Shown here in pieces: positions 1 to 64,000 of a stretch of 64,000 bases of DNA. Position 1 is the first letter of the stretch, and each line of letters opens with the position of its first letter. The DNA is from Dehalococcoidia bacterium (GTDB lineage Bacteria; Chloroflexota; Dehalococcoidia; Lucifugimonadales; UBA3495): contig JAJDTP010000025.1 of assembly GCA_022827095.1 (NCBI GenBank), forward strand, positions 1-64,000. Direction: 5' to 3'. Position numbers and translations under genes: made by a program. The notes under the pieces are model-generated. The model made no database searches and was not told the origin of the DNA. It worked only from the letters and a program-made list of their open reading frames with translations.

Positions 1-692
1 GAGCCAGATGAGAGCGCCAGCGAAGTGGAGGAAGGCCAAGTATCTGGCGTCCAGTTTCTCAAACCGGGAGAAGATCCGGCGAAACTGCTTCATCTTGTTG
101 ATGAAACACTCCACCAGATGCCGTTCCCGGTATAAATGGGCATCATATTCGTGCGGCGCCTTCCGGTTGGAACGGGGCGGGATTACCGGGGTCATCCCCC
201 GCTCCAGAATGGACTGGCGGAACGGTTGAGCGTCATACCCTTGGTCCGCGATCACGTACGCGCTCTGATAACCGGCGATTGGATCATGGGCCTGAGTAAT
301 GTCATGGTCTTGTCCTCCGGTCAGGATGAACCGCAAAGGGTTGCCCAGCGCGTCCACGCTCACGCGGACTTTGGCGCTGAAACCGCTGCGGCTCCGGCCC
401 AGGGCCTGAGCTCCCTGCCCCCCTTGCTTTGGGGCGCGCCAGCGGCGCAGCGGTGAGCCCGCACCACCGTGCTGTCAATGATGAGATGCTCCAGGTCTGG
501 GTCCCCAGCGAAGCGGTGATGCATTTGTTCCCAGATGCCCTGGTCAGCCCAGCGGGAAAACCGTTTGTACACGCTGTTCCAATTCCCATACTCGGCGGGC
601 AGCAGACGCCACTGGGCGCTGGAACGGGCGATCCACAGCACCGCCTCGATGACAGGCTTGTGAGTGCCTCTTTGTCGTGCTGGGTGGCCCAT
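1..692 (-). pseudogene. IS5-family transposase, frameshifted and running off the window edge
   Basis: DDE transposase of an IS5-family element read leftward. The first part (from about 692 to 360) carries the family core [11 protein letters not shown] and the first catalytic Asp in [11 protein letters not shown]. At a run of six G near 425-430 the reading must slip by -1 to continue through the second catalytic region (TGGQDHDI, then VIADQGYD) and the C-terminal RERHLVECFINKMKQFRR helix, which reaches base 1. The slip at a homopolymer could be programmed frameshifting, which several IS5 subgroups use, or decay. The first 40-60 residues of the family are absent: the reading runs directly into a coiled-coil gene at about 655-665. 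The call is certain as to family, not as to subgroup or activity. Confidence 0.8.
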
Positions 693-1077
693 ACGGTTGC
701 CTCGATGCCTAGCTGACGGCGCAGGAAGCGTTCGGCGTAATTGCAGACGTGGGACTCGTAGCCCTCTCCTGCCAAGCGGCTCACTGTGCCGCTGACGGTG
801 TCCACCCGGCCGGTGAGGGTGCTGACGTTCTTCGCGAGACGTCCACTCTCTCGGAGAGACCTCCGATGTTTTCCTTCAGTTCGGTCTCGTCGCTGACCAG
901 CCCGTCCACTGTCTCCTGCGGGCGGTTGACCTGTTCTTGGAGTTCGACAAACCGCGCCGGCAGCGTGAGCAGTTCTTACGCCAGGACGTGGGCGCGCATG
1001 GCTGCCTGAAGCTGAGGGTTCTGCTCCATCGCGGTGAGGATGTCCTCGAAGGTTGCTATGGGTGTGGGTGTGGTCAT
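660..1077 (-). pseudogene. Coiled-coil DUF3782-like protein, broken by stop, frameshift and IS5 insertion
   Basis: Starts at ATG 1077 and reads 33 codons to an in-frame TAA (976-978). It then continues in the same frame with LPARFVELQEQVNRPQE, and after a frameshift near 825-840 with [20 protein letters not shown] and [11 protein letters not shown], until IS5 sequence takes over near 660. The layout of a short N-terminal helix (EDILTAMEQNPQLQAAMRA), a coiled-coil section and a YE-containing C-terminal region resembles DUF3782-type proteins. The intact coiled-coil protein at 18340-19173 shares the LPARF/LPERF segment and overall plan. Three separate lesions make it a pseudogene. Family assignment is from pattern only. 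Confidence 0.6.
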
Positions 1078-1520
1078 GACGTTGCTCAGCGTCTCGCTTT
1101 CAATTTTAGATGGCGGAGGCGCGTTTAGCCACCAACTGGCTGCTGCTGATTATCGCGCATTGTCGCCCCGCCCAGAAGTCGTACGTCGAGGTCTCGGGCG
1201 TCTCGTGTGTCCCTTCCAGTCGTTCCGGACAGTCCGTGTCCGTTATGACGCAGAAACGGCACTCAGTGACGTTTGGGATAGTCCTCGGTTGCCTTCCCGC
1301 GGCACGTGCCGGATCATTGCGTTCTGGCTGTCGATCGACCCAATCGTCCATTCTTCGTCGCCTCTACGAGGCCACCGTAATCGTAATGATGCCCGCCAAT
1401 CTCGATGAGGCGCCATCCTCGGTATATCCCGGGACCGATTGGCAAGAAACTTTTTCAGATGATAGGAGCGGAACATCCCCGTATGTACGGGGGAGATTTC
1501 GCTATTGGGATTTAGAACCC
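1078..1520. other. Intergenic stretch, no convincing gene
   Basis: Open frames here have no recognisable motifs and poor protein composition. The only structured element is a CRISPR-repeat-like hairpin at 1470-1497. The stretch separates two unrelated IS5-family remnants and may itself be recombination debris. Confidence 0.5.
1470..1497 (+). repeat. Solitary type I-E CRISPR-repeat-like hairpin
   Basis: A 28-base segment with core ATCCCCGTATGTACGGGGGA, in which CCCCGTA pairs with TACGGGG. It closely resembles the two best repeats of the mini-array at 53082-53231 (ATCCCCGTACC..CGGGG). No clear partner lies 61 bases away on either side, so this is a single unit, either a relic repeat or an unrelated hairpin. 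Confidence 0.35.
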
Positions 1521-2321
1521 CTAACGGAAAGAGGTGAAGCGCCGGAAGCAGATGATTGAGCAGCCCAGGGACAGGAAGGCTTCATGGATGTCAGCGCGGC
1601 GCTCGTAGCGTACCCGCAGCCGGCGGAACTGGTGCAGCCAACCCAGGGTTCGCTCGGCCACCCAGCGGTGTACTCCCAACCCGCTGCCGTGACCTGCGCC
1701 CCGTCGGGCCAGGGCCGGCGCAATGTGGCGCGTCCGCAATTCCTGGCGATGCCGCCGCGAGTTATAGGCCCGGTCGGCGTACAGCCGCTGCGGCCAGCGA
1801 CGGGGTCGGCCCCGTTGACCGCGCACCGGCGGCACGGCGTCCACCAAGGGCAGCAGCTGGGTTACGTCGTGGCGATTGGCCCCGGTCAGGATGGCCGACA
1901 GCGGCGTTCCGTTGGCCTCGGTAAGCACATGATGCTTGCTCCCGGGCTTGCCCCGGTCCGTAGGATTGGGGCCGGTCTTTTTCCCTGCCGCCCACGGCCC
2001 GCACTGACGCGCTGTCCACGCAAGCCCGAGACGAGTCCAGACCTTCCGCTCCGTGCAACCTGGACAGCAGCGTTTCGTGGAGCTTTTGCCACACTCCCGC
2101 TTGCTGCCAGTCCCGCAACCGGCGCCAGCAGGTCATCCCAGAACCGCATCCCATTTCCTGGGGCAGCATTTCCCAGGGAATGCCGCTCTTCAATACGAAC
2201 AGAATGCCGGTCAGGGTTTTCCGGTCATCAAGGCGCTTACGGCCCGGATTGCGGAACCGTCGGGGATTGGAGGCGGCAGCAGTCCGCCACAGGCGGATAC
2301 GTCTCCCATAGTTCGTCGCTG
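1521..2321 (-). pseudogene. Second IS5-family transposase, two frameshifts
   Basis: Transposase of an IS5-family element distinct from the one at the left edge. The N-terminus is MVSDELWET at 2321; a frameshift near 2270 leads into RRFRNPGRKRLDDR, LTGILFVLKSGIPWEMLP and the first catalytic Asp (CVDSASVRAVG). A second shift (+1, at the AGGGAAAAAG run near 1985) leads to LTEANGTPLSAILTGANRHD, LYADRAYNS and WVAERTLGWLHQFRRLRVR, which carry the remaining catalytic residues. It ends at TAG 1521. The frame order and spacing match full-length family members of about 265 residues. Terminal inverted repeats could not be defined with confidence. It lies immediately upstream of hsdR and may have replaced its native promoter region. 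Confidence 0.85.
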
Positions 2322-2459
2322 ACCATCGGCGGGTCAGTAGCCGTCCTGACCCCATCGGTAATGGACTGGCGAGGGACGATTGGCTACGATGGAATTCATC
2401 TGATTTGGTGGCTTCCTTTTGCCGTTCACCTCCACCGCAATTCGGTCAACTGAACGGAT

Positions 2460-5267
2460 ATGACACCAGAACAGAAATCCCGCGTCCAAATTGACGCCCT
2501 GCTTGAGAAAGCCGGGTGGACGGTTCAGGATCCCGACGCCATGAACCTCTACGCGGGCCGCGGTGTAGCCGTGCGGGAGTTCGGTCTGAAACCCGGCCAC
2601 GGCGCCGCCGACTATCTGCTGTACGTCGACCAGAAGGCCGCCGGCGTGGTTGAAGCCAAGCCGTTGGGTCACACCCTCACTGGCGTGGAAACTCAATCTG
2701 GCAAGTATAGCGACGGCTTGCCGGACAACCTGGCCTCCCACCTCAAGCCGCTGCCCTTCCTCTACGAGACCACCGGCTCGGAAACGCGCTTCACCAACCT
2801 GCTCGACCCGGAACCGCGCAGCCGGAACGTTTTCGCCTTCCATACACCTGGAGTACTTGCGGATTGGATAGGGTCCGGTGCGGCGACGGGCCAAGCCGTG
2901 CCGGCCGGCATCGCTGAGCCCAGCGCCGCCTACGCAGCTGCGCCAAACCTGCGCCAGAAGCTCACCGAAATGCCGCCCCTGCACGCGGGGAACCTCTGGC
3001 CGGTGCAGCAGCGGGCCATCGTCAACCTGGAGGACTCGCTGGCGCAGGCGAAGCCTCGGGCGCTGATCCAGATGGCCACCGGCAGCGGCAAGACCTTCAC
3101 CGCCTGCAACCTGGTGTATCGCCTGATTAAGCACGCCGGCGCCAAACGCGTTCTGTTCCTGGTGGACCGCAACAACCTGGGGCGGCAGACCAAGACGGAG
3201 TTCGACGGGTTCCAACCGCCAAACGAGGTGCACAAGTTCAGCGATCTCTACGTCGTTCAGCACATGCAATCGGGAAGAATTGACCCGGTGAGCCGGGTGT
3301 GCATATCCACCATCCAGAGAGTGTATTCCATGCTGCGCGGCGAGGATCTGGACCCGGCGCAGGAGGAAATCTCGGGTTTCGACTACGGCCAGGTCAACCC
3401 CCAGCCGGGCACGGTGGAGTACAACCCCGCCATTCCCATCAGCGAGTTTGACTTCATCATCACCGACGAGTGCCACCGCTCCATCTATAACCTGTGGCGG
3501 CAGGTGCTGGAGTACTTCGATGCCTTCCTGATCGGCCTGACGGCGACCCCGTCGGCGCAGACTTTCGGGTTCTTCCAGCAGAACCTGGTCATGGAGTACA
3601 CCCACGAGGAGGCGGTGGCCGACGGCGTGAACGTGGACTCGGATATCTACCGCATCCGCACCCAGATCACCCAGGAGGGTTCCACCGTCGAGGCTGGGCA
3701 ATATGTCGACCGCAGGGATCGGCAGACCCGCAAGGTACATTGGGAACAACTGGACGAGGACCTGACGTTCACCGCCAATCAGTTGGATCGGGACGTGGTC
3801 GCCGTGGACCAGATCCGCACCGTCATCCGGACCTTCCGCGACCGGCTGTTCACCGAGATATTCCCCGGGCGCACCGAGGCACCCAAGACCATCATCTTCG
3901 CCAAGGACGACAGCCACGCCGACGACATCGTCCGCATCGTCCGGGAGGAGTTCGGCAAGGGCAACGACTTCTGCCGGAAGATCACCTACCGAACCACCGG
4001 TGTGCCGCCCGAACAGCTCATCGCCGCCTTCCGCAACAGCTACAACCCGCGCGTCGTGGTCACCGTGGACATGATTGCCACGGGGACGGACATCAAGCCC
4101 GTTGAGATCGTGTTCTTCATGCGCAACGTGCAGAGCCGCAACTTCTTCGAGCAGATGAAGGGCCGCGGCGTGCGCGTCATCTCTCCCACGGAGTTCAACG
4201 CGGTCACGCCGGACGCGGCGAACAAGGACCGCTTCGTCATCGTGGACGCCGTGGGCGTCACCGAGACGGAGATGTCCGACTCCTACTCGCTGGAACGGGA
4301 ACCCACGGTATCCTTCGGCAGGCTGCTGGACCTGATCGCCATGGGCAGCCGCGAGCCGGACCATCTCTCATCGCTGGCGAGCCGGCTGGCGCGGTTGTCC
4401 CACAAGATTTCGCCCGTGGAGCGTGAGCTCATCGAAACCGCGGCCAAAGGCGTGCCGCTGCAAACCCTCATCACCAACCTGGTTCGGGCCACCGACCCCG
4501 ATGCGGCCATCGAGGCGGCCAAGGATGCCACCGGCCTGGACGAGCCGCCGCCGGAGGCCATCGCCCATGCGGAGGCGCAACTGCGGGAAGCGGCTGCCGT
4601 GCCCTTCGCTTCTAACCCTGAACTTCGTCAACGACTGGAGGCCATCCACCAGTCCCACGAGCAGACCATCGACACTGTCAGCAAGGACGTGGTGTTGGAG
4701 GCCGGGTTCACCGCGGACGCCGCCCGCGACGATGCCCGGTCGTTCCGCCAATTCATCGAGGACAACCGGGACGAGATCACCGCGCTGCAGGTGCTGTACG
4801 AACGGCCCTACCGGCAGCGGTTGCGCTACGACGATATACGCGCGCTGGCCGACACGCTGCAGGCGCCGCCCCGGTCGTGGACGACGGAGCGGCTGTGGCA
4901 GGCGTACCAACGGCTGGACGAGGATCGGGTGCGCGGCTCTGGCCAGCGTCAGTTGGCGGACATCGTCGCGCTGGTGCGCTACGCCATCGGCGACGCCGAG
5001 GAACTGGCCCCCTTCGCCGACCACGTGAACCACAGTTTCGAAGGCTGGTTGGCCATGCAGGAAACCGCCGGCCGCCAGTTCTCCGCCGAGCAACGGCAAT
5101 GGCTGGAGGCCATCCGCGACCACATCGCCGGCAGCGTCAGCATCGAGCCGGGCGACTTTCAGTACGCGCCCTTCAACCAGTGGGGCGGCATCATGGGAGC
5201 CTATACCGTGTTCGGCGAGCAGTTGCAGCCCATCATCGACGAGCTAAACCTGGAGCTGGTGCGGTAG
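2460..5267 (+). CDS. hsdR: Type I restriction enzyme R subunit (nuclease and translocase)
   Basis: A 935-residue HsdR. It would cleave unmodified DNA after ATP-driven translocation, but only when assembled with HsdM and HsdS. The N-terminal PD-(D/E)XK nuclease shows Asp51 in AADYLLY and the E65-x-K67 pair in VVEAKP. The superfamily 2 helicase has Walker A in MATGSGKTFTACN (about residues 204-214), the DECH box at 336-339, TAT motif GLTATPS near 360, and a later helicase motif in KGRGVRVIS. The C-terminal part is a long helical region of the kind that docks on the methylase. The frame is intact and length is normal for the EcoKI-like branch. It is separated from hsdS by three toxin-antitoxin modules, and its hsdM partner is broken, so activity is doubtful. 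Confidence 0.95.
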   Translation: MTPEQKSRVQIDALLEKAGWTVQDPDAMNLYAGRGVAVREFGLKPGHGAADYLLYVDQKAAGVVEAKPLGHTLTGVETQSGKYSDGLPDNLASHLKPLPFLYETTGSETRFTNLLDPEPRSRNVFAFHTPGVLADWIGSGAATGQAVPAGIAEPSAAYAAAPNLRQKLTEMPPLHAGNLWPVQQRAIVNLEDSLAQAKPRALIQMATGSGKTFTACNLVYRLIKHAGAKRVLFLVDRNNLGRQTKTEFDGFQPPNEVHKFSDLYVVQHMQSGRIDPVSRVCISTIQRVYSMLRGEDLDPAQEEISGFDYGQVNPQPGTVEYNPAIPISEFDFIITDECHRSIYNLWRQVLEYFDAFLIGLTATPSAQTFGFFQQNLVMEYTHEEAVADGVNVDSDIYRIRTQITQEGSTVEAGQYVDRRDRQTRKVHWEQLDEDLTFTANQLDRDVVAVDQIRTVIRTFRDRLFTEIFPGRTEAPKTIIFAKDDSHADDIVRIVREEFGKGNDFCRKITYRTTGVPPEQLIAAFRNSYNPRVVVTVDMIATGTDIKPVEIVFFMRNVQSRNFFEQMKGRGVRVISPTEFNAVTPDAANKDRFVIVDAVGVTETEMSDSYSLEREPTVSFGRLLDLIAMGSREPDHLSSLASRLARLSHKISPVERELIETAAKGVPLQTLITNLVRATDPDAAIEAAKDATGLDEPPPEAIAHAEAQLREAAAVPFASNPELRQRLEAIHQSHEQTIDTVSKDVVLEAGFTADAARDDARSFRQFIEDNRDEITALQVLYERPYRQRLRYDDIRALADTLQAPPRSWTTERLWQAYQRLDEDRVRGSGQRQLADIVALVRYAIGDAEELAPFADHVNHSFEGWLAMQETAGRQFSAEQRQWLEAIRDHIAGSVSIEPGDFQYAPFNQWGGIMGAYTVFGEQLQPIIDELNLELVR

Positions 5268-5335
5268 GCGGACGGCCTTGACCCGCCACAGGGTCACCCG
5301 CAGAATGGTATGACGCTGATGCGGGAGACAGTCTG

Positions 5336-5605
5336 ATGGCAACCATTGGCAAGGAACAATTCACCGGTCGCGCCGCGCCCGAACTGCTGGCGACAATGAG
5401 GCAGGTTGCCCGCGCCGATGGAATGAGCTTTGACGACGCGCTGGAAGATGCAATGCGTGAACACATCGCCGCATGGGAATGTCGGCATCCTGATGTGCGG
5501 CCAGAGATCATGGCCCACTACCGGGACAGCTTGGAGCGCAATCGAAGGCTCTATGAACTCCTGGCGGAAGCGGAGCGCGAACGGTGTCCACCCTCGCGGA
5601 AATAA
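5336..5605 (+). CDS. Small antitoxin-like protein of unknown family
   Basis: 89 residues starting MATIGKEQFTGRAAPELLATM, charged and helical. The first half resembles a ribbon-helix-helix or short DNA-binding antitoxin in size and composition, but no known family is certain. A clear paralog lies at 16110-16334 (shared QFTG/QLTG, APELLA, ALEDAM/TLEDAM, SLER..RLYELLA). Both copies sit beside toxin-antitoxin genes, which supports an antitoxin-like role. It precedes hicA by 24 bases. The bases around 5587-5620 also encode, in another frame, AEIKQAIPEL, matching the start of the antitoxin at 6543; this suggests a patchwork junction. Confidence 0.6.
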   Translation: MATIGKEQFTGRAAPELLATMRQVARADGMSFDDALEDAMREHIAAWECRHPDVRPEIMAHYRDSLERNRRLYELLAEAERERCPPSRK

Positions 5606-5629
5606 AGCAGGCCATTCCGGAACTGCCGT

Positions 5630-5836
5630 ATGCCGCCCAAGGTCAGGGAAGCAATCCGCATCGTTGAACGGGATGGCTGGTACCACGTAAGAACCAACGG
5701 CAGTCACCGCCACTTTCATCACCCCGAAAAGCCGGGAACGGTTACCATTGCGGGGCATCTTGGGTCCGACGTTCCACCGGGCACTTGGGCCAGCATTCTG
5801 CGTCAAGCGGGGCTGGCGGGAGGTCAAAACAGATGA
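5630..5836 (+). CDS. hicA: HicA-type mRNA interferase toxin, copy 1
   Basis: 68-residue double-stranded-RNA-binding-fold toxin. It has the family core GWYHVRTNGSHRHFHHP, whose central His in GSHRHF corresponds to the catalytic His of HicA proteins, and the GTVTIAGH strand. It overlaps hicB by four bases (ATGA at 5833-5836), the usual coupled toxin-first order of hicAB. The first half is almost identical at DNA level to the second hicA copy at 6101-6307, so this is a recent local duplication with divergence concentrated in the C-terminal third. It acts by cleaving mRNA in the cytoplasm unless bound by its HicB partner (family knowledge). Confidence 0.9.
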   Translation: MPPKVREAIRIVERDGWYHVRTNGSHRHFHHPEKPGTVTIAGHLGSDVPPGTWASILRQAGLAGGQNR

Positions 5837-6057
5837 AGTACCTGGCGATAATTGAGCAAGGGCCTACCAGCTTCGGGGCTTATCTGCCTGACCTGCCCGG
5901 CTGCGTGGCCGTGGGGGATACTCGCGAGGAAGCGATAGCCCTGATCACCGACGCCGTGCAGCATCACCTCGATCTCATGGCTGAGCACGGCGAGGAAATC
6001 CCTGAGCCTGCCTCTGCCGCTATTGAGGTGGAAGTCCCGGCGCCGGCTGTGTCCTAA
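5833..6057 (+). CDS. hicB: HicB-type antitoxin, copy 1
   Basis: 74 residues starting MKYLAIIEQG, with the HicB partial RNase-H-like fold signature YLPDLPGCVAVGDTREEA and a helix ending EEIPEPAS. It starts inside the hicA stop codon. There is no separate C-terminal DNA-binding domain, so autoregulation would need another factor or the short tail. Its paralog at 6304-6528 shares the frame of conserved residues (LPDLPGC, MAEHGE, IPEP) but is clearly more diverged than the paired toxins. Confidence 0.9.
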   Translation: MKYLAIIEQGPTSFGAYLPDLPGCVAVGDTREEAIALITDAVQHHLDLMAEHGEEIPEPASAAIEVEVPAPAVS

Positions 6058-6100
6058 CCACCCACAGTCGGATCCGATCTAATGGAAATAGAACCGCATT

Positions 6101-6307
6101 ATGCCTCCCAGAGTGCGGGAAGCAATCCACATCGTTGAACGGGATGGCTGGTACCACGTAAGAACCAACGGCAGTCACCGCCACTTTCATCACCCCGAAA
6201 AGCCGGGAACGGTTACCATTTCCGGCAACCTCGGAAATGAACTGGATACACGGAGATGGTACAGTATTTTGCATCAAGCGGGGCTGGATAGGAGAGATTA
6301 CCGATGA
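6101..6307 (+). CDS. hicA: HicA-type mRNA interferase toxin, copy 2
   Basis: 68 residues. It matches copy 1 almost exactly through GWYHVRTNGSHRHFHHPEKP and then diverges (GNLGNELDTRRWYSILHQAG). The catalytic-type His is kept. It overlaps its hicB by four bases (ATGA at 6304-6307). Positions 5648-5750 and 6118-6220 are nearly the same DNA, pointing to tandem duplication of the hicAB unit. The divergent C-terminal parts could set specificity for the matching antitoxin. Confidence 0.9.
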   Translation: MPPRVREAIHIVERDGWYHVRTNGSHRHFHHPEKPGTVTISGNLGNELDTRRWYSILHQAGLDRRDYR

Positions 6308-6528
6308 AATACGTAGCGATAATCGCCAAGACCGGCAATGGCTATGCGGCGGACTTGCCGGATTTACCTGGTTGCATCGCCGCCGCCGATACCTTTGAGG
6401 AAACATGGCAGTTGATCCAGGAGGCGGCCAATTACCACGTCGAGATAATGGCTGAGCACGGCGAGACCATCCCCGAGCCGCTGAACGTGGCCGTGGAGGT
6501 GGAAATCCCGGTGCCGGCGCATCCCTGA
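6304..6528 (+). CDS. hicB: HicB-type antitoxin, copy 2
   Basis: 74 residues, MKYVAIIAKTGNGYAADLPD onward, with LPDLPGCIAAADTFEE and a terminal IPEPLNVAVEVEIP strand. It is the cognate partner of the hicA ending at 6307 by translational coupling. The gene is followed after 14 bases by the next toxin-antitoxin pair, so three modules run in one direction without room for independent long promoters. Confidence 0.9.
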   Translation: MKYVAIIAKTGNGYAADLPDLPGCIAAADTFEETWQLIQEAANYHVEIMAEHGETIPEPLNVAVEVEIPVPAHP

Positions 6529-6542
6529 TGAGGAGCATAACC

Positions 6543-6743
6543 ATGACCAGCGTTGCAGAAATAAAACAGGCCATCCTGGAACTGAACGAAGAAGAGTACG
6601 CCGAAATGGTGGACTGGTTCTATAGCCTGGAAGAAGCGGAGTGGGACCGACAGATCGAAGAGGATTCGGCCAGCGGAAAGCTGGATTTCTTGAAGGATGC
6701 GGCTGAAGAAGCGAAACGCAATGGTACGCTGGGCTACCTTTAG
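6543..6743 (+). CDS. Antitoxin of a RelE/ParE-type module
   Basis: 66 residues from MTSVAEIKQAILELNEEEYA, acidic and helical. The AEIKQAI.EL.EEE opening is common in small antitoxins paired with ParE/RelE-like toxins, where it binds DNA or the toxin groove. The stop codon TAG overlaps the GTG start of the following toxin by one base, which signals a coupled pair. Another start 15 bases upstream (6528) exists, but 6543 gives the standard N-terminus. A short copy of its N-terminal coding sequence appears out of context near 5587-5620. Confidence 0.8.
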   Translation: MTSVAEIKQAILELNEEEYAEMVDWFYSLEEAEWDRQIEEDSASGKLDFLKDAAEEAKRNGTLGYL

Positions 6744-7003
6744 TGCATCGGACTGCGCTGGAATTCTGGACTGCTTTCGCGGCTCTTCCCGAATCGGTGC
6801 AGAGGACCGCAAGACGAAATTTCGAGATGCTCAAAGAGGACCCTCGGTATCCGTCCCTCAGGTTCAAAAAAGTCGGCGATTTTTGGGCCGTTCGTGTCGG
6901 GCCTTCTTATCGTGCGCTGGCGCGGGAAAGCGGCGACGATTTTATCTGGGTTTGGATCGGACATCACGACGAGTATGAAAGGTGGATTGCAGGACGAGGG
7001 TAG
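6743..7003 (+). CDS. RelE/ParE-like toxin
   Basis: 86 residues from a GTG start fused to the antitoxin stop. The fold-typical sequence runs ALPESVQRTARRNFEML, YPSLRFKKVGDFWAVRVG, YRALA and ends IWVWIGHHDEYERWI. The GHH.EYER ending is characteristic of RelE-superfamily toxins that act on ribosome-bound mRNA. Its last 29 bases overlap the start of hsdS (ATG 6975), so the module is physically locked into the restriction operon and cannot be cleanly lost without damaging hsdS. Confidence 0.85.
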   Translation: MHRTALEFWTAFAALPESVQRTARRNFEMLKEDPRYPSLRFKKVGDFWAVRVGPSYRALARESGDDFIWVWIGHHDEYERWIAGRG

Positions 7004-8462
7004 CCGCGCCAAACGGTTTGGTCTGCCCGCAGGGTGGGAGGTCGCCGTGTTGGGCGATATTCTTCCCATAAAATACGGTAAGGGGCTTGCCAGCAAAAAC
7101 CGGGTCGAATCTGGATCGGTTCCAGTTTATGGGTCCAGCGGAATCGTCGGAATGCATGACGAGAGCCTAATACCAGGCCCGTCGTTGATAGTCGGGCGCA
7201 AGGGTACAGTTGGTGCGGTTCATTTTAGTAGTGGGCCATCATGGCCAATAGATACTACTTACTACGTCACATCCACACCAGACACCAACCTGCGCTTCTT
7301 TGATTACCTTCTGAGTTCACTCGATTTACGGAATTTGGACAGATCCACGGCTATACCCGGCTTAAGTCGGCCTGATTACGAAGGGATCCACGTTCCCATC
7401 CCTCCCTTCCCCGAGCAGCGGCGCATCGTTGCCGAAATCGAAAAGCAGTTCACGCGGCTGGACGCCTCGGTGGCGGCGCTGCGGCGGGCCCAGGCGAACC
7501 TGAAACGCTACCGGGCCAGCGTACTGCGGGCCGCCTGCTCCGGCGAACTGGCGCCCACGGAGGCAGAACTGGCCCGCGCCGAGGGCCGGGAATACGAGCC
7601 GGCCGACGTCCTGCTGGAGCGCATCCTGGCGCAGCGTCGGGCGCGCTGGGAGTCCCTGGAGAAACGGCGGGGCAAGTACAAGGAGCCGGCCGCGCCCGAT
7701 ACGTCCAACTTGCCGCCGCTGCCCGAGGGGTGGGTGTGGGTGACGGTCGACTCTCTGATCATTGAATCTCTTGCCAACGGCAGATCGGTCAAGACCGCAT
7801 CAGGAGGATTCCCGGTACTGCGGCTAACGGCATTACAGGACGGGCAAATCAACCAGAATGAGTTCAAGACTGGTGCATGGACCGCAGAAGAAGCGAAGCC
7901 ATTTCTAATACAGGAAGGCGACTTTTTTGTTTCACGCGGCAATGGGTCGATCAACTTGGTCGGATTAGGAGGCATCGTCGGGCCTGTGGAAATGCCAGTG
8001 GCATACCCAGATACGTTGATCCGGTTGCGATTACACCCCGAAGTCGTGCTCAATTTCTTCGGGCAAGTGTGGAACTCAGCGACGATCCGGCATCAGGTGG
8101 AATCGACGGCGAGGACCACCGCAGGAATTCATAAGGTCAATCAGCAAGATATATCGATGTGTGTTGTTCCCCTCCCTCCCCTCGCCGAGCAGCAGCGCAT
8201 CGTGGCCGAGGTGGAGCGGCGGCTGTCGGTCATCCAGCAGGCGGAGGCGGTGGTGGAGGCCAGCCTGCAACGGGCCGAGCGGCTGCGCCAGAGCATCCTC
8301 AAACGTGCCTTCGCCGGCGAACTGGCGCCGCAGGACCCCGACGACGAGCCGGCGTCCGTTCTGCTGGAACGCATCCGCGCCCAGCGCGAGGCGGAGCAGA
8401 CGGCGGCGTCCGCCGGCAAGAAACGGCCGGCACGGCGGCGGCGCACGAAAACATCCGCATAG
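6975..8462 (+). CDS. hsdS: Type I restriction-modification specificity subunit
   Basis: 495 residues from ATG 6975. Two target-recognition domains each begin with the family hallmark: LPAGWEVAVLGDI near the N-terminus and LPEGWVWVTVDSLI near residue 250. The central and C-terminal conserved helices (PFPEQRRIVAEIEKQFTRLD and LAEQQRIVAEVERRL) form the spacer that binds two HsdM. A basic tail (KKRPARRRRTKTS) closes the protein. A longer in-frame reading from 6894 exists but lies inside the toxin gene. The subunit looks intact, so the recognition sequence is still encoded even though the methylase is not. It is followed at once by an inverted-repeat element and hsdM. Confidence 0.93.
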   Translation: MKGGLQDEGSRAKRFGLPAGWEVAVLGDILPIKYGKGLASKNRVESGSVPVYGSSGIVGMHDESLIPGPSLIVGRKGTVGAVHFSSGPSWPIDTTYYVTSTPDTNLRFFDYLLSSLDLRNLDRSTAIPGLSRPDYEGIHVPIPPFPEQRRIVAEIEKQFTRLDASVAALRRAQANLKRYRASVLRAACSGELAPTEAELARAEGREYEPADVLLERILAQRRARWESLEKRRGKYKEPAAPDTSNLPPLPEGWVWVTVDSLIIESLANGRSVKTASGGFPVLRLTALQDGQINQNEFKTGAWTAEEAKPFLIQEGDFFVSRGNGSINLVGLGGIVGPVEMPVAYPDTLIRLRLHPEVVLNFFGQVWNSATIRHQVESTARTTAGIHKVNQQDISMCVVPLPPLAEQQRIVAEVERRLSVIQQAEAVVEASLQRAERLRQSILKRAFAGELAPQDPDDEPASVLLERIRAQREAEQTAASAGKKRPARRRRTKTSA

Positions 8463-8466
8463 CGAG

Positions 8467-8559
8467 TGTCATTGCGAGGAGCGCAGCGACGCGGCAATCT
8501 CGCCGCCATCACCACAGTCCTTGCCTTTACGGGATTGCCACGCTGCGCTCGCAATGACA
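8467..8559. repeat. TCATTGCGAGG-type inverted repeat (REP/MITE-like)
   Basis: Left arm 8467-8501 begins TGTCATTGCGAGGAGCGCAG; right arm 8531-8559 ends GCTCGCAATGACA. The arms pair imperfectly around a loop of about 30 bases. The same TGTCATTGCGAG motif family is widespread in environmental bacterial genomes as dispersed non-coding repeats (general knowledge). It sits five bases after the hsdS stop, between hsdS and hsdM, where its hairpin could act as attenuator or transcript end. Confidence 0.75.
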
Positions 8560-8595
8560 GGATTAGGGCGCTCGCCATGACGGAGTGAGAAGACC

Positions 8596-9679
8596 ATGAC
8601 CACCGCCGCCAGCATCAGCCAGAAACTGTGGAACTATTGCGACGTGCTGCGCAACGCCGGCCTGTCCTACGGCGACTATCTGGAGCAGCTTACCTACCTC
8701 ATCTTCCTCAAGATGATGCACGAGCGCACCCAGCCGCTCTTCACTTGGCTGGATGACCACCAGCCGCCGCCCATGCCCGTGGGCTGCGACTGGCCCAGCC
8801 TGCTGGCCCGGGACGGCGCGGACCTGGACATCCACTACCGCTACATCCTGGAAACCCTGTCCTACCAGCCGGGCACGCTGGGCGTGATGAACCTGTATCT
8901 CCACGGCATCGGCGGCGACCGCGCCAACATCGTGGTGGACGACAGCCTGCGCTCGCCGCCCGGCGTCAACTACGACATGGTGCTGACCAACCCGCCCTTC
9001 GGCCGCACGTCCACGCTGACCTTCGTCAACGAGGAGGGCCGGACCGAGCGGCAGAGCCTGACGGTGGAGCGTCCCGATTTCTGGGCCACCACCAGCAACC
9101 GGCAGCTCAGCTTTCCTGCAGCACGTCCGCACGCTGCTGCACACCACCGGCCGCGCGGCCATCGTGCTGCCCGACAACGTGCTGTTCGAGGGCGGCGCCG
9201 GCGAAACCATCCGCCGCAAGCTGCTCCACGAGTGCGACGCCCACACCCTGCTGCGGCTGCCCACCGGCGTGTTCTACGCCCAGGGGGTCAAGGCCAACGT
9301 GCTGTTCTTCGACCGCCGGCCGGCCAGCGAGACGCCATGGACGCGCCACCTCTGGATCTACGACCTGCGCACCAACCAGCGCTTCACGCTGAAAACCAAC
9401 CCGCTGACCCGGGCGCACCTGGACGATTTCGTGTCCTGCTACCGCCCCGACGACCGGACGCAGCGGGAGGAGTCCGAGCGGTTCCGACGTTTCACCTACG
9501 ACGAGCTGACCCAGCGGGACAAGGCCAACCTGGGCATCTTCTGGCTCCGAGACGAAAGCCTGGAGGACTCCGAAAACCTGCCGCCGCCCGACCAGATCGC
9601 CGCGGAAATCATGGAAGACCTGCGCGCGGCGCTGGAACAACTGGAGGACATTGCGGCGGATTTGGGGGCGGGGAAATAA
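8596..9679 (+). pseudogene. hsdM: Type I DNA methyltransferase subunit, internal deletion plus frameshift
   Basis: N-terminal HsdM domain (LWNYCDVLRNAGLSYGDYLE, LTYLIFLKMMHE) is followed after residue 96 (GTLG, base about 8884) directly by VMNLYLHGIGGD. All family members carry an intervening segment of roughly 130-150 residues there, including the FTPR stretch and the SAM-binding DPACGTGGF motif. That segment is missing. The catalytic NPPF (about 132-135) is present. A one-base insertion in CTTTCCTG near 9112 then shifts the frame; the rest (VRTLLHTTGRAAIVLPDNVL, VLFFDRR, LWIYDLRTNQRF) lies in the other frame to 9679. The deletion is in frame and cannot be a base-calling artefact. Without the SAM site no methylation is expected, and the R and S subunits would be left without a working partner. 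Confidence 0.9.
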
Positions 9680-9698
9680 CGACTGCCGACCTTCTTGG

Positions 9699-12011
9699 CT
9701 AGCTGACAGTCGGTGGTCCCGCCAACGCTAAGGTCCGACGTACGAAGCCCAAGAGCTCAGTTGGGGTGATGTGTTCAGTCTGCCATGCAGGATTGGTGTC
9801 ATGGTGAAAACGGTTGGCGTATTCAAGGATATTCTCAATCTCTTCGATCGTTTTTTCGTTGATAACTTCATCTGGACCGCCGATCCGTTGGCGGCACTCT
9901 TGAGCGAACGGACCAAGTAGCTTGCCCGGTGGAAATTGTTTGGGGCATGCGACTCGGAAATACCCCTCCAGATAAAAGCGAATCGCCTCCGCCACGTTCC
10001 GGTCAACGCCCGATTGGTCGGTGGCGAATCCGGCGAGAAGGAAATACCGTTGGTCGTGCTCCGTCATGGAGTCTTGAGACGCCTCCCATTCCCGTATGGT
10101 CGATTCATCCCCGTTCGGAGCAATCGCCAACGTAGTGCACTCCTGATGCCGGTTGATGCCATTCAGAATGCCACAGAGGAACCGCTTGTTGTGCGACAGC
10201 ACTATGGTCTGTTTCGCCCGCCGTGATAATGCTCTCACCTGTTGAACCGTGGCCAACGAACGATGGTCGTCCAAACTAGACATGGGATCATCGATCACGA
10301 CCACAGTATCCGCAAGATCGGGGCGGCTATCCAAGGACGAAAAGAAAAGTGCAAGAGCTAACGTGTTTCTGTCGCCGGCGCTGAGTGAGTTTCGAAATGA
10401 CGGTTCACCAGGCGTGTGGGTATTGCCCCTCACCGCGATCGGAGCGTTATTGATCAGCACATTGTACGTACATGTGGAGCCCGTACCCCGACCTAAATTG
10501 ACCGGAGCCAGAGCCCCGATACGAAAACCCGCATTGAAGCGGTCAAGGTAATCGTTTACGCGATCCTGCAGTTGCGGGAAAACATTGGTGCGGTACTCCT
10601 CCAGTGCGTTTCTTGCTTGATCTCTTGCAGTTTCAGTGACCCCCTTGGCGGCTACCTCAGCCAAATAAACGTCGCATAGTGGAGCAATATCATCGCGGAA
10701 GCGCGATTTCGTGGCTTTCAACTTGTTCAACGCCGAGAAAATTTGGTTCGTATCGGCTGTCTGCGCTTGCTGCTTTACCTGTTGGATTATCGAGTTTGTC
10801 GCTTGCAACATTTGGTTGGCGGCTGCCAGTGCCTGTCGGTGACCGTTATAAGCCTCGAGCGAATCAACGGAGGTCTGATTTAGGCTCTGTGGTTCGAGAG
10901 GCGCAGCACTCTTGGCCTGCAGTTGCTCAGCGACGGCTGTTCGCGCTGCGTTCCAGGCATCCACAATTGCGGCTGAATCGATCTCTACGGTCGGGACATT
11001 ACAATAATTAGACCAAAACTGCATCGACTGCGTTAGAGTGCTAACTGCGCTCACGAACTCCACTTGGTTACCGACTGCATGGTTGCGGTTGACGTCGCTG
11101 ATCAGCAAAGAAACGGTCTGTTTCAAGTTTGCGTATTCTTGGCTGAAATACGCCCGATAGTGCGTGATCAGGTCAATACCCTGCATATCCTGGCCACAGA
11201 AAGGGCATATGCTATCGTCTCGTTGCGCTGCCATCTGCACTCCATCAGCAACCCACAACTCTCCCCCTTCTCCTAGCGTCTGGATGTGAACCCGCACCTG
11301 AGCCTCGGCCGATTTATCCAATTGTGCTAGGTCTTTTGTCAGCGTTTCTCTAATGGTCTCGATGTCGAACTCTGGTAGCTCGATACTGGCAATAGTCGAC
11401 GCAGATAGCACCGATTCTTGGTCTTCGGCAGCCAATAAAGCGCGCTCCGCTTCGGCAATCTTTTCATCTACATCCGCCACTTCGGAAAGAGCGCAGAACG
11501 CGTCTACCGACAGCCCAAATCGTTCGTGCTCCGGTATGGCTGCAGCATGCGTAGATATAGCCGTATTGTGATCAGCAACGCGGGAGACATGAGCCTGCAA
11601 CGTGCGGTTGAGCGCAACGCCCCGGTCTCCGAGAATCAATTCGTGCAGATTCTGCCGATGGCTTGAAGCTACATCCAACCCAGAACAGACATTCTCATCT
11701 ACGAAATGGTCGTCGAACACACTCAAATTTCCGAATGTGTGATTCCACGTACCATTCTGAAATATCACATCCGTTGGGATATCAGGCCAACTCAGAACGG
11801 CTTTCGGAGGGTACTGAGAACCGAGTCGACGTCTTTCTGTGATCGGCTCCGGATCACCGCTAGCCAAAGAACGTAGGACCGCCGTCAGGGTGGTTTTCCC
11901 TTGCGCGTTGTCCGCGTAGATTAATGTGAGTTTGCTGAACTCATACGCTGCTCCGGCAGCATCCGAGTTGAACCTACCGATGTTTTGGAGCAATTTGATC
12001 TTTTCAATCAT
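9699..12011 (-). CDS. AAA_13 ATPase with zinc hook (RloC/PrrC-like superfamily)
   Basis: 770-residue SMC/Rad50-like ATPase. Walker A is the degenerate YADNAQGKTTL (about 32-42, with Ala for the first Gly, common in this subfamily). A coiled coil leads to a zinc-hook CPFC (Cys269/Cys272). The signature-like LSAGDRNTLALALFF and Walker B VVVIDDPMSSLDD (Asp573/574) come after the second coil arm, followed by an H-loop (VLSHN) and a C-terminal domain of about 120 residues containing RFYLEGYFR and RFHHDTN. The architecture matches AAA_13 proteins, among which RloC and PrrC are anticodon nucleases, but the catalytic Arg-Glu-His triad was not firmly identified. The start overlaps the truncated helicase by four bases (ATGA), making it the last gene of the minus-strand cassette. 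A defence role is inferred. Confidence 0.85.
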   Translation of the reverse strand: MIEKIKLLQNIGRFNSDAAGAAYEFSKLTLIYADNAQGKTTLTAVLRSLASGDPEPITERRRLGSQYPPKAVLSWPDIPTDVIFQNGTWNHTFGNLSVFDDHFVDENVCSGLDVASSHRQNLHELILGDRGVALNRTLQAHVSRVADHNTAISTHAAAIPEHERFGLSVDAFCALSEVADVDEKIAEAERALLAAEDQESVLSASTIASIELPEFDIETIRETLTKDLAQLDKSAEAQVRVHIQTLGEGGELWVADGVQMAAQRDDSICPFCGQDMQGIDLITHYRAYFSQEYANLKQTVSLLISDVNRNHAVGNQVEFVSAVSTLTQSMQFWSNYCNVPTVEIDSAAIVDAWNAARTAVAEQLQAKSAAPLEPQSLNQTSVDSLEAYNGHRQALAAANQMLQATNSIIQQVKQQAQTADTNQIFSALNKLKATKSRFRDDIAPLCDVYLAEVAAKGVTETARDQARNALEEYRTNVFPQLQDRVNDYLDRFNAGFRIGALAPVNLGRGTGSTCTYNVLINNAPIAVRGNTHTPGEPSFRNSLSAGDRNTLALALFFSSLDSRPDLADTVVVIDDPMSSLDDHRSLATVQQVRALSRRAKQTIVLSHNKRFLCGILNGINRHQECTTLAIAPNGDESTIREWEASQDSMTEHDQRYFLLAGFATDQSGVDRNVAEAIRFYLEGYFRVACPKQFPPGKLLGPFAQECRQRIGGPDEVINEKTIEEIENILEYANRFHHDTNPAWQTEHITPTELLGFVRRTLALAGPPTVS

Positions 12012-12484
12012 TGAAGCCCTGCTTGATTGGTTTGTCTGTAAAGAATGATTCTTTCCTCTACTACACCCTCGGACGAAGCCGCGTTGAACGACGTTCCCGG
12101 CGTCAGGGCGATGAGGTTCACCGGGTTGTCCAGCGTACGCAACCGATGAGGGAGCAGCGTGATCCGGGACGCGAGCGGTTCCGTCTCGATGCCCAACAGA
12201 TTCTTGATGCGATTCACGTTCTGCCGCGCGATGGCCTGATTCGAGCAGATATAGATCACGTCCACTCTTGGAGTATTGAGGGCGCGGAGATGTTCCACTG
12301 CCAGCGAGATCACGCCAGCCGCGACCAGTGTTTTCCCGAGCCCCACCTCGTCCGCGATCAGGAAACGGCGTGTGCTGTCTTGGATCTTGTACAGTCTTTC
12401 GAATGCGTACTCAGCGGTCTGCCTCTGGAAGTCCTTCAGGCCGGTCAAGACTGATTGAGCCGGATTCATCTTGACTGTCGTCAT
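12008..12484 (-). pseudogene. N-terminal fragment of a DEAD/SNF2-type helicase
   Basis: 158 residues with the helicase Q-motif area (LTGLKDFQRQTAEYAFERLY), Walker A in IADEVGLGKTLVAAGVI and motif Ia (VIYICSNQAIARQN). It stops soon after LTPGTSFNAASSEG, where helicases of this type run on for several hundred residues through a DEAH box and a second RecA domain. No such sequence follows: the stop overlaps the AAA_13 start. The gene thus looks like the left end of a large helicase joined by deletion to the next gene, although a functional mini-protein cannot be excluded. It overlaps the upstream 199-residue gene by four bases. Confidence 0.75.
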
Positions 12485-13080
12485 CGCATATTCTCCCTCA
12501 CCTTCCAGAGCGGTTCCCAGATGGCATCGAACTCGGGTCCCAGGAGTTCGGCGCCGGCATCAGTTTTGCGCAAGTCGTCAACCAGCGACTTCACGGCATC
12601 CAACCGGTCGGGCCCACTGTGTAAGGTTTCCAGCATCCGCTCCGTCAATCCGGGCAATGAGATACCAGCCGCGAAATTTCCGTTGTCCGTCCCAAAGAAG
12701 TGCTCAAATTCGGTAAATGCCAGATCGTCGTCAGGCGACAGGAGCAACCACAGCAGTTGCAGCAACCGGGCCCGGTTGCTGAGCATGCTGGCCAACAGCC
12801 TGGGCAGACGATCTTCGGGAATCCCGTCCACTTCGATGGGCCTCACGAAACGCTTGCGGGATGACTTGCCGTTCAGGGACGCCCGTATCTCGACCGCCCA
12901 AAAACATGCGAGTTCTGTGACCGACAATCCTACGAATCTCGAACCATCCGCGAAGGGTTGTGCATGAGCATCCGGCAGAGAAACGGGCCAACAGGTTACG
13001 CCCCCGACATGCGTTGGCAGATCGACAGGTTCGCCTAACATCAACCGCATGGTGTATTGTTCCTCCGACGGCTCGACCAC
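12481..13080 (-). CDS. Uncharacterised 199-residue protein of the PLD/helicase cassette
   Basis: Begins at GTG 13080, 40 bases after the phospholipase-D-like gene, and overlaps the helicase fragment by four bases. It contains a strand-rich N-terminal half (VTCWPVSLPDAHAQPFADGS, LTELACFWAVEI) and a helical C-terminal half (LPRLLASMLSNRARLLQLLWLLLSPDDD). I do not recognise a named family. Its position between PLD-like and helicase genes, with tight spacing, suggests it is a structural component of the same system. The helical half could be a protein-interaction domain. Confidence 0.7.
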   Translation of the reverse strand: MVEPSEEQYTMRLMLGEPVDLPTHVGGVTCWPVSLPDAHAQPFADGSRFVGLSVTELACFWAVEIRASLNGKSSRKRFVRPIEVDGIPEDRLPRLLASMLSNRARLLQLLWLLLSPDDDLAFTEFEHFFGTDNGNFAAGISLPGLTERMLETLHSGPDRLDAVKSLVDDLRKTDAGAELLGPEFDAIWEPLWKVRENMR

Positions 13081-13119
13081 AGCTTTTAAGTCCGCCCTCG
13101 CGAGGGTTGCAGCAGCGTT

Positions 13120-14319
13120 TTACAGGAGGAGTTCGAGGTTGGTGGCGTCCACGTCCTCTGGCACGGTGCCCAGGTCCGCCTTGTCAAACGATTCGATCAG
13201 GCTACGAAAAGTTCCTGCATTGCTTCCGTCGCCTGGTTTGAGCAGGGCGTCAATCCCAATTCTGGACTTCCTGCCCGACAGCTCCACCATGAATTCCACG
13301 TTCCGTGGGGAACTGCCCAGGGCTGCCGAGGTCGAGTTGCCCGAACCTACCACGAGCCGCGCGTTCCATCCGTCGTCGATGACGAATACCTTCGCGTGCA
13401 ACCCCGCCAGGGGAGGCAGGTCCACGTCGGGATCCTCGGGTTCCAGTTCCAGCGCCGGCTTGAACGCGTAAATCTCGGTGAAAGCCGACAGGGCATCACG
13501 TGGCGCCGTCAGAAGGGACTCACGGCGGCTGATCAGCACCGATCGTGAACGGCGCGTCGCCACCGATCGCAAAAACCCTCCATCCAGAAAGGGAGAGATC
13601 ACCAGGATAGGCCGGCGCTTTGGCTCGAGGAAATCGGGATTGGCACGGCCGAGACCGAATGAGAGAAACTTCTCCAGTCCGAGCCCATCCGGAGGTTGGA
13701 ACCGTACCCGCCGCAACTCATCAGCGCATCGGTTCACGATGTCCTGTTGCGACTCGGACACGGGCTGGCAGGCCAATCCAGGCAACGACCCGAAGAAGTC
13801 GGCCAGCACTCGGTTCTCGCCGAACCCTCTGACCCTGTGCTCCATCAGCTCGCCGTCCAGGACCAACGATGTGTCCCAGGACGCATCGAAAGTCAGGTTG
13901 CGCGACTGGCAAACGAGCCGGTATCGCGTCGGTGCGTCGGGCGCGACATAGCGCAATGCCCATACCTTGGGATGGAACACGGCCTGGGTCTCGTCCACCC
14001 TGGGCGGCAGGCCCGTCACCACGGATTGTTCGAGAAATGCCAGTGCTGGCTGACGTGATCGCGGCACCGATGTTCCGCCGCCATGGCAGAACAGAACGAT
14101 GTTCCCCGCATGGCGGCGGGCGCTTTCTAGGAGCGCCAACGGATCGGTAGCCAGGCGCCCATCTCGATCCTGCGCATCGCGAAACGTAAACGCCAGGGGC
14201 ACCGCCAGCAGCGCCATCAAATCCAGTGTGTAGGTCGTACCGACTGCCAGGTCGAAGGAATAGCCCTCCGGAGGACGAAGGGCGTCCAGGAAAAGCCGTC
14301 GGTGGCCCGGTTCAAGCAT
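13120..14319 (-). CDS. Phospholipase-D-like protein of a helicase-associated cassette
   Basis: 399 residues. Two phospholipase D half-sites are visible: FHPKVWALRY (His116, Lys118) and LHAKVFVIDD (His308, Lys310, Asp315) followed by VVGSGNSTSAAL, the usual downstream Gly/Asn/Ser element. The first half-site lacks the Asp, so one catalytic half may be degenerate. PLD-fold proteins of this sort act as nucleases or are fused to helicases in restriction-like systems (family knowledge). The gene starts inside the stop of the DUF6361 gene (TGATG) and precedes the 199-residue protein, so it sits in a single operon. Confidence 0.82.
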   Translation of the reverse strand: MLEPGHRRLFLDALRPPEGYSFDLAVGTTYTLDLMALLAVPLAFTFRDAQDRDGRLATDPLALLESARRHAGNIVLFCHGGGTSVPRSRQPALAFLEQSVVTGLPPRVDETQAVFHPKVWALRYVAPDAPTRYRLVCQSRNLTFDASWDTSLVLDGELMEHRVRGFGENRVLADFFGSLPGLACQPVSESQQDIVNRCADELRRVRFQPPDGLGLEKFLSFGLGRANPDFLEPKRRPILVISPFLDGGFLRSVATRRSRSVLISRRESLLTAPRDALSAFTEIYAFKPALELEPEDPDVDLPPLAGLHAKVFVIDDGWNARLVVGSGNSTSAALGSSPRNVEFMVELSGRKSRIGIDALLKPGDGSNAGTFRSLIESFDKADLGTVPEDVDATNLELLL

Positions 14320-15560
14320 CAGGGCGCCTTCAAGGGTTCAAGTATGTCGGCAACGATCCGCTGCACCTGGGGCCAGCGGAACGTAAGTCGGCCTGATGAG
14401 GGGTAGCCGGGTTTGGCCTTGAGGGCATCCGGATACGTCAATCGTGCGCGCAGTCCCTTGAGCGCCAGCTCTCTTTCACGGATGCGGAAACGCGCCTCCG
14501 CATTCGCGCCTGGGTCCGTCGGCGGTTGCGCCATCGATATCACCAGGGAGTACCAACGGTCCGCGAAAGCGATCGTGGCTTGGCGAAGCCGTGGGTTCGC
14601 GGTCCGGAGGCGTTGCCACATCGCGACTCGGTCCCATTCCTCTAAATTACGCCGAACGTCCTGAATATCGGCGAACCATCCGGCAAGGTCAGTCGAGATA
14701 CTGCCGCAACGCTCGTCGTCCTCCAATGCCTCAGCCTGCATCAAGTTGTACAAGTGCGCGGCCCCTTGATGAACCAGTGAGAACAACTCTGCATCATGCA
14801 GCCATGCCGCCAGAGCAGGAGGCGTCGCCATAGCGGAGGCGTGAGTCCACGGGTAATCAGCATCGCAAATATCATTTGCATCGGCTTCACGTAGGACGTG
14901 AGCCAAATAGGTTTGGGGATGTTTGAGTTCGATGCTGTCCTGAAGGAATCTCCCCTCCTCGGGGCTCAAATTGAAAGTGGCGTTGTCTGGGAAACCCTCC
15001 GGAGGCGGTGGTAGTTTCGCCCAGCGGCTTGGGGCTCCGTCGGCGGATTCGTAGCGTCGTTCCTCAACTGGGTCGTCCGGCGTCGACATCGCGCGCAACA
15101 ATGTTGATGGCCTACGACGGGCGTCTTGGTGAGAAGGGATGGAACCCGGCTCCCGCCGGATACCCCAGCGTTCGAGCCCCACCCAATAAATTGAACTCGG
15201 CCAGCGCTGTAGGGATTCCCTCGCTTCACGACCTATCACGCCTTCGCCGGCGCCGTGCGCCTTGGACAAGGCGTCGCAGAGCTGCAGTTCCAGCTGACGC
15301 GCCAGTTGGTCGGAATTCGCTCTGGGCCTGGCTTCCACCATCTGCGAAATCCATGGGATGAAAAGAAAGTAACGAGCGCGCGTCTGGATCGTGCTGGTTC
15401 CCGGGAACAGCACGTCGGCGATGGTGTCGCGGATGCTGCCTATTCCGAGTTCATCGAGCGTGCCGGGTTCGTTGAGAGCGGAAACCAGTTCCATGACCGC
15501 TTTGCGTTCGCTCTCGCTGCTGTCCAGCCAGCTAAACGTTGATATGAAATCGGTAGTCAT
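14319..15560 (-). CDS. DUF6361-family protein
   Basis: 413 residues from ATG 15560 (MTTDFISTFSWLDSSESERK). The opening SWLD.S..ER...M.L, the early DELGIGSIRDTIADVLFPGTS and TRARYFLFIPW are hallmarks of DUF6361 proteins, which are of unknown biochemical role and are repeatedly found next to PLD-like and helicase genes. A longer in-frame reading up to 15737 adds no conserved sequence, so 15560 is preferred. It is the first gene of a five-gene minus-strand cassette and probably carries the promoter in the 550-base gap upstream. I infer a defence or DNA-processing role from context only. Confidence 0.85.
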   Translation of the reverse strand: MTTDFISTFSWLDSSESERKAVMELVSALNEPGTLDELGIGSIRDTIADVLFPGTSTIQTRARYFLFIPWISQMVEARPRANSDQLARQLELQLCDALSKAHGAGEGVIGREARESLQRWPSSIYWVGLERWGIRREPGSIPSHQDARRRPSTLLRAMSTPDDPVEERRYESADGAPSRWAKLPPPPEGFPDNATFNLSPEEGRFLQDSIELKHPQTYLAHVLREADANDICDADYPWTHASAMATPPALAAWLHDAELFSLVHQGAAHLYNLMQAEALEDDERCGSISTDLAGWFADIQDVRRNLEEWDRVAMWQRLRTANPRLRQATIAFADRWYSLVISMAQPPTDPGANAEARFRIRERELALKGLRARLTYPDALKAKPGYPSSGRLTFRWPQVQRIVADILEPLKAP

Positions 15561-16109
15561 CTCTGTTCTGCCAGTATTCGCTGATGTCCCTGTTGTCACA
15601 GCCAATTGGCTTCGCGTGCGTCGATTGCAGGGTGTACGTCGCAGTGGGCGGCTAATGTAATTTGCCTCAACATCAGCGTCAAGCAATTGCCCGCCATCGG
15701 CGGACCTGATCGCACGAACTTGATTGAGGCAGCGCAATCTTCCTCGTCGAGAATGTGCGGGGCCTTATGGGTATCTAGCTGGATCCGCAGGACTGCACCC
15801 GTCCACTGTTGCCTATGCTTCCTGGACAGGTGGGCCGGTTACGTAATCGGTTGCCGCCACCGATGCCACCGGGCGGTATAGCTGTGCAAATTCGTTGATG
15901 GCATTGAAACCGCGGTGCCCGCCGACTTGGATGCCCACCCTTTGAAAGAAAATCATCTGGGTAAACTGCCAAATGACACTGTGCGCCCCGCAACGTCATT
16001 GATCTGCCTTCACCATGGGACGCTCTATACGTCGCGCTGTTCAGCAAGCCTTGACCTAACTTCGCAGTCGACACCACAATGGAACGACGCTGAAGCGGGA
16101 GTGAGCTCG
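15561..16109. other. Intergenic stretch upstream of DUF6361 cassette
   Basis: No frame shows recognisable domains. It should hold the leftward promoter of the DUF6361 cassette and the rightward promoter of the small gene at 16110, but no convincing -35/-10 pair stands out. Confidence 0.4.
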
Positions 16110-16334
16110 ATGGTCACCGCAAAGGAGCAGCTCACGGGACAGGCGCCCCCTGAACTGCTGGCCTCGATACGGGAGATAGCCCGCGCAGAATGCTGTGGTT
16201 TCGAGGCGACGCTGGAAGATGCGATGCCACTGTACGTCGAATGCAAGACCGCCAATGAGGTACAACCCGACGCGATCTCTAATTTCCGGATCAGTTTGGA
16301 GCGCAGCTATCGCCTCTACGAGTTGCTGGCCTAA
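16110..16334 (+). CDS. Paralog of the small antitoxin-like protein at 5336
   Basis: 74 residues from ATG 16110 (MVTAKEQLTGQAPPELLASI). It aligns end to end with the 5336-5605 protein: QLTG/QFTG, PPELLA, DAM, then SLERSYRLYELLA against SLERNRRLYELLA. It is shorter at the C-terminus and has no adjacent toxin on the same strand; a broken vapC pair follows on the opposite strand. It may be an orphan antitoxin left after loss of a toxin, or a member of a small regulatory family dispersed in this genome. Confidence 0.6.
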   Translation: MVTAKEQLTGQAPPELLASIREIARAECCGFEATLEDAMPLYVECKTANEVQPDAISNFRISLERSYRLYELLA

Positions 16335-16396
16335 TGACCCGCCAGTTCATCCCAGTAGAAACCGTTTACGGGACACGCGGGGTTTTTGGGCGGCAC

Positions 16397-16793
16397 TCAT
16401 CGGGCTGCATCCACGCATTGCACCTGACGGGACCAATCCAGAATGCGACGGTCGGCGGTGACCAACACGTGGCCGCTCATGGCGGTAGCGACGATGATAC
16501 GGTCGGCCGGGTCGGCGTGGAAATCGGGGGCTCGTTGGCGCGGATGCCGATCTCGCCGTCTACGGGGATCTCGATCAAGCCCTGTTTCAACTGCTCCAGC
16601 CGCCACCGGCTCACGTCGTCGGGGTATTAGATACGCCCCTTCTCACTGAGCATTGCCATCTCCCAGAATACGTGGCCGACATGGCAATTTCCGCGGCCTG
16701 CCAGGCCCGCTCAATTTCAGCTCGAGCTACCGGACCCAGCCTGGCGTCGCCGGCCCTCAGCCAGAGTGCGGCGCGGGTGTCCAGCAGGATCAC
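16397..16793 (-). pseudogene. VapC-type PIN-domain toxin, inactivated
   Basis: Starts MILLDTRAALWL at 16793 with the first PIN-domain Asp. A frameshift near 16670 leads to VFWEMAMLSEKGRI, which is followed by an in-frame stop. Reading resumes with WRLEQLKQGLIEIPVDGEIG and after another shift ends with DFHADPADRIIVATAMSGHVLV, containing the conserved DP.DR.I..TA and the final acidic D of LVTADRRILDW. At least three lesions make the toxin dead. It overlaps the intact antitoxin by four bases. Confidence 0.85.
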
Positions 16794-17071
16794 GGGTTGA
16801 GCACCCGATCAGGGTCGGACTGTGCTTCCCATTCAACGCCTATGGGCGAGATGATGTCGCCGGTGATTTTCAGCCGACTCTTGTCGATGCCGAATAGTGA
16901 CTTGGGCCGCTCGTGAAAGGCGGTCAGATTGGCGACGGGCTTGCTGTTCTTGGTGATGACGATCTCGCCGCCGTGCTCGGCCACTTCGTCCATCAACCCC
17001 AGGCACTTGGCCTTGAACTCCGATGCCTTCATGGTCCAGTTCTGGTCGGTGCCGCCGCTGTGGATGGTCAT
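16790..17071 (-). CDS. Phd/YefM-type antitoxin
   Basis: 93 residues, start at 17071 supported by CAGGAG ten bases upstream. MKASEFKAKCLGLMDEVAEH, then EIVITKNSKPVANL, matches the Phd/YefM DNA-binding fold, and a C-terminal toxin-binding tail follows (GIDKSRLKITGDIISPIGVEW). It is the partner of the downstream vapC remnant. The antitoxin is intact while the toxin is not, the expected order of decay for an addiction module. Confidence 0.88.
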   Translation of the reverse strand: MTIHSGGTDQNWTMKASEFKAKCLGLMDEVAEHGGEIVITKNSKPVANLTAFHERPKSLFGIDKSRLKITGDIISPIGVEWEAQSDPDRVLNP

Positions 17072-17280
17072 GGTCGTCGCTCCTGTGGGGCGGGTGTGGC
17101 TATAGCTACTCCATTACACCGTGGTCATGACCATGGTCACCCATTTACGGCCAGGATCGGATTGCCAACGTGACCATATCTTCGTGACCGACACGAGGTA
17201 TATGTTGGGATTCGCTGTGCAGATCAGCGATATGATGGACAGCGCGCTCCTCGCGGTTCGGCGTCAACTGGATTGCCGAC

Positions 17281-18147
17281 TTGCCCCCCATGCGCACGCT
17301 ACAAATGATTGCGAAGCTTGTTCCCATTTTCGATGGGATGCAATGCAAAATCTGTTTGAAAACCGGTGGCCGCGACGGCATCGGGTACGCGGTATCCCGC
17401 GAACTGGCCCGTCTGGGCGCCAGGGTGGTCATCGTGGGCCGCAACGCCGCCAAGACCGAAGTCGCAGTTCGGCAGATCATCGCCGATACGGGCAACCCGG
17501 CGGTGGAGTGCCTGTTGGCCGACCTTTCGTCCCAACGTGAGGTGCGTCGCGTCGCCGCCGAGGCGATGGAACTGGCGCCCCATCTGGATGTGCTGCTGAA
17601 CAATGCCGGCGCCATCTTCCTGTCCGACCGGCGCAGCGCCGATGGTATCGAGATGACCTTCGCACTGAACCACCTCAGCTACTTCCTGCTGACCGGCCTG
17701 CTGCTGGAACATCTGCGGAAAGCATCACGGGCTCGGATTATCAACGTATCCTCTTGCGCCCATGAATCGCCGGGCAGGTTCCGGCTGGAAGATTTGCCCA
17801 AGCCTGCCGGCAATGGGGGATATTCAGCCTACAAACGCTCCAAGCTCTGCAACATCCTGTTCACCTACGAGTTGGCGCGGCGTCTGAAAGGCGAGAACAT
17901 CACGGTGAATGCACTGCATCCCGGTCTGGTGCGGACCAACATCGCCCGCAACAATGGGTTGCTGGGCCGCGTGGTCAACTTCTTTATCGGAGTTCGCGGC
18001 ATTAGCCCGGATAAGGGAGCGGAGACGCCGGTGTACCTGGCCGCGGCGCCCGAAGTGGAGGGTGTGAGCGGCAAGTATTTCGTCGACTGCCGGCCGGCGC
18101 CGTCTTCCAGCATGAGCTACGATGCGGACCTGGCCGCCCGGCTGTAG
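17281..18147 (+). CDS. Short-chain dehydrogenase/reductase, retinol-dehydrogenase-like
   Basis: 288 residues from 17281, or 269 from the ATG at 17338 (MQCKICLKTGGRDGIG), which I consider more likely. The Rossmann motif is TGGRDGIG (TGxxxGxG), the NNAG motif is in LLNNAGAIF, and the active site is YSAYKRSK with Ser in NVSSCAH. The sequence is closest in pattern to classical SDRs acting on hydrophobic alcohols and aldehydes. The first strand (KICLKTGG) is unusual compared with the normal ITGA form, so the 5' end may have been altered by a small rearrangement. The region upstream holds a palindromic GTCATGACCATGGTCA-like stretch near 17124-17139. Confidence 0.85.
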   Translation: MPPMRTLQMIAKLVPIFDGMQCKICLKTGGRDGIGYAVSRELARLGARVVIVGRNAAKTEVAVRQIIADTGNPAVECLLADLSSQREVRRVAAEAMELAPHLDVLLNNAGAIFLSDRRSADGIEMTFALNHLSYFLLTGLLLEHLRKASRARIINVSSCAHESPGRFRLEDLPKPAGNGGYSAYKRSKLCNILFTYELARRLKGENITVNALHPGLVRTNIARNNGLLGRVVNFFIGVRGISPDKGAETPVYLAAAPEVEGVSGKYFVDCRPAPSSSMSYDADLAARL

Positions 18148-18339
18148 GATATAAGCGCGTCCCTTACTGCCGCTGGCGATTCGCCGGCCCGCTGAACCGA
18201 CGCCCCAGGCTCGACCCGTAGTGTGGATGACGCCTGAGTTCTCCGGCCATTGTCCGTCGTTAGCGGTCAAGAAGGCCCGTTGGTTGGTGCTTGAGCGGGC
18301 AGGACGCGGAGCCTATCACGACGTCAGACCGTGCCAGGG

Positions 18340-19173
18340 TTACTGCGGCTGCAGATCCCGCGACTGGAGCTGGAACCACTGGACGCGTCCGTCCTCTACC
18401 AGTTGCTGTACGGCGTGGTCGTTCTCGAGGCTTGCGACCACGGGCACGGCGGTCATGCCCGTGAACCGGTTGATGAGTTCGGCGTTCCGGACAGCCCGCT
18501 GGGTGTCGCGTTCGTCGGCGGTGTAAGACGCCTCGAGGGCCATGAACAGTTGGCTGCCGCCCGCGTCTTGAACCTTCGCGACCAGGTCGGCCACGTAGAA
18601 GCTGCGCCGGACGCCGGCCGGAATGTCATTAGCCGTGGAGCCGCGCAGCATGTCTCGCAGGTCGTTACCGTTGAGCTGCTGGGTGATTTCGTAGCCCAAC
18701 TGCTCGGCGATATCGTCAGCCATCTCGCGGGCGATGCGGCCGGCCACGTGGCCCTTGAGGTCGCCCAGGTCGTCGGTGATGCGTTGCAGGCGGGCCTCCA
18801 CGCTGGCGTTGGTGTCCGCCTGCCGCGCGTTGAACTCTTCCTGCCGTACGGCGAATTCTTCCAGGCGTGCGATGGACTGATCCTGCCGTGCGATGGATTC
18901 TTCCAGGCGTGAGATGGATCCGTCGGTGCGCGTGTTGAACTCTTCCTGACGCGCGTTGAATTCTAGCTGCCGCGCATTGAACTTTTCCTGCCGCGCGTTG
19001 AACTCTTCCTGACGCTCGATGAAGGCTGTCACGTAGGTGGCGAATTGGGCGAAGCGTTCCGGCAGCTGCACCAGTTCGGCGGGGAGGATCAGACTGCGGA
19101 CTTGGGCGAGGAATATGGGGTCGTCCTGCAGCGTCCGGAGCAGGCGTTCTTTATCCTGTTGGTTCATCGTCAT
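18340..19173 (-). CDS. Coiled-coil protein, DUF3782-like
   Basis: 277 residues. The N-terminal helix is followed by a long coiled coil (about 55-125) built from near-perfect seven-residue units of the type RQEEFNA, RQEKFNA, RQLEFNA. The C-terminal domain (about 140-277) contains GSQLFMALEASYTADERDTQ and a VPVVAS strand, resembling the nuclease-like fold proposed for DUF3782 relatives. No function is established. The repeat units differ by few bases, so slippage can change their number. A decayed relative lies at 660-1077. Confidence 0.7.
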   Translation of the reverse strand: MTMNQQDKERLLRTLQDDPIFLAQVRSLILPAELVQLPERFAQFATYVTAFIERQEEFNARQEKFNARQLEFNARQEEFNTRTDGSISRLEESIARQDQSIARLEEFAVRQEEFNARQADTNASVEARLQRITDDLGDLKGHVAGRIAREMADDIAEQLGYEITQQLNGNDLRDMLRGSTANDIPAGVRRSFYVADLVAKVQDAGGSQLFMALEASYTADERDTQRAVRNAELINRFTGMTAVPVVASLENDHAVQQLVEDGRVQWFQLQSRDLQPQ

Positions 19174-19393
19174 GGTTGTGCTTCGCTCCCGGCTTTGATT
19201 TTATCACTCTGCCCGGCCGGGCAGGGAGAGCGGCGGCGCGGTGTCATGCCGTTGTTCATTTTTGCGTCCCGTCGGTCTCGTCTGCAACGACTTCTTCTGA
19301 GGCCACGCTGGGGCGGTTCCAAGGTGCTAAACTGCGCGTGTCACGGTCCTGGCTCAATCTGTGCCATGGTATTCAAACAGAAAGGAGTGAGCA

Positions 19394-20281
19394 GTGCCTT
19401 ACGCCAACATAGACGGAGTCAACCTGTATTACGAGGAGTATGGCGCCGGCCCCACGGTCATGCTGACGCCGGGCGGACGGGTGGACCACAACGGATTGCG
19501 TCCCATGGCTGCCCTGCTGTCTACTCATTGTCGCGTCATCATCCACGACCGCCGCAACTGCGGCAAGTCCGACGTGGTGATCGGCGGCGAGCTTTCCGAG
19601 CAGCATCTTTGGGCGGAGGAGATGGCGGCTCTGCTGAAATACCTGGGCGCTGACCCGGCTTATCTGGCCGGAGGGTCGGCCGGTTCGCGCACTTCCCTGA
19701 CGGTGGCGGTTCGGCACCCGGAGGTTGTCAAGGGTGTATTCGTCTGGGAAGTGTCCGGCGGGCCGAGGAGCGCGGAGCTGATGTCCCCCGGCTACTACGG
19801 ACAGTACATCGAGGCCGCCGAGCGGGGCGGGATGGCCGCCGTGGCCGCTACCGAGTTTTTCGAGCAGCGCATCCGGGACAACGCTGACAACCGGGAACGG
19901 ATCCTTGCCATGGATCCCGAGGAGTTCTGTTCCGTCATGCGCCGCTGGCGGGACCAGTTCTCCCAACCCAACCCGGTGGGAGACCTGACTGAGGAGCAGT
20001 TGGCGTCCATCACCTGCCCGGTGCTGGCTTTCGAAGGCAACACGCCGGACGACGTTCACCACAAGTCGGCGGCGGAGAACGTGAAGCGACTGGTGCCCCA
20101 CGCGGAGTTGCTCCCGTCGGCGTGGACCCACGAGGAATGGGCAGTCATCGGTCAGCATGACAACACCTTCCCGGGCATCGCCGCCACCAACCGCTACCAT
20201 ATGAAGTCCACTTTCTACGCCGCGCAACTGCTGGAGTTCATCGCCAGGGTCGAAGCCCGGCAGACTTCAGCCGCGGCCTGA
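19394..20281 (+). CDS. Alpha/beta hydrolase
   Basis: 295 residues from GTG 19394, which has AAAGGAG seven bases upstream. The fold runs from the N-terminal strands (NLYYEEYGAGPTVMLTPGG) to the nucleophile elbow GGSAGSR (Ser near residue 97), a helical cap, a late strand with acidic candidate (CPVLAFEGNTPDD) and a C-terminal His-containing region. Substrate unknown; relatives include esterases and haloperoxidase-like enzymes. A cupin gene follows 34 bases later in the same direction, suggesting a two-gene operon for metabolism of a small organic substrate. Confidence 0.85.
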   Translation: MPYANIDGVNLYYEEYGAGPTVMLTPGGRVDHNGLRPMAALLSTHCRVIIHDRRNCGKSDVVIGGELSEQHLWAEEMAALLKYLGADPAYLAGGSAGSRTSLTVAVRHPEVVKGVFVWEVSGGPRSAELMSPGYYGQYIEAAERGGMAAVAATEFFEQRIRDNADNRERILAMDPEEFCSVMRRWRDQFSQPNPVGDLTEEQLASITCPVLAFEGNTPDDVHHKSAAENVKRLVPHAELLPSAWTHEEWAVIGQHDNTFPGIAATNRYHMKSTFYAAQLLEFIARVEARQTSAAA

Positions 20282-20315
20282 CCGCGTCCCGTACAGACCA
20301 AAACGGAGGAACAGC

Positions 20316-20657
20316 ATGGGAACCTTCAGACTTTACTCTGGCGATGACGGCCAGTCCCACATCGAGACCATCGACCTGGACCAGACGCCTGATTGGAAGA
20401 GCGCCCAGGCGACCACCACCATCAGCTTCAGTGAAGCCCCGGCCGGTCGCTTCTCCGACTGGCACACGGCGCCGCGCCGCCAGTTTGTCATAGTCCTGTC
20501 CGGGCAGTTGGAGATCGGCCTAGGCGACGGCTCTAAGCACGTCTTCGGCCCTGGCGACGCCCGCCTGGTGGAGGACGTCACCGGCCAGGGCCACACCACC
20601 GCCACCCACGGCGACCAGGTCTGCGTTACCTGTACCATCCCCTTGGCCAACCAGTAA
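20316..20657 (+). CDS. Small cupin-domain protein
   Basis: 113 residues from MGTFRLYSGDDG, preceded by CGGAGGAACAGC. The single cupin fold shows in FSDWHTAPRRQFVIVLSGQLEIGL and the second motif GPGDARLVEDVTGQGHTT. Metal-ligand positions are partly kept (His in DWHTAP and in GQGHTT). The family often acts on or senses small organic acids. It is co-directional with the alpha/beta hydrolase just upstream. Confidence 0.82.
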   Translation: MGTFRLYSGDDGQSHIETIDLDQTPDWKSAQATTTISFSEAPAGRFSDWHTAPRRQFVIVLSGQLEIGLGDGSKHVFGPGDARLVEDVTGQGHTTATHGDQVCVTCTIPLANQ

Positions 20658-20866
20658 CCAACGCTGCGCTAGGCAGCAATCCTGAAGGGCTAACCCTGTC
20701 CGCGTGGCATTGGGCACTGCCGCCCGACCTCGTTGCTCCGGTGGCCGGGATGTCGGGATGGCCGACCGACGGAATCGCGGCGGCCCATCGCCGATTGCCC
20801 CGGATTGGTTCCCGTACTGACGGACGCTTCGGAATGGGAACCAGCGCCCCTCATTAGCTGACGATG

Positions 20867-22222
20867 TCAACCGATGGGCGGCGCCTGGTTCAACCCGGCA
20901 ATCCGCTCGCACCACTGAGCCGCGCCCAGCACCCGGCCCTCCTGTGCCCACGGCCCGCCGAACTGCACCGCCATGGGCATGCCCAGCTCGCTCAGGCCCG
21001 TCGATACCACCACCGTGGGCAACCCTGCTGCCGACCACGGCGCCTGGAACGCCGCATCGCCGGTGGTGTTCAGGTCCCGGGGGGCCGGCGCCGGCATGGC
21101 CGGCGTCATCACCACGTCGACCTTGGCGACCATCTCGCTCAGGTCGGCGCGGAATTGTCGCCGCAGCCGCTGGGCCTTCAGGTACGCCGATGTCGGCATG
21201 ATCATGCCCATCTCCATGCCGGCGCGGATGCGCGGCCCGTAATCGGCGGCCCGCACGCGGTGATTGGCTCCGTGGATTGCCGCGCACTCGACGTTGGACA
21301 CGATGCGCTGGGCGCTGTGGATTACGGCGAAGCTGTCGGGCAACGGGATTTCCTCAACCTCGGCGCCGGCCTCCGCCAGCCGGTTCGCGATTTCCTCTGT
21401 GTGCGCCCACATCTCCGGCGTGGCGTAGTCCTGGAAGTACTGCCGCACCAGCCCGATGCGCGGGGGCCGGTCGTGCTCGACCATCTGCGCGCTGAAGTCG
21501 GGCACCGATTCTCGCAAGCTGCCCGGGTCATTGTCGTCCGCGCCGCTGAGGACGGTCAGCATCAAGGCGGCGTCGGCCACCGTGCGGGTCAGGATGCCCA
21601 CGTGGTCCAGCGACCAGCTTAACGGGGCCACGCCGTACCGTGAGATGCGTCCGTAGGTGGGCTTCACGCCGACGATGCCGTTGTAGGCCGCTGGCCGGCA
21701 CGTGGACCCGCCGGTCTGCGAGCCCAACGCCGCCGGAACCATCCGCGCCGCCACCGCCGCTGACGACCCGCTGCTGGAGCCGCCGGGAGTGTGCTCCAGG
21801 TTCCAAGGGTTGCGCGTCGGTGAGGGGTCGGAGGAGGCGAACTCGGTGGTGACCGCCTTGCCCAGGATGATCCCGCCGGCCGCCTTGATATTGGCCACCG
21901 AGGTCGCGTCGAAGTCGGGCACGAAGTCGGGGTACACTTTCGACCCGCAGGCGGTGAGCATACCCTCGGTGAAGAAGATGTCCTTCAAGCCGACGGGAAC
22001 GCCGTGAATCAGTCCGAGCGGATCGCCTTGTTGGACCTCAGCCTCCCGCTGCCGGGCCGCCGAAATCACAGCGTCCCGGTCGATGGTGACCCAAGCCTGC
22101 AGGTCGCCGTCCAGCGCGTCGATGCGCGCCAGCAGCGACTCCGCCAGCGCCACCGGAGACAGGGTTCCCTCGCGAATCTGTGCGGCGGCTTCCACCACCG
22201 AAAGCTCGTGGAGTTCAGGCAT
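20867..22222 (-). CDS. Amidase-signature hydrolase, copy 1
   Basis: 451-residue amidase-signature enzyme. The catalytic Lys is Lys80 (VGLKDIF), the cis-Ser lies in TPGGSSSGSS (149-150) and the nucleophile Ser173 is in GSQTGGSTCRPA. The length matches stand-alone amidases and GatA relatives, but no gatB/gatC lie nearby, so a catabolic amidase is more likely. A paralog at 36675-38030 differs at about 40 of 451 positions, mostly between residues 290 and 360, which may line the substrate pocket. Convergent with the cupin gene. Confidence 0.92.
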   Translation of the reverse strand: MPELHELSVVEAAAQIREGTLSPVALAESLLARIDALDGDLQAWVTIDRDAVISAARQREAEVQQGDPLGLIHGVPVGLKDIFFTEGMLTACGSKVYPDFVPDFDATSVANIKAAGGIILGKAVTTEFASSDPSPTRNPWNLEHTPGGSSSGSSAAVAARMVPAALGSQTGGSTCRPAAYNGIVGVKPTYGRISRYGVAPLSWSLDHVGILTRTVADAALMLTVLSGADDNDPGSLRESVPDFSAQMVEHDRPPRIGLVRQYFQDYATPEMWAHTEEIANRLAEAGAEVEEIPLPDSFAVIHSAQRIVSNVECAAIHGANHRVRAADYGPRIRAGMEMGMIMPTSAYLKAQRLRRQFRADLSEMVAKVDVVMTPAMPAPAPRDLNTTGDAAFQAPWSAAGLPTVVVSTGLSELGMPMAVQFGGPWAQEGRVLGAAQWCERIAGLNQAPPIG

Positions 22223-22558
22223 GATTCAACCTCGTGGACGGCGGCGCTAGCCGAATTGGGCGACCGCTCTCAGGCGCAGCTCTGCTATATCCGATCCAAG
22301 TCGTTGCTCTGGGTCGTGTTGCTGAAATCTCAGCACGGGGGTACCGAGCCGCAAGATACTCCGCCGACGCGTGGCCGTCCAGAGCCGGGCACGTCTCACG
22401 CGTATTCGCTTTGTCATTGTCAGCGAAGCGCCGCAATCGGGTTGCTGTTGGGTGCCGTGTTTCAGGTAGCGTGAACACTACGGCGCAGCGTTCTACGCGA
22501 TAACAAATGGGTACGTGTGAGGTCAACTGCCGTTCGGTGCTTTTGCTGGGCCGCCCGG
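22223..22558. other. Intergenic stretch upstream of amidase copy 1
   Basis: No coding signal. Should contain the leftward amidase promoter. Nothing else recognised. Confidence 0.4.
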
Positions 22559-22945
22559 TCAGGATATAAAGGATGCCATCAGATATGTAGGTCTGTCCGT
22601 CTCCGGGAGCTTGGACGGATCGGCAATAGCGACCCCGGTTCCCATCAACACCGACGCGATCCCCACGTGATTGGCTCCTCAGATGTCGGTGCCCGGCGTA
22701 TCTCCGATCATCACCGCGTCTCGGGTACCGGAGCGGCGGAACGCCTCTTCGAACATGGCGGGATGGGGCTTGCCCAACCGACTGAACACAAGGTCGTTCC
22801 GGGCGGGATACCGGAGCGCCATGGCGGCCTCAAACATCAACGCCACCGCGCCGCTGGCGAAGCCGAAGCCTTCTCCTTCCGGATATGTCACGTCCGGGTT
22901 CGGCAGCACGAGGTGGGGCGTCTCGCCCCGGTCTAAACCGAAGAC
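22559..22945 (-). pseudogene. HAD-IIA (NagD-like) phosphatase, C-terminal remnant
   Basis: Reads LDRGETPHL, FGFASGAVALMFEAAM, LGKPHPAMFEEAF and MIGDTPGTDI, then an in-frame TGA where the family has Arg, then GANHVGIASVLMGTGV to a stop at 22559. The GKP and GD.P.TDI..A...G..S.LV.TG pattern is the second half of HAD-superfamily IIA phosphatases. The N-terminal half with the nucleophile Asp is absent; IS630-type sequence begins right there, so the element probably inserted into or deleted the 5' half. Confidence 0.8.
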
Positions 22946-22949
22946 AAGG

Positions 22950-23449
22950 TGAAAACTACATTGGCCGCGCGGAGACGGTCGGATTGTGCGACGCTGGTCA
23001 GTTCTGTGGTGCGAGCCTGAAGCACGGTACCGCAGCGGCGCTTGACTTCCTCCCTACGATGGGACAGATCGGTGAAAAAGCCCCCCACTCTCCCGGACCG
23101 CGGCACGGGTTCCCAAGCACAGGTTGGCCCTCACTTCCTGACGCGCCCAGCCCCAGATGGCTTCGTCGGGGTTGAAATCTGGACTGTAACTGGGCAGGTT
23201 CACTAGGCGGAGGTTCAGGCCGGGCTCGCAGTTGCCGCATTTATGGTGTTTCCGGCCGGTCTCTGGGTAGAAGTGGTGCCGGTTTTCGAGGCACTGTCTG
23301 CCGGTGCCGGAAGCTGGTCGATGTCGCTCTCGTCTGGTGTTCGAGCGATATCGCGCCGGTTTTCCGATAATGGCCTGAAGCGACGTACGTTGCGCCGAGG
23401 CCCCTGACAGAGGAGCGAAAGAGGATTGACAAGCAACGAAGACCGGCAA
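22950..23449 (-). pseudogene. IS630-family transposase, C-terminal remnant
   Basis: The diagnostic IS630 segment LVNLPSYSPDFNPDEAIWGW, carrying the last catalytic Glu region, is followed by EVRANLCLGTRAAVRE and, after a frameshift near 23075, FFTDLSHRREEVKRRCGTVLQ and a final helix. The upstream part of the gene is scrambled, with only weak resemblance. It abuts the truncated HAD gene. Confidence 0.8.
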
Positions 23450-23601
23450 TAATCTCCAACTACCCTGTTCGGAACCTGCTGGTCGGCCGATATGGAGAAT
23501 GCCGGTTTATAATCGGCAAAATCCCAGAACGTCCATCCTCAGCGGAATCAGTTAAAACTGGGAAATCCTGGGTTAGAAGACGAAGCGTTTAAGGGGGACC
23601 C

Positions 23602-25176
23602 ATGAAATATGACGTTGTTATCGTTGGTGGGGGAGCGGCCGGATCGGTGTTGGCCAGCAGATTGGCTGAAAACGCGAATACCTCCGTTCTGTTGCTGGAA
23701 GCCGGGCCGGATTACCCGGATCCAGACTATCTTCCGGACGAGATAAAGTTCGGACACACAAGTTATGCAGAATCCCCGGAATCGGAGCATAACTGGGCCC
23801 TGCGGGGAACGATCACCGAAGAGCAAGGCGAGATCCATGTAGCGCAGGGCAAGGTGATCGGAGGAGGGTCCTCCATCAACGGTCAGGCAATGCAAAGGGG
23901 GTTACCTGAGGATTTCGACTCGTGGTCTGCTATGGGCAACGATGAATGGTCTTACGACAAGGTTCTGCCCTTCTTCAGAAAATCCGAGCACGACCTCGAC
24001 ATTCGCGATGATTTTCATGGCTCCGACGGACCGATGCCAGTAAGGCGTCGTCAATCCGGGCCCTGGGCAGACATTCAAACGGCTTTCCACGCAGCCTGTT
24101 TGGAGACGGGTTACGGGACAGTCGAGGATACCAATGGCCCGAACCCCTCGGGCGTTGGCGTGTGGCCCTCGAACAACCTGGACGGCTGGAGGATGAGCGC
24201 TGCCATCACTCACCTGAATCCCATGCGCCACCGTCTTAACCTTACGGTGAGGGGAGGGGTTTTCGTCAGGAAGGTATTGATCGAGGATCTGAAAGCCGTC
24301 GGTGTGGAAGTGGAAAGCGGCGGCGAGATTTTCAACGTTGAAGCAGACCGGGTTGTGTTGAGCGCAGGGGCTCTCAAGTCGCCCCACCTGCTCATGCTAT
24401 CGGGAATCGGCCCCAAAGACCAACTTGAACAATTCGGGATACCTCTCGTTCACGAGCTTCCCGGAGTGGGGCAGAACCTGTTTAACCACCTGAGCGCCCA
24501 GATTACATTCAAAGTCAAGGACGGAATGACCCTGACGTCTGATGCCGACGCGGCACGCTTTTGTTTGCACTACACCTCCCACGGGTCCAACGAAGTCAAT
24601 GATATGTTGCTGCGGACCACCCCGATGGTTGACGAACGGCCGGAGCGCGTCCCCGGTCTACGGACCAAGTTCCTCAACGATGATGTTCCTGCGGACCGGG
24701 TGGCGCGAATCTCGTGCACGCTTGGACTACCTGACGGCGCAGGATACGTCAGGCTTGCGTCTGCCGACCCCTCAGTGCAGCCGGAGTTCAACTACCGCTA
24801 TCTTCAGCATCCGAACGACATCCGTCGGGTGCGGGAAGGCATCCGAATGGCCATCGGTTTCCTTGAATCCGATGCGTATAAAGACGTGGCCGATTACCGG
24901 CTCCACCCAACGGATGACATTCTGGCCGACGACAACGCTTTGGACGTCTATATACGCCAAACCGTGGGAACAGCCAGGCACGTGTCCGGCACGTGCAAGA
25001 TGGGCCCGGACTCAGACCCAATGGCGGTTGTTGATCAATACTGCAGCGTCAAGGGTGTAACGGGGTTGTCGGTGGTCGATGCATCGGTGATGCCGCGGGT
25101 TACAAGGTCAGGTGGCAGCCATGCAACGGTTGTCATGATAGGCGAACGCGCCGCCGACTTGATTGCGTCGGCCTAA
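23602..25176 (+). CDS. GMC-family FAD-dependent oxidoreductase
   Basis: 524 residues, ATG 23602 behind AAGGGGGACC. FAD-binding motif VVIVGGGAAGSVLASRL at the N-terminus, GMC signature 1 in GKVIGGGSSINGQAM, signature 2 in AGALKSPHLLMLSGIG, and the C-terminal ARHVSGTCKMG and SGGSHATVVMIGERAADLI, which contribute the catalytic His pair and flavin contacts. Typical substrates are choline, aliphatic or aromatic alcohols and polyethylene-glycol-like ethers; the sequence alone does not choose. It stands alone between IS remnants and has no partner gene or secretion signal. Confidence 0.93.
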   Translation: MKYDVVIVGGGAAGSVLASRLAENANTSVLLLEAGPDYPDPDYLPDEIKFGHTSYAESPESEHNWALRGTITEEQGEIHVAQGKVIGGGSSINGQAMQRGLPEDFDSWSAMGNDEWSYDKVLPFFRKSEHDLDIRDDFHGSDGPMPVRRRQSGPWADIQTAFHAACLETGYGTVEDTNGPNPSGVGVWPSNNLDGWRMSAAITHLNPMRHRLNLTVRGGVFVRKVLIEDLKAVGVEVESGGEIFNVEADRVVLSAGALKSPHLLMLSGIGPKDQLEQFGIPLVHELPGVGQNLFNHLSAQITFKVKDGMTLTSDADAARFCLHYTSHGSNEVNDMLLRTTPMVDERPERVPGLRTKFLNDDVPADRVARISCTLGLPDGAGYVRLASADPSVQPEFNYRYLQHPNDIRRVREGIRMAIGFLESDAYKDVADYRLHPTDDILADDNALDVYIRQTVGTARHVSGTCKMGPDSDPMAVVDQYCSVKGVTGLSVVDASVMPRVTRSGGSHATVVMIGERAADLIASA

Positions 25177-25238
25177 CCCCGCCTTACCGCTGTCTGAAAT
25201 CTATGGTCTAAAGCGGAGGGTTCGTAACGACGGCTTCG

Positions 25239-25845
25239 TCATGTTAAGCTTGCCCGCCGCTTCTCAGCTGGACTTCGTGCAATTCCAGCGGCGTAAGCGC
25301 GGGAATCCACCATTCGGTGGTACCGGGTGGTGGGGAGTTCCTGAGTGTCGGTGCCGGCCGCGGACAGTGAAAAACCCTCTGAGGCCAGCCGCAGGTGCCG
25401 CCGCGCCAGGGCGATGGCGTCCACAAAAATCGGCGACGGTTTGGCGTACCAGGCGGCGGTGCGCTGGGTGATAGGATGATGCTTTTGCAAGGCGTGGGTG
25501 GCCAGGGCGGTCCAGGAGAAGAGACCCAGCAGGATAGGCGTGGTGCGGGCGATGGTCAGGTCGGACCACCGACGTTGGGTTTCCACGCCCAGATGGGTTC
25601 GCACCTCCTGGAACGTGAATTCCAGTTGCCAGCGCAGGACAAACCACTCCAGGATCTCGGTCGGGTCTGCCGCTGAGTGGGTGCGGAGCAGGGCCTGGGG
25701 ATGGAAGGCGCCCTGGGGACCGCGGATCAACACCCAGCGGATGGTCACCGGTGGCTTGCCGGAGCGGTACCAGACGGCGGTATGGGAGGTGAGTTCCACG
25801 ATGCGGGTGGCGCCGTGATTAATGACAATACGGAATGCCTCCCCG
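25239..25845 (-). pseudogene. IS701-like DDE transposase, C-terminal part
   Basis: Begins abruptly at the end of the neighbouring ISNCY-like element and reads GATRIVELTSHTAVWY, KPPVTIRWVLIRGPQGAFHP, WFVLRWQLEFTFQEVRTHLG and TPILLGLFSW. The E..FQE.R.HLG.E.QR.W motif contains the last catalytic Glu of IS701/IS4-type transposases. The N-terminal two thirds are missing, apparently removed when element copy 1 inserted. Confidence 0.75.
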
Positions 25846-25848
25846 TTG

Positions 25849-27384
25849 CCTCACCAGAGAATGTTACCGAAACTTTAGCACCGGGGGTCCGTTCCCACCA
25901 GTGCCATTTCCGGCAGTCCGTTGGTTGCCGTTGATGCTGCAGCAGTCCCGGCGTAAACCAGCTCCTTGGCCATGATGCCGCGCCACTCTTTCAGGCGGCG
26001 CTGCATGGTTCGCAACTGAGCCGTGCTGAACCGGTCCGGGTGTTCTGACTGCAACCGTCCCATCAGTGCCTTGCCCGTGGCATCCGGCTCGGCCTGCAAC
26101 CAAGCCAGCACGTCTTCCCACACCCCGTCGAAGGGGTCCTTGCGGGTTCGCCAGTGCCGCGGCGCCCGCACTTTCACCACGTGAGTGGAGCGGACCTCGC
26201 CCTGCTGCCACCAGAGCGGACTAGGCTTCGCGAATGGTATGCAGCAGCAGAACCGGGTCCAGACCAGAGCGATACTCGTTCAACCCAGCTTGCAACTCAG
26301 CCCCGGTTGCGTCGTGGCTGATCAGCCGGTCGCAGGGTGTGGTGGGCGGACTGTACCGCTTGATGGTGGTGGCGCCGTCTCTGACCTTCTCGATCAGCTT
26401 GAACGATGACTGGAAGAAGTTCACGTACAGGCGCACCGCCTCGTAGAGATAAGCCATGGCCTGACCGGACACCTGGCCTGATAGCGGTCATGGCCGACGA
26501 AACGCGGTACCACGGAGCCGTTCTTCTGCTCGATCCAAGCCTGGTCGTTCTTACGGTAGGGCCGCGACCGGGTGAACTCGATGCCACGGTGGGCACAGTA
26601 CGCGATCAACGTTTCGTTGATGAACGCGCCGTCGTTGTCGGAGTCGATGCCCAGGACCGGGAAGGGCAACTGTTGCGAGATGGCTTCCAGTCCCTCCACC
26701 ACCAGGGACTGCTCACGGGCCAGTAGGGGTACCGTCTCAGTCCAGCCGGTGCAGATGTCGGTGGCCACCAGGCTGTGGATGAATGATCCGGACACGGAAC
26801 CTCCGCAATGGGCCACCAGGTCGATTTCCAGGAAACCCGGTGGCGGTTCGTTCCAGTCGATGTAGGTCCGCACCGGAACCCGCCTCCCCATGGACCGCCC
26901 GCGGCGAGGTCGGCGCCGGCTCCCTGCCGCAGGACGAATGGGTTTCAGCAGTCGATCCAGCGTGGCCCCGCTGGCCGATAGCAACCGGCCTCGCACCTCC
27001 GGGTCCAGCTCCAGATGGCTATGGCGCTCCATGGACTCCACCAGGTGGGGCATCGCCGCCTTCAACCGTTTCCCGCAGATGCGGTCGGCGGCTTCCCAGA
27101 TCACGATCACCGCCTCTCTGACCGCCTCATCGTAGATACGCTGGCCCCGTGCCTGACGCGGAACCTCGTCGTCTTCGTCAATCTGGCTGAGCAACCTGAT
27201 GCCGTGTTTGCGATGGTGTCCGGTGATCGCGATGAACTCGTCCAGGATACGGCTCTTCTCCTTCTTGGAAGAACTCCGGTAACGGTATCTCAGCGTGACC
27301 AACAATTCCTGCTTTGCCATCCTGCTTATGCCTCCACCCACGTGGCTGCCTCCGCATTTTCGGTAACATTTTATTTGAGGCAAC
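25849..27384 (-). mobile_element. ISNCY-like element, copy 1 (leftward)
   Basis: Outer end reads GTTGCCTCACCAGAGAATGTTACCGAAA (positions 25849-25876) and the inner end carries TTTTCGGTAACATTTTATTTGAGGCAA, the inverted counterpart. The element has one broken integrase-type gene. It lies head to head with copy 2, separated by about ten bases, so the two create a nearly 3-kb inverted structure. Confidence 0.75.
25875..27383 (-). pseudogene. ISNCY-like integrase/transposase, copy 1, broken
   Basis: N-terminal HTH-like part (SRILDEFIAITGHHRKHGIRLL) and a DDE integrase core with GFLEIDLVAHCG, VLGIDSDNDGAFIN and NDQAWIEQKNG, giving three acidic catalytic positions. A frameshift near 26470 leads to AYLYEAVRLYVNFFQSSFKL and KRYSPPTTPCDRL; a TAG replaces Gln after LLHTIREA at 26221. 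The last part, with DPFDGVWEDVLAWLQ and LRTMQRRLKEWRG, lies in a further frame after a deletion. Alignment with copy 2 shows each lesion. Confidence 0.85.
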
Positions 27385-27394
27385 CACCGTCGTT

Positions 27395-28911
27395 GGGTAA
27401 CGTTTTAGGTGAGGCAATGCGGCACGTAGAATGCTACCGAAAAATCGGGAGGCGTTCGTGTGGCAGGAGGCATGAGCAGGATGGCGAAACAAGAGCTGCT
27501 GGCATCGATACGGGACCGCTACCGGGAGTCGTCCCGCAAGGACAAGAGCAAGATCCTGAACGAGTTCATCGCCGTAACCGGCCACCACCGCAAACACGGC
27601 ATCAGGCTGTTGGCCCAGTCCGCAGAGGGCAGCGTCGGGACTGGTGCAGTCAAAGGGCGGCGCATCTACGACGACGCGGTCAGGGAGGTGGTGATCCTGA
27701 TCTGGGAAGCCTCGGACCGGATCTGCGGGAAACGTCTGAAGGCGGCGATGCCTCACCTGGTGGAGTCCATGGAGCGCCACGGCCATCTTGATCTGGACCC
27801 AGAGGTGAAAACGCGAGTGCTGTCGGCCAGCGCGGCCACTCTGGACCGGTTGCTGAAACCGGTGCGGGCTACGGTGGCGGGTCGGCGCAAACGCCGGCGG
27901 CGGTTATCTCCCGGTCGCAACATTCCGGTGCGCACCTTTGCCGACTGGAACCGGCCGCCGCCCGGGTTCCTGGAGATTGACCTGGTGGCCCACTGCGGCG
28001 ACAGCATGTGGGGATCTTTCATCTACAGCCTGGTGGCCACCGACGTATGCACCGGCTGGACCGAGGCGGTGCCCATGCTGGCCCGAGAGCAAAACCTGGT
28101 GGTGGCCGGACTGGAAGCCATTGCCAAACAGCTGCCCTTTCCCGTCCTCGGCATCGACTCCGACAACGACAGCGTGTTCATCAACGACATGCTCACCCGG
28201 TACTGCGTCGACCGGGGCATCGAGTTCACCCGTTCCCGGGCGTACCGCAAGAACGATCAGGCCTGGGTGGAGCAGAAGAACGGCGCGGTGATCCGGCGGT
28301 TCCTGGGCCATGAAGCGATACAGCCCGCCGGCCACGCCCTGCGACCGGGTGATCCAGCACGAAGCGGCCAGCGCCGAGGCGAAGATGAAGCTCGCTGAAC
28401 ACCGGGCGACCTTGGCCCAGTGGCATTGTTGCACACCATCAGGGAAGCCCAGTCGGCGCTGGCGGCCATCGTATCCCCCGAACTCAGGCCCACCCCGAGA
28501 GGTGAGAGTCTGGAGCGGTTCCTGGCCAAGCTGCCCGACCGGTGGCGTGAGGAGCAGGAGCCAAAGGATCGGGAGCCCAGGGTGAAACCACCGCGCCACT
28601 GGCGAACGCGGAAGGACCCTTTCGAGGGCGTGTGGTGCGACGTTTTGGAATGGTTGCAGGAAGACCCCGACGCCAGTGCGATGGCGCTGCTGGGCCGGCT
28701 GCAAGAGAATCACCCGGACCGGTTCGGCCGGGCGAACCTGCGCACGTTACAGCGCAGGGTGCAGCAGTGGCGAGGCATTATGGCCAACAAGCTGGTCTAC
28801 GCCGCGTCGGAAGCTACGCTGCCCAGCCCAGCCGGACTGCCGGAAATGTCGCTGGCGGCGGGCGACCCAAAGTGCTGAGTTTTCGGTAACATTCTTCGGT
28901 GAGGCAACAGG
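27395..28911 (+). mobile_element. ISNCY-like element, copy 2 (rightward)
   Basis: Right end carries TTTTCGGTAACATTCTTCGGTGAGGCAAC near 28880-28911, matching the outer end of copy 1 in inverse orientation. Left end near 27395-27440 contains TGAGGCAA and GCTACCGAAAA. The element interrupts or abuts an IS21 remnant: istA sequence begins immediately after the right end. Confidence 0.75.
27460..28878 (+). pseudogene. ISNCY-like integrase/transposase, copy 2, broken
   Basis: Begins at GTG 27460 or ATG 27472. The core matches copy 1: KILNEFIAVTGHHRKHGIRL, GFLEIDLVAHCGD, VLGIDSDNDSVFIN, NDQAWVEQKNG. After RRFLGHE (28308) about 65 residues present in copy 1 (including the FFQSSFKL stretch) are deleted and the frame changes to KRYSPPATPCDRVIQHEA. 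A second shift near 28420 leads into LLHTIREAQSALAA and the intact C-terminus WRTRKDPFEGVWCDVLEWLQ to 28878. Neither copy can make a whole transposase, but they are broken at different places. Confidence 0.85.
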
Positions 28912-28912
28912 A

Positions 28913-29483
28913 TTCGGCAAATCTGGTTGACGCGGGACACCTGGTGCGGTACCGCACCAATGGCTACTCAGCGCCGGTGGAGTTTGGACACCGTGACGTG
29001 CTGGTGCGGGGCTACGTGGACCAGGTGGTGATCAGCTGCGGCACTGAGGTCATCGCCAATCATCCCCGTTCTTACGAGAAGGACGATTTCATCTTCGATC
29101 CCATCCACTACCTGCCACTGCTGGAGCAGAAGACGGCGGCGTTGGACTAGGCCGCGCCGTTGCAGGGGTGGGAACTGCCCGAGGAGTTTCGGACACTGCG
29201 CCGCCTGTTGGAGGGTCGGATGGGCAAGGGCGGCAAGCGCGAATTCGTGCAGGTCCTCCGCCTCCTGGAACACTTCTCTAATCAGGAGGTCCACCACGCC
29301 GTCAAGGACGCCCTGCGGCTGGGCACCATCAGTTTCGACGCCGTGAAGCACCTGCTGCTGTGTCGCATTGATGGCCGGCCGCCACGCCTCGATCTGGACC
29401 TCTATCCCTACCTGCCCCGGGTCAGCGTGAAGACCACTCGCGCCCAGGACTACATGACCCTGCTGTCGGGCAGGGCGGCATGA
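28913..29483 (+). pseudogene. istA: IS21-type IstA, C-terminal remnant
   Basis: Reads VRYRTNGYSAPVEFGHRDV, VISCGTEVIANHPRSY and DPIHYLPLLEQK, then TAG at 29148-29150 in frame, then WELPEEFRTLRRLLEGRMGK and EFVQVLRLLEHF to TGA 29481-29483. This is the conserved post-catalytic C-terminal half of IstA. The catalytic DDE core was removed by ISNCY-like copy 2. Confidence 0.85.
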
Positions 29484-29603
29484 GCAACAGATCCACACTG
29501 CTCCTCGAGCACCACCTCAAGGAGCTGAAACTGCCCACCTTCCTCAGGGAATACCGCAAGCTGGCTGCCCAGTGCGCTGCCGAAGGCACTGACCATAGGG
29601 CTA
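29480..29603 (+). pseudogene. istB: IS21-type IstB, N-terminal fragment
   Basis: ATG at 29480 overlaps the istA stop. MSNRSTLLLEHHLKELKLPT and FLREYRKLAAQCAAEGTD match the IstB N-terminus, then the sequence breaks at about 29600 where an unrelated secreted-protein domain begins. Confidence 0.8.
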
Positions 29604-30191
29604 ATGCACAGCGCGCTGGTCGACCGGCTGCTGGACGGGAACCTGCGCATCAGAGTTGAGGCAGGAGCGGCCAAGTCCACCGAGGACGCTCAGGAAAGCC
29701 AGCCCGCCGTCCTGAACGTCAGGCTGGACGCTCCGGACACGATAGTGCCGGCGGGAACGCAGATCTGGTCGGCTGAAATGACCGTGGGCGAATTCCCCGG
29801 CAACGCCGTCGGCTACATCGACCACCAGCTAACCCAGTGGACCCTCAACCGGAACATCGGCAGCCTGTCAGGAGACGACGGAAACCAGTTCATCTACTCC
29901 GGAACCAATTACCGAGTGGGAGAAGTGAGCTACGTCCGGGCCTGGAACGTGATGATCTTCATTGTCTGTCCGGGCCTCGACGGGGCGGACGCGAGGTTCG
30001 ACCTGTACCTGGACGACACGGTTGACGGACGAACGGACCTGAGCCTCAACTTCGACCCCGAAAAGACGGACACAGCCCGATTCACCAAGACCGTGGCCGG
30101 CAACAGCGTTTCCTGCGCAGAATACCGCTGGGATCCCCACCAGGTGGGCTGGCAGGAGAACGGCACGGTGAACGTGAAGCTGATCAGGTAG
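29604..30191 (+). CDS. Fragment of a secreted/surface repeat protein
   Basis: 195 residues from ATG 29604. The central part (IWSAEMTVGEF, VGYIDHQ, NQFIYSGTNYRVGEVSYV, LDGADARFDLYLDD, ending GWQENGTVNVKLIR) matches a beta-rich domain that recurs in large surface proteins of marine and sponge-associated bacteria, typically opening WSATMTVG and closing W.DG..V.V.L. The leader MHSALVDRLLDGNLRIRVEA is not a signal peptide, and the gene starts exactly where the istB remnant breaks. It is therefore probably the C-terminal end of a larger gene given a new start by the deletion. Confidence 0.55.
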   Translation: MHSALVDRLLDGNLRIRVEAGAAKSTEDAQESQPAVLNVRLDAPDTIVPAGTQIWSAEMTVGEFPGNAVGYIDHQLTQWTLNRNIGSLSGDDGNQFIYSGTNYRVGEVSYVRAWNVMIFIVCPGLDGADARFDLYLDDTVDGRTDLSLNFDPEKTDTARFTKTVAGNSVSCAEYRWDPHQVGWQENGTVNVKLIR

Positions 30192-30206
30192 AGGCTGGGC
30201 CCGCCG

Positions 30207-30515
30207 ATGGGGCGTCGGGTTCCGATGGTCGGCAGGGAGACCGAAGCCGACCGGCAGCAGTGCAAGCAGGATCGGGAAGACGCCTGGGCGAAGTCGCCCT
30301 ACCGGTACCTGACCGGCGCCGGCGTGAAGGTGGTGGTGCGGGACGACGATTAGACTCGTCAGGTGCGCCTGCGGTTCGCGGATGGACGGAAAACCGCGGT
30401 GACCACCATGCAGTCGCTGGATGCCATGCCTGACCGTATGGCCGGCTGTTGCGGGGTCACTCAGTTGACCACGACGATGATGGCGTACCGGCGTAAAAAT
30501 GGTCGACTATATTAG
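30207..30515 (+). pseudogene. Small hypothetical reading frame with internal amber stop
   Basis: Starts MGRRVPMVGRETEADRQQCK, runs 48 codons to TAG (30351-30353), and continues in the same frame as QVRLRFADGRKTAVTTMQSL to a TAG at 30513-30515. The coherent composition on both sides of the stop suggests one broken gene of about 100 residues. No family recognised. Confidence 0.35.
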
Positions 30516-30879
30516 CGCAACCACCGTCAACCTTTCCTGAAGATCCGCCATAGGTGGACCACCGCCCCCTCTGTCCAAGGCGGCTCCGCCCCGGAATCTC
30601 ACCAGGGAACACCGAACGGGTACCCACTCAAGCCACCCCACGGGTAGGCTGAACCGGATTGGCTATGCGTCTCCGCTTCCCCATCCGATGACCGGGGAGG
30701 GGTATGTGGCCCGAAGGACGTTTCGATGGGGGCGCCGGACATCACTGCGCAACTACGAGGAGGAGGAAGACATCCAGCCGCGGGTGCGACGCGGACCGGT
30801 CACGCTTCACTGCGGAGAAATCCGATCTAACCGGCAGTCATGTCCAACCGGCAGTCATGAGTTTCTCATCGGCTTCCCA
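30516..30879. other. Intergenic stretch downstream of FhuF-like gene
   Basis: No supported gene. Open frames are short and unlike known proteins. A repeated CCGGCAGTCATG at 30831-30860 occurs as two close copies. Confidence 0.4.
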
Positions 30880-31707
30880 TCAGCGGCCTCTCTCCAGCAT
30901 CTCTTTGAAATGACGGGCCTGTTCTTCCCTGGGCCGGAGGATGCAGTTGGAGCAATACGCGTTGTTCCCTCTGGTACGCCAGACTAGGCAACATCCGGCC
31001 CGCCTGGCGAAGAACCCGGCCTTTCCTTCATGCTCAATGACTTCCATACTGACCTGGCGGTAGATCAAGGATGACGGGTCTTCGAAGAAGGTCTCGGCAT
31101 CTCTGACTACCAAGTTTTTCTCTTCCACGTGGTTATAGAGCCTGTGCAGGGCCTGGCTGCAGGAAGCGGCTACCGCGTTTTGGGAGACCTTGACGCTGGC
31201 GGGGACGGATCGACGCAGGGCCTCAATCACTATTTCCACGTTGGACTTGAAGGCCCAGTCCTTGAGCCGTTCGTACAAGTCGGTCTCGCTGTCCAGGACT
31301 TCAGCGTCCGGGTGGCCGGCCGCTGGGTCATCGGGAAGAACGGCGAACCGCGGTTGCATCAGTCCGGTAGCGTCGATACGGCCACCGGTACGATGAAATG
31401 CCAGGTTTTCCAGGGTCACCCTGGGGACCCTCCTTCTCAGCACATACTGGCCGACCATTGGGTAGATAAATCGTGTGAGGTAGGCGATGATGAAGGCCGA
31501 CGCCGCAACATGGTTGTTGGTAGCCCCCCATCTCGCGTACCCATAGCCCATCACCAGCTCACGCAGACTGGTATCCCCAGCCCCGAACAGGGCCGTAGCT
31601 GGGCTCCATCCGGTCTCGTCAACGTTGGATACCGGCATGTTGAAGTAGGGGTCCAGCTCTCCAGCTTCCTGAAGACTGCGGACCAAAGGATGTTCGGCCG
31701 TGGCCAT
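30880..31707 (-). CDS. FhuF-like 2Fe-2S ferric-siderophore reductase-type protein
   Basis: 275 residues, ATG 31707 behind GAGGTG. The N-terminal half resembles the IucA/FhuF-type fold (LRELVMGYGYARWG, AASAFIIAYLTRFIYPMVGQ) and the C-terminus has Cys-Cys-x11-Cys-x2-Cys (CCLVWRTRGNNAYCSNC), the unusual iron-sulfur ligand pattern of FhuF. FhuF proteins reduce ferric siderophores in the cytoplasm. Here the gene lies behind a cobalamin riboswitch and an intrinsic terminator, so its expression should respond to B12, not directly to iron. That suggests the natural substrate may be a corrinoid or a B12-dependent process. No transporter lies on the same strand nearby. Confidence 0.8.
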   Translation of the reverse strand: MATAEHPLVRSLQEAGELDPYFNMPVSNVDETGWSPATALFGAGDTSLRELVMGYGYARWGATNNHVAASAFIIAYLTRFIYPMVGQYVLRRRVPRVTLENLAFHRTGGRIDATGLMQPRFAVLPDDPAAGHPDAEVLDSETDLYERLKDWAFKSNVEIVIEALRRSVPASVKVSQNAVAASCSQALHRLYNHVEEKNLVVRDAETFFEDPSSLIYRQVSMEVIEHEGKAGFFARRAGCCLVWRTRGNNAYCSNCILRPREEQARHFKEMLERGR

Positions 31708-31727
31708 TACTTTTCACCTCGCAACAG

Positions 31728-31756
31728 AAAAGCCCGACCTCTGCAGTCGGGCTTTT
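31728..31756 (-). terminator. Intrinsic terminator between riboswitch and FhuF-like gene
   Basis: Read on the minus strand: AAAAGCCCGACT, loop GCAG, AGGTCGGGCTTTT. A nine-pair GC-rich stem with a T-run, placed between the riboswitch and the ribosome-binding site. It is the likely expression platform for transcription attenuation. Confidence 0.85.
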
Positions 31757-31805
31757 ATCAGGCTTGGCTACCTACGCCCTTCCGCGAAGCGTATTCAAGG
31801 TACAT

Positions 31806-31985
31806 CCGAAGGCAGGTCTCCTGGCTCCTGGCTATTTGTCATCCGCTCCGACCTTCCCAGTCCGTAACGGACCAGTGGCTCCGCAATGGTGCGGAAAGAG
31901 CGGCCTACCAGTTACAGTGGCGCGACCACGCCGGATTTTCACCGGCTTCCCTCTTCGGCCCACCTGGGGCGGGCCACCTTCGGGC
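31806..31985 (-). promoter_or_regulatory. Cobalamin (B12) riboswitch
   Basis: On the minus strand the conserved elements occur in order: GGGAAGCCGGTGAAAATCCG, GCGCCACTGTAAC, GGGAAGGTCGGAGCGGATGA and the B12-box AGCCAGGAGACCTGCC. Spacing and order fit the adenosylcobalamin class. It is followed by a terminator and then the FhuF-like gene at 31707. Confidence 0.95.
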
Positions 31986-32421
31986 GATGTTTAGTTGTTA
32001 ATTTGTGCCGCCCATAATTCCGTTGCGACAATGGGAATATATACAGGCCATTGGGCGCCGTCAACTGGTCGTACCCTCTGGTGGTGAATCAGTTTGAAGG
32101 GGGATACAGGCTAAAACTGATGCGCTACCTGCCACGCGTGCCATCGCTCCCGCTCCCCAGGTGTCGGCGCTCGGTACATTCGCCGCAGTGCCCCAGCTTC
32201 GTCCGGGGGCCACTGCTCCGGCAACCCGCCCATCTCCGTCATAGCCGACTACCCCTCAGATGTCCAAAACGACTGTCCCTTTGCCGCCTAATTCTGCCCA
32301 ACACTACTGCGGGTTAAACCTTGGATTTGGTTTAGCGTCGAGACGATGGCCTATGGATTTGAGGTAATATTCCCCGGCGCCAACCGCGGCTGGAACCTGT
32401 GCGTTCCAATGCCCGCACCGT
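31986..32421. other. Divergent intergenic region
   Basis: Lies between the riboswitch transcript (leftward) and the MFS gene (rightward) and should hold both promoters. An AT-richer stretch (AATATATACAGG) at 32036-32047 is the only promoter-like sequence noticed. No gene seen. Confidence 0.4.
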
Positions 32422-33639
32422 ATGAACCAAGCGACAGCTGCACATGGACTGAACCCGTACCGCTGGGTAATGGCCGCCTTGACGCTGGCGGCGCACCTGG
32501 TGTTGGGGTTCGGTCTTTTCGGTATCGCGCCGGTACTGCCACTGGCTGTTGCGGAGTATGGACTCAGCAGCACGGCGGCCGGTCTGCTGGTTTCCCTGCC
32601 CATGCTGCTGGCAGCAGCCTTTGGCATTCCAGGCGGTATGCTGGTGGCCCGCATCGGGGTCAAGCGCTCGCAGTTGATCGGCTGGATTGCCATGGCAGTC
32701 CTGGCGCTGTCGTTCCTCGCTCCGAACTTTGCCATCATGCTCTCGTTGCGTCTGGCCTACGGGCTGGGACTGGCATTGATTGTGACCTCCACCGGCCCTT
32801 TGCTCATGGCGTGGTTCTCCCAGAGAGAAGTGCTGGTGATGAACTCCCTGAATACGGCTACGGTCAGCTTGGGAGTGGCCCTGGCCGTGGCCGGCGCTGC
32901 TCCGCTGGCCGAACTCACGGACTGGAAAACCGCCATGTCCCTGTTCGGGGCGGTCGGACTGGTCGGCGCCGTCCTGTGGCTGGTGGCGGGTCGGGATGCC
33001 CCACTGCCTGACGCCCGGCCGGCACGCATCTCCCTGCGAGAGACCGGGCGCGTGCTTCGTGCCCGCACCGTAATCCTCCTGGTGCTCACCGACGCCGGCG
33101 TGCTGGTCCAGTACACGGCGTTGACCGGCTGGCTGCCCACCTTTTACAACGAGCATCGGGATATGTCGCTGGCGGCGGCGGGTTTGGTCACCGGGATGCT
33201 GCCCTTCATCGGCGTGTTCGCCGTGCTGGCCGGCGGCGTTCTCCCGTTGCGTTTCGGCTCGGTCCGGTGGGTGTTCGTCGTCTCCGGCGTGGCAGCGGGC
33301 TTGGGCGGGCTGGGCGTCTATCTGGTGCCGGGTTTGACCGGCATCTACGTTGCGACGGCGGTGCTGGGTTTTGGCTCCTGGTTCTACGTGCCGATGCTGC
33401 TCACCCTGCCTCTGCGGTTGGCCAGCATCACGCCTCAGGGGCTGGCGGTCATCTACGGGTTGATGATTACCACATCCGGCATCGCGATGTTCGCCGCGCC
33501 AATCCTGGTGGGCGCTGCGAGAGACGCGACCGGGTCGCTTCTGCCGGGGTTCCTGATTTGCACGGCGATGAGCGCAACGGCGCTGCTGGCCGGATTCTTT
33601 CTGCCGGCCGAGGTTTCGCGCAACGGTGAGGCAGGCTGA
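32422..33639 (+). CDS. MFS transporter, CynX/NimT-like
   Basis: 405 residues with about 12 predicted membrane segments. The first helix is WVMAALTLAAHLVLGFGLFG, and the loop between helices 2 and 3 contains the MFS motif A variant GGMLVARIGVKR. Helices are Gly/Ala/Leu rich with few charges. The pattern is that of the cyanate/nitroimidazole (CynX/NimT) branch of the major facilitator superfamily. It is divergent from the cobalamin-riboswitch gene and convergent with a ureidopropionase-hydantoinase pair, so a role in uptake of a small nitrogenous compound such as a pyrimidine breakdown product is plausible but unproven. Confidence 0.88.
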   Translation: MNQATAAHGLNPYRWVMAALTLAAHLVLGFGLFGIAPVLPLAVAEYGLSSTAAGLLVSLPMLLAAAFGIPGGMLVARIGVKRSQLIGWIAMAVLALSFLAPNFAIMLSLRLAYGLGLALIVTSTGPLLMAWFSQREVLVMNSLNTATVSLGVALAVAGAAPLAELTDWKTAMSLFGAVGLVGAVLWLVAGRDAPLPDARPARISLRETGRVLRARTVILLVLTDAGVLVQYTALTGWLPTFYNEHRDMSLAAAGLVTGMLPFIGVFAVLAGGVLPLRFGSVRWVFVVSGVAAGLGGLGVYLVPGLTGIYVATAVLGFGSWFYVPMLLTLPLRLASITPQGLAVIYGLMITTSGIAMFAAPILVGAARDATGSLLPGFLICTAMSATALLAGFFLPAEVSRNGEAG

Positions 33640-33712
33640 ATCTCTAATCTACCCAACACCAATGCGGGTTTCACCTTGACCTCGGTTCAGACTTTCGGAG
33701 TACGGACTAATC

Positions 33713-34582
33713 CTATGGCTCCAGCAACTCGCCATAGGTGTCGGGGCGGCGGTCCCGGTAAAACTGCCAAGTGGTGCGGACTTGGCGTATTTCACCCAGG
33801 TCCAAGTCGGCGATGATGACTTCATCCCGGTCACGGGACCCCTGGGCGACGATTTGACCCCTGGGGTCGCAGAAGTAGCTCTTGCCGTAGAACTCCCCTA
33901 TCTCCCAAGGCTGTTCCCAGCCCACTCGGTTGATGGCGCCGACGAAGTACCCGTTGGCTACGGCATGGGCGGGCTGTTCCAACTCCCAGAGGTACTCCGA
34001 CAGGCCCGCCACGGTGGCGGAAGGTTTGAACACCAGCTCTGCACCGTTGAGTCCCAGCGCCCTCGCGCCTTCTGGGAAGTGGCGGTCGTAGCAGATGTAC
34101 ACGCCGACTTTGCCGACGCTGGTGTCGAAGACAGGGTAACCGGTGTTGCCGGGCTTGAAGTAGAACTTCTCCCAGAAACCCGGTTCCAGGTGGGGTATGT
34201 GGGTCTTGCGGTACTTGCCCAGGTAGGTTCCGTCCCGCTCCAGCACGGCCGCAGTGTTGTAGTAGACCCCTGGCATCTCCTCCTCGTAGACGGGAACGAT
34301 CAGCACCATGCCGTGCTTTTTGGCGAGTTCCTGCATCAACCGGACTGTCGGCCCCTCGGGTACCTTTTCCACCATCGCGTACCAGCGGGCGTTCTGCTCG
34401 GCGGGAAAGTATGGGCCATAGAACAACTCCTGGAGACACAGAACCTGCACCTGCCGGGCCGCCGCCTGCTCGATCAGCGAGACATGTTTGTCGATCATGT
34501 ATTGTTTCAGACGGCCCAGGTCCTGGAGCGATTGGCCGTCGACGCTGGCCTGAATCAACCCGGCGCGGATGGTCCGTGGCAT
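33713..34582 (-). CDS. Beta-ureidopropionase / N-carbamoyl amidohydrolase (nitrilase superfamily)
   Basis: 289 residues. Catalytic triad: Glu52 (CLQELFYGPY), Lys126 (GKYRKTHIPH) and Cys164 (YICYDRHFPE). The HIPH, EKFYFKPG and CYDRHFPEGAR segments are typical of N-carbamoyl-beta-alanine and N-carbamoylputrescine amidohydrolases. The hydantoinase gene ends upstream, 34 bases away on the same strand, so the two form the last two steps of reductive pyrimidine degradation: ring opening to an N-carbamoyl amino acid, then release of ammonia, CO2 and beta-alanine. A dihydropyrimidine dehydrogenase is not in this window. Confidence 0.92.
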   Translation of the reverse strand: MPRTIRAGLIQASVDGQSLQDLGRLKQYMIDKHVSLIEQAAARQVQVLCLQELFYGPYFPAEQNARWYAMVEKVPEGPTVRLMQELAKKHGMVLIVPVYEEEMPGVYYNTAAVLERDGTYLGKYRKTHIPHLEPGFWEKFYFKPGNTGYPVFDTSVGKVGVYICYDRHFPEGARALGLNGAELVFKPSATVAGLSEYLWELEQPAHAVANGYFVGAINRVGWEQPWEIGEFYGKSYFCDPRGQIVAQGSRDRDEVIIADLDLGEIRQVRTTWQFYRDRRPDTYGELLEP

Positions 34583-34616
34583 TGCAACCTCCTGTGAATG
34601 CTATGGTTTCACCCGT

Positions 34617-35989
34617 CTATTGCGGGCTGCGCTTGAGGAAGCGGCCGCCGGCTGAAATGCCGGTGTACTTTCCGCCCTCCACCAGCACACGCCCATTGGC
34701 GATTACGGCCTCGGGCACGCCTTTGACCGTCATGCCCTCGTAAAGATTGTAGTCTATGTTCATGTGGTGGGTCTGGGCGCTGATCACGGTCTCGGCATCC
34801 GGGTCGAACACGACTATGTCAGCGTCGCTTTCCACGGCGATGGTCCCCTTGCGAGGGAAAAGGCCGAACAGCTTGGCGGGCGTGGTGGCGAATACTTCCA
34901 CCAGCCGGTTCATGTCCATCAGACCGGATACGACGCCGTTGGTGTAAATCAGGCTCAAGCGGTTTTCGATACCGGGCCCGCCGTTGGGAATCTTGGAAAA
35001 GTCATTTACGCCCAAGGTCTTCTGGTCGCTGAACCGGAAAGCGCAGTGATCTGTGGAGACCACTTGGAGGTCGTTGCGGCGCAACCCCTGCCACAGCTCT
35101 TCCTGGTGCCATTTGTCACGCAAGGGCGGCGTCAGCACATACTTGGCCCCCTCGAAACCTTCCTGGTCGTACATGCTGTTGTCCAAAGTCAGGTAGTGGG
35201 GGCAGGTCTCAGCGTAGACGTAATTCCGCCGGGAGCGGGCCGCCTGCACCTCTTCCAACGCCTCGGTGCAACTGAGGTGGACGAAGTAAACTGGCGCGCC
35301 GGCGACCTCGGCCATGCGGATCGCCCGGTGGGTGGCTTCGGCCTCGGTTATCGGAGGACGGGTGCTGGCGTGGAACCTGGGTGCCGTGTCACCCTTGGCC
35401 AGGGCCTCCTGCACCAGCACGTCGATCATGTGGCCGTGCTCGGCGTGGAGGCAGATCATCGCTCCGTTGTCCGCCGCCCTAACCATGGCTTTGAAGATCG
35501 TGTCGTCGTCTACCATCACCGCGCCGCGGTAAGCCATGAACATCTTGAAGCTGGTGACGCCCTGCCGTACCATCTCGTCCATCTCGGGCAAGCGAGAGTC
35601 GGGCAGGTCACGGATGATCATGTGGAAGCCGTAGTCGACCGCGGCTTGGCCTCCGGCTTTCTGGTGCCATATTTCCAGTGCTTCCGTCAGCGACTGGCCC
35701 GGCTGTTGCACCACGAAGTCCACAATGGTGGTGGTGCCGCCGACCGCTGCAGCGATGGTGCCGGTGCTGAAGTCGTCGGAAGAGACGGTACCGCCGAAAG
35801 GAAAGTCCAAGTGCGTATGAGGGTCGATGCCGCCGGGAATAACGTACTTGCCGGTTGCGTCTATGGTCTTGGCGTCGTCCGCAGACAAGTCAATACCTAT
35901 CGTGCGGATTTTGCCGTCGTCCACCAGGATGTCCGCCACGTAGTTGTCACTGCGGTGAAGATGTGCCCGTTCTTGATCAATACACTCAT
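34617..35989 (-). CDS. Dihydropyrimidinase / hydantoinase, with an apparent N-terminal frameshift
   Basis: The full reading starts at ATG 35989 behind GGGAGG: MSVLIKNGHIFTAV, then one base is missing near 35953, and the frame continues with NYVADILVDDGKIRTIG to 34617. Without the indel the open frame from 35939 gives 440 residues beginning MADILVDDG. Metal-site residues are all present: HTHLDF, the carboxylated Lys in TSFKMFMAY, LHAEHG, YFVHLSC and STDHCAF. The length corrected for the shift (about 457) is normal. The lesion removes only the first beta strand, so it is either a sequencing error or a recent mutation. It forms an operon with the ureidopropionase downstream. Confidence 0.9.
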
Positions 35990-36129
35990 GACGTCCTCCC
36001 TGCGGCTGACTGAGGAAACCTAATTTTAGGACGAATCGACAATTACTGCCCCCAGCGCGCTGAACCCACCGGGCAAAAGGCGACCGACAGCGGACCCTAC
36101 TAGCGGGCTAAGACGCTCCAGAACTCGCC

Positions 36130-36423
36130 ATGTTGTTTGTCGTAGGACTGATCGCTCTCGCGTTGCTGTTCCTGATTCCAGTCGGCGTCTCCTTGCGTAG
36201 CAGGGGGCGCTCCCGCCGACATTCGGACAGCTTGCTCGTCGGCTTGTTTGCAGGTTCGGCCACCGTCGGCCTGGTCAGCGTCTGGATTGCCGTAATCGCA
36301 TTTTTCATCCCCGAAATATTGACTACCGGCGTGGGGCTCTTGGCCGCATTCGTCGTCGCCATCGCCGCACCGGCAGCCATGATTTGGCTCACTCGTGGTT
36401 GGCTGCGTACTGACCATCGATAA
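36130..36423 (+). CDS. Small integral membrane protein
   Basis: 97 residues with three hydrophobic segments: VVGLIALALLFLIPVGVSL, LLVGLFAGSATVGLVSVWIA and VGLLAAFVVAIAAPAAMIWL. A basic loop (RSRGRSRRHSD) separates the first two, predicting an N-out or hairpin topology. No family recognised. It stands alone between oppositely oriented genes, with no obvious ribosome-binding site, so expression is uncertain. Confidence 0.45.
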   Translation: MLFVVGLIALALLFLIPVGVSLRSRGRSRRHSDSLLVGLFAGSATVGLVSVWIAVIAFFIPEILTTGVGLLAAFVVAIAAPAAMIWLTRGWLRTDHR

Positions 36424-36674
36424 CGCTGCCATTCCCCGAGACTACTCAATTTGAGCGACGCGCAGCGCGAGGTATTCGGTTTTAGGCGCTATACGCACGC
36501 TATGCCCACGACGGTTGCCAATGCTCATCCCGCGGCACCAGCAATCCACTCTGGCAACACGACCGACACCCCGACCCCTAAAGGTTCAGGGGAGAAAGTC
36601 GCAGCGGAGCGCATCAGCCGGCACCCTGACCCTGCGCCGTTCGTCTATGTACACGCCCTCATGCACCACAGGTG

Positions 36675-38030
36675 TCAATAGTTGGGCGGCGCCTGGTTCA
36701 ACCCAGCAATCCGCTCGCACCACTGCGCCGCGCCCAGCACCCTGCCCTCTTGGGCCCACGGACCCCCGAACTGCACCGCCATGGGCATCCCCAGCTCGCT
36801 CAGGCCCGTTGAGACCACCACCGTGGGCAACCCGGCTACCGACCATGGCACCTGGAACGCCGCATCGCCGGTGGTGTTCAGGTCCCGGGGAGCCGGCGCA
36901 GGCATCGCTGGCGTCATGACGACATCAACCTTGCCGACCATCTCGCTCATGTCGGCGCGGAACCGACGTCGCAGCCGCTGGGCATTCAGGTACGCCGACG
37001 TAGGCATGATCATGCCCATCTCCATTCTGGCGCGGACGCGCGGGCCGTAGTCGGCAGCGCGGGTGCGGTGATTGACCTCGTGGACTGCCGCGCACTCGAC
37101 GCCCGACACGATGCCATGGTAGCTGTGCGCCAACGCGAAGCTGTCGGGCAACGAAATCTCCTCGACCTCGGCTCCGGCCTCCGCCAGTTGATTGGCAACG
37201 GCCTCGGTGTGCGCCCACATCTCGGGCGTGGCGTAGTCCTGGTAGTACTGCCGCACCAGGCCGATGCGCGGCGGCCGGTCGTGCTCCCCCATCTGCGCCA
37301 TGAAGTCGGGCACCGGTTCGCGCAGGCTGCCGGGATCGTTGTCGTCCGCGCCGCTGAGCACCGTCAGCATCAGAGCGCCGTCGGCGACCGTGCGGGTCAG
37401 GATACCCACGTGGTCCAGCGACCAGCTCACCGGAGCCACCCCGTACCGTGAGATGCGTCCATAGGTGGGCTTCACGCCGACGATGCCGTTGTAGGCTGCT
37501 GGCCGGCACGTTGAACCGCCGGTCTGCGATCCCAGTGCCGCCGGAACCATCCGCGCTGCCACCGCCGCGGACGACCCGCTGCTGGAGCCGCCAGGGGTGT
37601 GCTCCAGGTTCCAGGGGTTCCGCGTCGGCGAGGGATCGGAGGAGGCGAACTCGGTGGTGACTGCCTTGCCCAGGATTATCCCGCCGGCGGCCTTGATCTT
37701 GGCCACCGATGTCGCGTCGAAGTCCGGCACAAAATCGGCGTTCACCTTGGAGCCGCAGGCGGTGAGCATACCCTCGGTGTAGAAGATGTCCTTCAGGCCC
37801 ACCGGCACGCCGTGGATCAGACCGAGCGGATCACCCCGCTGCACCTCCGCCTCGCGTTGTCGGGCAGTGGACAGCACGGCGTCACGGTCGATGGTGACCC
37901 AAGCCTGCAGGTCGCCGTTCAGCGCGTCGATGCGCGCCAGCAGCGACTCCGCCAAGGTGACCGGCGACAGGGTCCCTTCGCGAATCTGCGCGGCGGCTTC
38001 TGCCACCGAAAGCTCGTGGAGTTCAGGCAT
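36675..38030 (-). CDS. Amidase-signature hydrolase, copy 2
   Basis: 451 residues with the same catalytic set as copy 1 (Lys80, the GGSS cis-Ser at 149-150, Ser173), differing at about 40 positions. Differences cluster around residues 300-345 (for example AHSYHGIVSGVECAAVH against IHSAQRIVSNVECAAIH), while residues 121-180 are identical. This indicates duplication followed by adaptation near the substrate site, or gene conversion of the core. It lies beside the hydantoinase locus, supporting a role in amide or carbamoyl-compound catabolism. Confidence 0.92.
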   Translation of the reverse strand: MPELHELSVAEAAAQIREGTLSPVTLAESLLARIDALNGDLQAWVTIDRDAVLSTARQREAEVQRGDPLGLIHGVPVGLKDIFYTEGMLTACGSKVNADFVPDFDATSVAKIKAAGGIILGKAVTTEFASSDPSPTRNPWNLEHTPGGSSSGSSAAVAARMVPAALGSQTGGSTCRPAAYNGIVGVKPTYGRISRYGVAPVSWSLDHVGILTRTVADGALMLTVLSGADDNDPGSLREPVPDFMAQMGEHDRPPRIGLVRQYYQDYATPEMWAHTEAVANQLAEAGAEVEEISLPDSFALAHSYHGIVSGVECAAVHEVNHRTRAADYGPRVRARMEMGMIMPTSAYLNAQRLRRRFRADMSEMVGKVDVVMTPAMPAPAPRDLNTTGDAAFQVPWSVAGLPTVVVSTGLSELGMPMAVQFGGPWAQEGRVLGAAQWCERIAGLNQAPPNY

Positions 38031-38394
38031 GGTTCAACCTCGCTGAAGGCGGCATGCCCGCCGCGGTCGGTTCGCGACGCACCCGTGCGGGCCTGGGTTC
38101 GTTCCCCTGCTCATCTCGATTCATGACGGTGTTCCATTGTTCAACAGCGGCGTAAGTCAACGCTAGTCCGCGAGGGGGTTAAGGGGATTGTGCCCATGAA
38201 GTTCCGCAAGCGCAAGGTTCTCCCGCGATACGAGTACCACAGGACCGGCAACGGAGTGTCTGTTCTGGAGGCCAGTGGGCGCGTCGGGGCGCCGTTCATA
38301 GCGGGACGGGGACAGCCACTGCGACTCCGGTCTCGCGCCGTGGTCTTTCCAACGGTATGTCCTCCGTAGTAAAACCGATAGAGAGAAAGCCGCC
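38031..38394. other. Divergent intergenic region between amidase 2 and SNF2 helicase
   Basis: Should hold promoters in both directions. No gene or recognised site. The SNF2 start is preceded by GATAGAGAGAAAG, a weak purine-rich ribosome-binding site. Confidence 0.4.
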
Positions 38395-41300
38395 ATGATC
38401 ATCATCCACGCCGCACAACTGGCCGCACAACTGACCCTCTGGGCAGAGGACTCCGAGCAACCCTCGCAGTCCGGCCACGCGCTCGACGGACGCCATCCCC
38501 GTAGCGTCGACGTCAGGAATTTGACGGATGCCGTCGGCGTCTCGCTCGATGAGCCCACCGGCGCCGAGATGGAAGCCACCATCTGGCTGCCCAGCCGAGG
38601 CAACAGCCCACTGCCGTCGGAAGCATTGGCCGGGCCCGCGCCCAGGTCGAGGGCCAAACCCCGCATCAAACCTTGGCGCGTGCCCGTGATCAGCCTTTCC
38701 AGCACTCAAGCCATCGACCTGCTACAACGTTGTCAGAACGGTCGCGTGCTGACGCCCGGCACGGCGCTGGGCCCCGACGTGGCCTACTGGCGACACGTCA
38801 TGCTCTTCGCCGCCGGACTTACCGTTCGGCAGCAGTTCCTGCCCAACGTTATCCCACACAGCGACAGTACCAAGGCCGTGTGGACGCCGCTCTACGTCGG
38901 TGACGACGCCCACCGGTTGGCTGAACTCGCCAGAGCGATGCCGCCGTCGGCCCGAGCCATGACCATCGCCTCGGCGGACCGGCCGCCAAGTACTCCGCCG
39001 CAGGCCGTACTCAAGGAGTTCATCTCCAGCCTCGTGAACCACATCGTTCGTCAGGACGCCCAGGAAGGCACTCGGGAGTTCGACTCGGCGCACGACGCCT
39101 GGCTTCACGCCTTAACGACGACGGACGGCGCGATACACGCCGCCAACGCCCAACTGCAACAACTGCGTCGGCAGGTGGCGGAATGGCATCGGCCCATCGC
39201 CGTAGCGGCTAACTCCCCCTACCGGCTGTGCCTCAGGCTGGAAGAGCCGCCGGAACCTGACGAGGACGACCCACCAGCCGCTCTGCGCGAACAGGACTGG
39301 TACCTGCGCTACCTGCTCCAGCCCCACGACGACCATAGCCTCCTCCTGCCCGTCAACGACGTACAGGAGTGGCTGTCGCCGGATTTCAACCCGACTGAGT
39401 TCCTGATCGCCTCCCTGGCCCAAGCCGGATCCGTATGCCCGCCCATCTCCGACACCCTGAACAAGCGAAGCCCGTCCGGCGCGCCGCTCGATGCTGAACA
39501 GGCTCACCAGTTCCTGACCCAACAAGCGGCTGCGTTACAGCAGGCCGGCTTCGGCGTGATGCTGCCCTCGTGGTGGACCCGCCGGGGCACAAAGAACCGT
39601 CCCACCATCCGGGCCCAAGTCCGCACTCCGCCGATGCAGGGCGGCGCCAACATGACGATGGCGTCGCTCATCGATCTGAACGTGCAGGTCGCCATGGGCG
39701 ACGAGGTAATCGAAGCCGAGGAACTGTTCGAACTGGCTGACCTGAAGGTGCCGCTGGTCCGCTTCCGCGGCCAGTGGGTCGAAATCGACGCCGACGAGAT
39801 CCGAGCCGCCGCCGACTTCTGGCGCAACCGCGACCAGCTCACCCTGCGGGAAGCGGTCCGCATCGGGTTGGGCGCCGACCAACAGGCGGAAGCCGACAAC
39901 GTCTCCCTGGCGACCACGGGCTGGCTCAGCGAGCTGCTGGAATCCCTCCAGCAGAAGAGCCAGATACGGCTGCTGGACACGCCGGCCGCATTCCACGGCG
40001 AACTCCGCCCCTACCAGCAGATGGGTTACTCGTGGCTCGATTTTCTCCGCTGGTGGGGACTGGGCGCCTGCCTGGCCGACGACATGGGCCTCGGCAAGAC
40101 CATACAGACCCTGGCCGCCATCCTGCGGGACCACCAGGAGGGCAACGAGAAGCCCAATCTGCTGGTCTGCCCCACCTCGGTGATCAACAACTGGCAGCGC
40201 GAAACGCAGAAGTTCACGCCCAGCCTGACGGTGATGCCGCACCACGGACCTGGCCGCGAGCGTGGCGAAAGGTTTACCCAGCAGGCCGCCAAGCACCAGA
40301 TCGTCATCACCAGCTACGGCACCATGACGCGGGACCGGGAACTGCTGGCTTCCGTCGATTGGCGGTCCGTCACCGTCGATGAGGCGCAAAACATCAAGAA
40401 CCCCGTCACCCGACAGGCCCAGGCGGCACGCTCCCTGCCCGCAGACTACCGCATCGCCCTCACGGGCACGCCGGTCGAAAACCACGTCGGCGACCTGTGG
40501 GCCATCATGCAGTTCCTGAACCCCGGCCTGCTTGGCTCCCAGGCGGAGTTCAAGCGCCGGTACTTCACCCCCATCCAGGCCAAGCGGGATGACGAAGCGA
40601 CCGCGCGGTTGCAGAAGGCGACCGGCCCGTTCATCCTGCGCCGCCTGAAGACGGATCCCACCATCATCGACGATCTGCCCGACAAGCGCGAGACCAAGCA
40701 GTATTGCAACCTCACCCGCGAGCAGGTCACCCTGTACGAAGCCGTGCTGCGCGACGTTGAAACACGGCTGGAGGGCGCCGAAGGCATGGCGCGACGCGGC
40801 TCCATCCTCGACACGCTGGTCAGGCTGAAGCAGGTCTGCAACCACCCCCGCCAGCTTTTGGGCGACAACTCCGCCATCGCCGGCCGCTCCGGCAAGCTGG
40901 CCCGCCTGGAAGAACTACTGGACGAGATCATCCCCGCCGGCGACCGGGTGCTGATTTTCAGCCAGTTCGCCGAGATGGGAGCCATACTACAGAAGCACGT
41001 CCAGGAAACCTACGGCATCGAAACGCCCATGCTCCACGGCGGCGTGTCACGGAAGAACCGAGACCTCATGGTGGACCGCTTCCAGAACGACCCCAACGGC
41101 CCGCAGGTGTTCGTCTTGTCGCTGAAGGCCGGCGGTTCCGGCCTGAACCTCCCTCGGGCCAACCACGTCATCCACTATGACCGCTGGTGGAACCCGGCCG
41201 TCGAAAACCAAGCCACCGACCGGGCCTTCCGCATCGGTCAGACGAAGGATGTCCAGGTCCACAAGATGATCTGCGCCGGCACGCTTGAAGACCGCATCGA

Positions 41301-41430
41301 CCTGATGATCGAGACCAAGCAGCAGACCGCCGACCAGGTGGTGGGAGCCACCTCAGAACGCTGGCTCACCGAGCTCTCGAACACCGAATTGCGGGAGGTG
41401 CTGGCACTCAGCACCAAGCCGGAAGACTGA
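38395..41430 (+). CDS. SNF2-family helicase (HelZ/RapA-like architecture)
   Basis: 1011 residues. The N-terminal half (about 1-520) is the SNF2-associated region common to bacterial helicases paired with SWIM proteins. The ATPase core follows: Walker A CLADDMGLGKTIQTLAA (Lys568), motif Ia LLVCPTSVINNW, DEAQ box (from Asp662) in VTVDEAQNIKN, motif III LTGTPVENHVGDLW. The second RecA domain has LIFSQFAEMG, FVLSLKAGGSGLNL and DRAFRIGQTK, the SNF2 motifs V and VI. Such proteins translocate on double-stranded DNA and remodel bound complexes. A SWIM-domain gene follows 44 bases later and the RNA-repair pair comes next on the same strand. Confidence 0.93.
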   Translation: MIIIHAAQLAAQLTLWAEDSEQPSQSGHALDGRHPRSVDVRNLTDAVGVSLDEPTGAEMEATIWLPSRGNSPLPSEALAGPAPRSRAKPRIKPWRVPVISLSSTQAIDLLQRCQNGRVLTPGTALGPDVAYWRHVMLFAAGLTVRQQFLPNVIPHSDSTKAVWTPLYVGDDAHRLAELARAMPPSARAMTIASADRPPSTPPQAVLKEFISSLVNHIVRQDAQEGTREFDSAHDAWLHALTTTDGAIHAANAQLQQLRRQVAEWHRPIAVAANSPYRLCLRLEEPPEPDEDDPPAALREQDWYLRYLLQPHDDHSLLLPVNDVQEWLSPDFNPTEFLIASLAQAGSVCPPISDTLNKRSPSGAPLDAEQAHQFLTQQAAALQQAGFGVMLPSWWTRRGTKNRPTIRAQVRTPPMQGGANMTMASLIDLNVQVAMGDEVIEAEELFELADLKVPLVRFRGQWVEIDADEIRAAADFWRNRDQLTLREAVRIGLGADQQAEADNVSLATTGWLSELLESLQQKSQIRLLDTPAAFHGELRPYQQMGYSWLDFLRWWGLGACLADDMGLGKTIQTLAAILRDHQEGNEKPNLLVCPTSVINNWQRETQKFTPSLTVMPHHGPGRERGERFTQQAAKHQIVITSYGTMTRDRELLASVDWRSVTVDEAQNIKNPVTRQAQAARSLPADYRIALTGTPVENHVGDLWAIMQFLNPGLLGSQAEFKRRYFTPIQAKRDDEATARLQKATGPFILRRLKTDPTIIDDLPDKRETKQYCNLTREQVTLYEAVLRDVETRLEGAEGMARRGSILDTLVRLKQVCNHPRQLLGDNSAIAGRSGKLARLEELLDEIIPAGDRVLIFSQFAEMGAILQKHVQETYGIETPMLHGGVSRKNRDLMVDRFQNDPNGPQVFVLSLKAGGSGLNLPRANHVIHYDRWWNPAVENQATDRAFRIGQTKDVQVHKMICAGTLEDRIDLMIETKQQTADQVVGATSERWLTELSNTELREVLALSTKPED

Positions 41431-41474
41431 AGACGCCGCCCGCTCAACCCACTGAGCCAGGAAAGGTTTCCTCG

Positions 41475-42323
41475 ATGAACTACTACGACTACGAATACAC
41501 TCGCCCCATTGAGGCGAAGGGCGGCATCAGGGCCGCGTCCCGCCGTGGCGAGTTCGGCTCCAACTGGTGGGCCAAACGCTGGATGCAGACCCTCGAGCAG
41601 TTCCGCATCGGCGCCCGTCTCAGCCGGGGCCGTTCCTACGCCCGTCGGGGACAGGTGCTTAAGATTGACATCCGGAACGGCCTCGTGGAAGCGCAGGTGC
41701 AGGGCAGCCGCAAACGCCCCTACGACGTGGAGATTAGCGTCAGAACCATCGGCCCCAATGACTGGGGGCGGCTGCGTCAGGCGTTGGTCGAACAACCGGT
41801 GATTGCCGCCAGCCTGCTCTCCGGCCGGATGCCGGAAAACGTCGAGGACGCGTTCGAAGCTGTCGGCCTTTCGATGTTTCCCGAAAGGAGGGACGACCTC
41901 GAAACCGATTGCTCGTGTCCCGACTGGTCGAACCCGTGCAAGCACATCGCAGCCGTGTACCTGCTCCTGGGCGAGGAGTTCGACCGCGACCCGTTCCTCA
42001 TCTTTCGTATGCGGGGCATGGACCGTGAGGACCTGCTGGGCGAGGAGTTCCGCCAGTCGGCCCAGACCATCGAAGGGCCACCGCTTGCGCCCGAGCCACT
42101 GCCGGATAACCCAGAGACATTCTGGACCAACCCGTTGCCGGCGTTGGCCGCTGCGGACCTCGGCGCGGCCACGGTGCCCGAGATGCACGCCGCTCTGCCC
42201 CGGCAGTTGGGTCGATTCCCTTTCTGGCAGGGAGAACAAGACCTGGTGGCTACCCTGGAGAAAATCTACGCAGCCGCGTCCCAGCAGGCCGCAGGCGTGT
42301 ACCTCAACCAGGCCGAACCGTAG
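41475..42323 (+). CDS. SWIM zinc-finger protein, partner of SNF2 helicase
   Basis: 282 residues. The SWIM motif is CSCPDWSNPCKH with ligands Cys146, Cys148, Cys155 and His157, followed by IAAVYLLLGEEFDRDPFLIF, a stretch strongly conserved in proteins encoded next to SNF2 helicases. The N-terminal part (FGSNWWAKRWMQTLEQ, GRLSRGRSYARRGQV-like) is also typical. It probably binds nucleic acid or protein and targets the helicase. The start is supported by AGGAAAGG upstream. Confidence 0.9.
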   Translation: MNYYDYEYTRPIEAKGGIRAASRRGEFGSNWWAKRWMQTLEQFRIGARLSRGRSYARRGQVLKIDIRNGLVEAQVQGSRKRPYDVEISVRTIGPNDWGRLRQALVEQPVIAASLLSGRMPENVEDAFEAVGLSMFPERRDDLETDCSCPDWSNPCKHIAAVYLLLGEEFDRDPFLIFRMRGMDREDLLGEEFRQSAQTIEGPPLAPEPLPDNPETFWTNPLPALAAADLGAATVPEMHAALPRQLGRFPFWQGEQDLVATLEKIYAAASQQAAGVYLNQAEP

Positions 42324-42703
42324 CCTGACGGAAGGGAAAGAATTGCCAAGCAAAGGAGGCGCATAGACCTTCCACGAGGCGCCGCGTCAGGAACTCTGAA
42401 ACTTGAACGGTTGCCCTACCCACTACGACCTGATGGCCTGCAACCTGGTGTTGGCTGCCATCGCAGCCCTGTTGATGGCCGCCCTGCTGTCCGTTATCCG
42501 CGGTGCGGTCGCATTCTGCGCTGGATGTCATCGGTAAAGGAACTTGTCCCGAAACCGTTCCCGGTTGTCTTCCGTTGCGCGTTCGCCGGTTGGTGAGCAA
42601 TGCGCAGTACGTGTCGGTCACGGTCGCACATTCACTGGATGTAGACCGGCGCCGAAAGAGGGTCGGTTGTGTCCTGACGGTGAGCTACCGTACCATTGAG
42701 AGC
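42324..42703. other. Intergenic region with one possible mini-gene
   Basis: No long gene. At 42433-42537 (plus) a 34-codon frame MACNLVLAAIAALLMAALLS encodes a single membrane segment followed by CAGCHR; it has no clear ribosome-binding site and is listed only as a possibility. The region precedes hen1 and likely contains its promoter. Confidence 0.3.
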
Positions 42704-44104
42704 ATGCTGCTCACCATTACGACCACCCACCGCCCGGCAACTGACCTCGGTTATCTGCTGCACAAGAACCCCGCCAGGCTCCAATCCTTCGAACTCCCCT
42801 TTGGGCGAGCCGAGGTGTTTTACCCTGAAGCGGAACCGGATCGCTGTACCGCGGCGCTGCTCCTGGACGTGGACCCGGTGGGCTTGGCACGGCCCGTGGC
42901 CAGCCGGTCCAGTGCGGACGCCTGGCTGGGGCAATACGTCAACGACCGACCCTATGTCGCGTCGTCGCACCTGAGCGTCGCCATCGCCTCAGTGTACGGC
43001 AGCGCGCTGGCCGGCAGGAGCCGCGAGCGGCCGCAACTGGCGGACCAGCCCATCCCGCTGGAGGCGAGTTTGCCTACTCTGCCCAGCCGAGAAGGGCCGG
43101 ACGTCATCAGGCAGCTGTTTGAGCCCCTGGGCTATACCGTGAAGCTGCAGGACCACCCCCTGGACACGCTCTTTCCGGATTGGGGCCCAGCGCCGTACTT
43201 CAGTGTCGGGCTCGAGGGATGTGTTCGACTGCAGGATTTGCTGTCCCATCTCTACGTGCTGCTGCCCGTGTTGGACGACGCCAAGCACTACTGGGTGGGA
43301 GACGATGAAGTGGACAAGCTACTGCGGTTCGGCGCCGGCTGGCTGGGCGGGCATCCGCACCAGCGAGCTGATCTCCAACCGCTACCTGAAACACCAACGG
43401 GGACTGGTGCGCCGAGCGTTGACCCAACTGAACGACGACAACCACGCTGACCCCGACGAACTGACCGCCAGACGCCAGGAGGACGAAGAGCACCTGGAAG
43501 CTCCGATCCGGTTGGGCGAGCAGCGAATGCACGCGGTACTGGCCACGCTGCGGGGCCTCGGTGCGACCTCCGTACTGGACCTGGGTTGCGGAGAGGGCAA
43601 CCTGCTGGGCTCGCTGCTCAGCGATCCCGCCTTTCGGACCATAACGGGTGTGGACGTTTCGCATCGAGCGTTAGAGATGGCTCGTCAGCGACTGCGGCTG
43701 GACACGATGCCTACGGCGCAGCGAGAGCGCATCACTCTCTTCCAGGGCTCGTTGACCTACCGCGACCGCAGGTTATCCGGTTTCGACGCCGCCGTCGCCA
43801 TGGAAGTCATCGAGCACGTGGACCCTTCCCGGCTGGAGGCGTTTGAAGAGGTAGTACTTGGCCAAGCTCGACCCAAGGCGGTGATCATCACCACTCCCAA
43901 CGTTGAGTACAACTGCCTGTTCGAGAATCTGCCCCTGGGCGAGTTTCGGCACCGGGACCATCGTTTCGAGTGTCGCGGGCCGAGTTCCGTTCGTGGGCCC
44001 ACCAGACGGCCGGACGCAGGGGGTACGAAGTGCGTTTCCGCGATATCGGCACTGAGCACGCCGACCACGGCTCGCCCACCCAGATGGGAGTCTTCACCCG
44101 ATGA
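42704..44104 (+). pseudogene. hen1: Hen1 3'-terminal RNA 2'-O-methyltransferase, two single-base frameshifts
   Basis: Starts MLLTITTTHRPATDLGYLLH at 42704, with the bacterial Hen1 N-terminal domain (HKNPARLQSFELPFGRAEVF, YVNDRPYVASSHLSVAI, DTLFPDWGPAPYF). A one-base shift near 43350 leads to ELISNRYLKHQRGLVR and the methyltransferase domain: VLDLGCGEGNLL binds SAM, and AMEVIEHVDPSRLEAFEEVV holds the metal-binding Glu/His set. A second missing base near 43974 restores RAEFRSWAHQT and the ending HGSPTQMGVFTR, whose stop overlaps the pnkp start (ATGA). Hen1 methylates the 3' end of cleaved RNA before ligation so that re-cleavage is blocked. If the indels are real the gene is dead; if they are read errors it is a normal hen1. 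Confidence 0.88.
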
Positions 44105-46675
44105 GATTGACCATACCCGAACTGTGCCTGGTAGCGCTGGTGGGGCCGTCGGGATCAGGCAAGTCCACCTTCGCGGCTCGGCACTTCAAATCCACCGAGG
44201 TGGTCTCCTCGGACGCCTGCCGTGCCATGGTGGCAGACGATCCCAACGACCAGTCTGCCACGCAGGATGCCTTCAGCCTGCTGAACTTCATTGCGTCCAC
44301 CCGGCTGCGCGCAGGACGTCTCACCGTGATTGATGCCACCAGCGTGCAGCCCCAGGCCCGCAGGTCCCTAGTGCAACTGGCGAGGGACCACGACTGCCTG
44401 CCGGCGGCTATCGTGCTGAACCTGCCGGTGGCGGTCTGCCAGGAGCGTAACCAGACTCGCACCGACCGGCAATTCGGATCCCACGTCGTGCGCCGGCAGG
44501 CGGAGCAACTGCGCCGCTCCATACGAGGCCTCAAGCGCGAAGGGTTTCGCTACGTGTATGTCCTCAACTCCGCCGAGGAGGTGGACGCGGCTGTCATCGA
44601 GCGGACCCAGTCCTGGACCGACCGCAAGGATGAAATCGGCCCGTTCGACATCATCGGAGACGTACACGGTTGTTACGATGAGTTGGCCACGCTGCTGGGA
44701 CGCTTGGGATACCAGGTGTCGTCCACGGGAAACGCTCCCGCCGGCGAACCGGACATTCGCGTCACCCATCCGCAGGGGCGTAAGGCGGTGTTCGTAGGCG
44801 ACCTGGTGGACCGCGGACCGGGCGTTGTAAACGTGCTCAAGCTGGTGATGTCCATGGTGGGAGACGGCAACGCGCTGTGCGTCGCCGGGAACCACGAGTC
44901 CAAGCTGGTGCGCAAGCTGAAAGGCCGCTGTGTAGGTGTCCCACGGGCTGGCGGAATCGCTGGAGCAGTTGGCGCAGGAACCCGATGCGTTTCAGCGTCA
45001 AGCCACCGACTTTCTGGACGGCCTGATCAGCCACTACGTCCTCGACGGCGGGAACCTGGTGGTGGCCCACGCGGGCATGAAGGAAGAGTACCAGGGGAGA
45101 GCCTCGTCCCGAGTTCGCGACTTCTGCCTGTACGGCGAGACCACTGGCGAGACGGACGAGTGGGGCCTGCCGGTGCGGGCCGACTGGGCCGCCAACTACC
45201 TCGGAAAGGCCACGGTGGTCTATGGGCACACGCCAGTGACGGAACCCGCCTGGCTCAACCGGACCATCAACGTGGACACGGGCTGCGTGTTCGGTGGTCG
45301 GCTCACCGCCCTGCGTTATCCGGAAAATGAGCTGGTGTCGGTGCCGGCCGACCGCGTTCATTACGAGCCGGCAAGGCCCCTGGACTCTGCTTCCGGAGGT
45401 GACGCCCGAGTACAGGCGGCGAGCGACAGGGTCGCCAACCTGCTAGACATCGACGACGTGCTGGGGAAGCGTGTGGTGGAGACCCGACTGCGGGGCAACG
45501 TTACCGTGGGTGAGGAGCACTCGGCAGCGGCCCTTGAAGTGATGAGCCGCTTTGCGCTGGACCCGCGCTGGCTGGTTTACCTGCCGCCCACGATTTCCCC
45601 GTGCGAAACCTCAAAACCCCCCGGCATGCTGGAGCACCCGACTGACGTTTTCCGCTACTACCGCAACAGCGGCATCGCTAGCGTGATCTGCGAAGAGAAG
45701 CACATGGGGTCGCGAGCGGTTGTGGTCGTGGGTCGGGACGAGGCGGCCTTACAGCAGCGTTTCGGCATCGCTAACGAGTGCGCCGGCACCTGCTACACCC
45801 GTACGGGACGACGGTTCTTTGAGGACGACGCCCACGAAGCGCAGTTCATCGCGCGCGTCCGCGGAGCGCTGTCGACCGCCGGCATCTGGGATGAGCTCGA
45901 GACTGACTGGGCGGTTTTGGACTGCGAGCTGATGCCGTGGTCGATGAAGGCACAAGAGTTGGTGCAAGAGCAGTACGCTGCTGTGGGAGCAGCAGCGACA
46001 ATCGGGCTGTCAGCAGCAGAAAACCTGCTGCGGCAGGCAACCGGTCGTGGCATGGACGTCGGTGACGTCCTGGAGAGAGCGCAAGAGCGGATGCGGTCGG
46101 CTAGCCACTATCGTGATGCCTATGCCGGCTACTGCTGGCCGGTAACGTCGCTCGACGACATCAGCCTCGCTCCTTTCCACCTGCTGGCCAGCGAAGGCGC
46201 GGTCCATGCGGACCGTGACCACGCCTGGCACATGGCCATGGCCGACCGCCTCGTTCAGGCCGACGCTAAGTTGTTCAAGGAAACTCAGCACAGGATCGTG
46301 GCCCTCGACTCGCGCGAAGAGGACGAAGCCACCCAATGGTGGGAAGAACTCACCGGCGCTGGTGGAGAGGGAATGGTGGTCAAGCCGATGGATTTCGTCG
46401 CCACCGGCAGGCGTGGCCTAGTTCAGCCCGCGATGAAGTGCCGGGGCCGGGAGTACCTGCGCATCATCTACGGCCCCGAGTACACCCTATCCAGCAACCT
46501 GGAACGGTTGCGCAGTCGTGGCCTGTCCACCAAGCGATCCCTGGCTTTGCGTCAGTTCGCGCTGGGACTGGAAGGACTGCGCCGTTTTGTCGACTGTGAG
46601 CCGCTGTTTCGCGTCCACGAGTGCGTATTCGCGGTTCTGGCCCTCGAGAGTGAGCCGGTTGACCCGCGGTTGTGA
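44101..46675 (+). pseudogene. pnkp: Polynucleotide kinase-phosphatase-ligase Pnkp, one frameshift
   Basis: Three-domain RNA-repair enzyme. Kinase: LVALVGPSGSGKSTF (Gly15-Ser22), with Asp and Arg of VVSSDACR and the helical lid. 2',3'-phosphatase (metallophosphoesterase): FDIIGDVHGCYDEL, FVGDLVDRGPG and CVAGNHESK, then a one-base shift near 44930-44935 inside KLKGR. Reading resumes with SHGLAESLEQLAQ, VVAHAGMKEEYQGR and VYGHTPV. The C-terminal adenylyltransferase (ligase-like) domain has the nucleotidyl Lys in CEEKHMGSRAV and a later EGMVVKPMDF motif. The gene ends at 46675. Together with Hen1 it forms the bacterial RNA-repair pair that mends tRNA or RNA cut by ribotoxins. The frameshift leaves kinase and ligase halves separately open. 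Confidence 0.9.
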
Positions 46676-47182
46676 CCCCCACTTTTTTCAGTCGGTTCAA
46701 TCCGAACGTGGCGGTCCCATCGCTGGCAACCCCAACTACGACTACCGGGGCCCGGCCGAAACGGTGGCCCTGATGTTCGGCCTCGGTTACACCGTGCCGG
46801 AATTCGCCACCAACTTTTCTGTATGTCCGACAGGATCATCCAACGTGACCTGGCGGATGTCAGGAAAGGTCGTTGAACGACCCCGAAGATGGACCCCAAC
46901 ACCCGCAGTACGGTAGGGGTGACACCCCGCAATGGGATAAATGCGCCCGGAAATCCGGAATCAGTAGGGCCAGCCCAAGGCAATCGCGTTTCATTGTGAT
47001 AGGACCTTGGTCAGGTAATCGAAGTCCCAGCCGGCCTTTTTGCGTTTGGCTTTGATGCCTACTTTGGCGGTGCGTTCTTGTTTGTGTTAAACGCCGCGGA
47101 CATTGCTCCAGTGATCGCCAAGGAGTATGTACCACCCTGGGCGCGTGGCGATTCTTATTTCTATCAGGTTGAGTTAGGTCGG
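46676..47182. other. Debris region downstream of pnkp
   Basis: Two short coding-like scraps. Around 46722-46830 (plus) NPNYDYRGPAETVALMFGLG reads like part of an enzyme, but no start or family is recognisable. Around 46995-47090 (minus) KQERTAKVGIKAKRKKAGWD reads like the C-terminus of an unidentified, perhaps transposase, protein. Neither is callable as a gene. Confidence 0.35.
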
Positions 47183-47949
47183 TCAATCACCTCCTGTCGC
47201 GCCAAGCAAGGTTCGGTGTGGGGACAGCCGTTCCCGGTAGCTGGCGCCTTCGATGACGATCTGGCAGCTGGCGTTGGCCAGGCGGTCCAAAGCGCTGTTG
47301 CCGAGCATGGGGTCGTCGAAGAGGCTGAGCCATTCGTCCACGGCCCGGTTGCTGGTGATGATGAAACTGGACGCCCGATGGCGATTGAGGACCAGTTCGT
47401 AGAGATCTGCCGATTGCTGTGGGGTTAGCCGGTTCAGTCCCAGGTCGTCGAGGATGAGGAGGTCGGGAGACAGAAAGGACCGGAAGGTACGATCCACCGA
47501 GTTGTCGACCCGGGCTTGGGCCATGGCCTTGAAGAATCGTCGGCGTGGATGAAGCGGACGGTGTGTCCGGCGCGGATGGCGGAGTAGCCCAGGGCCTGAG
47601 CGAGAAAGCTCAGGCCCACGCCGGCGGGTCCGACCAGCAGAACGTGCTCGTGCTTGTCCAGAAACTCCAACGAGAAGACAGCGTCCAGCAGCCGGCGGTC
47701 CAGGGTAATTGACGCCGACCAGTCGAAGTCCTCCGGCCGACAGGTCTCCTCGAAACCCGCGCCACTGAGCCGGAGTTCGATGCGGCGTTGAGCACGACGG
47801 TTCACCTCGTCGCTGCGGATGATCTCCAGGAATGATGCGTAGTCCAACTGTTCACGTCGGGCCAGGGCGATGCGCTCGGGCGGCGTGGCAGCCATTGGCC
47901 CCAGCTGCAGGCGCTTGAGCAGTGGTGTGAGTTCAGTGATGCGGGTCAT
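47183..47949 (-). pseudogene. istB: IS21-type IstB ATPase, frameshift and lost Walker Lys
   Basis: ATG 47949 behind GGAGGTCGATC and overlapping the istA stop. MTRITELTPLLKRLQLGPM, FLEIIRSDEVNRRAQRRIE, then LLVGPAGVGLSFLAQALGY, where the Walker A Lys is replaced by Leu. A base is missing near 47540 between FIHADD and FKAMAQARVDNSVDR; the rest contains DLLILDDLGLNRL (Walker B) and FIITSNRAVDEWLSLF. Two independent lesions indicate an inactive copy. Confidence 0.88.
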
Positions 47950-48240
47950 GATCGACCTCCGGCAGCCAGGGCGAAGACGGAGCCGGGACGGGCGAAACGG
48001 CCGGCTGGCATTGGCTTTGGAAGCTGGGGCATGGCCTCCTGTTCCAAAGCCGGCACCAGGATGCGTTCCACCCGGTTCACGTCGATGAGGTCTACAGCCA
48101 GGGCACGCTGGCAAGCGGCATCGAGACGCTGGGGTGTGTAGCGTTCGCCCAGCCTGACCAGCTTGTGCCCCTGCCTGATCTTCGACCTCGGACCGATTAT
48201 CTCGGTCGTCGTTGACAATTGTGGAACCGGTTCTGTTAGA
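47946..48240 (-). pseudogene. istA: IS21-type IstA, C-terminal fragment
   Basis: Reads GHKLVRLGERYTPQRLDAAC, VDLIDVNRVERILVPALEQE and a proline-rich end, stopping at TGA 47946-47948 overlapped with istB. Only the last 80 or so residues of IstA remain; sequence upstream of about 48200 is unrelated. Confidence 0.8.
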
Positions 48241-48486
48241 TAGACTGGCAGTGGAACATCATTGAAATGGCGGTTAGTCGAGGTTAGCCTGATTGCAGAG
48301 GAATATTCGGGAATCGCTACTCTCCCATCAGCCTGCCAATTACTCAACCATCAATTCAAAGCTGTTGGTTTACCAGCCCGAGACTACCAGGGAGAGGCCA
48401 CAGCCCGATTCGTGCCCCGCCCACCGCCGATAACCACCACCATTCCTTGCGGCGGCAGGTGTTTGGCCAAGACAGGAGGGCCGTAC

Positions 48487-49623
48487 ATGAGCACCTTGAA
48501 GGACAAATGCGCCATCGTTGGCGTGGGAGAGACGGTCTACAACCGGGACTCCGGCCGGACCGAGTTGAACATGGCAGTGGAGGCGGCCAACCGCGCCATC
48601 GCCGACGCGGGTCTTGTTCCCCAGGATATTGACGGCATCGTGAAGTTCACCGCTGATTCCACACCCCAAGGGGAATTGGCCGCCTGCCTGGGTATTCCCT
48701 ACCTGCGGTACTACGGCGAATTGGGGCCGCTGGGCGGGGCCGCCTGCGGCCTGGTCATACAGTCGGCGATGGCCGTTGCTCAGGGCGTGGTCAACAACGT
48801 GCTGGTGTATCGTTCAGTCAACGGCCGCTCCGGGCAGCGCTACGGCTCCGGCACCGTCACCACCCGCCGGGGCCTGGGCAGTTCCGCATTCACCGAGCCT
48901 TACGGCCTGTTGGTGCCGGGGCAATCCAGCGCACTGCGGGCGCGTCGCCACATGCACGAGTTCGGCACCAAGATGGAGCATTTTGGCGCGGTGGCGGTGG
49001 CCTTCCGAAATAACGCCTGTCTCAATCCCAGGGCCATCATGCACGGGCGGCCCATCACCATGGAGGACTACCTGACCTCCAGAATGTTCTTCGACCCCCT
49101 GCACATACTGGACTGCGCGCTGGAGGCCGACGGGGCCAACGCTTTCGTCATCACCTCGGCGGAAAGGGCGGCGAACCTGAAACAGCCGCCGGTGTACATC
49201 ACCAGCGCTGCCCAGACCCTGCTGGCCGGTATGAACGGGCACGGGCGTTCCTGGGACGAAAGCGGCGGTGCCCTGCTGGCGCCCGAGTTGTTCGGTGAGG
49301 CCGGGGTCACTCCTCAGGACATTGACGTGGTCGGCTTCTACGACCACTTCAGCCCGGTGATTATCACCAAGCTGGAGGACTACGGTTTCTGCCAGCGCGG
49401 CGAGGGCGGGCCCTTCGTCGAGGGAGGCAGGATTGAAGTGGGCGGTGAACTGCCGGTCAACACTTCCGGCGGGCATCTATCCGAGGCCTACCTTCAGGGC
49501 ATGAATCAGATCATCGAAGTGGTGCGTCAGTTGCGGGGACAGTCGCCGGCCCAGGTAGAGGGCGCGGAGTTGGGCCTGGTTGACAGTGGCGACGGCTCGG
49601 GCGCCCTTATACTGAGGAGGTGA
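48487..49623 (+). CDS. Thiolase-fold acyltransferase (SCP2-thiolase/lipid-transfer type)
   Basis: 378 residues from ATG 48487, which has AGGAGG seven bases upstream; the frame is open further upstream but without conserved sequence. The thiolase fold starts MSTLKDKCAIVGVGETVY. The active-site Cys lies in LGGAACGLVIQSAM, and the C-terminal NTSGGHLSEAYLQGMNQI contributes the catalytic His. Such proteins paired with a DUF35 protein act in acyl-CoA chemistry, for example sterol or fatty acid side-chain degradation or aldol cleavage of beta-hydroxyacyl-CoA (family knowledge). The DUF35 gene follows six bases later. Substrate unknown. Confidence 0.92.
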   Translation: MSTLKDKCAIVGVGETVYNRDSGRTELNMAVEAANRAIADAGLVPQDIDGIVKFTADSTPQGELAACLGIPYLRYYGELGPLGGAACGLVIQSAMAVAQGVVNNVLVYRSVNGRSGQRYGSGTVTTRRGLGSSAFTEPYGLLVPGQSSALRARRHMHEFGTKMEHFGAVAVAFRNNACLNPRAIMHGRPITMEDYLTSRMFFDPLHILDCALEADGANAFVITSAERAANLKQPPVYITSAAQTLLAGMNGHGRSWDESGGALLAPELFGEAGVTPQDIDVVGFYDHFSPVIITKLEDYGFCQRGEGGPFVEGGRIEVGGELPVNTSGGHLSEAYLQGMNQIIEVVRQLRGQSPAQVEGAELGLVDSGDGSGALILRR

Positions 49624-49629
49624 GGCACT

Positions 49630-50043
49630 GTGACTACCGCTAATTTTCCCCTGCCGGTGCCCAACCTGGACAACCAGGAATTCTGGGACCAGTGCCGGCA
49701 GCACCGGCTGGTGCTGCGGCGTTGCCTGGACTGCCGTTCCTTCCACCATCCGCCAAGGCCCAACTGCCCGGAGTGCGCTTCGTCCAACCTGGAGTGGGTG
49801 GAGTCGCCGGGGAAGGGCAAGGTCTACACCTACGTCATAACCCGCCAGCCGGTGAACCCGGCCTTCCGGGAGCGTCTCCCCTGGGGCGTGGTGGAAGTTG
49901 AGCTGGAGGAGGGGGTCCACGTTATCAGCAATCTGGTGGAGTGTGACGCGGACGACATCGAGATCGGCATGGAAGTGGAGGTGGTCTTTGAGGCGGTCAA
50001 CGACGAGATAACCCTGCCCAAGTTCAGGAGAGTCGGACAGTAA
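49630..50043 (+). CDS. DUF35 zinc-ribbon/OB-fold acyl-CoA-associated protein
   Basis: 137 residues from GTG 49630, preceded by GAGGTGAGG. The rubredoxin-like zinc ribbon is in RCLDCRSFHHPPRPNCPEC (two Cys-x2-Cys knuckles), followed by an OB-fold (GKVYTYVITRQPVNPAF, VIEVELEEGV-like strands, IGMEVEVVFE). DUF35 proteins form obligate complexes with thiolase-like partners and may gate CoA or substrate. The tight spacing with the thiolase gene marks one operon. Confidence 0.92.
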   Translation: MTTANFPLPVPNLDNQEFWDQCRQHRLVLRRCLDCRSFHHPPRPNCPECASSNLEWVESPGKGKVYTYVITRQPVNPAFRERLPWGVVEVELEEGVHVISNLVECDADDIEIGMEVEVVFEAVNDEITLPKFRRVGQ

Positions 50044-50161
50044 CCATATCCCCGTAACGAACGCGTTTCCAGTGCAAAAAGCCGAGAACCCGACGGCAGG
50101 ACCACCCAGCGTCAGATGTCCTGACATCAAGACCGATGTCGGAGCGACTTCTTCACCCGGA

Positions 50162-50560
50162 CTACCCGTCCGTACCCTCGATCACTACCGTAAGTTTCCC
50201 ATCCAACTCTTTGCCTGCTTGCGTGCATACGGCGCCATCCTGATCGCATGGACGGTCACCTATGATGGTTACCGCGAGGTCCCTGCGTGACCCCGGTTTG
50301 ATGGCTATATCCCCAAGGCCGTTTCTCCCGTCAACGCGCTTGGCGCTGGTGACCGCGCCGCCTGACACCCTGAAAGAATGGTCCCCGAATGTCTTGTAGC
50401 TGATGCTGATCGGTTCGCTGAGGCTGATCCGCATTTTGAAGGGAGAGGCGCTGCCAGTGTGGGTCCGTGGCGGATCAAGGAATGTGACGTTGAGCGGCGC
50501 TTCAGCGATGGGCGTTGCCGTCGGCTCCCGTCCGCTGTCCCCCGGTGTGGATGGCGACAA
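50162..50560 (-). pseudogene. Fragment of a surface protein domain
   Basis: 132 residues containing PLNVTFLDPPRTHTGSASPF, KMRISLSEPISISYKTFGDH, VTSAKRVDGRNGLGDIAI and CDQDGAVCTQAGKELDG. This is the beta-sandwich repeat found near the C-terminus of many large extracellular proteins of marine bacteria (pattern F..PS.HDG...F.FRI.FSE...ISYKTL.DH). Upstream (50560-50700, neighbouring frame) is a Pro/Thr/Glu-rich linker, TPEPELTPVH. No signal peptide or start of a full protein is present, so this is the tail of a broken gene. Confidence 0.6.
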
Positions 50561-50703
50561 AGATACCGGCGCGGTGGACGGGAGTTAGTTCCGGCTCGGG
50601 AGTTGGCGCCGCCTCCCGAGCGGTATAGCTGTTTTCCGATGCCGGTTCAGAGGTCTGCCCAATTTCACTGGGCACTTTGGGTTGAACCGGGCTTGATGTT
50701 GTA

Positions 50704-50731
50704 CGAGCATCCCCGCCTGTGCGGGGCTTGC
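50704..50731 (+). repeat. Solitary CRISPR-repeat-like hairpin
   Basis: Core GCATCCCCGCCTGTGCGGGGC: CCCCGC pairs with GCGGGG. It resembles type I-E repeats in form but has no partner 61 bases on either side and is more distant from the 53082 units than the 1470 copy. It could also be a transcription-stop hairpin beside the surface-protein remnant. Confidence 0.25.
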
Positions 50732-50795
50732 TCCTCTTGAGACTCCTCTGGAGGTTCCTGTACAGCCTCCGCTCGATATCCGGACTGCGCAGGCG

Positions 50796-51419
50796 TTGGA
50801 GTTGCGTCGCGTCCGTGACGAGCATGCTAGGCTCATCGCTTCGATCCCTACGCCTACTCCCATCCCAACCATCGCCGCCGCTGAGATCGCCAGCCGTTAT
50901 CTTCTGGATGGCGAAGTTCCCGACCCGTTGCCGGGTCTCGCGGCTGACCCTGCGCTCGGCGTCTGGTGGTACCGCGCCTCCGCGGGTGATTGGACTCCGT
51001 CTCGGATGCGGGAGGCCAACCCTTACGCTCCGCTGTTCGATACCGACGGTCTGGCGCCGCAGCACGCCAACTTCGCCAACGGCGGTTTGCAGGAGACGAT
51101 CTCTCAGTTGCTTGCCGATGAGCTGGTAAAGATCGACCCTGAGTTCGAGTACACCGTTACTCGTCTGGTACTCCCGATGCGCGATCGTCTCGGCTGGGAG
51201 TTCGTGTCGCCGGATCTTCCGGTTGTACGACTCTGGACGTCGTTTACCTACATCGGTCCGCAGGACGTGGTTCCTGTGGAGTACCGCATGGGCGGCGTGT
51301 TGGCCTTCGGGGTCGCCGAGCACCGGGATCCCGCTACTGGGGACGTGCTCTATCAGTATCCGGTGGTGTCGCACTGGATCGGGCCGGTGCTCTTGGAAAA
51401 TGCCGGGCCGGCCTCGTAA
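50796..51419 (+). CDS. Hypothetical protein of about 207 residues
   Basis: Listed from TTG 50796, but the same frame is open back to about 50693 with coherent sequence (LAPLETPLEVPVQPPLDIRT), so the true start is unclear and may be upstream or lost. Content is well balanced: AAAEIASRYLLDGEVPDPLP, GVWWYRASAGDWTPSRMREA, then a second half with LVLPMRDRLGWEFVSPDLPV and PVEYRMGGVLAFGVAEHRDP. No family recognised. It opens the accessory region and may be a phage or plasmid-type gene. Confidence 0.5.
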   Translation: MELRRVRDEHARLIASIPTPTPIPTIAAAEIASRYLLDGEVPDPLPGLAADPALGVWWYRASAGDWTPSRMREANPYAPLFDTDGLAPQHANFANGGLQETISQLLADELVKIDPEFEYTVTRLVLPMRDRLGWEFVSPDLPVVRLWTSFTYIGPQDVVPVEYRMGGVLAFGVAEHRDPATGDVLYQYPVVSHWIGPVLLENAGPAS

Positions 51420-51764
51420 CTGGAGTGGCTACATTTGCTCGAATCCCGCGCGTAGAAGGCCTTTCCTATCTCTGTCTGCATACCGCTTCTTGGCCTTCCT
51501 TCGCTCTCAGCGCGCTTCTTCGCGTCCCCACTTTTGGCCGTCGGTATGACCGCCCTCCGCTGGCGCCGTTTGTTTCAACCTGCCGCCCGTTGGCAGGCCG
51601 GCTGCATCTTGCGGTCTCCCATTGGATTGGTCCAGTGTCATTGGCTTCAATCCTCAGCTCGCTCAGTCGCTCGCTGCTATCCTCGCCGAGGCCCATCTCT
51701 TGTGTTCGGCTGCCGTCGGTGTCCGTTCTTTTCGGTGCCTGTTTTGGGTACTCAGATCCCTGCA
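51420..51764. other. Intergenic stretch
   Basis: T- and C-rich on the plus strand. Frames lack conserved sequence. It separates convergent hypothetical genes, and nothing was identified in it. Confidence 0.35.
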
Positions 51765-51959
51765 TCAGCCGAGCAGAGTGTGTCTTGCTTTGTACTCGGC
51801 TTTACATTTGGCTTCTTCTTTGGTCAGCGCTTCTCCCCTGAACGACGCCCCTGTGAACAGTCTTCCGTTTTGGTCCTCCCGGTCTGGCAGCGACGCTGTC
51901 CACTCCCAGTAACTTCCGTCATGGGCAGGTACTACGCTTAGCTCCCACAAGTCGAACAT
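51765..51959 (-). CDS. Small hypothetical protein
   Basis: 64 residues, MFDLWELSVVPAHDGSYWEW then TASLPDREDQNGRLFTGASF and a basic helix (KEEAKCKAEYKARH). Looks like a single compact domain. Its ATG follows directly on the TAG of the upstream small gene in the same frame, so the two might be one protein with an amber codon. No family known. Confidence 0.5.
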   Translation of the reverse strand: MFDLWELSVVPAHDGSYWEWTASLPDREDQNGRLFTGASFRGEALTKEEAKCKAEYKARHTLLG

Positions 51960-52160
51960 CTATGCCTCTGGCCGCCCTGTCGGTAATGGAGCGCTCAATG
52001 AGTTTCCCGCCTTTTCTCGGTTGTCTGCTGTCGTGGGATTCCTGGGTGGTTGCCACGGTTTGCGTTTGCCAGACGGTGTCCGTGGTTTGGCCTGTCCGAC
52101 GCCTCTTCCTTCTATGAAGGTGGCGTTGCTCTTTGGTTTTTCGTTGTTCCTGTCTGCCAT
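51960..52160 (-). CDS. Small basic hypothetical protein
   Basis: 66 residues from ATG 52160 (MADRNNEKPKSNATFIEGRG), preceded by GGGGAG; overlaps the end of the membrane-protein gene by a few bases. Rich in Pro, Lys and Arg (KPRTPSGKRKPWQPPRNPTT), probably unstructured. Ends in TAG immediately before the ATG of the next small gene in the same frame. Confidence 0.45.
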   Translation of the reverse strand: MADRNNEKPKSNATFIEGRGVGQAKPRTPSGKRKPWQPPRNPTTADNREKAGNSLSAPLPTGRPEA

Positions 52161-52164
52161 GGCG

Positions 52165-52911
52165 TCAAGACTCCCCTTTGATGTGTGGTGTCCTTCGGTA
52201 CCAGCCCGCGGTTGTTTGGGGATCCGAGGCATTTGAGACCCAGGCGGACGTCACGACCGCGTCAATCTCCTGCGGAATTAGGCAGTCGTGCGTCATTTGC
52301 TCTGTTTCGCCGGGCTCGATGCTGATCGCGTGGCTGGTTACATCTGTTTCCAGCTGGTGCCACGGGAACTCAGTCTCTTGGTTCCTGTCTTGCCGCTCGG
52401 TGAATTCCTGTCGCATCCCGTCCTCGGTTTCGTCGTCGTAGTTGGAAAGCGCGTGCACTGCCCAATGGATCTCGTTGACAGTGCAGAGACCTGAGCCAGT
52501 ATTCGTCGCTTCGAGCGTGACGATGATGGCGTCGTATTGTCCGCTTACCTCGATCCGAGCTACGTGCAGACGCATGGTCAGGTGGGGGATGTGCTCCCGG
52601 CCTCTGCGATAATTGCGCTCTGCGACGTACAGGGTTACGAGGAACGCTGAAGCGGTTCCCGCTGTTCCTATAACCATGCCCAACCGACCGGTGTCAATAG
52701 CTGCTATACCGGCGGGTGGGGTCTTCCCCGACCACGAGTACGCGTTTTGCATGATTGCAACGGCTGCTACGCCTGTAAGGCATATGGCGAACAGTCCGAG
52801 TACGGTCTTCGGTATCCAGCTGTTGGCGACCGCTCGGAAAGCTGCTCTGATCTCGTTATCCATGCGCTGCGCTCGACTTTGCTCGGTGTGCCGTGATCTT
52901 GGCGGTGGCAT
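52165..52911 (-). CDS. Hypothetical membrane protein, two transmembrane segments
   Basis: 248 residues, or 232 if started at Met17. Two membrane helices: KTVLGLFAICLTGVAAVAIM (about 35-55) and MVIGTAGTASAFLVTLYVAE (about 79-98). A cytoplasmic or periplasmic domain of about 140 residues follows, with HLTMRLHVARIEVSGQYDAI and LEATNTGSGLCTVNEIHWAV, a beta-sandwich-like pattern. This architecture of two N-terminal helices and a soluble domain recurs in small defence effectors, but no family was identified. It shares strand and spacing with the two small genes downstream. Confidence 0.6.
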   Translation of the reverse strand: MPPPRSRHTEQSRAQRMDNEIRAAFRAVANSWIPKTVLGLFAICLTGVAAVAIMQNAYSWSGKTPPAGIAAIDTGRLGMVIGTAGTASAFLVTLYVAERNYRRGREHIPHLTMRLHVARIEVSGQYDAIIVTLEATNTGSGLCTVNEIHWAVHALSNYDDETEDGMRQEFTERQDRNQETEFPWHQLETDVTSHAISIEPGETEQMTHDCLIPQEIDAVVTSAWVSNASDPQTTAGWYRRTPHIKGES

Positions 52912-53721
52912 GTAATGAGTGTCCTCCGTGGCCGGTGGTGGCCCATGTTATAGCCGCTGGCTCTCGTGCGCACGTGGTTCGCCGCGTCCGTTGCCGCTCG
53001 CCTCGCGACGCTGCTTCCTTCAGCCGCTCGCTCTCGCCGGTCCACGGATCGCAGAGCGACCTGTCTGATCTGGTGCTCGCCCGCAAATCCCCGTACCCAC
53101 GGGGGAACCAGTACATGCGTGCCGTCTGGATCGATCCGGGCCGGGACATCCCCGTACCTGCGGGGAGCCCACCACGACCACTGGGCAGGTAACCCGCGTT
53201 CATCCGCTATCCCCGAGCGTGCGGCGTTTAACGGGCACTGCCAGCCTTCGTCGTTGCGGTAGCGGCATTGGACCTTCGGCTTCTCGAGGGTTGCCGGCAT
53301 GATGAGTTTGCTCCTCTCGTTGGTTACATTCAGCTTTGCGGAACACGCGTCAGCCATACGGGGAGGCCCTCGGATGCTCTGGCGGGAATGGTGGTATTGC
53401 CCATCGGAGGTGTTGGAGCCTGCTCCGGGCCTCCAGGTGCGGAAATTTGGGGCGTCCTCCCTCCTATGTGACTGCCACGTTCACCTGGTGGAGTTCCATC
53501 GGTCGCACGCTCGGGGCCCGATAACCCCGCCATGGGATTTCCTTCTCCTGGAAGTTGGAAGTACAGACAGCAGTCTTTCGGCCGCGATGTTGCCCTGCTT
53601 GAGGTATTTCAGTACCATCTGCGAGCCGAGAAGCCATGCTACCAGCAAGCGCGAGGCTCCCACATTTGTAGAGAGATCTTCGCAGTGGTGAGGCGATGAC
53701 GCCACAAATCGGAGGTGGTGC
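52912..53721. other. Non-coding stretch holding a degenerate CRISPR mini-array
   Basis: Holds the repeats at 53082-53231. On the minus strand a frame from ATG 53300 (MPATLEKPKVQCRYRNDEGW) has a good GAGAGGAG site upstream but runs through the repeat array and then loses coding character, so at most a truncated peptide is made. A GGAGG site at 53711-53715 serves the gene at 53722. Confidence 0.45.
53082..53231 (+). CRISPR. Degenerate type I-E-like CRISPR mini-array, three repeats, two spacers
   Basis: Three 28-base units begin at 53082, 53143 and 53204, exactly 61 bases apart, the usual 28+33 period of type I-E arrays. Cores: ATCCCCGTACCCACGGGGGA, ATCCCCGTACCTGCGGGGAG and the degenerate TATCCCCGAGCGTGCGGCGT. 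Spacers would be 53110-53142 and 53171-53203. Units 1 and 2 agree at about 20 of 28 positions and both keep the CCCCG/CGGGG stem; unit 3 is poor, as terminal repeats often are. No cas gene is present in the window. The low repeat identity argues for a decayed array or a chance hairpin pair; exact spacing argues for a real relic. Confidence 0.5.
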
Positions 53722-54765
53722 ATGACTACGTTGCTATCCCGAGTGGTTCCGAAGTTCACTTCAAGGTTGGAGGACGTTGCGGTCGAATCGCTGGGACACA
53801 TTTTGACTGAGTCGGAGGCAGCCAAGGGAGCACTGCGACAGATGCTGGCCTTCGGGGGCGTTGAGGTTGGGCCGTTGGGTAAAGTCAGGACCCAAGCCAG
53901 TGGGGAAAGAGGTGAGCGCCCCGACTTATCGGTGGAAGACGCGCACGGTGCAGAGCGTGTGTTGATAGAAGCGAAGTTCTGGGCCGAGCTCACGCACAAC
54001 CAGCCGGTCAGCTACTTGGACCGTTTGAATGGGCAGGAGCCCTCGGCGTTGCTGTTCGTCGTTCCGATGTTGCGCATGGAGACGCTGTGGCCGGCGGTGT
54101 GCCGGTTGTCTCGCAAGGCTGACTACGGCGTGTCGCCGGAACTGGACGAAGGAGACCTGAGGAGCGCGGTGGTCGGTGGGAATAGTTGTCGTTTGATGCT
54201 CACCAGTTGGGCTGCGCTTCTCAATGCGATGTCTGCTCAGTCGAGCGGGCATCCCGCGGTACTGGCGGACATTGAACAGTTGCGCGGGTTGACTGAACAG
54301 ATGGACTCCGAGGCCTTTTTGCCGCTGCGGCCCGAGGAGTTTGCGCCTTCGTTCGCACGCCGGATGCGGCAATTGCCAGGCCTGATTGATGACGCCACCG
54401 AACGCGTTCGGGAGTTGGGTTGGGTGAGCACTGAGCGCCTGGCGCGGACACCGTGGCAGCAGGGCTACGGGCGCTACATTCAGCTTGCTGGTGTGTACGC
54501 CAAGTTTGACATCAACTTTGATTATTGGGCCGAGCGCGGTGACACTCCACTGTGGCTATGGCTCTACAACACCAACGACCTTGACGAGGAAGCCATAGGG
54601 AGCAGACTTGCGACCTACGCTGTGGAGAAAACGGGATCTGAGCTCAGCGACGATTGGGTGTTGCCTGTGATTCTCCCGACGGGCGTGGAGTACGAAACGG
54701 TGTTGGGCACCGTGGTGGATACCCTAATCGATGTAGGCAAGGCGATCAACCCGGACGGTCCGTGA
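53722..54765 (+). CDS. PD-(D/E)XK nuclease-fold protein
   Basis: 347 residues, ATG 53722 behind CGGAGG. The nuclease core is RPDLSVED followed by VLIEAKFWAELT: Asp68, Glu83 and Lys85 make a PD-(D/E)XK site, with the NQPVSYLDRL helix next. The C-terminal half (residues 200-347) is helical then strand-rich (WLWLYNTNDLDEEAIGSRLA) and may be a sensing or partner-binding domain. Similar stand-alone nuclease-fold proteins are found in defence islands. It has no co-directional partner within 50 bases; substrate unknown. Confidence 0.75.
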   Translation: MTTLLSRVVPKFTSRLEDVAVESLGHILTESEAAKGALRQMLAFGGVEVGPLGKVRTQASGERGERPDLSVEDAHGAERVLIEAKFWAELTHNQPVSYLDRLNGQEPSALLFVVPMLRMETLWPAVCRLSRKADYGVSPELDEGDLRSAVVGGNSCRLMLTSWAALLNAMSAQSSGHPAVLADIEQLRGLTEQMDSEAFLPLRPEEFAPSFARRMRQLPGLIDDATERVRELGWVSTERLARTPWQQGYGRYIQLAGVYAKFDINFDYWAERGDTPLWLWLYNTNDLDEEAIGSRLATYAVEKTGSELSDDWVLPVILPTGVEYETVLGTVVDTLIDVGKAINPDGP

Positions 54766-54834
54766 TGCGTGGCTCCATTGTCGCTCGAGACGGGACGACA
54801 ACGGTGCTTCCAGGCTTCAACCTAGGGTGCTAAG

Positions 54835-54984
54835 AACGTCCTGACCTACCGTACGGCCTGGGGTTCGCCGGCCACCGCTAAGAACCAGTTGGACTACGCG
54901 TTCGCGTCGCGTGAGGTTCACCGGGATGTGAGAGCGTGGACGAGTGGAGATCCGCCTACCATTGCCGCATGGAGACAGGCTTGA
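54835..54984 (+). pseudogene. Tail of an endonuclease/exonuclease/phosphatase-family protein
   Basis: Fifty codons reading NVLTYRTAWGSPATAKNQLD then YAFASREVHRDVRAW to TGA 54982-54984. The NQLDY.FAS segment is the strand carrying the conserved Asp-x-x-x near the end of EEP-type nucleases. No upstream part of the gene is found. The membrane-protein gene starts inside it. Confidence 0.5.
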
Positions 54985-55487
54985 ATACCGAAAGAGACAT
55001 GGGGTCTCAGAGGCAGGACTACCCCCTCCAGCCGTTGCTGCTGCTGGGCATTGCTGTGGCGTTGGGAACGCCGACCATCGTGCTGGTGGCCTGGCAACTG
55101 CCTGACATCGTGGCTATTTACACGGACTGGCGTGTTTTTCTGCCGGATCTGGCCAGGTTCATGGATGCTGTTGCCCTTCCCTTCCTGTTGCTGTACGCGG
55201 CCTGGGCAATACTGGTGGGGACGCTCTGGAGTTGGATCAAAAACGGCGTCGAACCTTGGCAACTGGTGATGCTAGGCGGCAACGTTGGCGCGTTGCTATG
55301 CGCATTTTTGATTGCGGAAGAGAAATTGCCGATTGACGAAATGACCGTGTTGCTTTCTGTGGCCGCGGCAGTTCCGGTAATGGGAGCGGCATATCTGTGC
55401 AACAAAGGACATGAAAAGGCGGTCGCCGCCGGACGAACTTCCACCAACCCGAATGATCAGATGCCGGACTTGGATTGGTATGGATAG
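54969..55487 (+). CDS. Hypothetical membrane protein, four or five segments
   Basis: 172 residues from ATG 54969. Hydrophobic helices: PLLLLGIAVALGTPTIVLVA, AVALPFLLLYAAWAILVGTL, LVMLGGNVGALLCAFLIAEE and VLLSVAAAVPVMGAAYLC, with an acidic C-terminal tail (NDQMPDLDWYG). No family recognised. It lies between a nuclease-fold gene and the nucleotidyltransferase pair. A membrane effector role would fit the setting but is speculation. Confidence 0.55.
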   Translation: METGLNTERDMGSQRQDYPLQPLLLLGIAVALGTPTIVLVAWQLPDIVAIYTDWRVFLPDLARFMDAVALPFLLLYAAWAILVGTLWSWIKNGVEPWQLVMLGGNVGALLCAFLIAEEKLPIDEMTVLLSVAAAVPVMGAAYLCNKGHEKAVAAGRTSTNPNDQMPDLDWYG

Positions 55488-55659
55488 AATCTTGCACTAC
55501 TGACCCGCTCGGCGATGCCAACAAAAGGAATGGACCCGACTATGGTTAGCGTATCGAGTTCGGGTCGGCGCCGTGTCTCATGGGTGGCAGTTTGTTGGTC
55601 ATTCCGTGTCCGCCTTCGGTTGGGTGTGTCTTGATGGCAATTCACAAGGGCTGGCTGGG

Positions 55660-56592
55660 TCAAAAAGCGTTTGGGGTTGCCGGCATTTCGGACACGTTGA
55701 GGAGGGTATGCCTCGGCGCCCCTCGCCCGATGCGCACGGTCCTGACCTGCGCACGGACCCGTCGGTTGGTATGGTCAATGCCGATTTGGTATGCGTCGCC
55801 AGCCTCGGGGCCGATCCTGCCGTGGATGGATTCTCCCTCGGTCGGGTCGAGTTGGAACAGCAAGATGTCGGGAACTACTCCGATTAGCGTTCCGACGACC
55901 TCGCGGGTCTGGCGTTCTACGTTGGCAAGGTTGAGGCGCCGTGCTGCATCTTCGATTTCGGTGGTGCTGTCGAACCGTACCTCGTTGTCCTGGTAGCTGA
56001 TGGCGAAGTGGGCCCGCTTCTTTCGCATGAAATCAAGGAGTTCCATCACCTTGATGACGGCCCTGGGGTGGAGGTCGGCGGTTGCCTGCGACAGGTCGTC
56101 GTCTGCACCCTCTTTGGCAAGGCGCAGTAGTTCCTGCACTTGGTTGACGGCCTGTTCCGGATGGTTGACGCCTTGCCGGCTTGGTGGCTCCGGCAGTTCC
56201 ATGACGAAACCGAATGAGCCGAGGGCGACGCCGGTGATGATGGGCTGGCTCATTGCGGTGCATGGGATCCCGCCCGTGGCCTTGAGTTCGCCGGTGGATG
56301 CGGCGGTGGTCAGCCGGATGGTGTCGCTGAAGATGGTGACTGCCTCGGCACCGAAGTTGGCGTCAATGCCGTGGTTGTCGATGACGGGCTCTCCGCCAAA
56401 GGTGGCGGCGACTCTTCTGGGGCGGGGCGGCACTGAGACACCCTCGATCTTCTGGCGGACGAGTTCGAGCCGGTCCTGAAAGCCGATGCGCTGGATCGTC
56501 CGGTGTTCGGGAGTGCGTTCCAGCAGGCGTTCGAGGGTGCCGATCTCGGACGCGTAGGACATGTACTCATCGTAGGTCATGTCGGTGGTCAT
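55660..56592 (-). CDS. Hypothetical 310-residue partner of DUF6932 protein
   Basis: Starts MTTDMTYDEYMSYASEIGTL 14 bases after the DUF6932 gene on the same strand. The N-terminal helix pair (EIGTLERLLERTPEHRTIQR) is followed by a beta-rich middle (TFGGEPVIDNHGIDANFGAE, ATGGIPCTAMSQPIITGVAL), an acidic helical linker and a small C-terminal barrel (LFQLDPTEGESIHGRIGPEA). No catalytic motif is obvious. The tight pairing suggests an antitoxin-like or effector partner of the nucleotidyltransferase fold. Confidence 0.65.
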   Translation of the reverse strand: MTTDMTYDEYMSYASEIGTLERLLERTPEHRTIQRIGFQDRLELVRQKIEGVSVPPRPRRVAATFGGEPVIDNHGIDANFGAEAVTIFSDTIRLTTAASTGELKATGGIPCTAMSQPIITGVALGSFGFVMELPEPPSRQGVNHPEQAVNQVQELLRLAKEGADDDLSQATADLHPRAVIKVMELLDFMRKKRAHFAISYQDNEVRFDSTTEIEDAARRLNLANVERQTREVVGTLIGVVPDILLFQLDPTEGESIHGRIGPEAGDAYQIGIDHTNRRVRAQVRTVRIGRGAPRHTLLNVSEMPATPNAF

Positions 56593-56605
56593 GGGTTTTT
56601 CGCGT

Positions 56606-57160
56606 TTAGCGCCTCCCTGGCGACGGGGTCGTATTGAGGGTCAAGGTCGATTTGGAGAAGCCCTTGGGTTGTTGGTCCTGTCGGCGGAGCGACCACATCC
56701 CGTGCCAGTAAGAGATGGCTTCGACCAGTTCCTGGTCGAGCGGCTCGCCCAATGGTACCCCGTAGCTATCTATGGAGTATTGTTCCCTGGTGGACGTCAG
56801 CTTGAAGAGTTCAGGCGGTTCCGGTCGGCCGTCGGCAGGTGGATGGTAAAACGTTACGACGTCAATGTCGTAGGGCCTGGGCTCTTTGCCGGGACGTGGT
56901 CTGGCTTCGACGTTTTCGACGAAGCTGCCGTCCAGCCATTGGAAACCCTGCGTGATGCCAGCGTCGTACAGAGCCCTTCTGTAGTCCAATAGGCCATGGA
57001 GCAATTGAACGCGGCTCGACGTGGTTGCGAAGCGGTCGATGACGTCGTTGATGGTGGTCAGGTAGGGAGAGCGGTACTCGATCTCGCTTTGCCGTTCAGG
57101 TGGCACGTCGTCGCGCACGGGTGGGATGACGGCCTGATTGTTCCAGTCCGGTATCTTCAC
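56606..57160 (-). CDS. DUF6932 / minimal nucleotidyltransferase-like protein
   Basis: 184 residues. The helical N-terminus leads into FQWLDGSFVENVEARP, where Gly78-Ser79 form the GS motif, and PRPYDIDVVTFYHPPA, where Asp98 and Asp100 form the metal-binding pair. This GS...DxD arrangement is that of the pol-beta nucleotidyltransferase superfamily, and the surrounding sequence matches DUF6932. Enzymes of this fold act as toxins, antitoxins or Abi components by adding nucleotides to RNA or protein. The gene starts a two-gene operon with the 310-residue protein. Confidence 0.75.
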   Translation of the reverse strand: MKIPDWNNQAVIPPVRDDVPPERQSEIEYRSPYLTTINDVIDRFATTSSRVQLLHGLLDYRRALYDAGITQGFQWLDGSFVENVEARPRPGKEPRPYDIDVVTFYHPPADGRPEPPELFKLTSTREQYSIDSYGVPLGEPLDQELVEAISYWHGMWSLRRQDQQPKGFSKSTLTLNTTPSPGRR

Positions 57161-57303
57161 GGCTCAGAGCTCGCTTGTCGGAGCCGCCTGGTTCGGGCCG
57201 GGCGGCGCGTGAGTTTGCGCCAATGGGCGAAGTGTGGCGAGTGTATGCTGGCGGTGATGAGCGGGCAATAGGGAAGGCAAGGTGAAACCTCGCAGGTTCT
57301 GCG

Positions 57304-60300
57304 TCACTGCGGCCTTCGGCGCTTCTCGGCGCAGTCAGGGCAGAGGGTTTTCCCAGGGACCGTGAGGTTCTTGCAGTCCCGGCAGATGCCGAGTTCCTTG
57401 CGTCGCTCGCGTCGGGCGACGAGGTTGGCGCGCGCGTTCCTTGCGCTCTTCAGGCGTTAGCTTGGCGCCCTTGGATTTTCGGGTGGTGGCACGCTTCGGC
57501 TTTGGGGCCGGTTCGATTTCAGCTGGCCGGCTGGCCGAAGACGTCTGCCGTTTCTTGGATTGGTCGGGCTTGGCCGAGCCGTAGCGCTTGTTCGTGATGA
57601 CCTGGAAGTTGAACTCGTACTCGAAGGTACTGCCTACCGCCCACGTGTGGGGGGAACCGAATACTCTCTCATAGACCAACCTTGCCAGCTCACACACCTC
57701 GTGAGGATCCTGGCTCCGCATAGCGACGCCATAAGCTACCGCGTACACCCGCTCCGTGACGTAAGGGTCGTCAGCATTAGCGAATCTCTCCACCAATCGT
57801 ACAGCGGAGTGAATTCGGCCCGTGAGCAACGACACCAGCGCTTTGGTTGCATTGTCGCGAAGGAACCGGTTGGGGGTGGTCAGCATCCAAGCCAAACTGG
57901 TCGCAGTAAGGTCGACCACCGCCGGTTCCAGAGCATCGTCCGACGAAACGCCAAGGGCCCAATCCACCAGTCGTTCAACCGGCCCGTTATCTCCCCACGC
58001 ACGGTGCAGGTACGTACTCCACCACATATCCCGATCAGGCATGGTATCTTGACGCAGCCTGCGGTCCAGAAACTCCGCATTGAACGGGTGTCCAGCGATG
58101 GTTGACACGGTCAGCCAAGTATCGACCGGCTCTTCACTTATGGCCCCACTAACCATCAGCCGCTTCAACACTTCCGTGGCGTCGTCGGAGAATGCATCCA
58201 GGCGTCGCCAGACCACGCTCTCCAAAAATAGCTCGCCAATATCGAGGTAGTCGACAAGTTCTGGCGCTACCTCCAATAATTCTCTACCGGTCCGCTCCGG
58301 TACCTGGATGCACAATGCTTCGACCAGCCCGAGGTGTTTGCCACACCAGTCTTCTTTCAGGAACGCCAACTGGCCGCCGGCTCCGAACGCGTTCTCAAGG
58401 GCACGATCAGTCGGCAGGTCCCTCAAAAGAGAATCAGCGACGATGTGGTCCGCAAAGCGCTCGTATCCGATGAAGACAACCTCATCATCAGGATCGTCGG
58501 ACATTTGGTCCAAGTCCGCGACCAAAGCTCCGGATGTGATCAGTCCAAAGTACAGGGATCTGCTGTAATCTCGTCCGGGAAGCAGTTCGTTCGCCAGCTG
58601 CACCGCTCCCGCCCGGGGCAGCCACCTCTGCCTGGTTTCCAGAAATTGTCGGGCGATGCTGTTCAGAGCCCCGCGAACCAAGTTGTCCTGGGGATTGTAA
58701 TCAAGCGTCTCCGCCAACTGCTTGTTCACGGCATCCAGATACAGGTCGAATGCCGACGTGATCCCGTGAAAGCCCCTTGGAAGCCTCGTGTGCCCGTTGC
58801 GACTCAATCCTTCGCAGATTGTCTTCAGGTAGAGGGGGTTGCGATATTCGGGGTGCAGCACTGGCGCTGACGGGAACTCGAGACCGTAGTGGGCAAAGAA
58901 AGTCCGGGTCGCATCGTATTCGTAGCCCTCAAAACCGAGGTGGGTTACGGACGTCGCCCGTTCCCTGATCCGCTCGGTGAGAACCACTTTCTCGTAGGCG
59001 GTACGGACCGAGAGCACGACCCCGATCCACTCCGATTTTTCCAGGGGGGCCAGAAATGCCTCCAGGTGATTCCACCAGACGTCCCGGCCTCGCCCTTCGT
59101 TCAAGGCGTCAATTATCACCAATGCCCGCGAGTTGGCGGCCTGCGCGGCGGCTTCCAACGCGCCCACGAATTGTTCGGCCTGATCGCCGTGCATATCCAC
59201 CTGTCGTAGGACTTGTCCCCATGGTTCAGCGGCTTCGGTGAAACGTTGCCCCATGAGCAGAATGCATGGGACACCGCCCTCCACACGACTGCTGGCAAAA
59301 TCGCACAGCAGGTGAGTCTTGCCGGTTCCGGCTGCTCCATTCACAATCAACAGCCGGCTGTTTACGAATTCGGACGCTTCGACCAGACGATACCGCGCTT
59401 CGGCAAGTCCACGTCCGAGACTGGAAAAGGAACGCGCCAGCTGGACCTGTGGACTTTCCCCGTATCGGGGATTCCACCCATCCCGCCGCCGCCGCGCGTC
59501 ATATTCGCGCCCCATCTCATATAGACCACTCACAATTTCATCAACCATCGATTCCGCAGTCGCGAGTTGGTCCGCGATCACCGACAGGAGAATTGCCCCC
59601 TCTGGGGCTGCCTCCAGCGCAGCAAACCGACCCAAGACATCGTCAGTTGCCGAGACAGCCGCGTCCAGAGCAAAACCCCTCAGCAACTCCCGTTCTGAGC
59701 CGCCCGGGCGGCGCAGAGACTGCAGCCTCCGCCTGATCTCTACGGCATGGGATTTCAGGCGGTCAATGGCAACTTGGGTCCGTCCAAATTGTTCCAGATG
59801 TTGGCCAACGTCCAACTCGACGTGAAGCTCTGGTGTGTACCTGGGGCCGGCAGTGCGAATTGCCTCATCGAGACGGTTTTCAAGCCACAACCGGTCGAAA
59901 CCCTTTTTGCCGAACCAGAAATACAGGCGACCCATGTGCTGTGGACGAGACAGCCGCTCCCTCAGCTCGGATGATCCCCACCAGACGAATTCAACGTCCA
60001 TGCCGCGCTCTTGCGTCCAGGCTTTCCATTTCACCACATGCTGGTCCCACCGTTCCAAGGCCGAAGTCCGCCCTTCCAGGCGAGCGTCGGCACGGTCGAT
60101 GGGTAGACAGACGAAGTAACGGATCAGCTTGGGATGCTTGTCGAGGGCAGTGCGGACGGACTCGTCGATCTGCGACCAGCTCGAGTTGCGTAGTTCGCGG
60201 AAGTACTTGGCCTGCCAACCCCATTCGCTCCCGTCCGGCAATATGCAAAAGCATTCAACCCCGGCATCGGGGGCTCCCTTCCTCACGAATCTGGCATTGA

Positions 60301-60403
60301 TTGGACTTTCCGACCGCGCCAGTTGCGCGCACAACTCTTCGAAACCCGCAGACTGGGACCCGTCCAATGATCGTATGCCCGCCCAATCAACGCTTGTCAT
60401 CAC
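57304..60403 (-). CDS. Avs-like STAND NTPase with N-terminal nuclease and zinc-ribbon tail
   Basis: About 1030 residues. N-terminal Mrr/PD-(D/E)XK-like nuclease: ELCAQLAR, Asp46 in GAPDAGVE and Gln64-x-Lys66 in WGWQAKYF. A helical linker is followed by a STAND P-loop: Walker A LIVNGAAGTGKTHLL (Lys near 362), Walker B ALVIIDALNEGRG (Asp432, a STAND hallmark), sensor VVLSVRTAYEK, then a helical C-terminal region. The last part as open frame ends at 57335 after LTPEERKERARQ; one base shift near 57437 gives a far better ending with a zinc ribbon, CRDCKNLTVPGKTLCPDC, to stop 57304. Avs proteins sense phage proteins through the C-terminal region and fire the nuclease. This one is shorter than known Avs2/Avs4 and its sensor is unlike TPR arrays I can recognise. 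Confidence 0.8.
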
Positions 60404-60715
60404 CTCTCCTTAGCAGCCCTCCAAAGTCGCGGCACCTTACGATGGAAAGATGCTGGCAATCGTTTCTGGGGCATGAAACTCGTCGGTGTGGAGAGACCTT
60501 CGTGGATAGGGTTCTCCGAGGGTGTAGCTCAGCACCTGACTCAGAGCACCGATGCCTCGATCCCTATGCGACATCCGTAGTCGCAATCATCATACACCGA
60601 CCAGATACGCTAGCCAGCCCTGCGCGCCCGGCCACAATCAACCGGCTATTCGTGACACACGTTGATATAATGGCAACGTGCCGATTGAAAGCCACCACTA
60701 TGCGCTGCACCTCCC
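60404..60715. other. Divergent intergenic region
   Basis: Between the leftward STAND gene and the rightward AAA gene, so it should contain both promoters. No gene. TTGATATAATGG at 60662-60673 is a plausible -10-type sequence for the rightward gene. Confidence 0.45.
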
Positions 60716-61876
60716 GTGAAAACCATGGTCGCCGAACGTGACAATTCCACCCCTCTCGGTACCTCCAAAGGGATGCTTGCAGACGGACTAGGCTACGTTT
60801 CCGTAAAGGGCTTCAAGAGCCTCCGGTCAATCGAGAACATCGAGATTGGGCCAGTAACTGCCATCGTCGGCGCCAACGGCTCGGGAAAGTCGAACTTCAT
60901 CGAGGTTTTCTCCTTCCTGGAAGCCCTACGGGAAGGCCGAATGATGGAATACGTCGTCACCGCCGGACGCGCCACCCGATTGCTGCACCATGGCCCTTGG
61001 ATAACACAATCTCTACAGTTGGAGATCGGTTTAGCCAGTGGTCTGTTTTTCTACCGAATTGAACTGGCGCCCACGTCCGACGATTTGTTAGTGATCAGAT
61101 CGGAGGAGTTTAGAGCCGGCGAAGCAAGGGAGTGGAGTAGCGCGAAGACGCAAGGACTAGAGGCTGCAATACGCCGGGAGGTGCACTGGCGTCAAGAATT
61201 CCACGAACAGATGGTGAAGCTGTTCGACGGGCACCGGATATACCATTTTTCGGACACTGGGCCGCACTCGCCCATGAAAACAACGCCGGCTTTGCACGAC
61301 AATCGCCATCTGCGATCAGATGGCGCCAATGTTGCGGCATTTCTTTACCTACTACAACAGCGTCGTCCAGATTCGTATCGCGGCATCGTCAATGCCATCC
61401 GGCTAGTGGCGCCGTTCTTTGTTGACTTTGACCTGGAACCCGATCGGCTGAACCCCAACCAAATTCGCCTGCGCTGGAAGCACGTCGGCGGAGACAACTA
61501 CTTTGATGTTTCCTCGCTATCCGACGGAACGCTTCGCTTCATAGCTCTTGCAACGTTGCTTTTGCAACCCGTTGAGTACCGGCCAGCTACGGTCATAGTG
61601 GACGAGCCGGAACTTGGGCTACATCCCCACGCCATTGCGGTGCTGGGCGCGTTAATCCGCCAGGCGTCGGTGGAGACCAGGGTGATCGTCGCCACACAAT
61701 CCTCACTGCTGGTGGACCAATTCGAGCCGGTGGACATACTAGTAGCAGAGCGGACGGAAGGCGCCACGGAGCTCCGACGTTTGGACGTATCCGAACTGGC
61801 CGTGTGGCTGGAAGACTACAGCCTAGGCCAATTGTGGGAAAAGAACATACTGGGCGGACGGCCAGTCCCTGAGTAG
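60716..61876 (+). CDS. AAA ATPase (AAA_21/OLD-like) of an ATPase-TOPRIM pair
   Basis: 386 residues from GTG 60716, 383 from ATG 60725, or shorter from ATG 60774, which follows CCAAAGGG. The ABC-type core starts YVSVKGFKSLRSIENIEIGP; Walker A is IVGANGSGKSNF (Lys58). The signature region SSLSDGTLRFIALATLL, Walker B TVIVDEPELGLHPHA and the D/H-loop VIVATQSSLLVDQF follow. This is the predicted-ATPase architecture that pairs with TOPRIM nucleases in OLD-, Gabija- and PARIS-type defence. The DUF4276 gene starts four bases after its stop. Confidence 0.88.
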   Translation: MKTMVAERDNSTPLGTSKGMLADGLGYVSVKGFKSLRSIENIEIGPVTAIVGANGSGKSNFIEVFSFLEALREGRMMEYVVTAGRATRLLHHGPWITQSLQLEIGLASGLFFYRIELAPTSDDLLVIRSEEFRAGEAREWSSAKTQGLEAAIRREVHWRQEFHEQMVKLFDGHRIYHFSDTGPHSPMKTTPALHDNRHLRSDGANVAAFLYLLQQRRPDSYRGIVNAIRLVAPFFVDFDLEPDRLNPNQIRLRWKHVGGDNYFDVSSLSDGTLRFIALATLLLQPVEYRPATVIVDEPELGLHPHAIAVLGALIRQASVETRVIVATQSSLLVDQFEPVDILVAERTEGATELRRLDVSELAVWLEDYSLGQLWEKNILGGRPVPE

Positions 61877-61880
61877 CCGC

Positions 61881-62540
61881 ATGACACGGCTGATAATTTT
61901 GGCGGAAGGTCCCACCGAGGTGAGTTTCGTCGACCGTGTGCTGGGACCTCATTTGTATGGTGCTGGCCACATCGAGGTTCGTCCCGTTCTCATGGGAGAA
62001 CGCGGCGGCGTTTCCAAGTGGGCCCCAGTCCGACGGGAGATTCTGAACTACCTGAAGCAGAGTCCGGACATTTACGTGACCACCATGGTCGACTATTCCG
62101 GAATGCCGCAATCATGGCCCGGCCGACGGGAAGTCGCCGGGACACGAACCGTCGCCGAAAAAGCCAACCAAGTGAAGCAGGCCATGCTGACTTGTATCGT
62201 CAGGGCGCTGGAAAACTTCCATCCCGTCCGCTTCATCCCCAATGTGATTATGCACGAGTTCGAGGGATTGCTCTTCAGCAACCCGGACGCTCTCGCTGGT
62301 GCTATCGGCCGTCCCGATCTAGCACAACGGCTTCAGAGTATCGTAGACGAATGTGGATCCCCCGAGGAGATCAACTCCTCCTACGATACTTTCCCTTCTC
62401 GGCGACTGAAAGGAGTAGACCCACGATACCAGAAGGTGCTCCACGGCACTGAAGCCGCTCGGCAAATCGGCCTGGCGACAATGCGTTCCCAATGTCCTTT
62501 GTTCGACCAGTGGGTCAGCAAACTCGAACGTGCGGCGTGA
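61881..62540 (+). CDS. DUF4276 TOPRIM-like protein
   Basis: 219 residues. TOPRIM features: Glu9 in ILAEGPTEVSFVDRVL and the DxxG-like motif at Asp71 in TTMVDYSGMP. Family-specific segments are MHEFEGLLFSNPDALAGAI, INSSYDTFPSRRLKG and a terminal KVLHGTEAARQIGLATMRSQ, which define DUF4276. Paired with the AAA ATPase just upstream, it resembles ATPase-sensor plus TOPRIM-nuclease defence modules such as PARIS, but uses a different TOPRIM family. The paired architecture is known from many genomes; its activity is inferred. Confidence 0.88.
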   Translation: MTRLIILAEGPTEVSFVDRVLGPHLYGAGHIEVRPVLMGERGGVSKWAPVRREILNYLKQSPDIYVTTMVDYSGMPQSWPGRREVAGTRTVAEKANQVKQAMLTCIVRALENFHPVRFIPNVIMHEFEGLLFSNPDALAGAIGRPDLAQRLQSIVDECGSPEEINSSYDTFPSRRLKGVDPRYQKVLHGTEAARQIGLATMRSQCPLFDQWVSKLERAA

Positions 62541-62611
62541 TTCCACCCGCTGGATCCCATCGGAACCTCACTCCGCAAATCGGCCGTCGGCCGCTGCTTC
62601 GGATGACGACA

Positions 62612-63412
62612 TTAACAAGCCTCATACCGGCTGACGATGCTGGTCACATGGGGATAGAGCGGCAGGCGCTCCCGGCCGTCCCACCAACGGAATGATTCCA
62701 GCTCCCGGTCGTTGATCCTGGCGTTCCCACCCGCATGAACCAGCACCACCTTGTGGTCGTTGAAACTCCCCTCGTTGGTGTAGTCAAAGAGCCGCTCCGC
62801 TTTATAGGCCTTCAACCCCAGCTCCTCGCCAACTTCCCGACACGCCGCAGTCAACGCCGCCTCGCCTCGTTCCATACCCCCTCCCGGCAGGGAGTATTTG
62901 TCGTGACCCTTATCACGCACCAGCAAGTACCTGCCGTCCCTGATCACCAGCGCCGTGGCCTTCTGCCGCTTCCGAGAACTTGGCGACCTGCCGCTGTCAC
63001 CCCTCGACGAGTAATCCTTCTCCGGCCTGGCCCGGCCATTCTTGATGTCCGCCCAGAGCCGCAGCGCCTTCCTGTCGCCTCCGAAAGCCAGGTCCTCCGG
63101 CCGGATCCGGTCCGGATCACGCCAGCGCACGTCCAGGCATTCCTTGCGCTGGAACCGGAGCTTGCCTCCCACCCTCTGACCGACGAACACCTTGATGGGC
63201 CGGGCGTTGCCAGTGTAAAGCCTATGGGTGACCTTAACGACGATGCCTGTCTCCTCTCTGGTCTCCCGGTAGGCGGCGTGGCGACTGCTTTCACCGCGAT
63301 CAACCAGGCCTCCCGGCAACGACCACTTGCCCTTGCGATTGCCGTAGGCCCGCTGGACGAAGAGAATCTCTCCCCTGTCGTTCTCCACCAAACAGAATGC
63401 CACGTCTCTCAT
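62612..63412 (-). CDS. Tandem Nudix hydrolase
   Basis: 266 residues with two complete Nudix boxes: GGLVDRGESSRHAAYRETRE then ETGI (near residues 33-56), and GGGMERGEAALTAACREVGE then ELGL (near 175-198). Both keep the REx2EE core with Glu metal ligands. The middle linker is basic (SRKRQKATALV). Nudix enzymes hydrolyse nucleoside diphosphate derivatives, and single-domain forms are the rule. A double-domain form next to an ATPase-TOPRIM pair could process a nucleotide signal or simply be a housekeeping neighbour. It is convergent with the DUF4276 gene, 70 bases apart. Confidence 0.88.
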   Translation of the reverse strand: MRDVAFCLVENDRGEILFVQRAYGNRKGKWSLPGGLVDRGESSRHAAYRETREETGIVVKVTHRLYTGNARPIKVFVGQRVGGKLRFQRKECLDVRWRDPDRIRPEDLAFGGDRKALRLWADIKNGRARPEKDYSSRGDSGRSPSSRKRQKATALVIRDGRYLLVRDKGHDKYSLPGGGMERGEAALTAACREVGEELGLKAYKAERLFDYTNEGSFNDHKVVLVHAGGNARINDRELESFRWWDGRERLPLYPHVTSIVSRYEAC

Positions 63413-63484
63413 ATCAATAGACCCCGCCTTCTCCGATTATTCCAAATGCCACATAAGCACGAAGAGGCGCCGCCGAATCATAAA

Positions 63485-63600
63485 TGTCAATTTTCACCGA
63501 CTTTGATCATCTAAATCGCGAAATGTTCACGGTCTTTGACCGAGATTTTCATGGTCATTGACCACCTTGGGAGCCAGATCGGCGACCATTGCCGCACTTC
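63485..63600. repeat. Likely left end of an IS21-family element
   Basis: Contains TGTCAATTTTCACCGACTTT at 63485-63504 and two related motifs, TGTTCACGGTCTTTGACC near 63524 and TTTTCATGGTCATTGACC near 63546, the multiple short terminal repeats typical of IS21 ends. The istA gene begins 18 bases later. Confidence 0.6.
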
Positions 63601-63617
63601 GATGTTGAGGTGCAGCG

Positions 63618-64000
63618 ATGGCGTACCGGGAGGTTTCCAGGATGGAGATAAAAGAGATCATCCGCCGCTGGCAGGCGGGGGATGCCCCAGGGCGGATTGC
63701 CTTTGGGACCGGGCTGTCTCGCAACACGGTACGGAAGTACTTGGCGGCGGGCGCAGGCTGAGGGCATCGCCCAGGAAGGACCGCCGCCAAGCGAGGAGCA
63801 GTTAGTCCGGCTGGCGACGATCAGCCTGTCGGGACTGCGGCAGGCGGCGACGCCACGGCAGGACCAGTTGGAGCCGTGGGCTGACCAGATCTACCAGTGG
63901 CTCACCAAAGACCGGCTGCAGATGACCCGCATCCACGAGTTGCTGGCCATGCGGGGCTGCCAGTTGTCGTACCCGTCGCTGCGGCGTTTCATCGTGAACC
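63618..64000 (+). pseudogene. istA: IS21-type IstA transposase, N-terminal part, frameshifted, cut by window edge
   Basis: ATG 63618: MAYREVSRMEIKEIIRRWQA then LSRNTVRKYLAAG, the IstA helix-turn-helix. The frame meets TGA at 63759-63761; the neighbouring frame continues without break as AQAEGIAQEGPPPSEEQLVR, LEPWADQIYQWLTKDRLQMT and IHELLAMRGCQLSYPSLRRF to base 64000. A single-base shift near 63750 explains this. The element is different enough in position from the two other IS21 remnants to be a third insertion. Confidence 0.85.

Follow-up and report, generated by a model that had tools for sequence, protein, structure and literature searches.

Among the described Avs (AVAST) systems, Avs2 is the closest counterpart of the gene reported here. 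According to PMC12724215, the large terminase subunit is the target sensed by Avs1-3, and in Escherichia coli Avs2 the C-terminal sensor domain binds the target, which leads to ATP-dependent oligomerization and effector activation (citing Gao et al.). The nuclease effectors of Avs1-4 cleave both phage and host DNA (PMC12931631). In PaAvs5-1, the loss of C-terminal residues 812-828 alone abolishes immunity (PMC12931631).

The window, i.e. the whole 64,000-nucleotide stretch of a Dehalococcoidia bacterium contig that was analysed, contains one ORF of this kind. Its location, proposed in a first-pass annotation, was confirmed: it lies on the minus strand at 57335-60403 and encodes 1021 amino acids from an ATG at 60400, preceded by a ribosome-binding-like sequence (AAGGAGAG), to a stop at 57335. 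The nuclease residues previously numbered 46/64/66, counted from a GTG one codon upstream, correspond to D45, E49, and Q63-x-K65 in our numbering, and the GAAGTGKT and IIDALNEG motifs were both found in the translation, at residues 355-362 and 429-436. The features of the locus are as follows.

59906..60400, minus strand: N-terminal PD-(D/E)xK-type nuclease domain, residues 1-165 (D45, E49, Q63, K65)
59315..59338, minus strand: Walker A motif GAAGTGKT, residues 355-362 (translation and conservation)
59093..59116, minus strand: Walker B motif IIDALNEG, residues 429-436 (translation and conservation)
58601..59893, minus strand: STAND/NACHT-like NTPase region, residues about 170-600
57659..60400, minus strand: Avs2-derived core, residues 1-914 (PADLOC, 80 relatives aligning within residues 1-919, AlphaFold)
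57644..57660, minus strand: junction between Avs2 homology and ribbon-element homology, the latter beginning at CCCACACGTGGGCGG (relatives and DNA alignment with two copies in a sister genome)
57304..57655, minus strand: copy of an unrelated small ribbon-protein gene, comprising a leader (HTWAVGSTFEYEF...), a Lys/Pro linker, and a Cys4 ribbon, with an internal frame change
57307..57435, minus strand: Cys4 ribbon CRDC...CPDC, outside the Avs2 frame

Sequence profiles and structural models together indicate that residues 1-914 are of Avs2 type by descent. The PADLOC Avs2 model (PDLC02164) matched ORF residues 2-916 over model positions 2-912 of 1504 with 1037 bits, covering the effector and STAND regions. 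The NCBIfam Avs2 model (NF041813) matched residues 181-916 with 758.7 bits, a score below its curated cut-off of 1000 bits, and 578 model positions were left beyond the match. The closest solved structure by sequence was also an Avs2 (9o4e), with residues 172-920 of the ORF aligned to residues 169-911 of 1484. The remaining matches were weaker: NCBIfam Avs4 gave a weak match to the nuclease domain (residues 15-95), Pfam searches with the whole protein returned only AAA_22/NACHT matches under the curated cut-off, in the NTPase region, and the nuclease domain used alone as a query gave no sequence match in PDB. Both the N-terminal effector with its PD-(D/E)xK catalytic motif and the STAND NTPase with Walker A and B motifs, which membership in Avs2 requires, are present and intact, and ten positions (D45, E49, Q63, K65, G355, G358, G360, K361, D431, and A432) are invariant across an alignment of 46 relatives. 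The earlier proposal of an Avs-type immune protein that carries a nuclease at its N-terminus is thus supported by the profiles, 9o4e, and the relatives, and the protein can be named more precisely as Avs2-type by descent.

The AlphaFold model of the ORF (mean pLDDT 83.8, pTM 0.81) is confident up to residue ~916, with pLDDT values mostly of 80-95 up to residue 910, and has no confident structure in the tail (pLDDT <50 for residues 917-1021). The nuclease domain is predicted to follow the order H16-31, E37-40, E50-53, E59-64, H72-88, and E92-98 (H, helix; E, strand). The best structural match was Avs4 (8dgf), aligned from residue 1 (Foldseek E-value 3.8e-9; Z-score 16.0, rmsd 10.0 A across 482 aligned residues). 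Next came AAA+ and NLR proteins, NLRP3 and NOD2 among them. Among the structural matches listed there was no Avs2 chain, 9o4e having been found by sequence only.

The C-terminal sensor region of ~455-650 residues that belongs to Avs2 is absent after residue 916. From 85,000 species genomes, 80 relatives were retrieved, distributed over many bacterial phyla and two archaea, and in nearly all of them similarity to the ORF ends at residues ~914-919 or earlier, with every intact relative running 455-650 residues past this end point. Likewise, every Avs2 match to a profile or a PDB entry stops at residues 915-920, although the models extend to 1317-1576. At the junction, 41 relatives have a conserved continuation, mostly PPPHILLRDYARG (VFxxGxPPPHILLRDYARG), whereas the ORF reads VFGSPHTWAVGSTFEYEF at the same point, i.e. 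VF and then GSP/H in place of the conserved continuation. Past the junction, 45 relatives share 54 columns with a conservation of 90% or more, of which the ORF has kept only 3. The possibility that the sensor had been relocated within the genome was rejected, because the C-terminal 617 residues of the homologue from the same genus, used as a query, found no match in any contig. Other breaks were seen at 10 of the 80 Avs2 loci (L049, L061, L070, L083, L096, L101, L105, L118, L121, and L122). Disruption is thus not unusual in this family, although some of these ten may be assembly errors. Another broken Avs2 start is found in a genome of the same genus (G009, C33:95791-96334; L014/L018), in which residues 1-60 and 42-181 are in different frames with no further match beyond them, and which adjoins ORFs resembling a transposase by eye.

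What follows residue 914 has a different origin. Residues 914-979 match two Avs2-free loci of G012, a sister genome from the same genus, one at C78:8884-9236 and the other, containing the leader only, at C46:29242-29391. The DNA match to these copies starts abruptly at CCCACACGTGGGCGG, where Avs2 homology stops, and upstream of it the sequences of the three loci are unrelated; AT skew shifts at the same place, being about 0 before it and -0.3 within the tail. The ORF is therefore composite. The Lys/Pro-rich linker noted in the first-pass annotation does lie in the tail of the Avs2-derived ORF. The Cys4 ribbon that the annotation had taken for the C-terminus of the protein (ARANLVARRERRKELGICRDCKNLTVPGKTLCPDCAEKRRRPQ, 57307-57435, minus strand) is encoded in another reading frame, and the Avs2 frame as sequenced terminates at ...EPHGPWENPLP* without it. 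The ribbon matches the C78 copy of the sister genome and a second locus in the window's own genome (G000, C20:14654-14761). The C78 copy has a frame change between leader and linker and a TAA within the ribbon, and the C20 copy has a frame change ahead of the ribbon and, again, a TAA within it. All three ribbon-holding copies, including the tail in the window, thus contain frame changes, at differing places, and such breakage accounts for the position of the Cys4 ribbon outside the Avs2 frame. A programmed frameshift in the tail was considered and rejected, since the C78 and C20 copies shift elsewhere or in the opposite direction and also carry stops. The frame change near 57437 may be a sequencing error, in which case the ribbon would be in frame; even so, the fusion would gain only the ribbon and the Avs2 sensor would remain missing.

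Intact ribbon proteins are encoded by separate ORFs, mostly of 135-253 amino acids, in four genomes of the window's genus and family (G001, G004, G011, and G022; L026-L034). These basic proteins combine one to three CxxC...CxxC ribbons with a short hydrophobic leader, and in seven ribbons of this protein family all four Cys residues are invariant. The ribbon profile had no match elsewhere in 294 evenly sampled genomes of the class, and among the genomes searched the proteins occur only in the taxonomic family of the window. No trusted Pfam family matched the ribbon, and no match was found in phage or plasmid records. From the matches in the sister genome and C20, the breaks in these copies, the intact ORFs in relatives, and the restricted range, we conclude that the tail, a copy of a small ribbon-protein gene restricted to this lineage, has decayed and belongs to no Avs group. 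The first 22 bp of the tail (allowing up to three mismatches) occur once in this genome and twice in the sister genome, with weak matches in three others; these counts give no hint of an abundant repeat, and a dispersed repeat or the end of a mobile element was rejected. At one locus in a further genome (L129; G002, C97:7337-7358), in otherwise unrelated surroundings, an ATG is followed by a close match to the motif that opens the tail (MSPHKWAVGTTFE).

The Avs2 remnant is located in a defence-rich region, in a genome for which the closest relatives with a name are Dehalococcoidia (Chloroflexota). Divergent from it, at 60716-62540 on the plus strand, is a candidate two-gene defence system consisting of an AAA_21 ATPase (HEC-01A, 414 bits) and a DUF4276 protein (HEC-01B, 231 bits). 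Directly downstream, at 56606-57160 on the minus strand, is a DUF6932 protein with a PDC-M63A match. Elsewhere in the window are a type I restriction enzyme and a specificity subunit (2460-5267 and 6894-8462), a PDC-S06 match (9699-12011), ZacB-like (13120-14319, covering only positions 1-373 of a 586-position model) and ZacA-like (14319-15737) genes, and a ZorD/DpdE-like helicase (38395-41430).

We consider it very probable that the ORF is a 3'-truncated, sensor-less, and probably inactive Avs2. Its ancestor would have been a full-length Avs2 of about 1,530 residues with a nuclease, a STAND NTPase, and a C-terminal sensor. Recombination or deletion may then have joined codon ~914 to the unrelated ribbon-gene copy, with the loss of the last ~600 codons, and the frame would have stayed open by chance (1 in 3) for ~107 further codons of leader and linker before ending past the frame change. 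Intact Avs2 would sense the phage terminase with its C-terminal region, oligomerize with ATP, and fire the nuclease. By analogy with the PaAvs5-1 deletion, Avs5 being another Avs family, and with C-terminal sensing in Avs2, the short protein should not be triggerable, and the gene has probably become inactive recently. The core contains no stop and deviates at 3 of 88 near-invariant columns (mostly 0-5 in other relatives), and its end branch is ordinary in length (0.41 versus a median of 0.51). The lack of excess unusual substitutions suggests that the sensor was probably lost recently; the same observation, together with the absence of stops, counts against a dead gene, since either decay has not begun or the short protein is still used and under selection.

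A working fusion, in which a short Avs2 and a new tail form an immune protein with altered sensing and the ribbon or basic tail would sense something, or restrain the protein, in place of the lost domain, draws on a frame that is open for about 107 codons, on core motifs that are intact and apparently constrained, and on the intact ribbon ORFs of relatives, which imply that the ribbon module can function by itself. We regard such a fusion as highly unlikely, as the ribbon is out of frame in the window, the same element is broken in C78 of the sister genome and C20 of this one, conserved C-terminal columns have been lost, 105 tail residues have no confident predicted structure, and no Avs2-ribbon fusion was found among the 80 relatives or about 200 related genomes. 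Equally doubtful is continued immune activity of the short Avs2 without its distal sensor, mediated by the unstructured basic tail, or by the ribbon should the frame change prove to be a sequencing error. The chance that the junction was created in assembly, the true genome having a full-length Avs2, is also small, if slightly better. The assembly, which is of the metagenome type, comprises 35 contigs with contamination estimated at 4.24%, and the frame change is close to the junction; against this, the leader DNA is single-copy in the genome (up to three mismatches), leaving no repeat on which an assembler could mis-join, the C-terminal part of Avs2 is absent from all contigs, and the same genus harbours the family to which the tail belongs. 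Least probable of all is a retained role of the short form in regulation or as a decoy, through co-assembly with other STAND proteins or through their inhibition. The constraint signature of the core would suit this role, but recent truncation accounts for the same signature, and there is no second Avs2 in the genome (one match in G000).

Because the ORF descends from Avs2 but lacks the C-terminal sensor that defines it, we file it as a truncated Avs2-derived gene, neither a working Avs2 nor a new class. A new sensor class with a zinc-ribbon tail, as suggested by the first-pass annotation, finds no support, the ribbon being out of frame and the architecture recurring in none of the 80 relatives and about 200 related genomes. 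Profile matches to a known Avs group, named in advance as evidence against such a class, were obtained for part of the protein: residues up to 916 are matched as the N-terminal two thirds of Avs2, whereas the rest falls in no Avs group. The truncated Avs2 provides a tidy example of the loss of a bacterial NLR-like immune gene, with the effector and switch intact and the sensor replaced by part of an unrelated gene, and cautions that a short 'new architecture' seen in one genome can be a truncation. Were the short protein active, Avs2 would be triggerable without its distal sensor region.

Compared with known systems, the ORF shares with Avs2 (AVAST type 2; PDLC02164, NF041813, and 9o4e) residues 2-916, equivalent to the first ~912 of 1504, including the nuclease and STAND motifs, but is without about 600 C-terminal residues and has about 106 unrelated residues instead. 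The full-length Avs2 of the same genus (G011, L038/L045; a 1577-codon ORF) is its sister in the tree with 53% identity in the core, and differs in continuing with LLRDYARG... for 602 residues past the junction point. Avs4 (8dgf) is the best structural match of the model and shows a weak sequence match in the nuclease domain, but it is only distantly similar in sequence and, according to PMC12724215, senses the portal protein rather than the terminase. The standalone Cys4 ribbon ORFs share four invariant Cys residues, a basic linker, and a short hydrophobic leader with the tail in the window; unlike the tail, they are separate and intact, some contain two or three ribbons, and they are not joined to Avs2.
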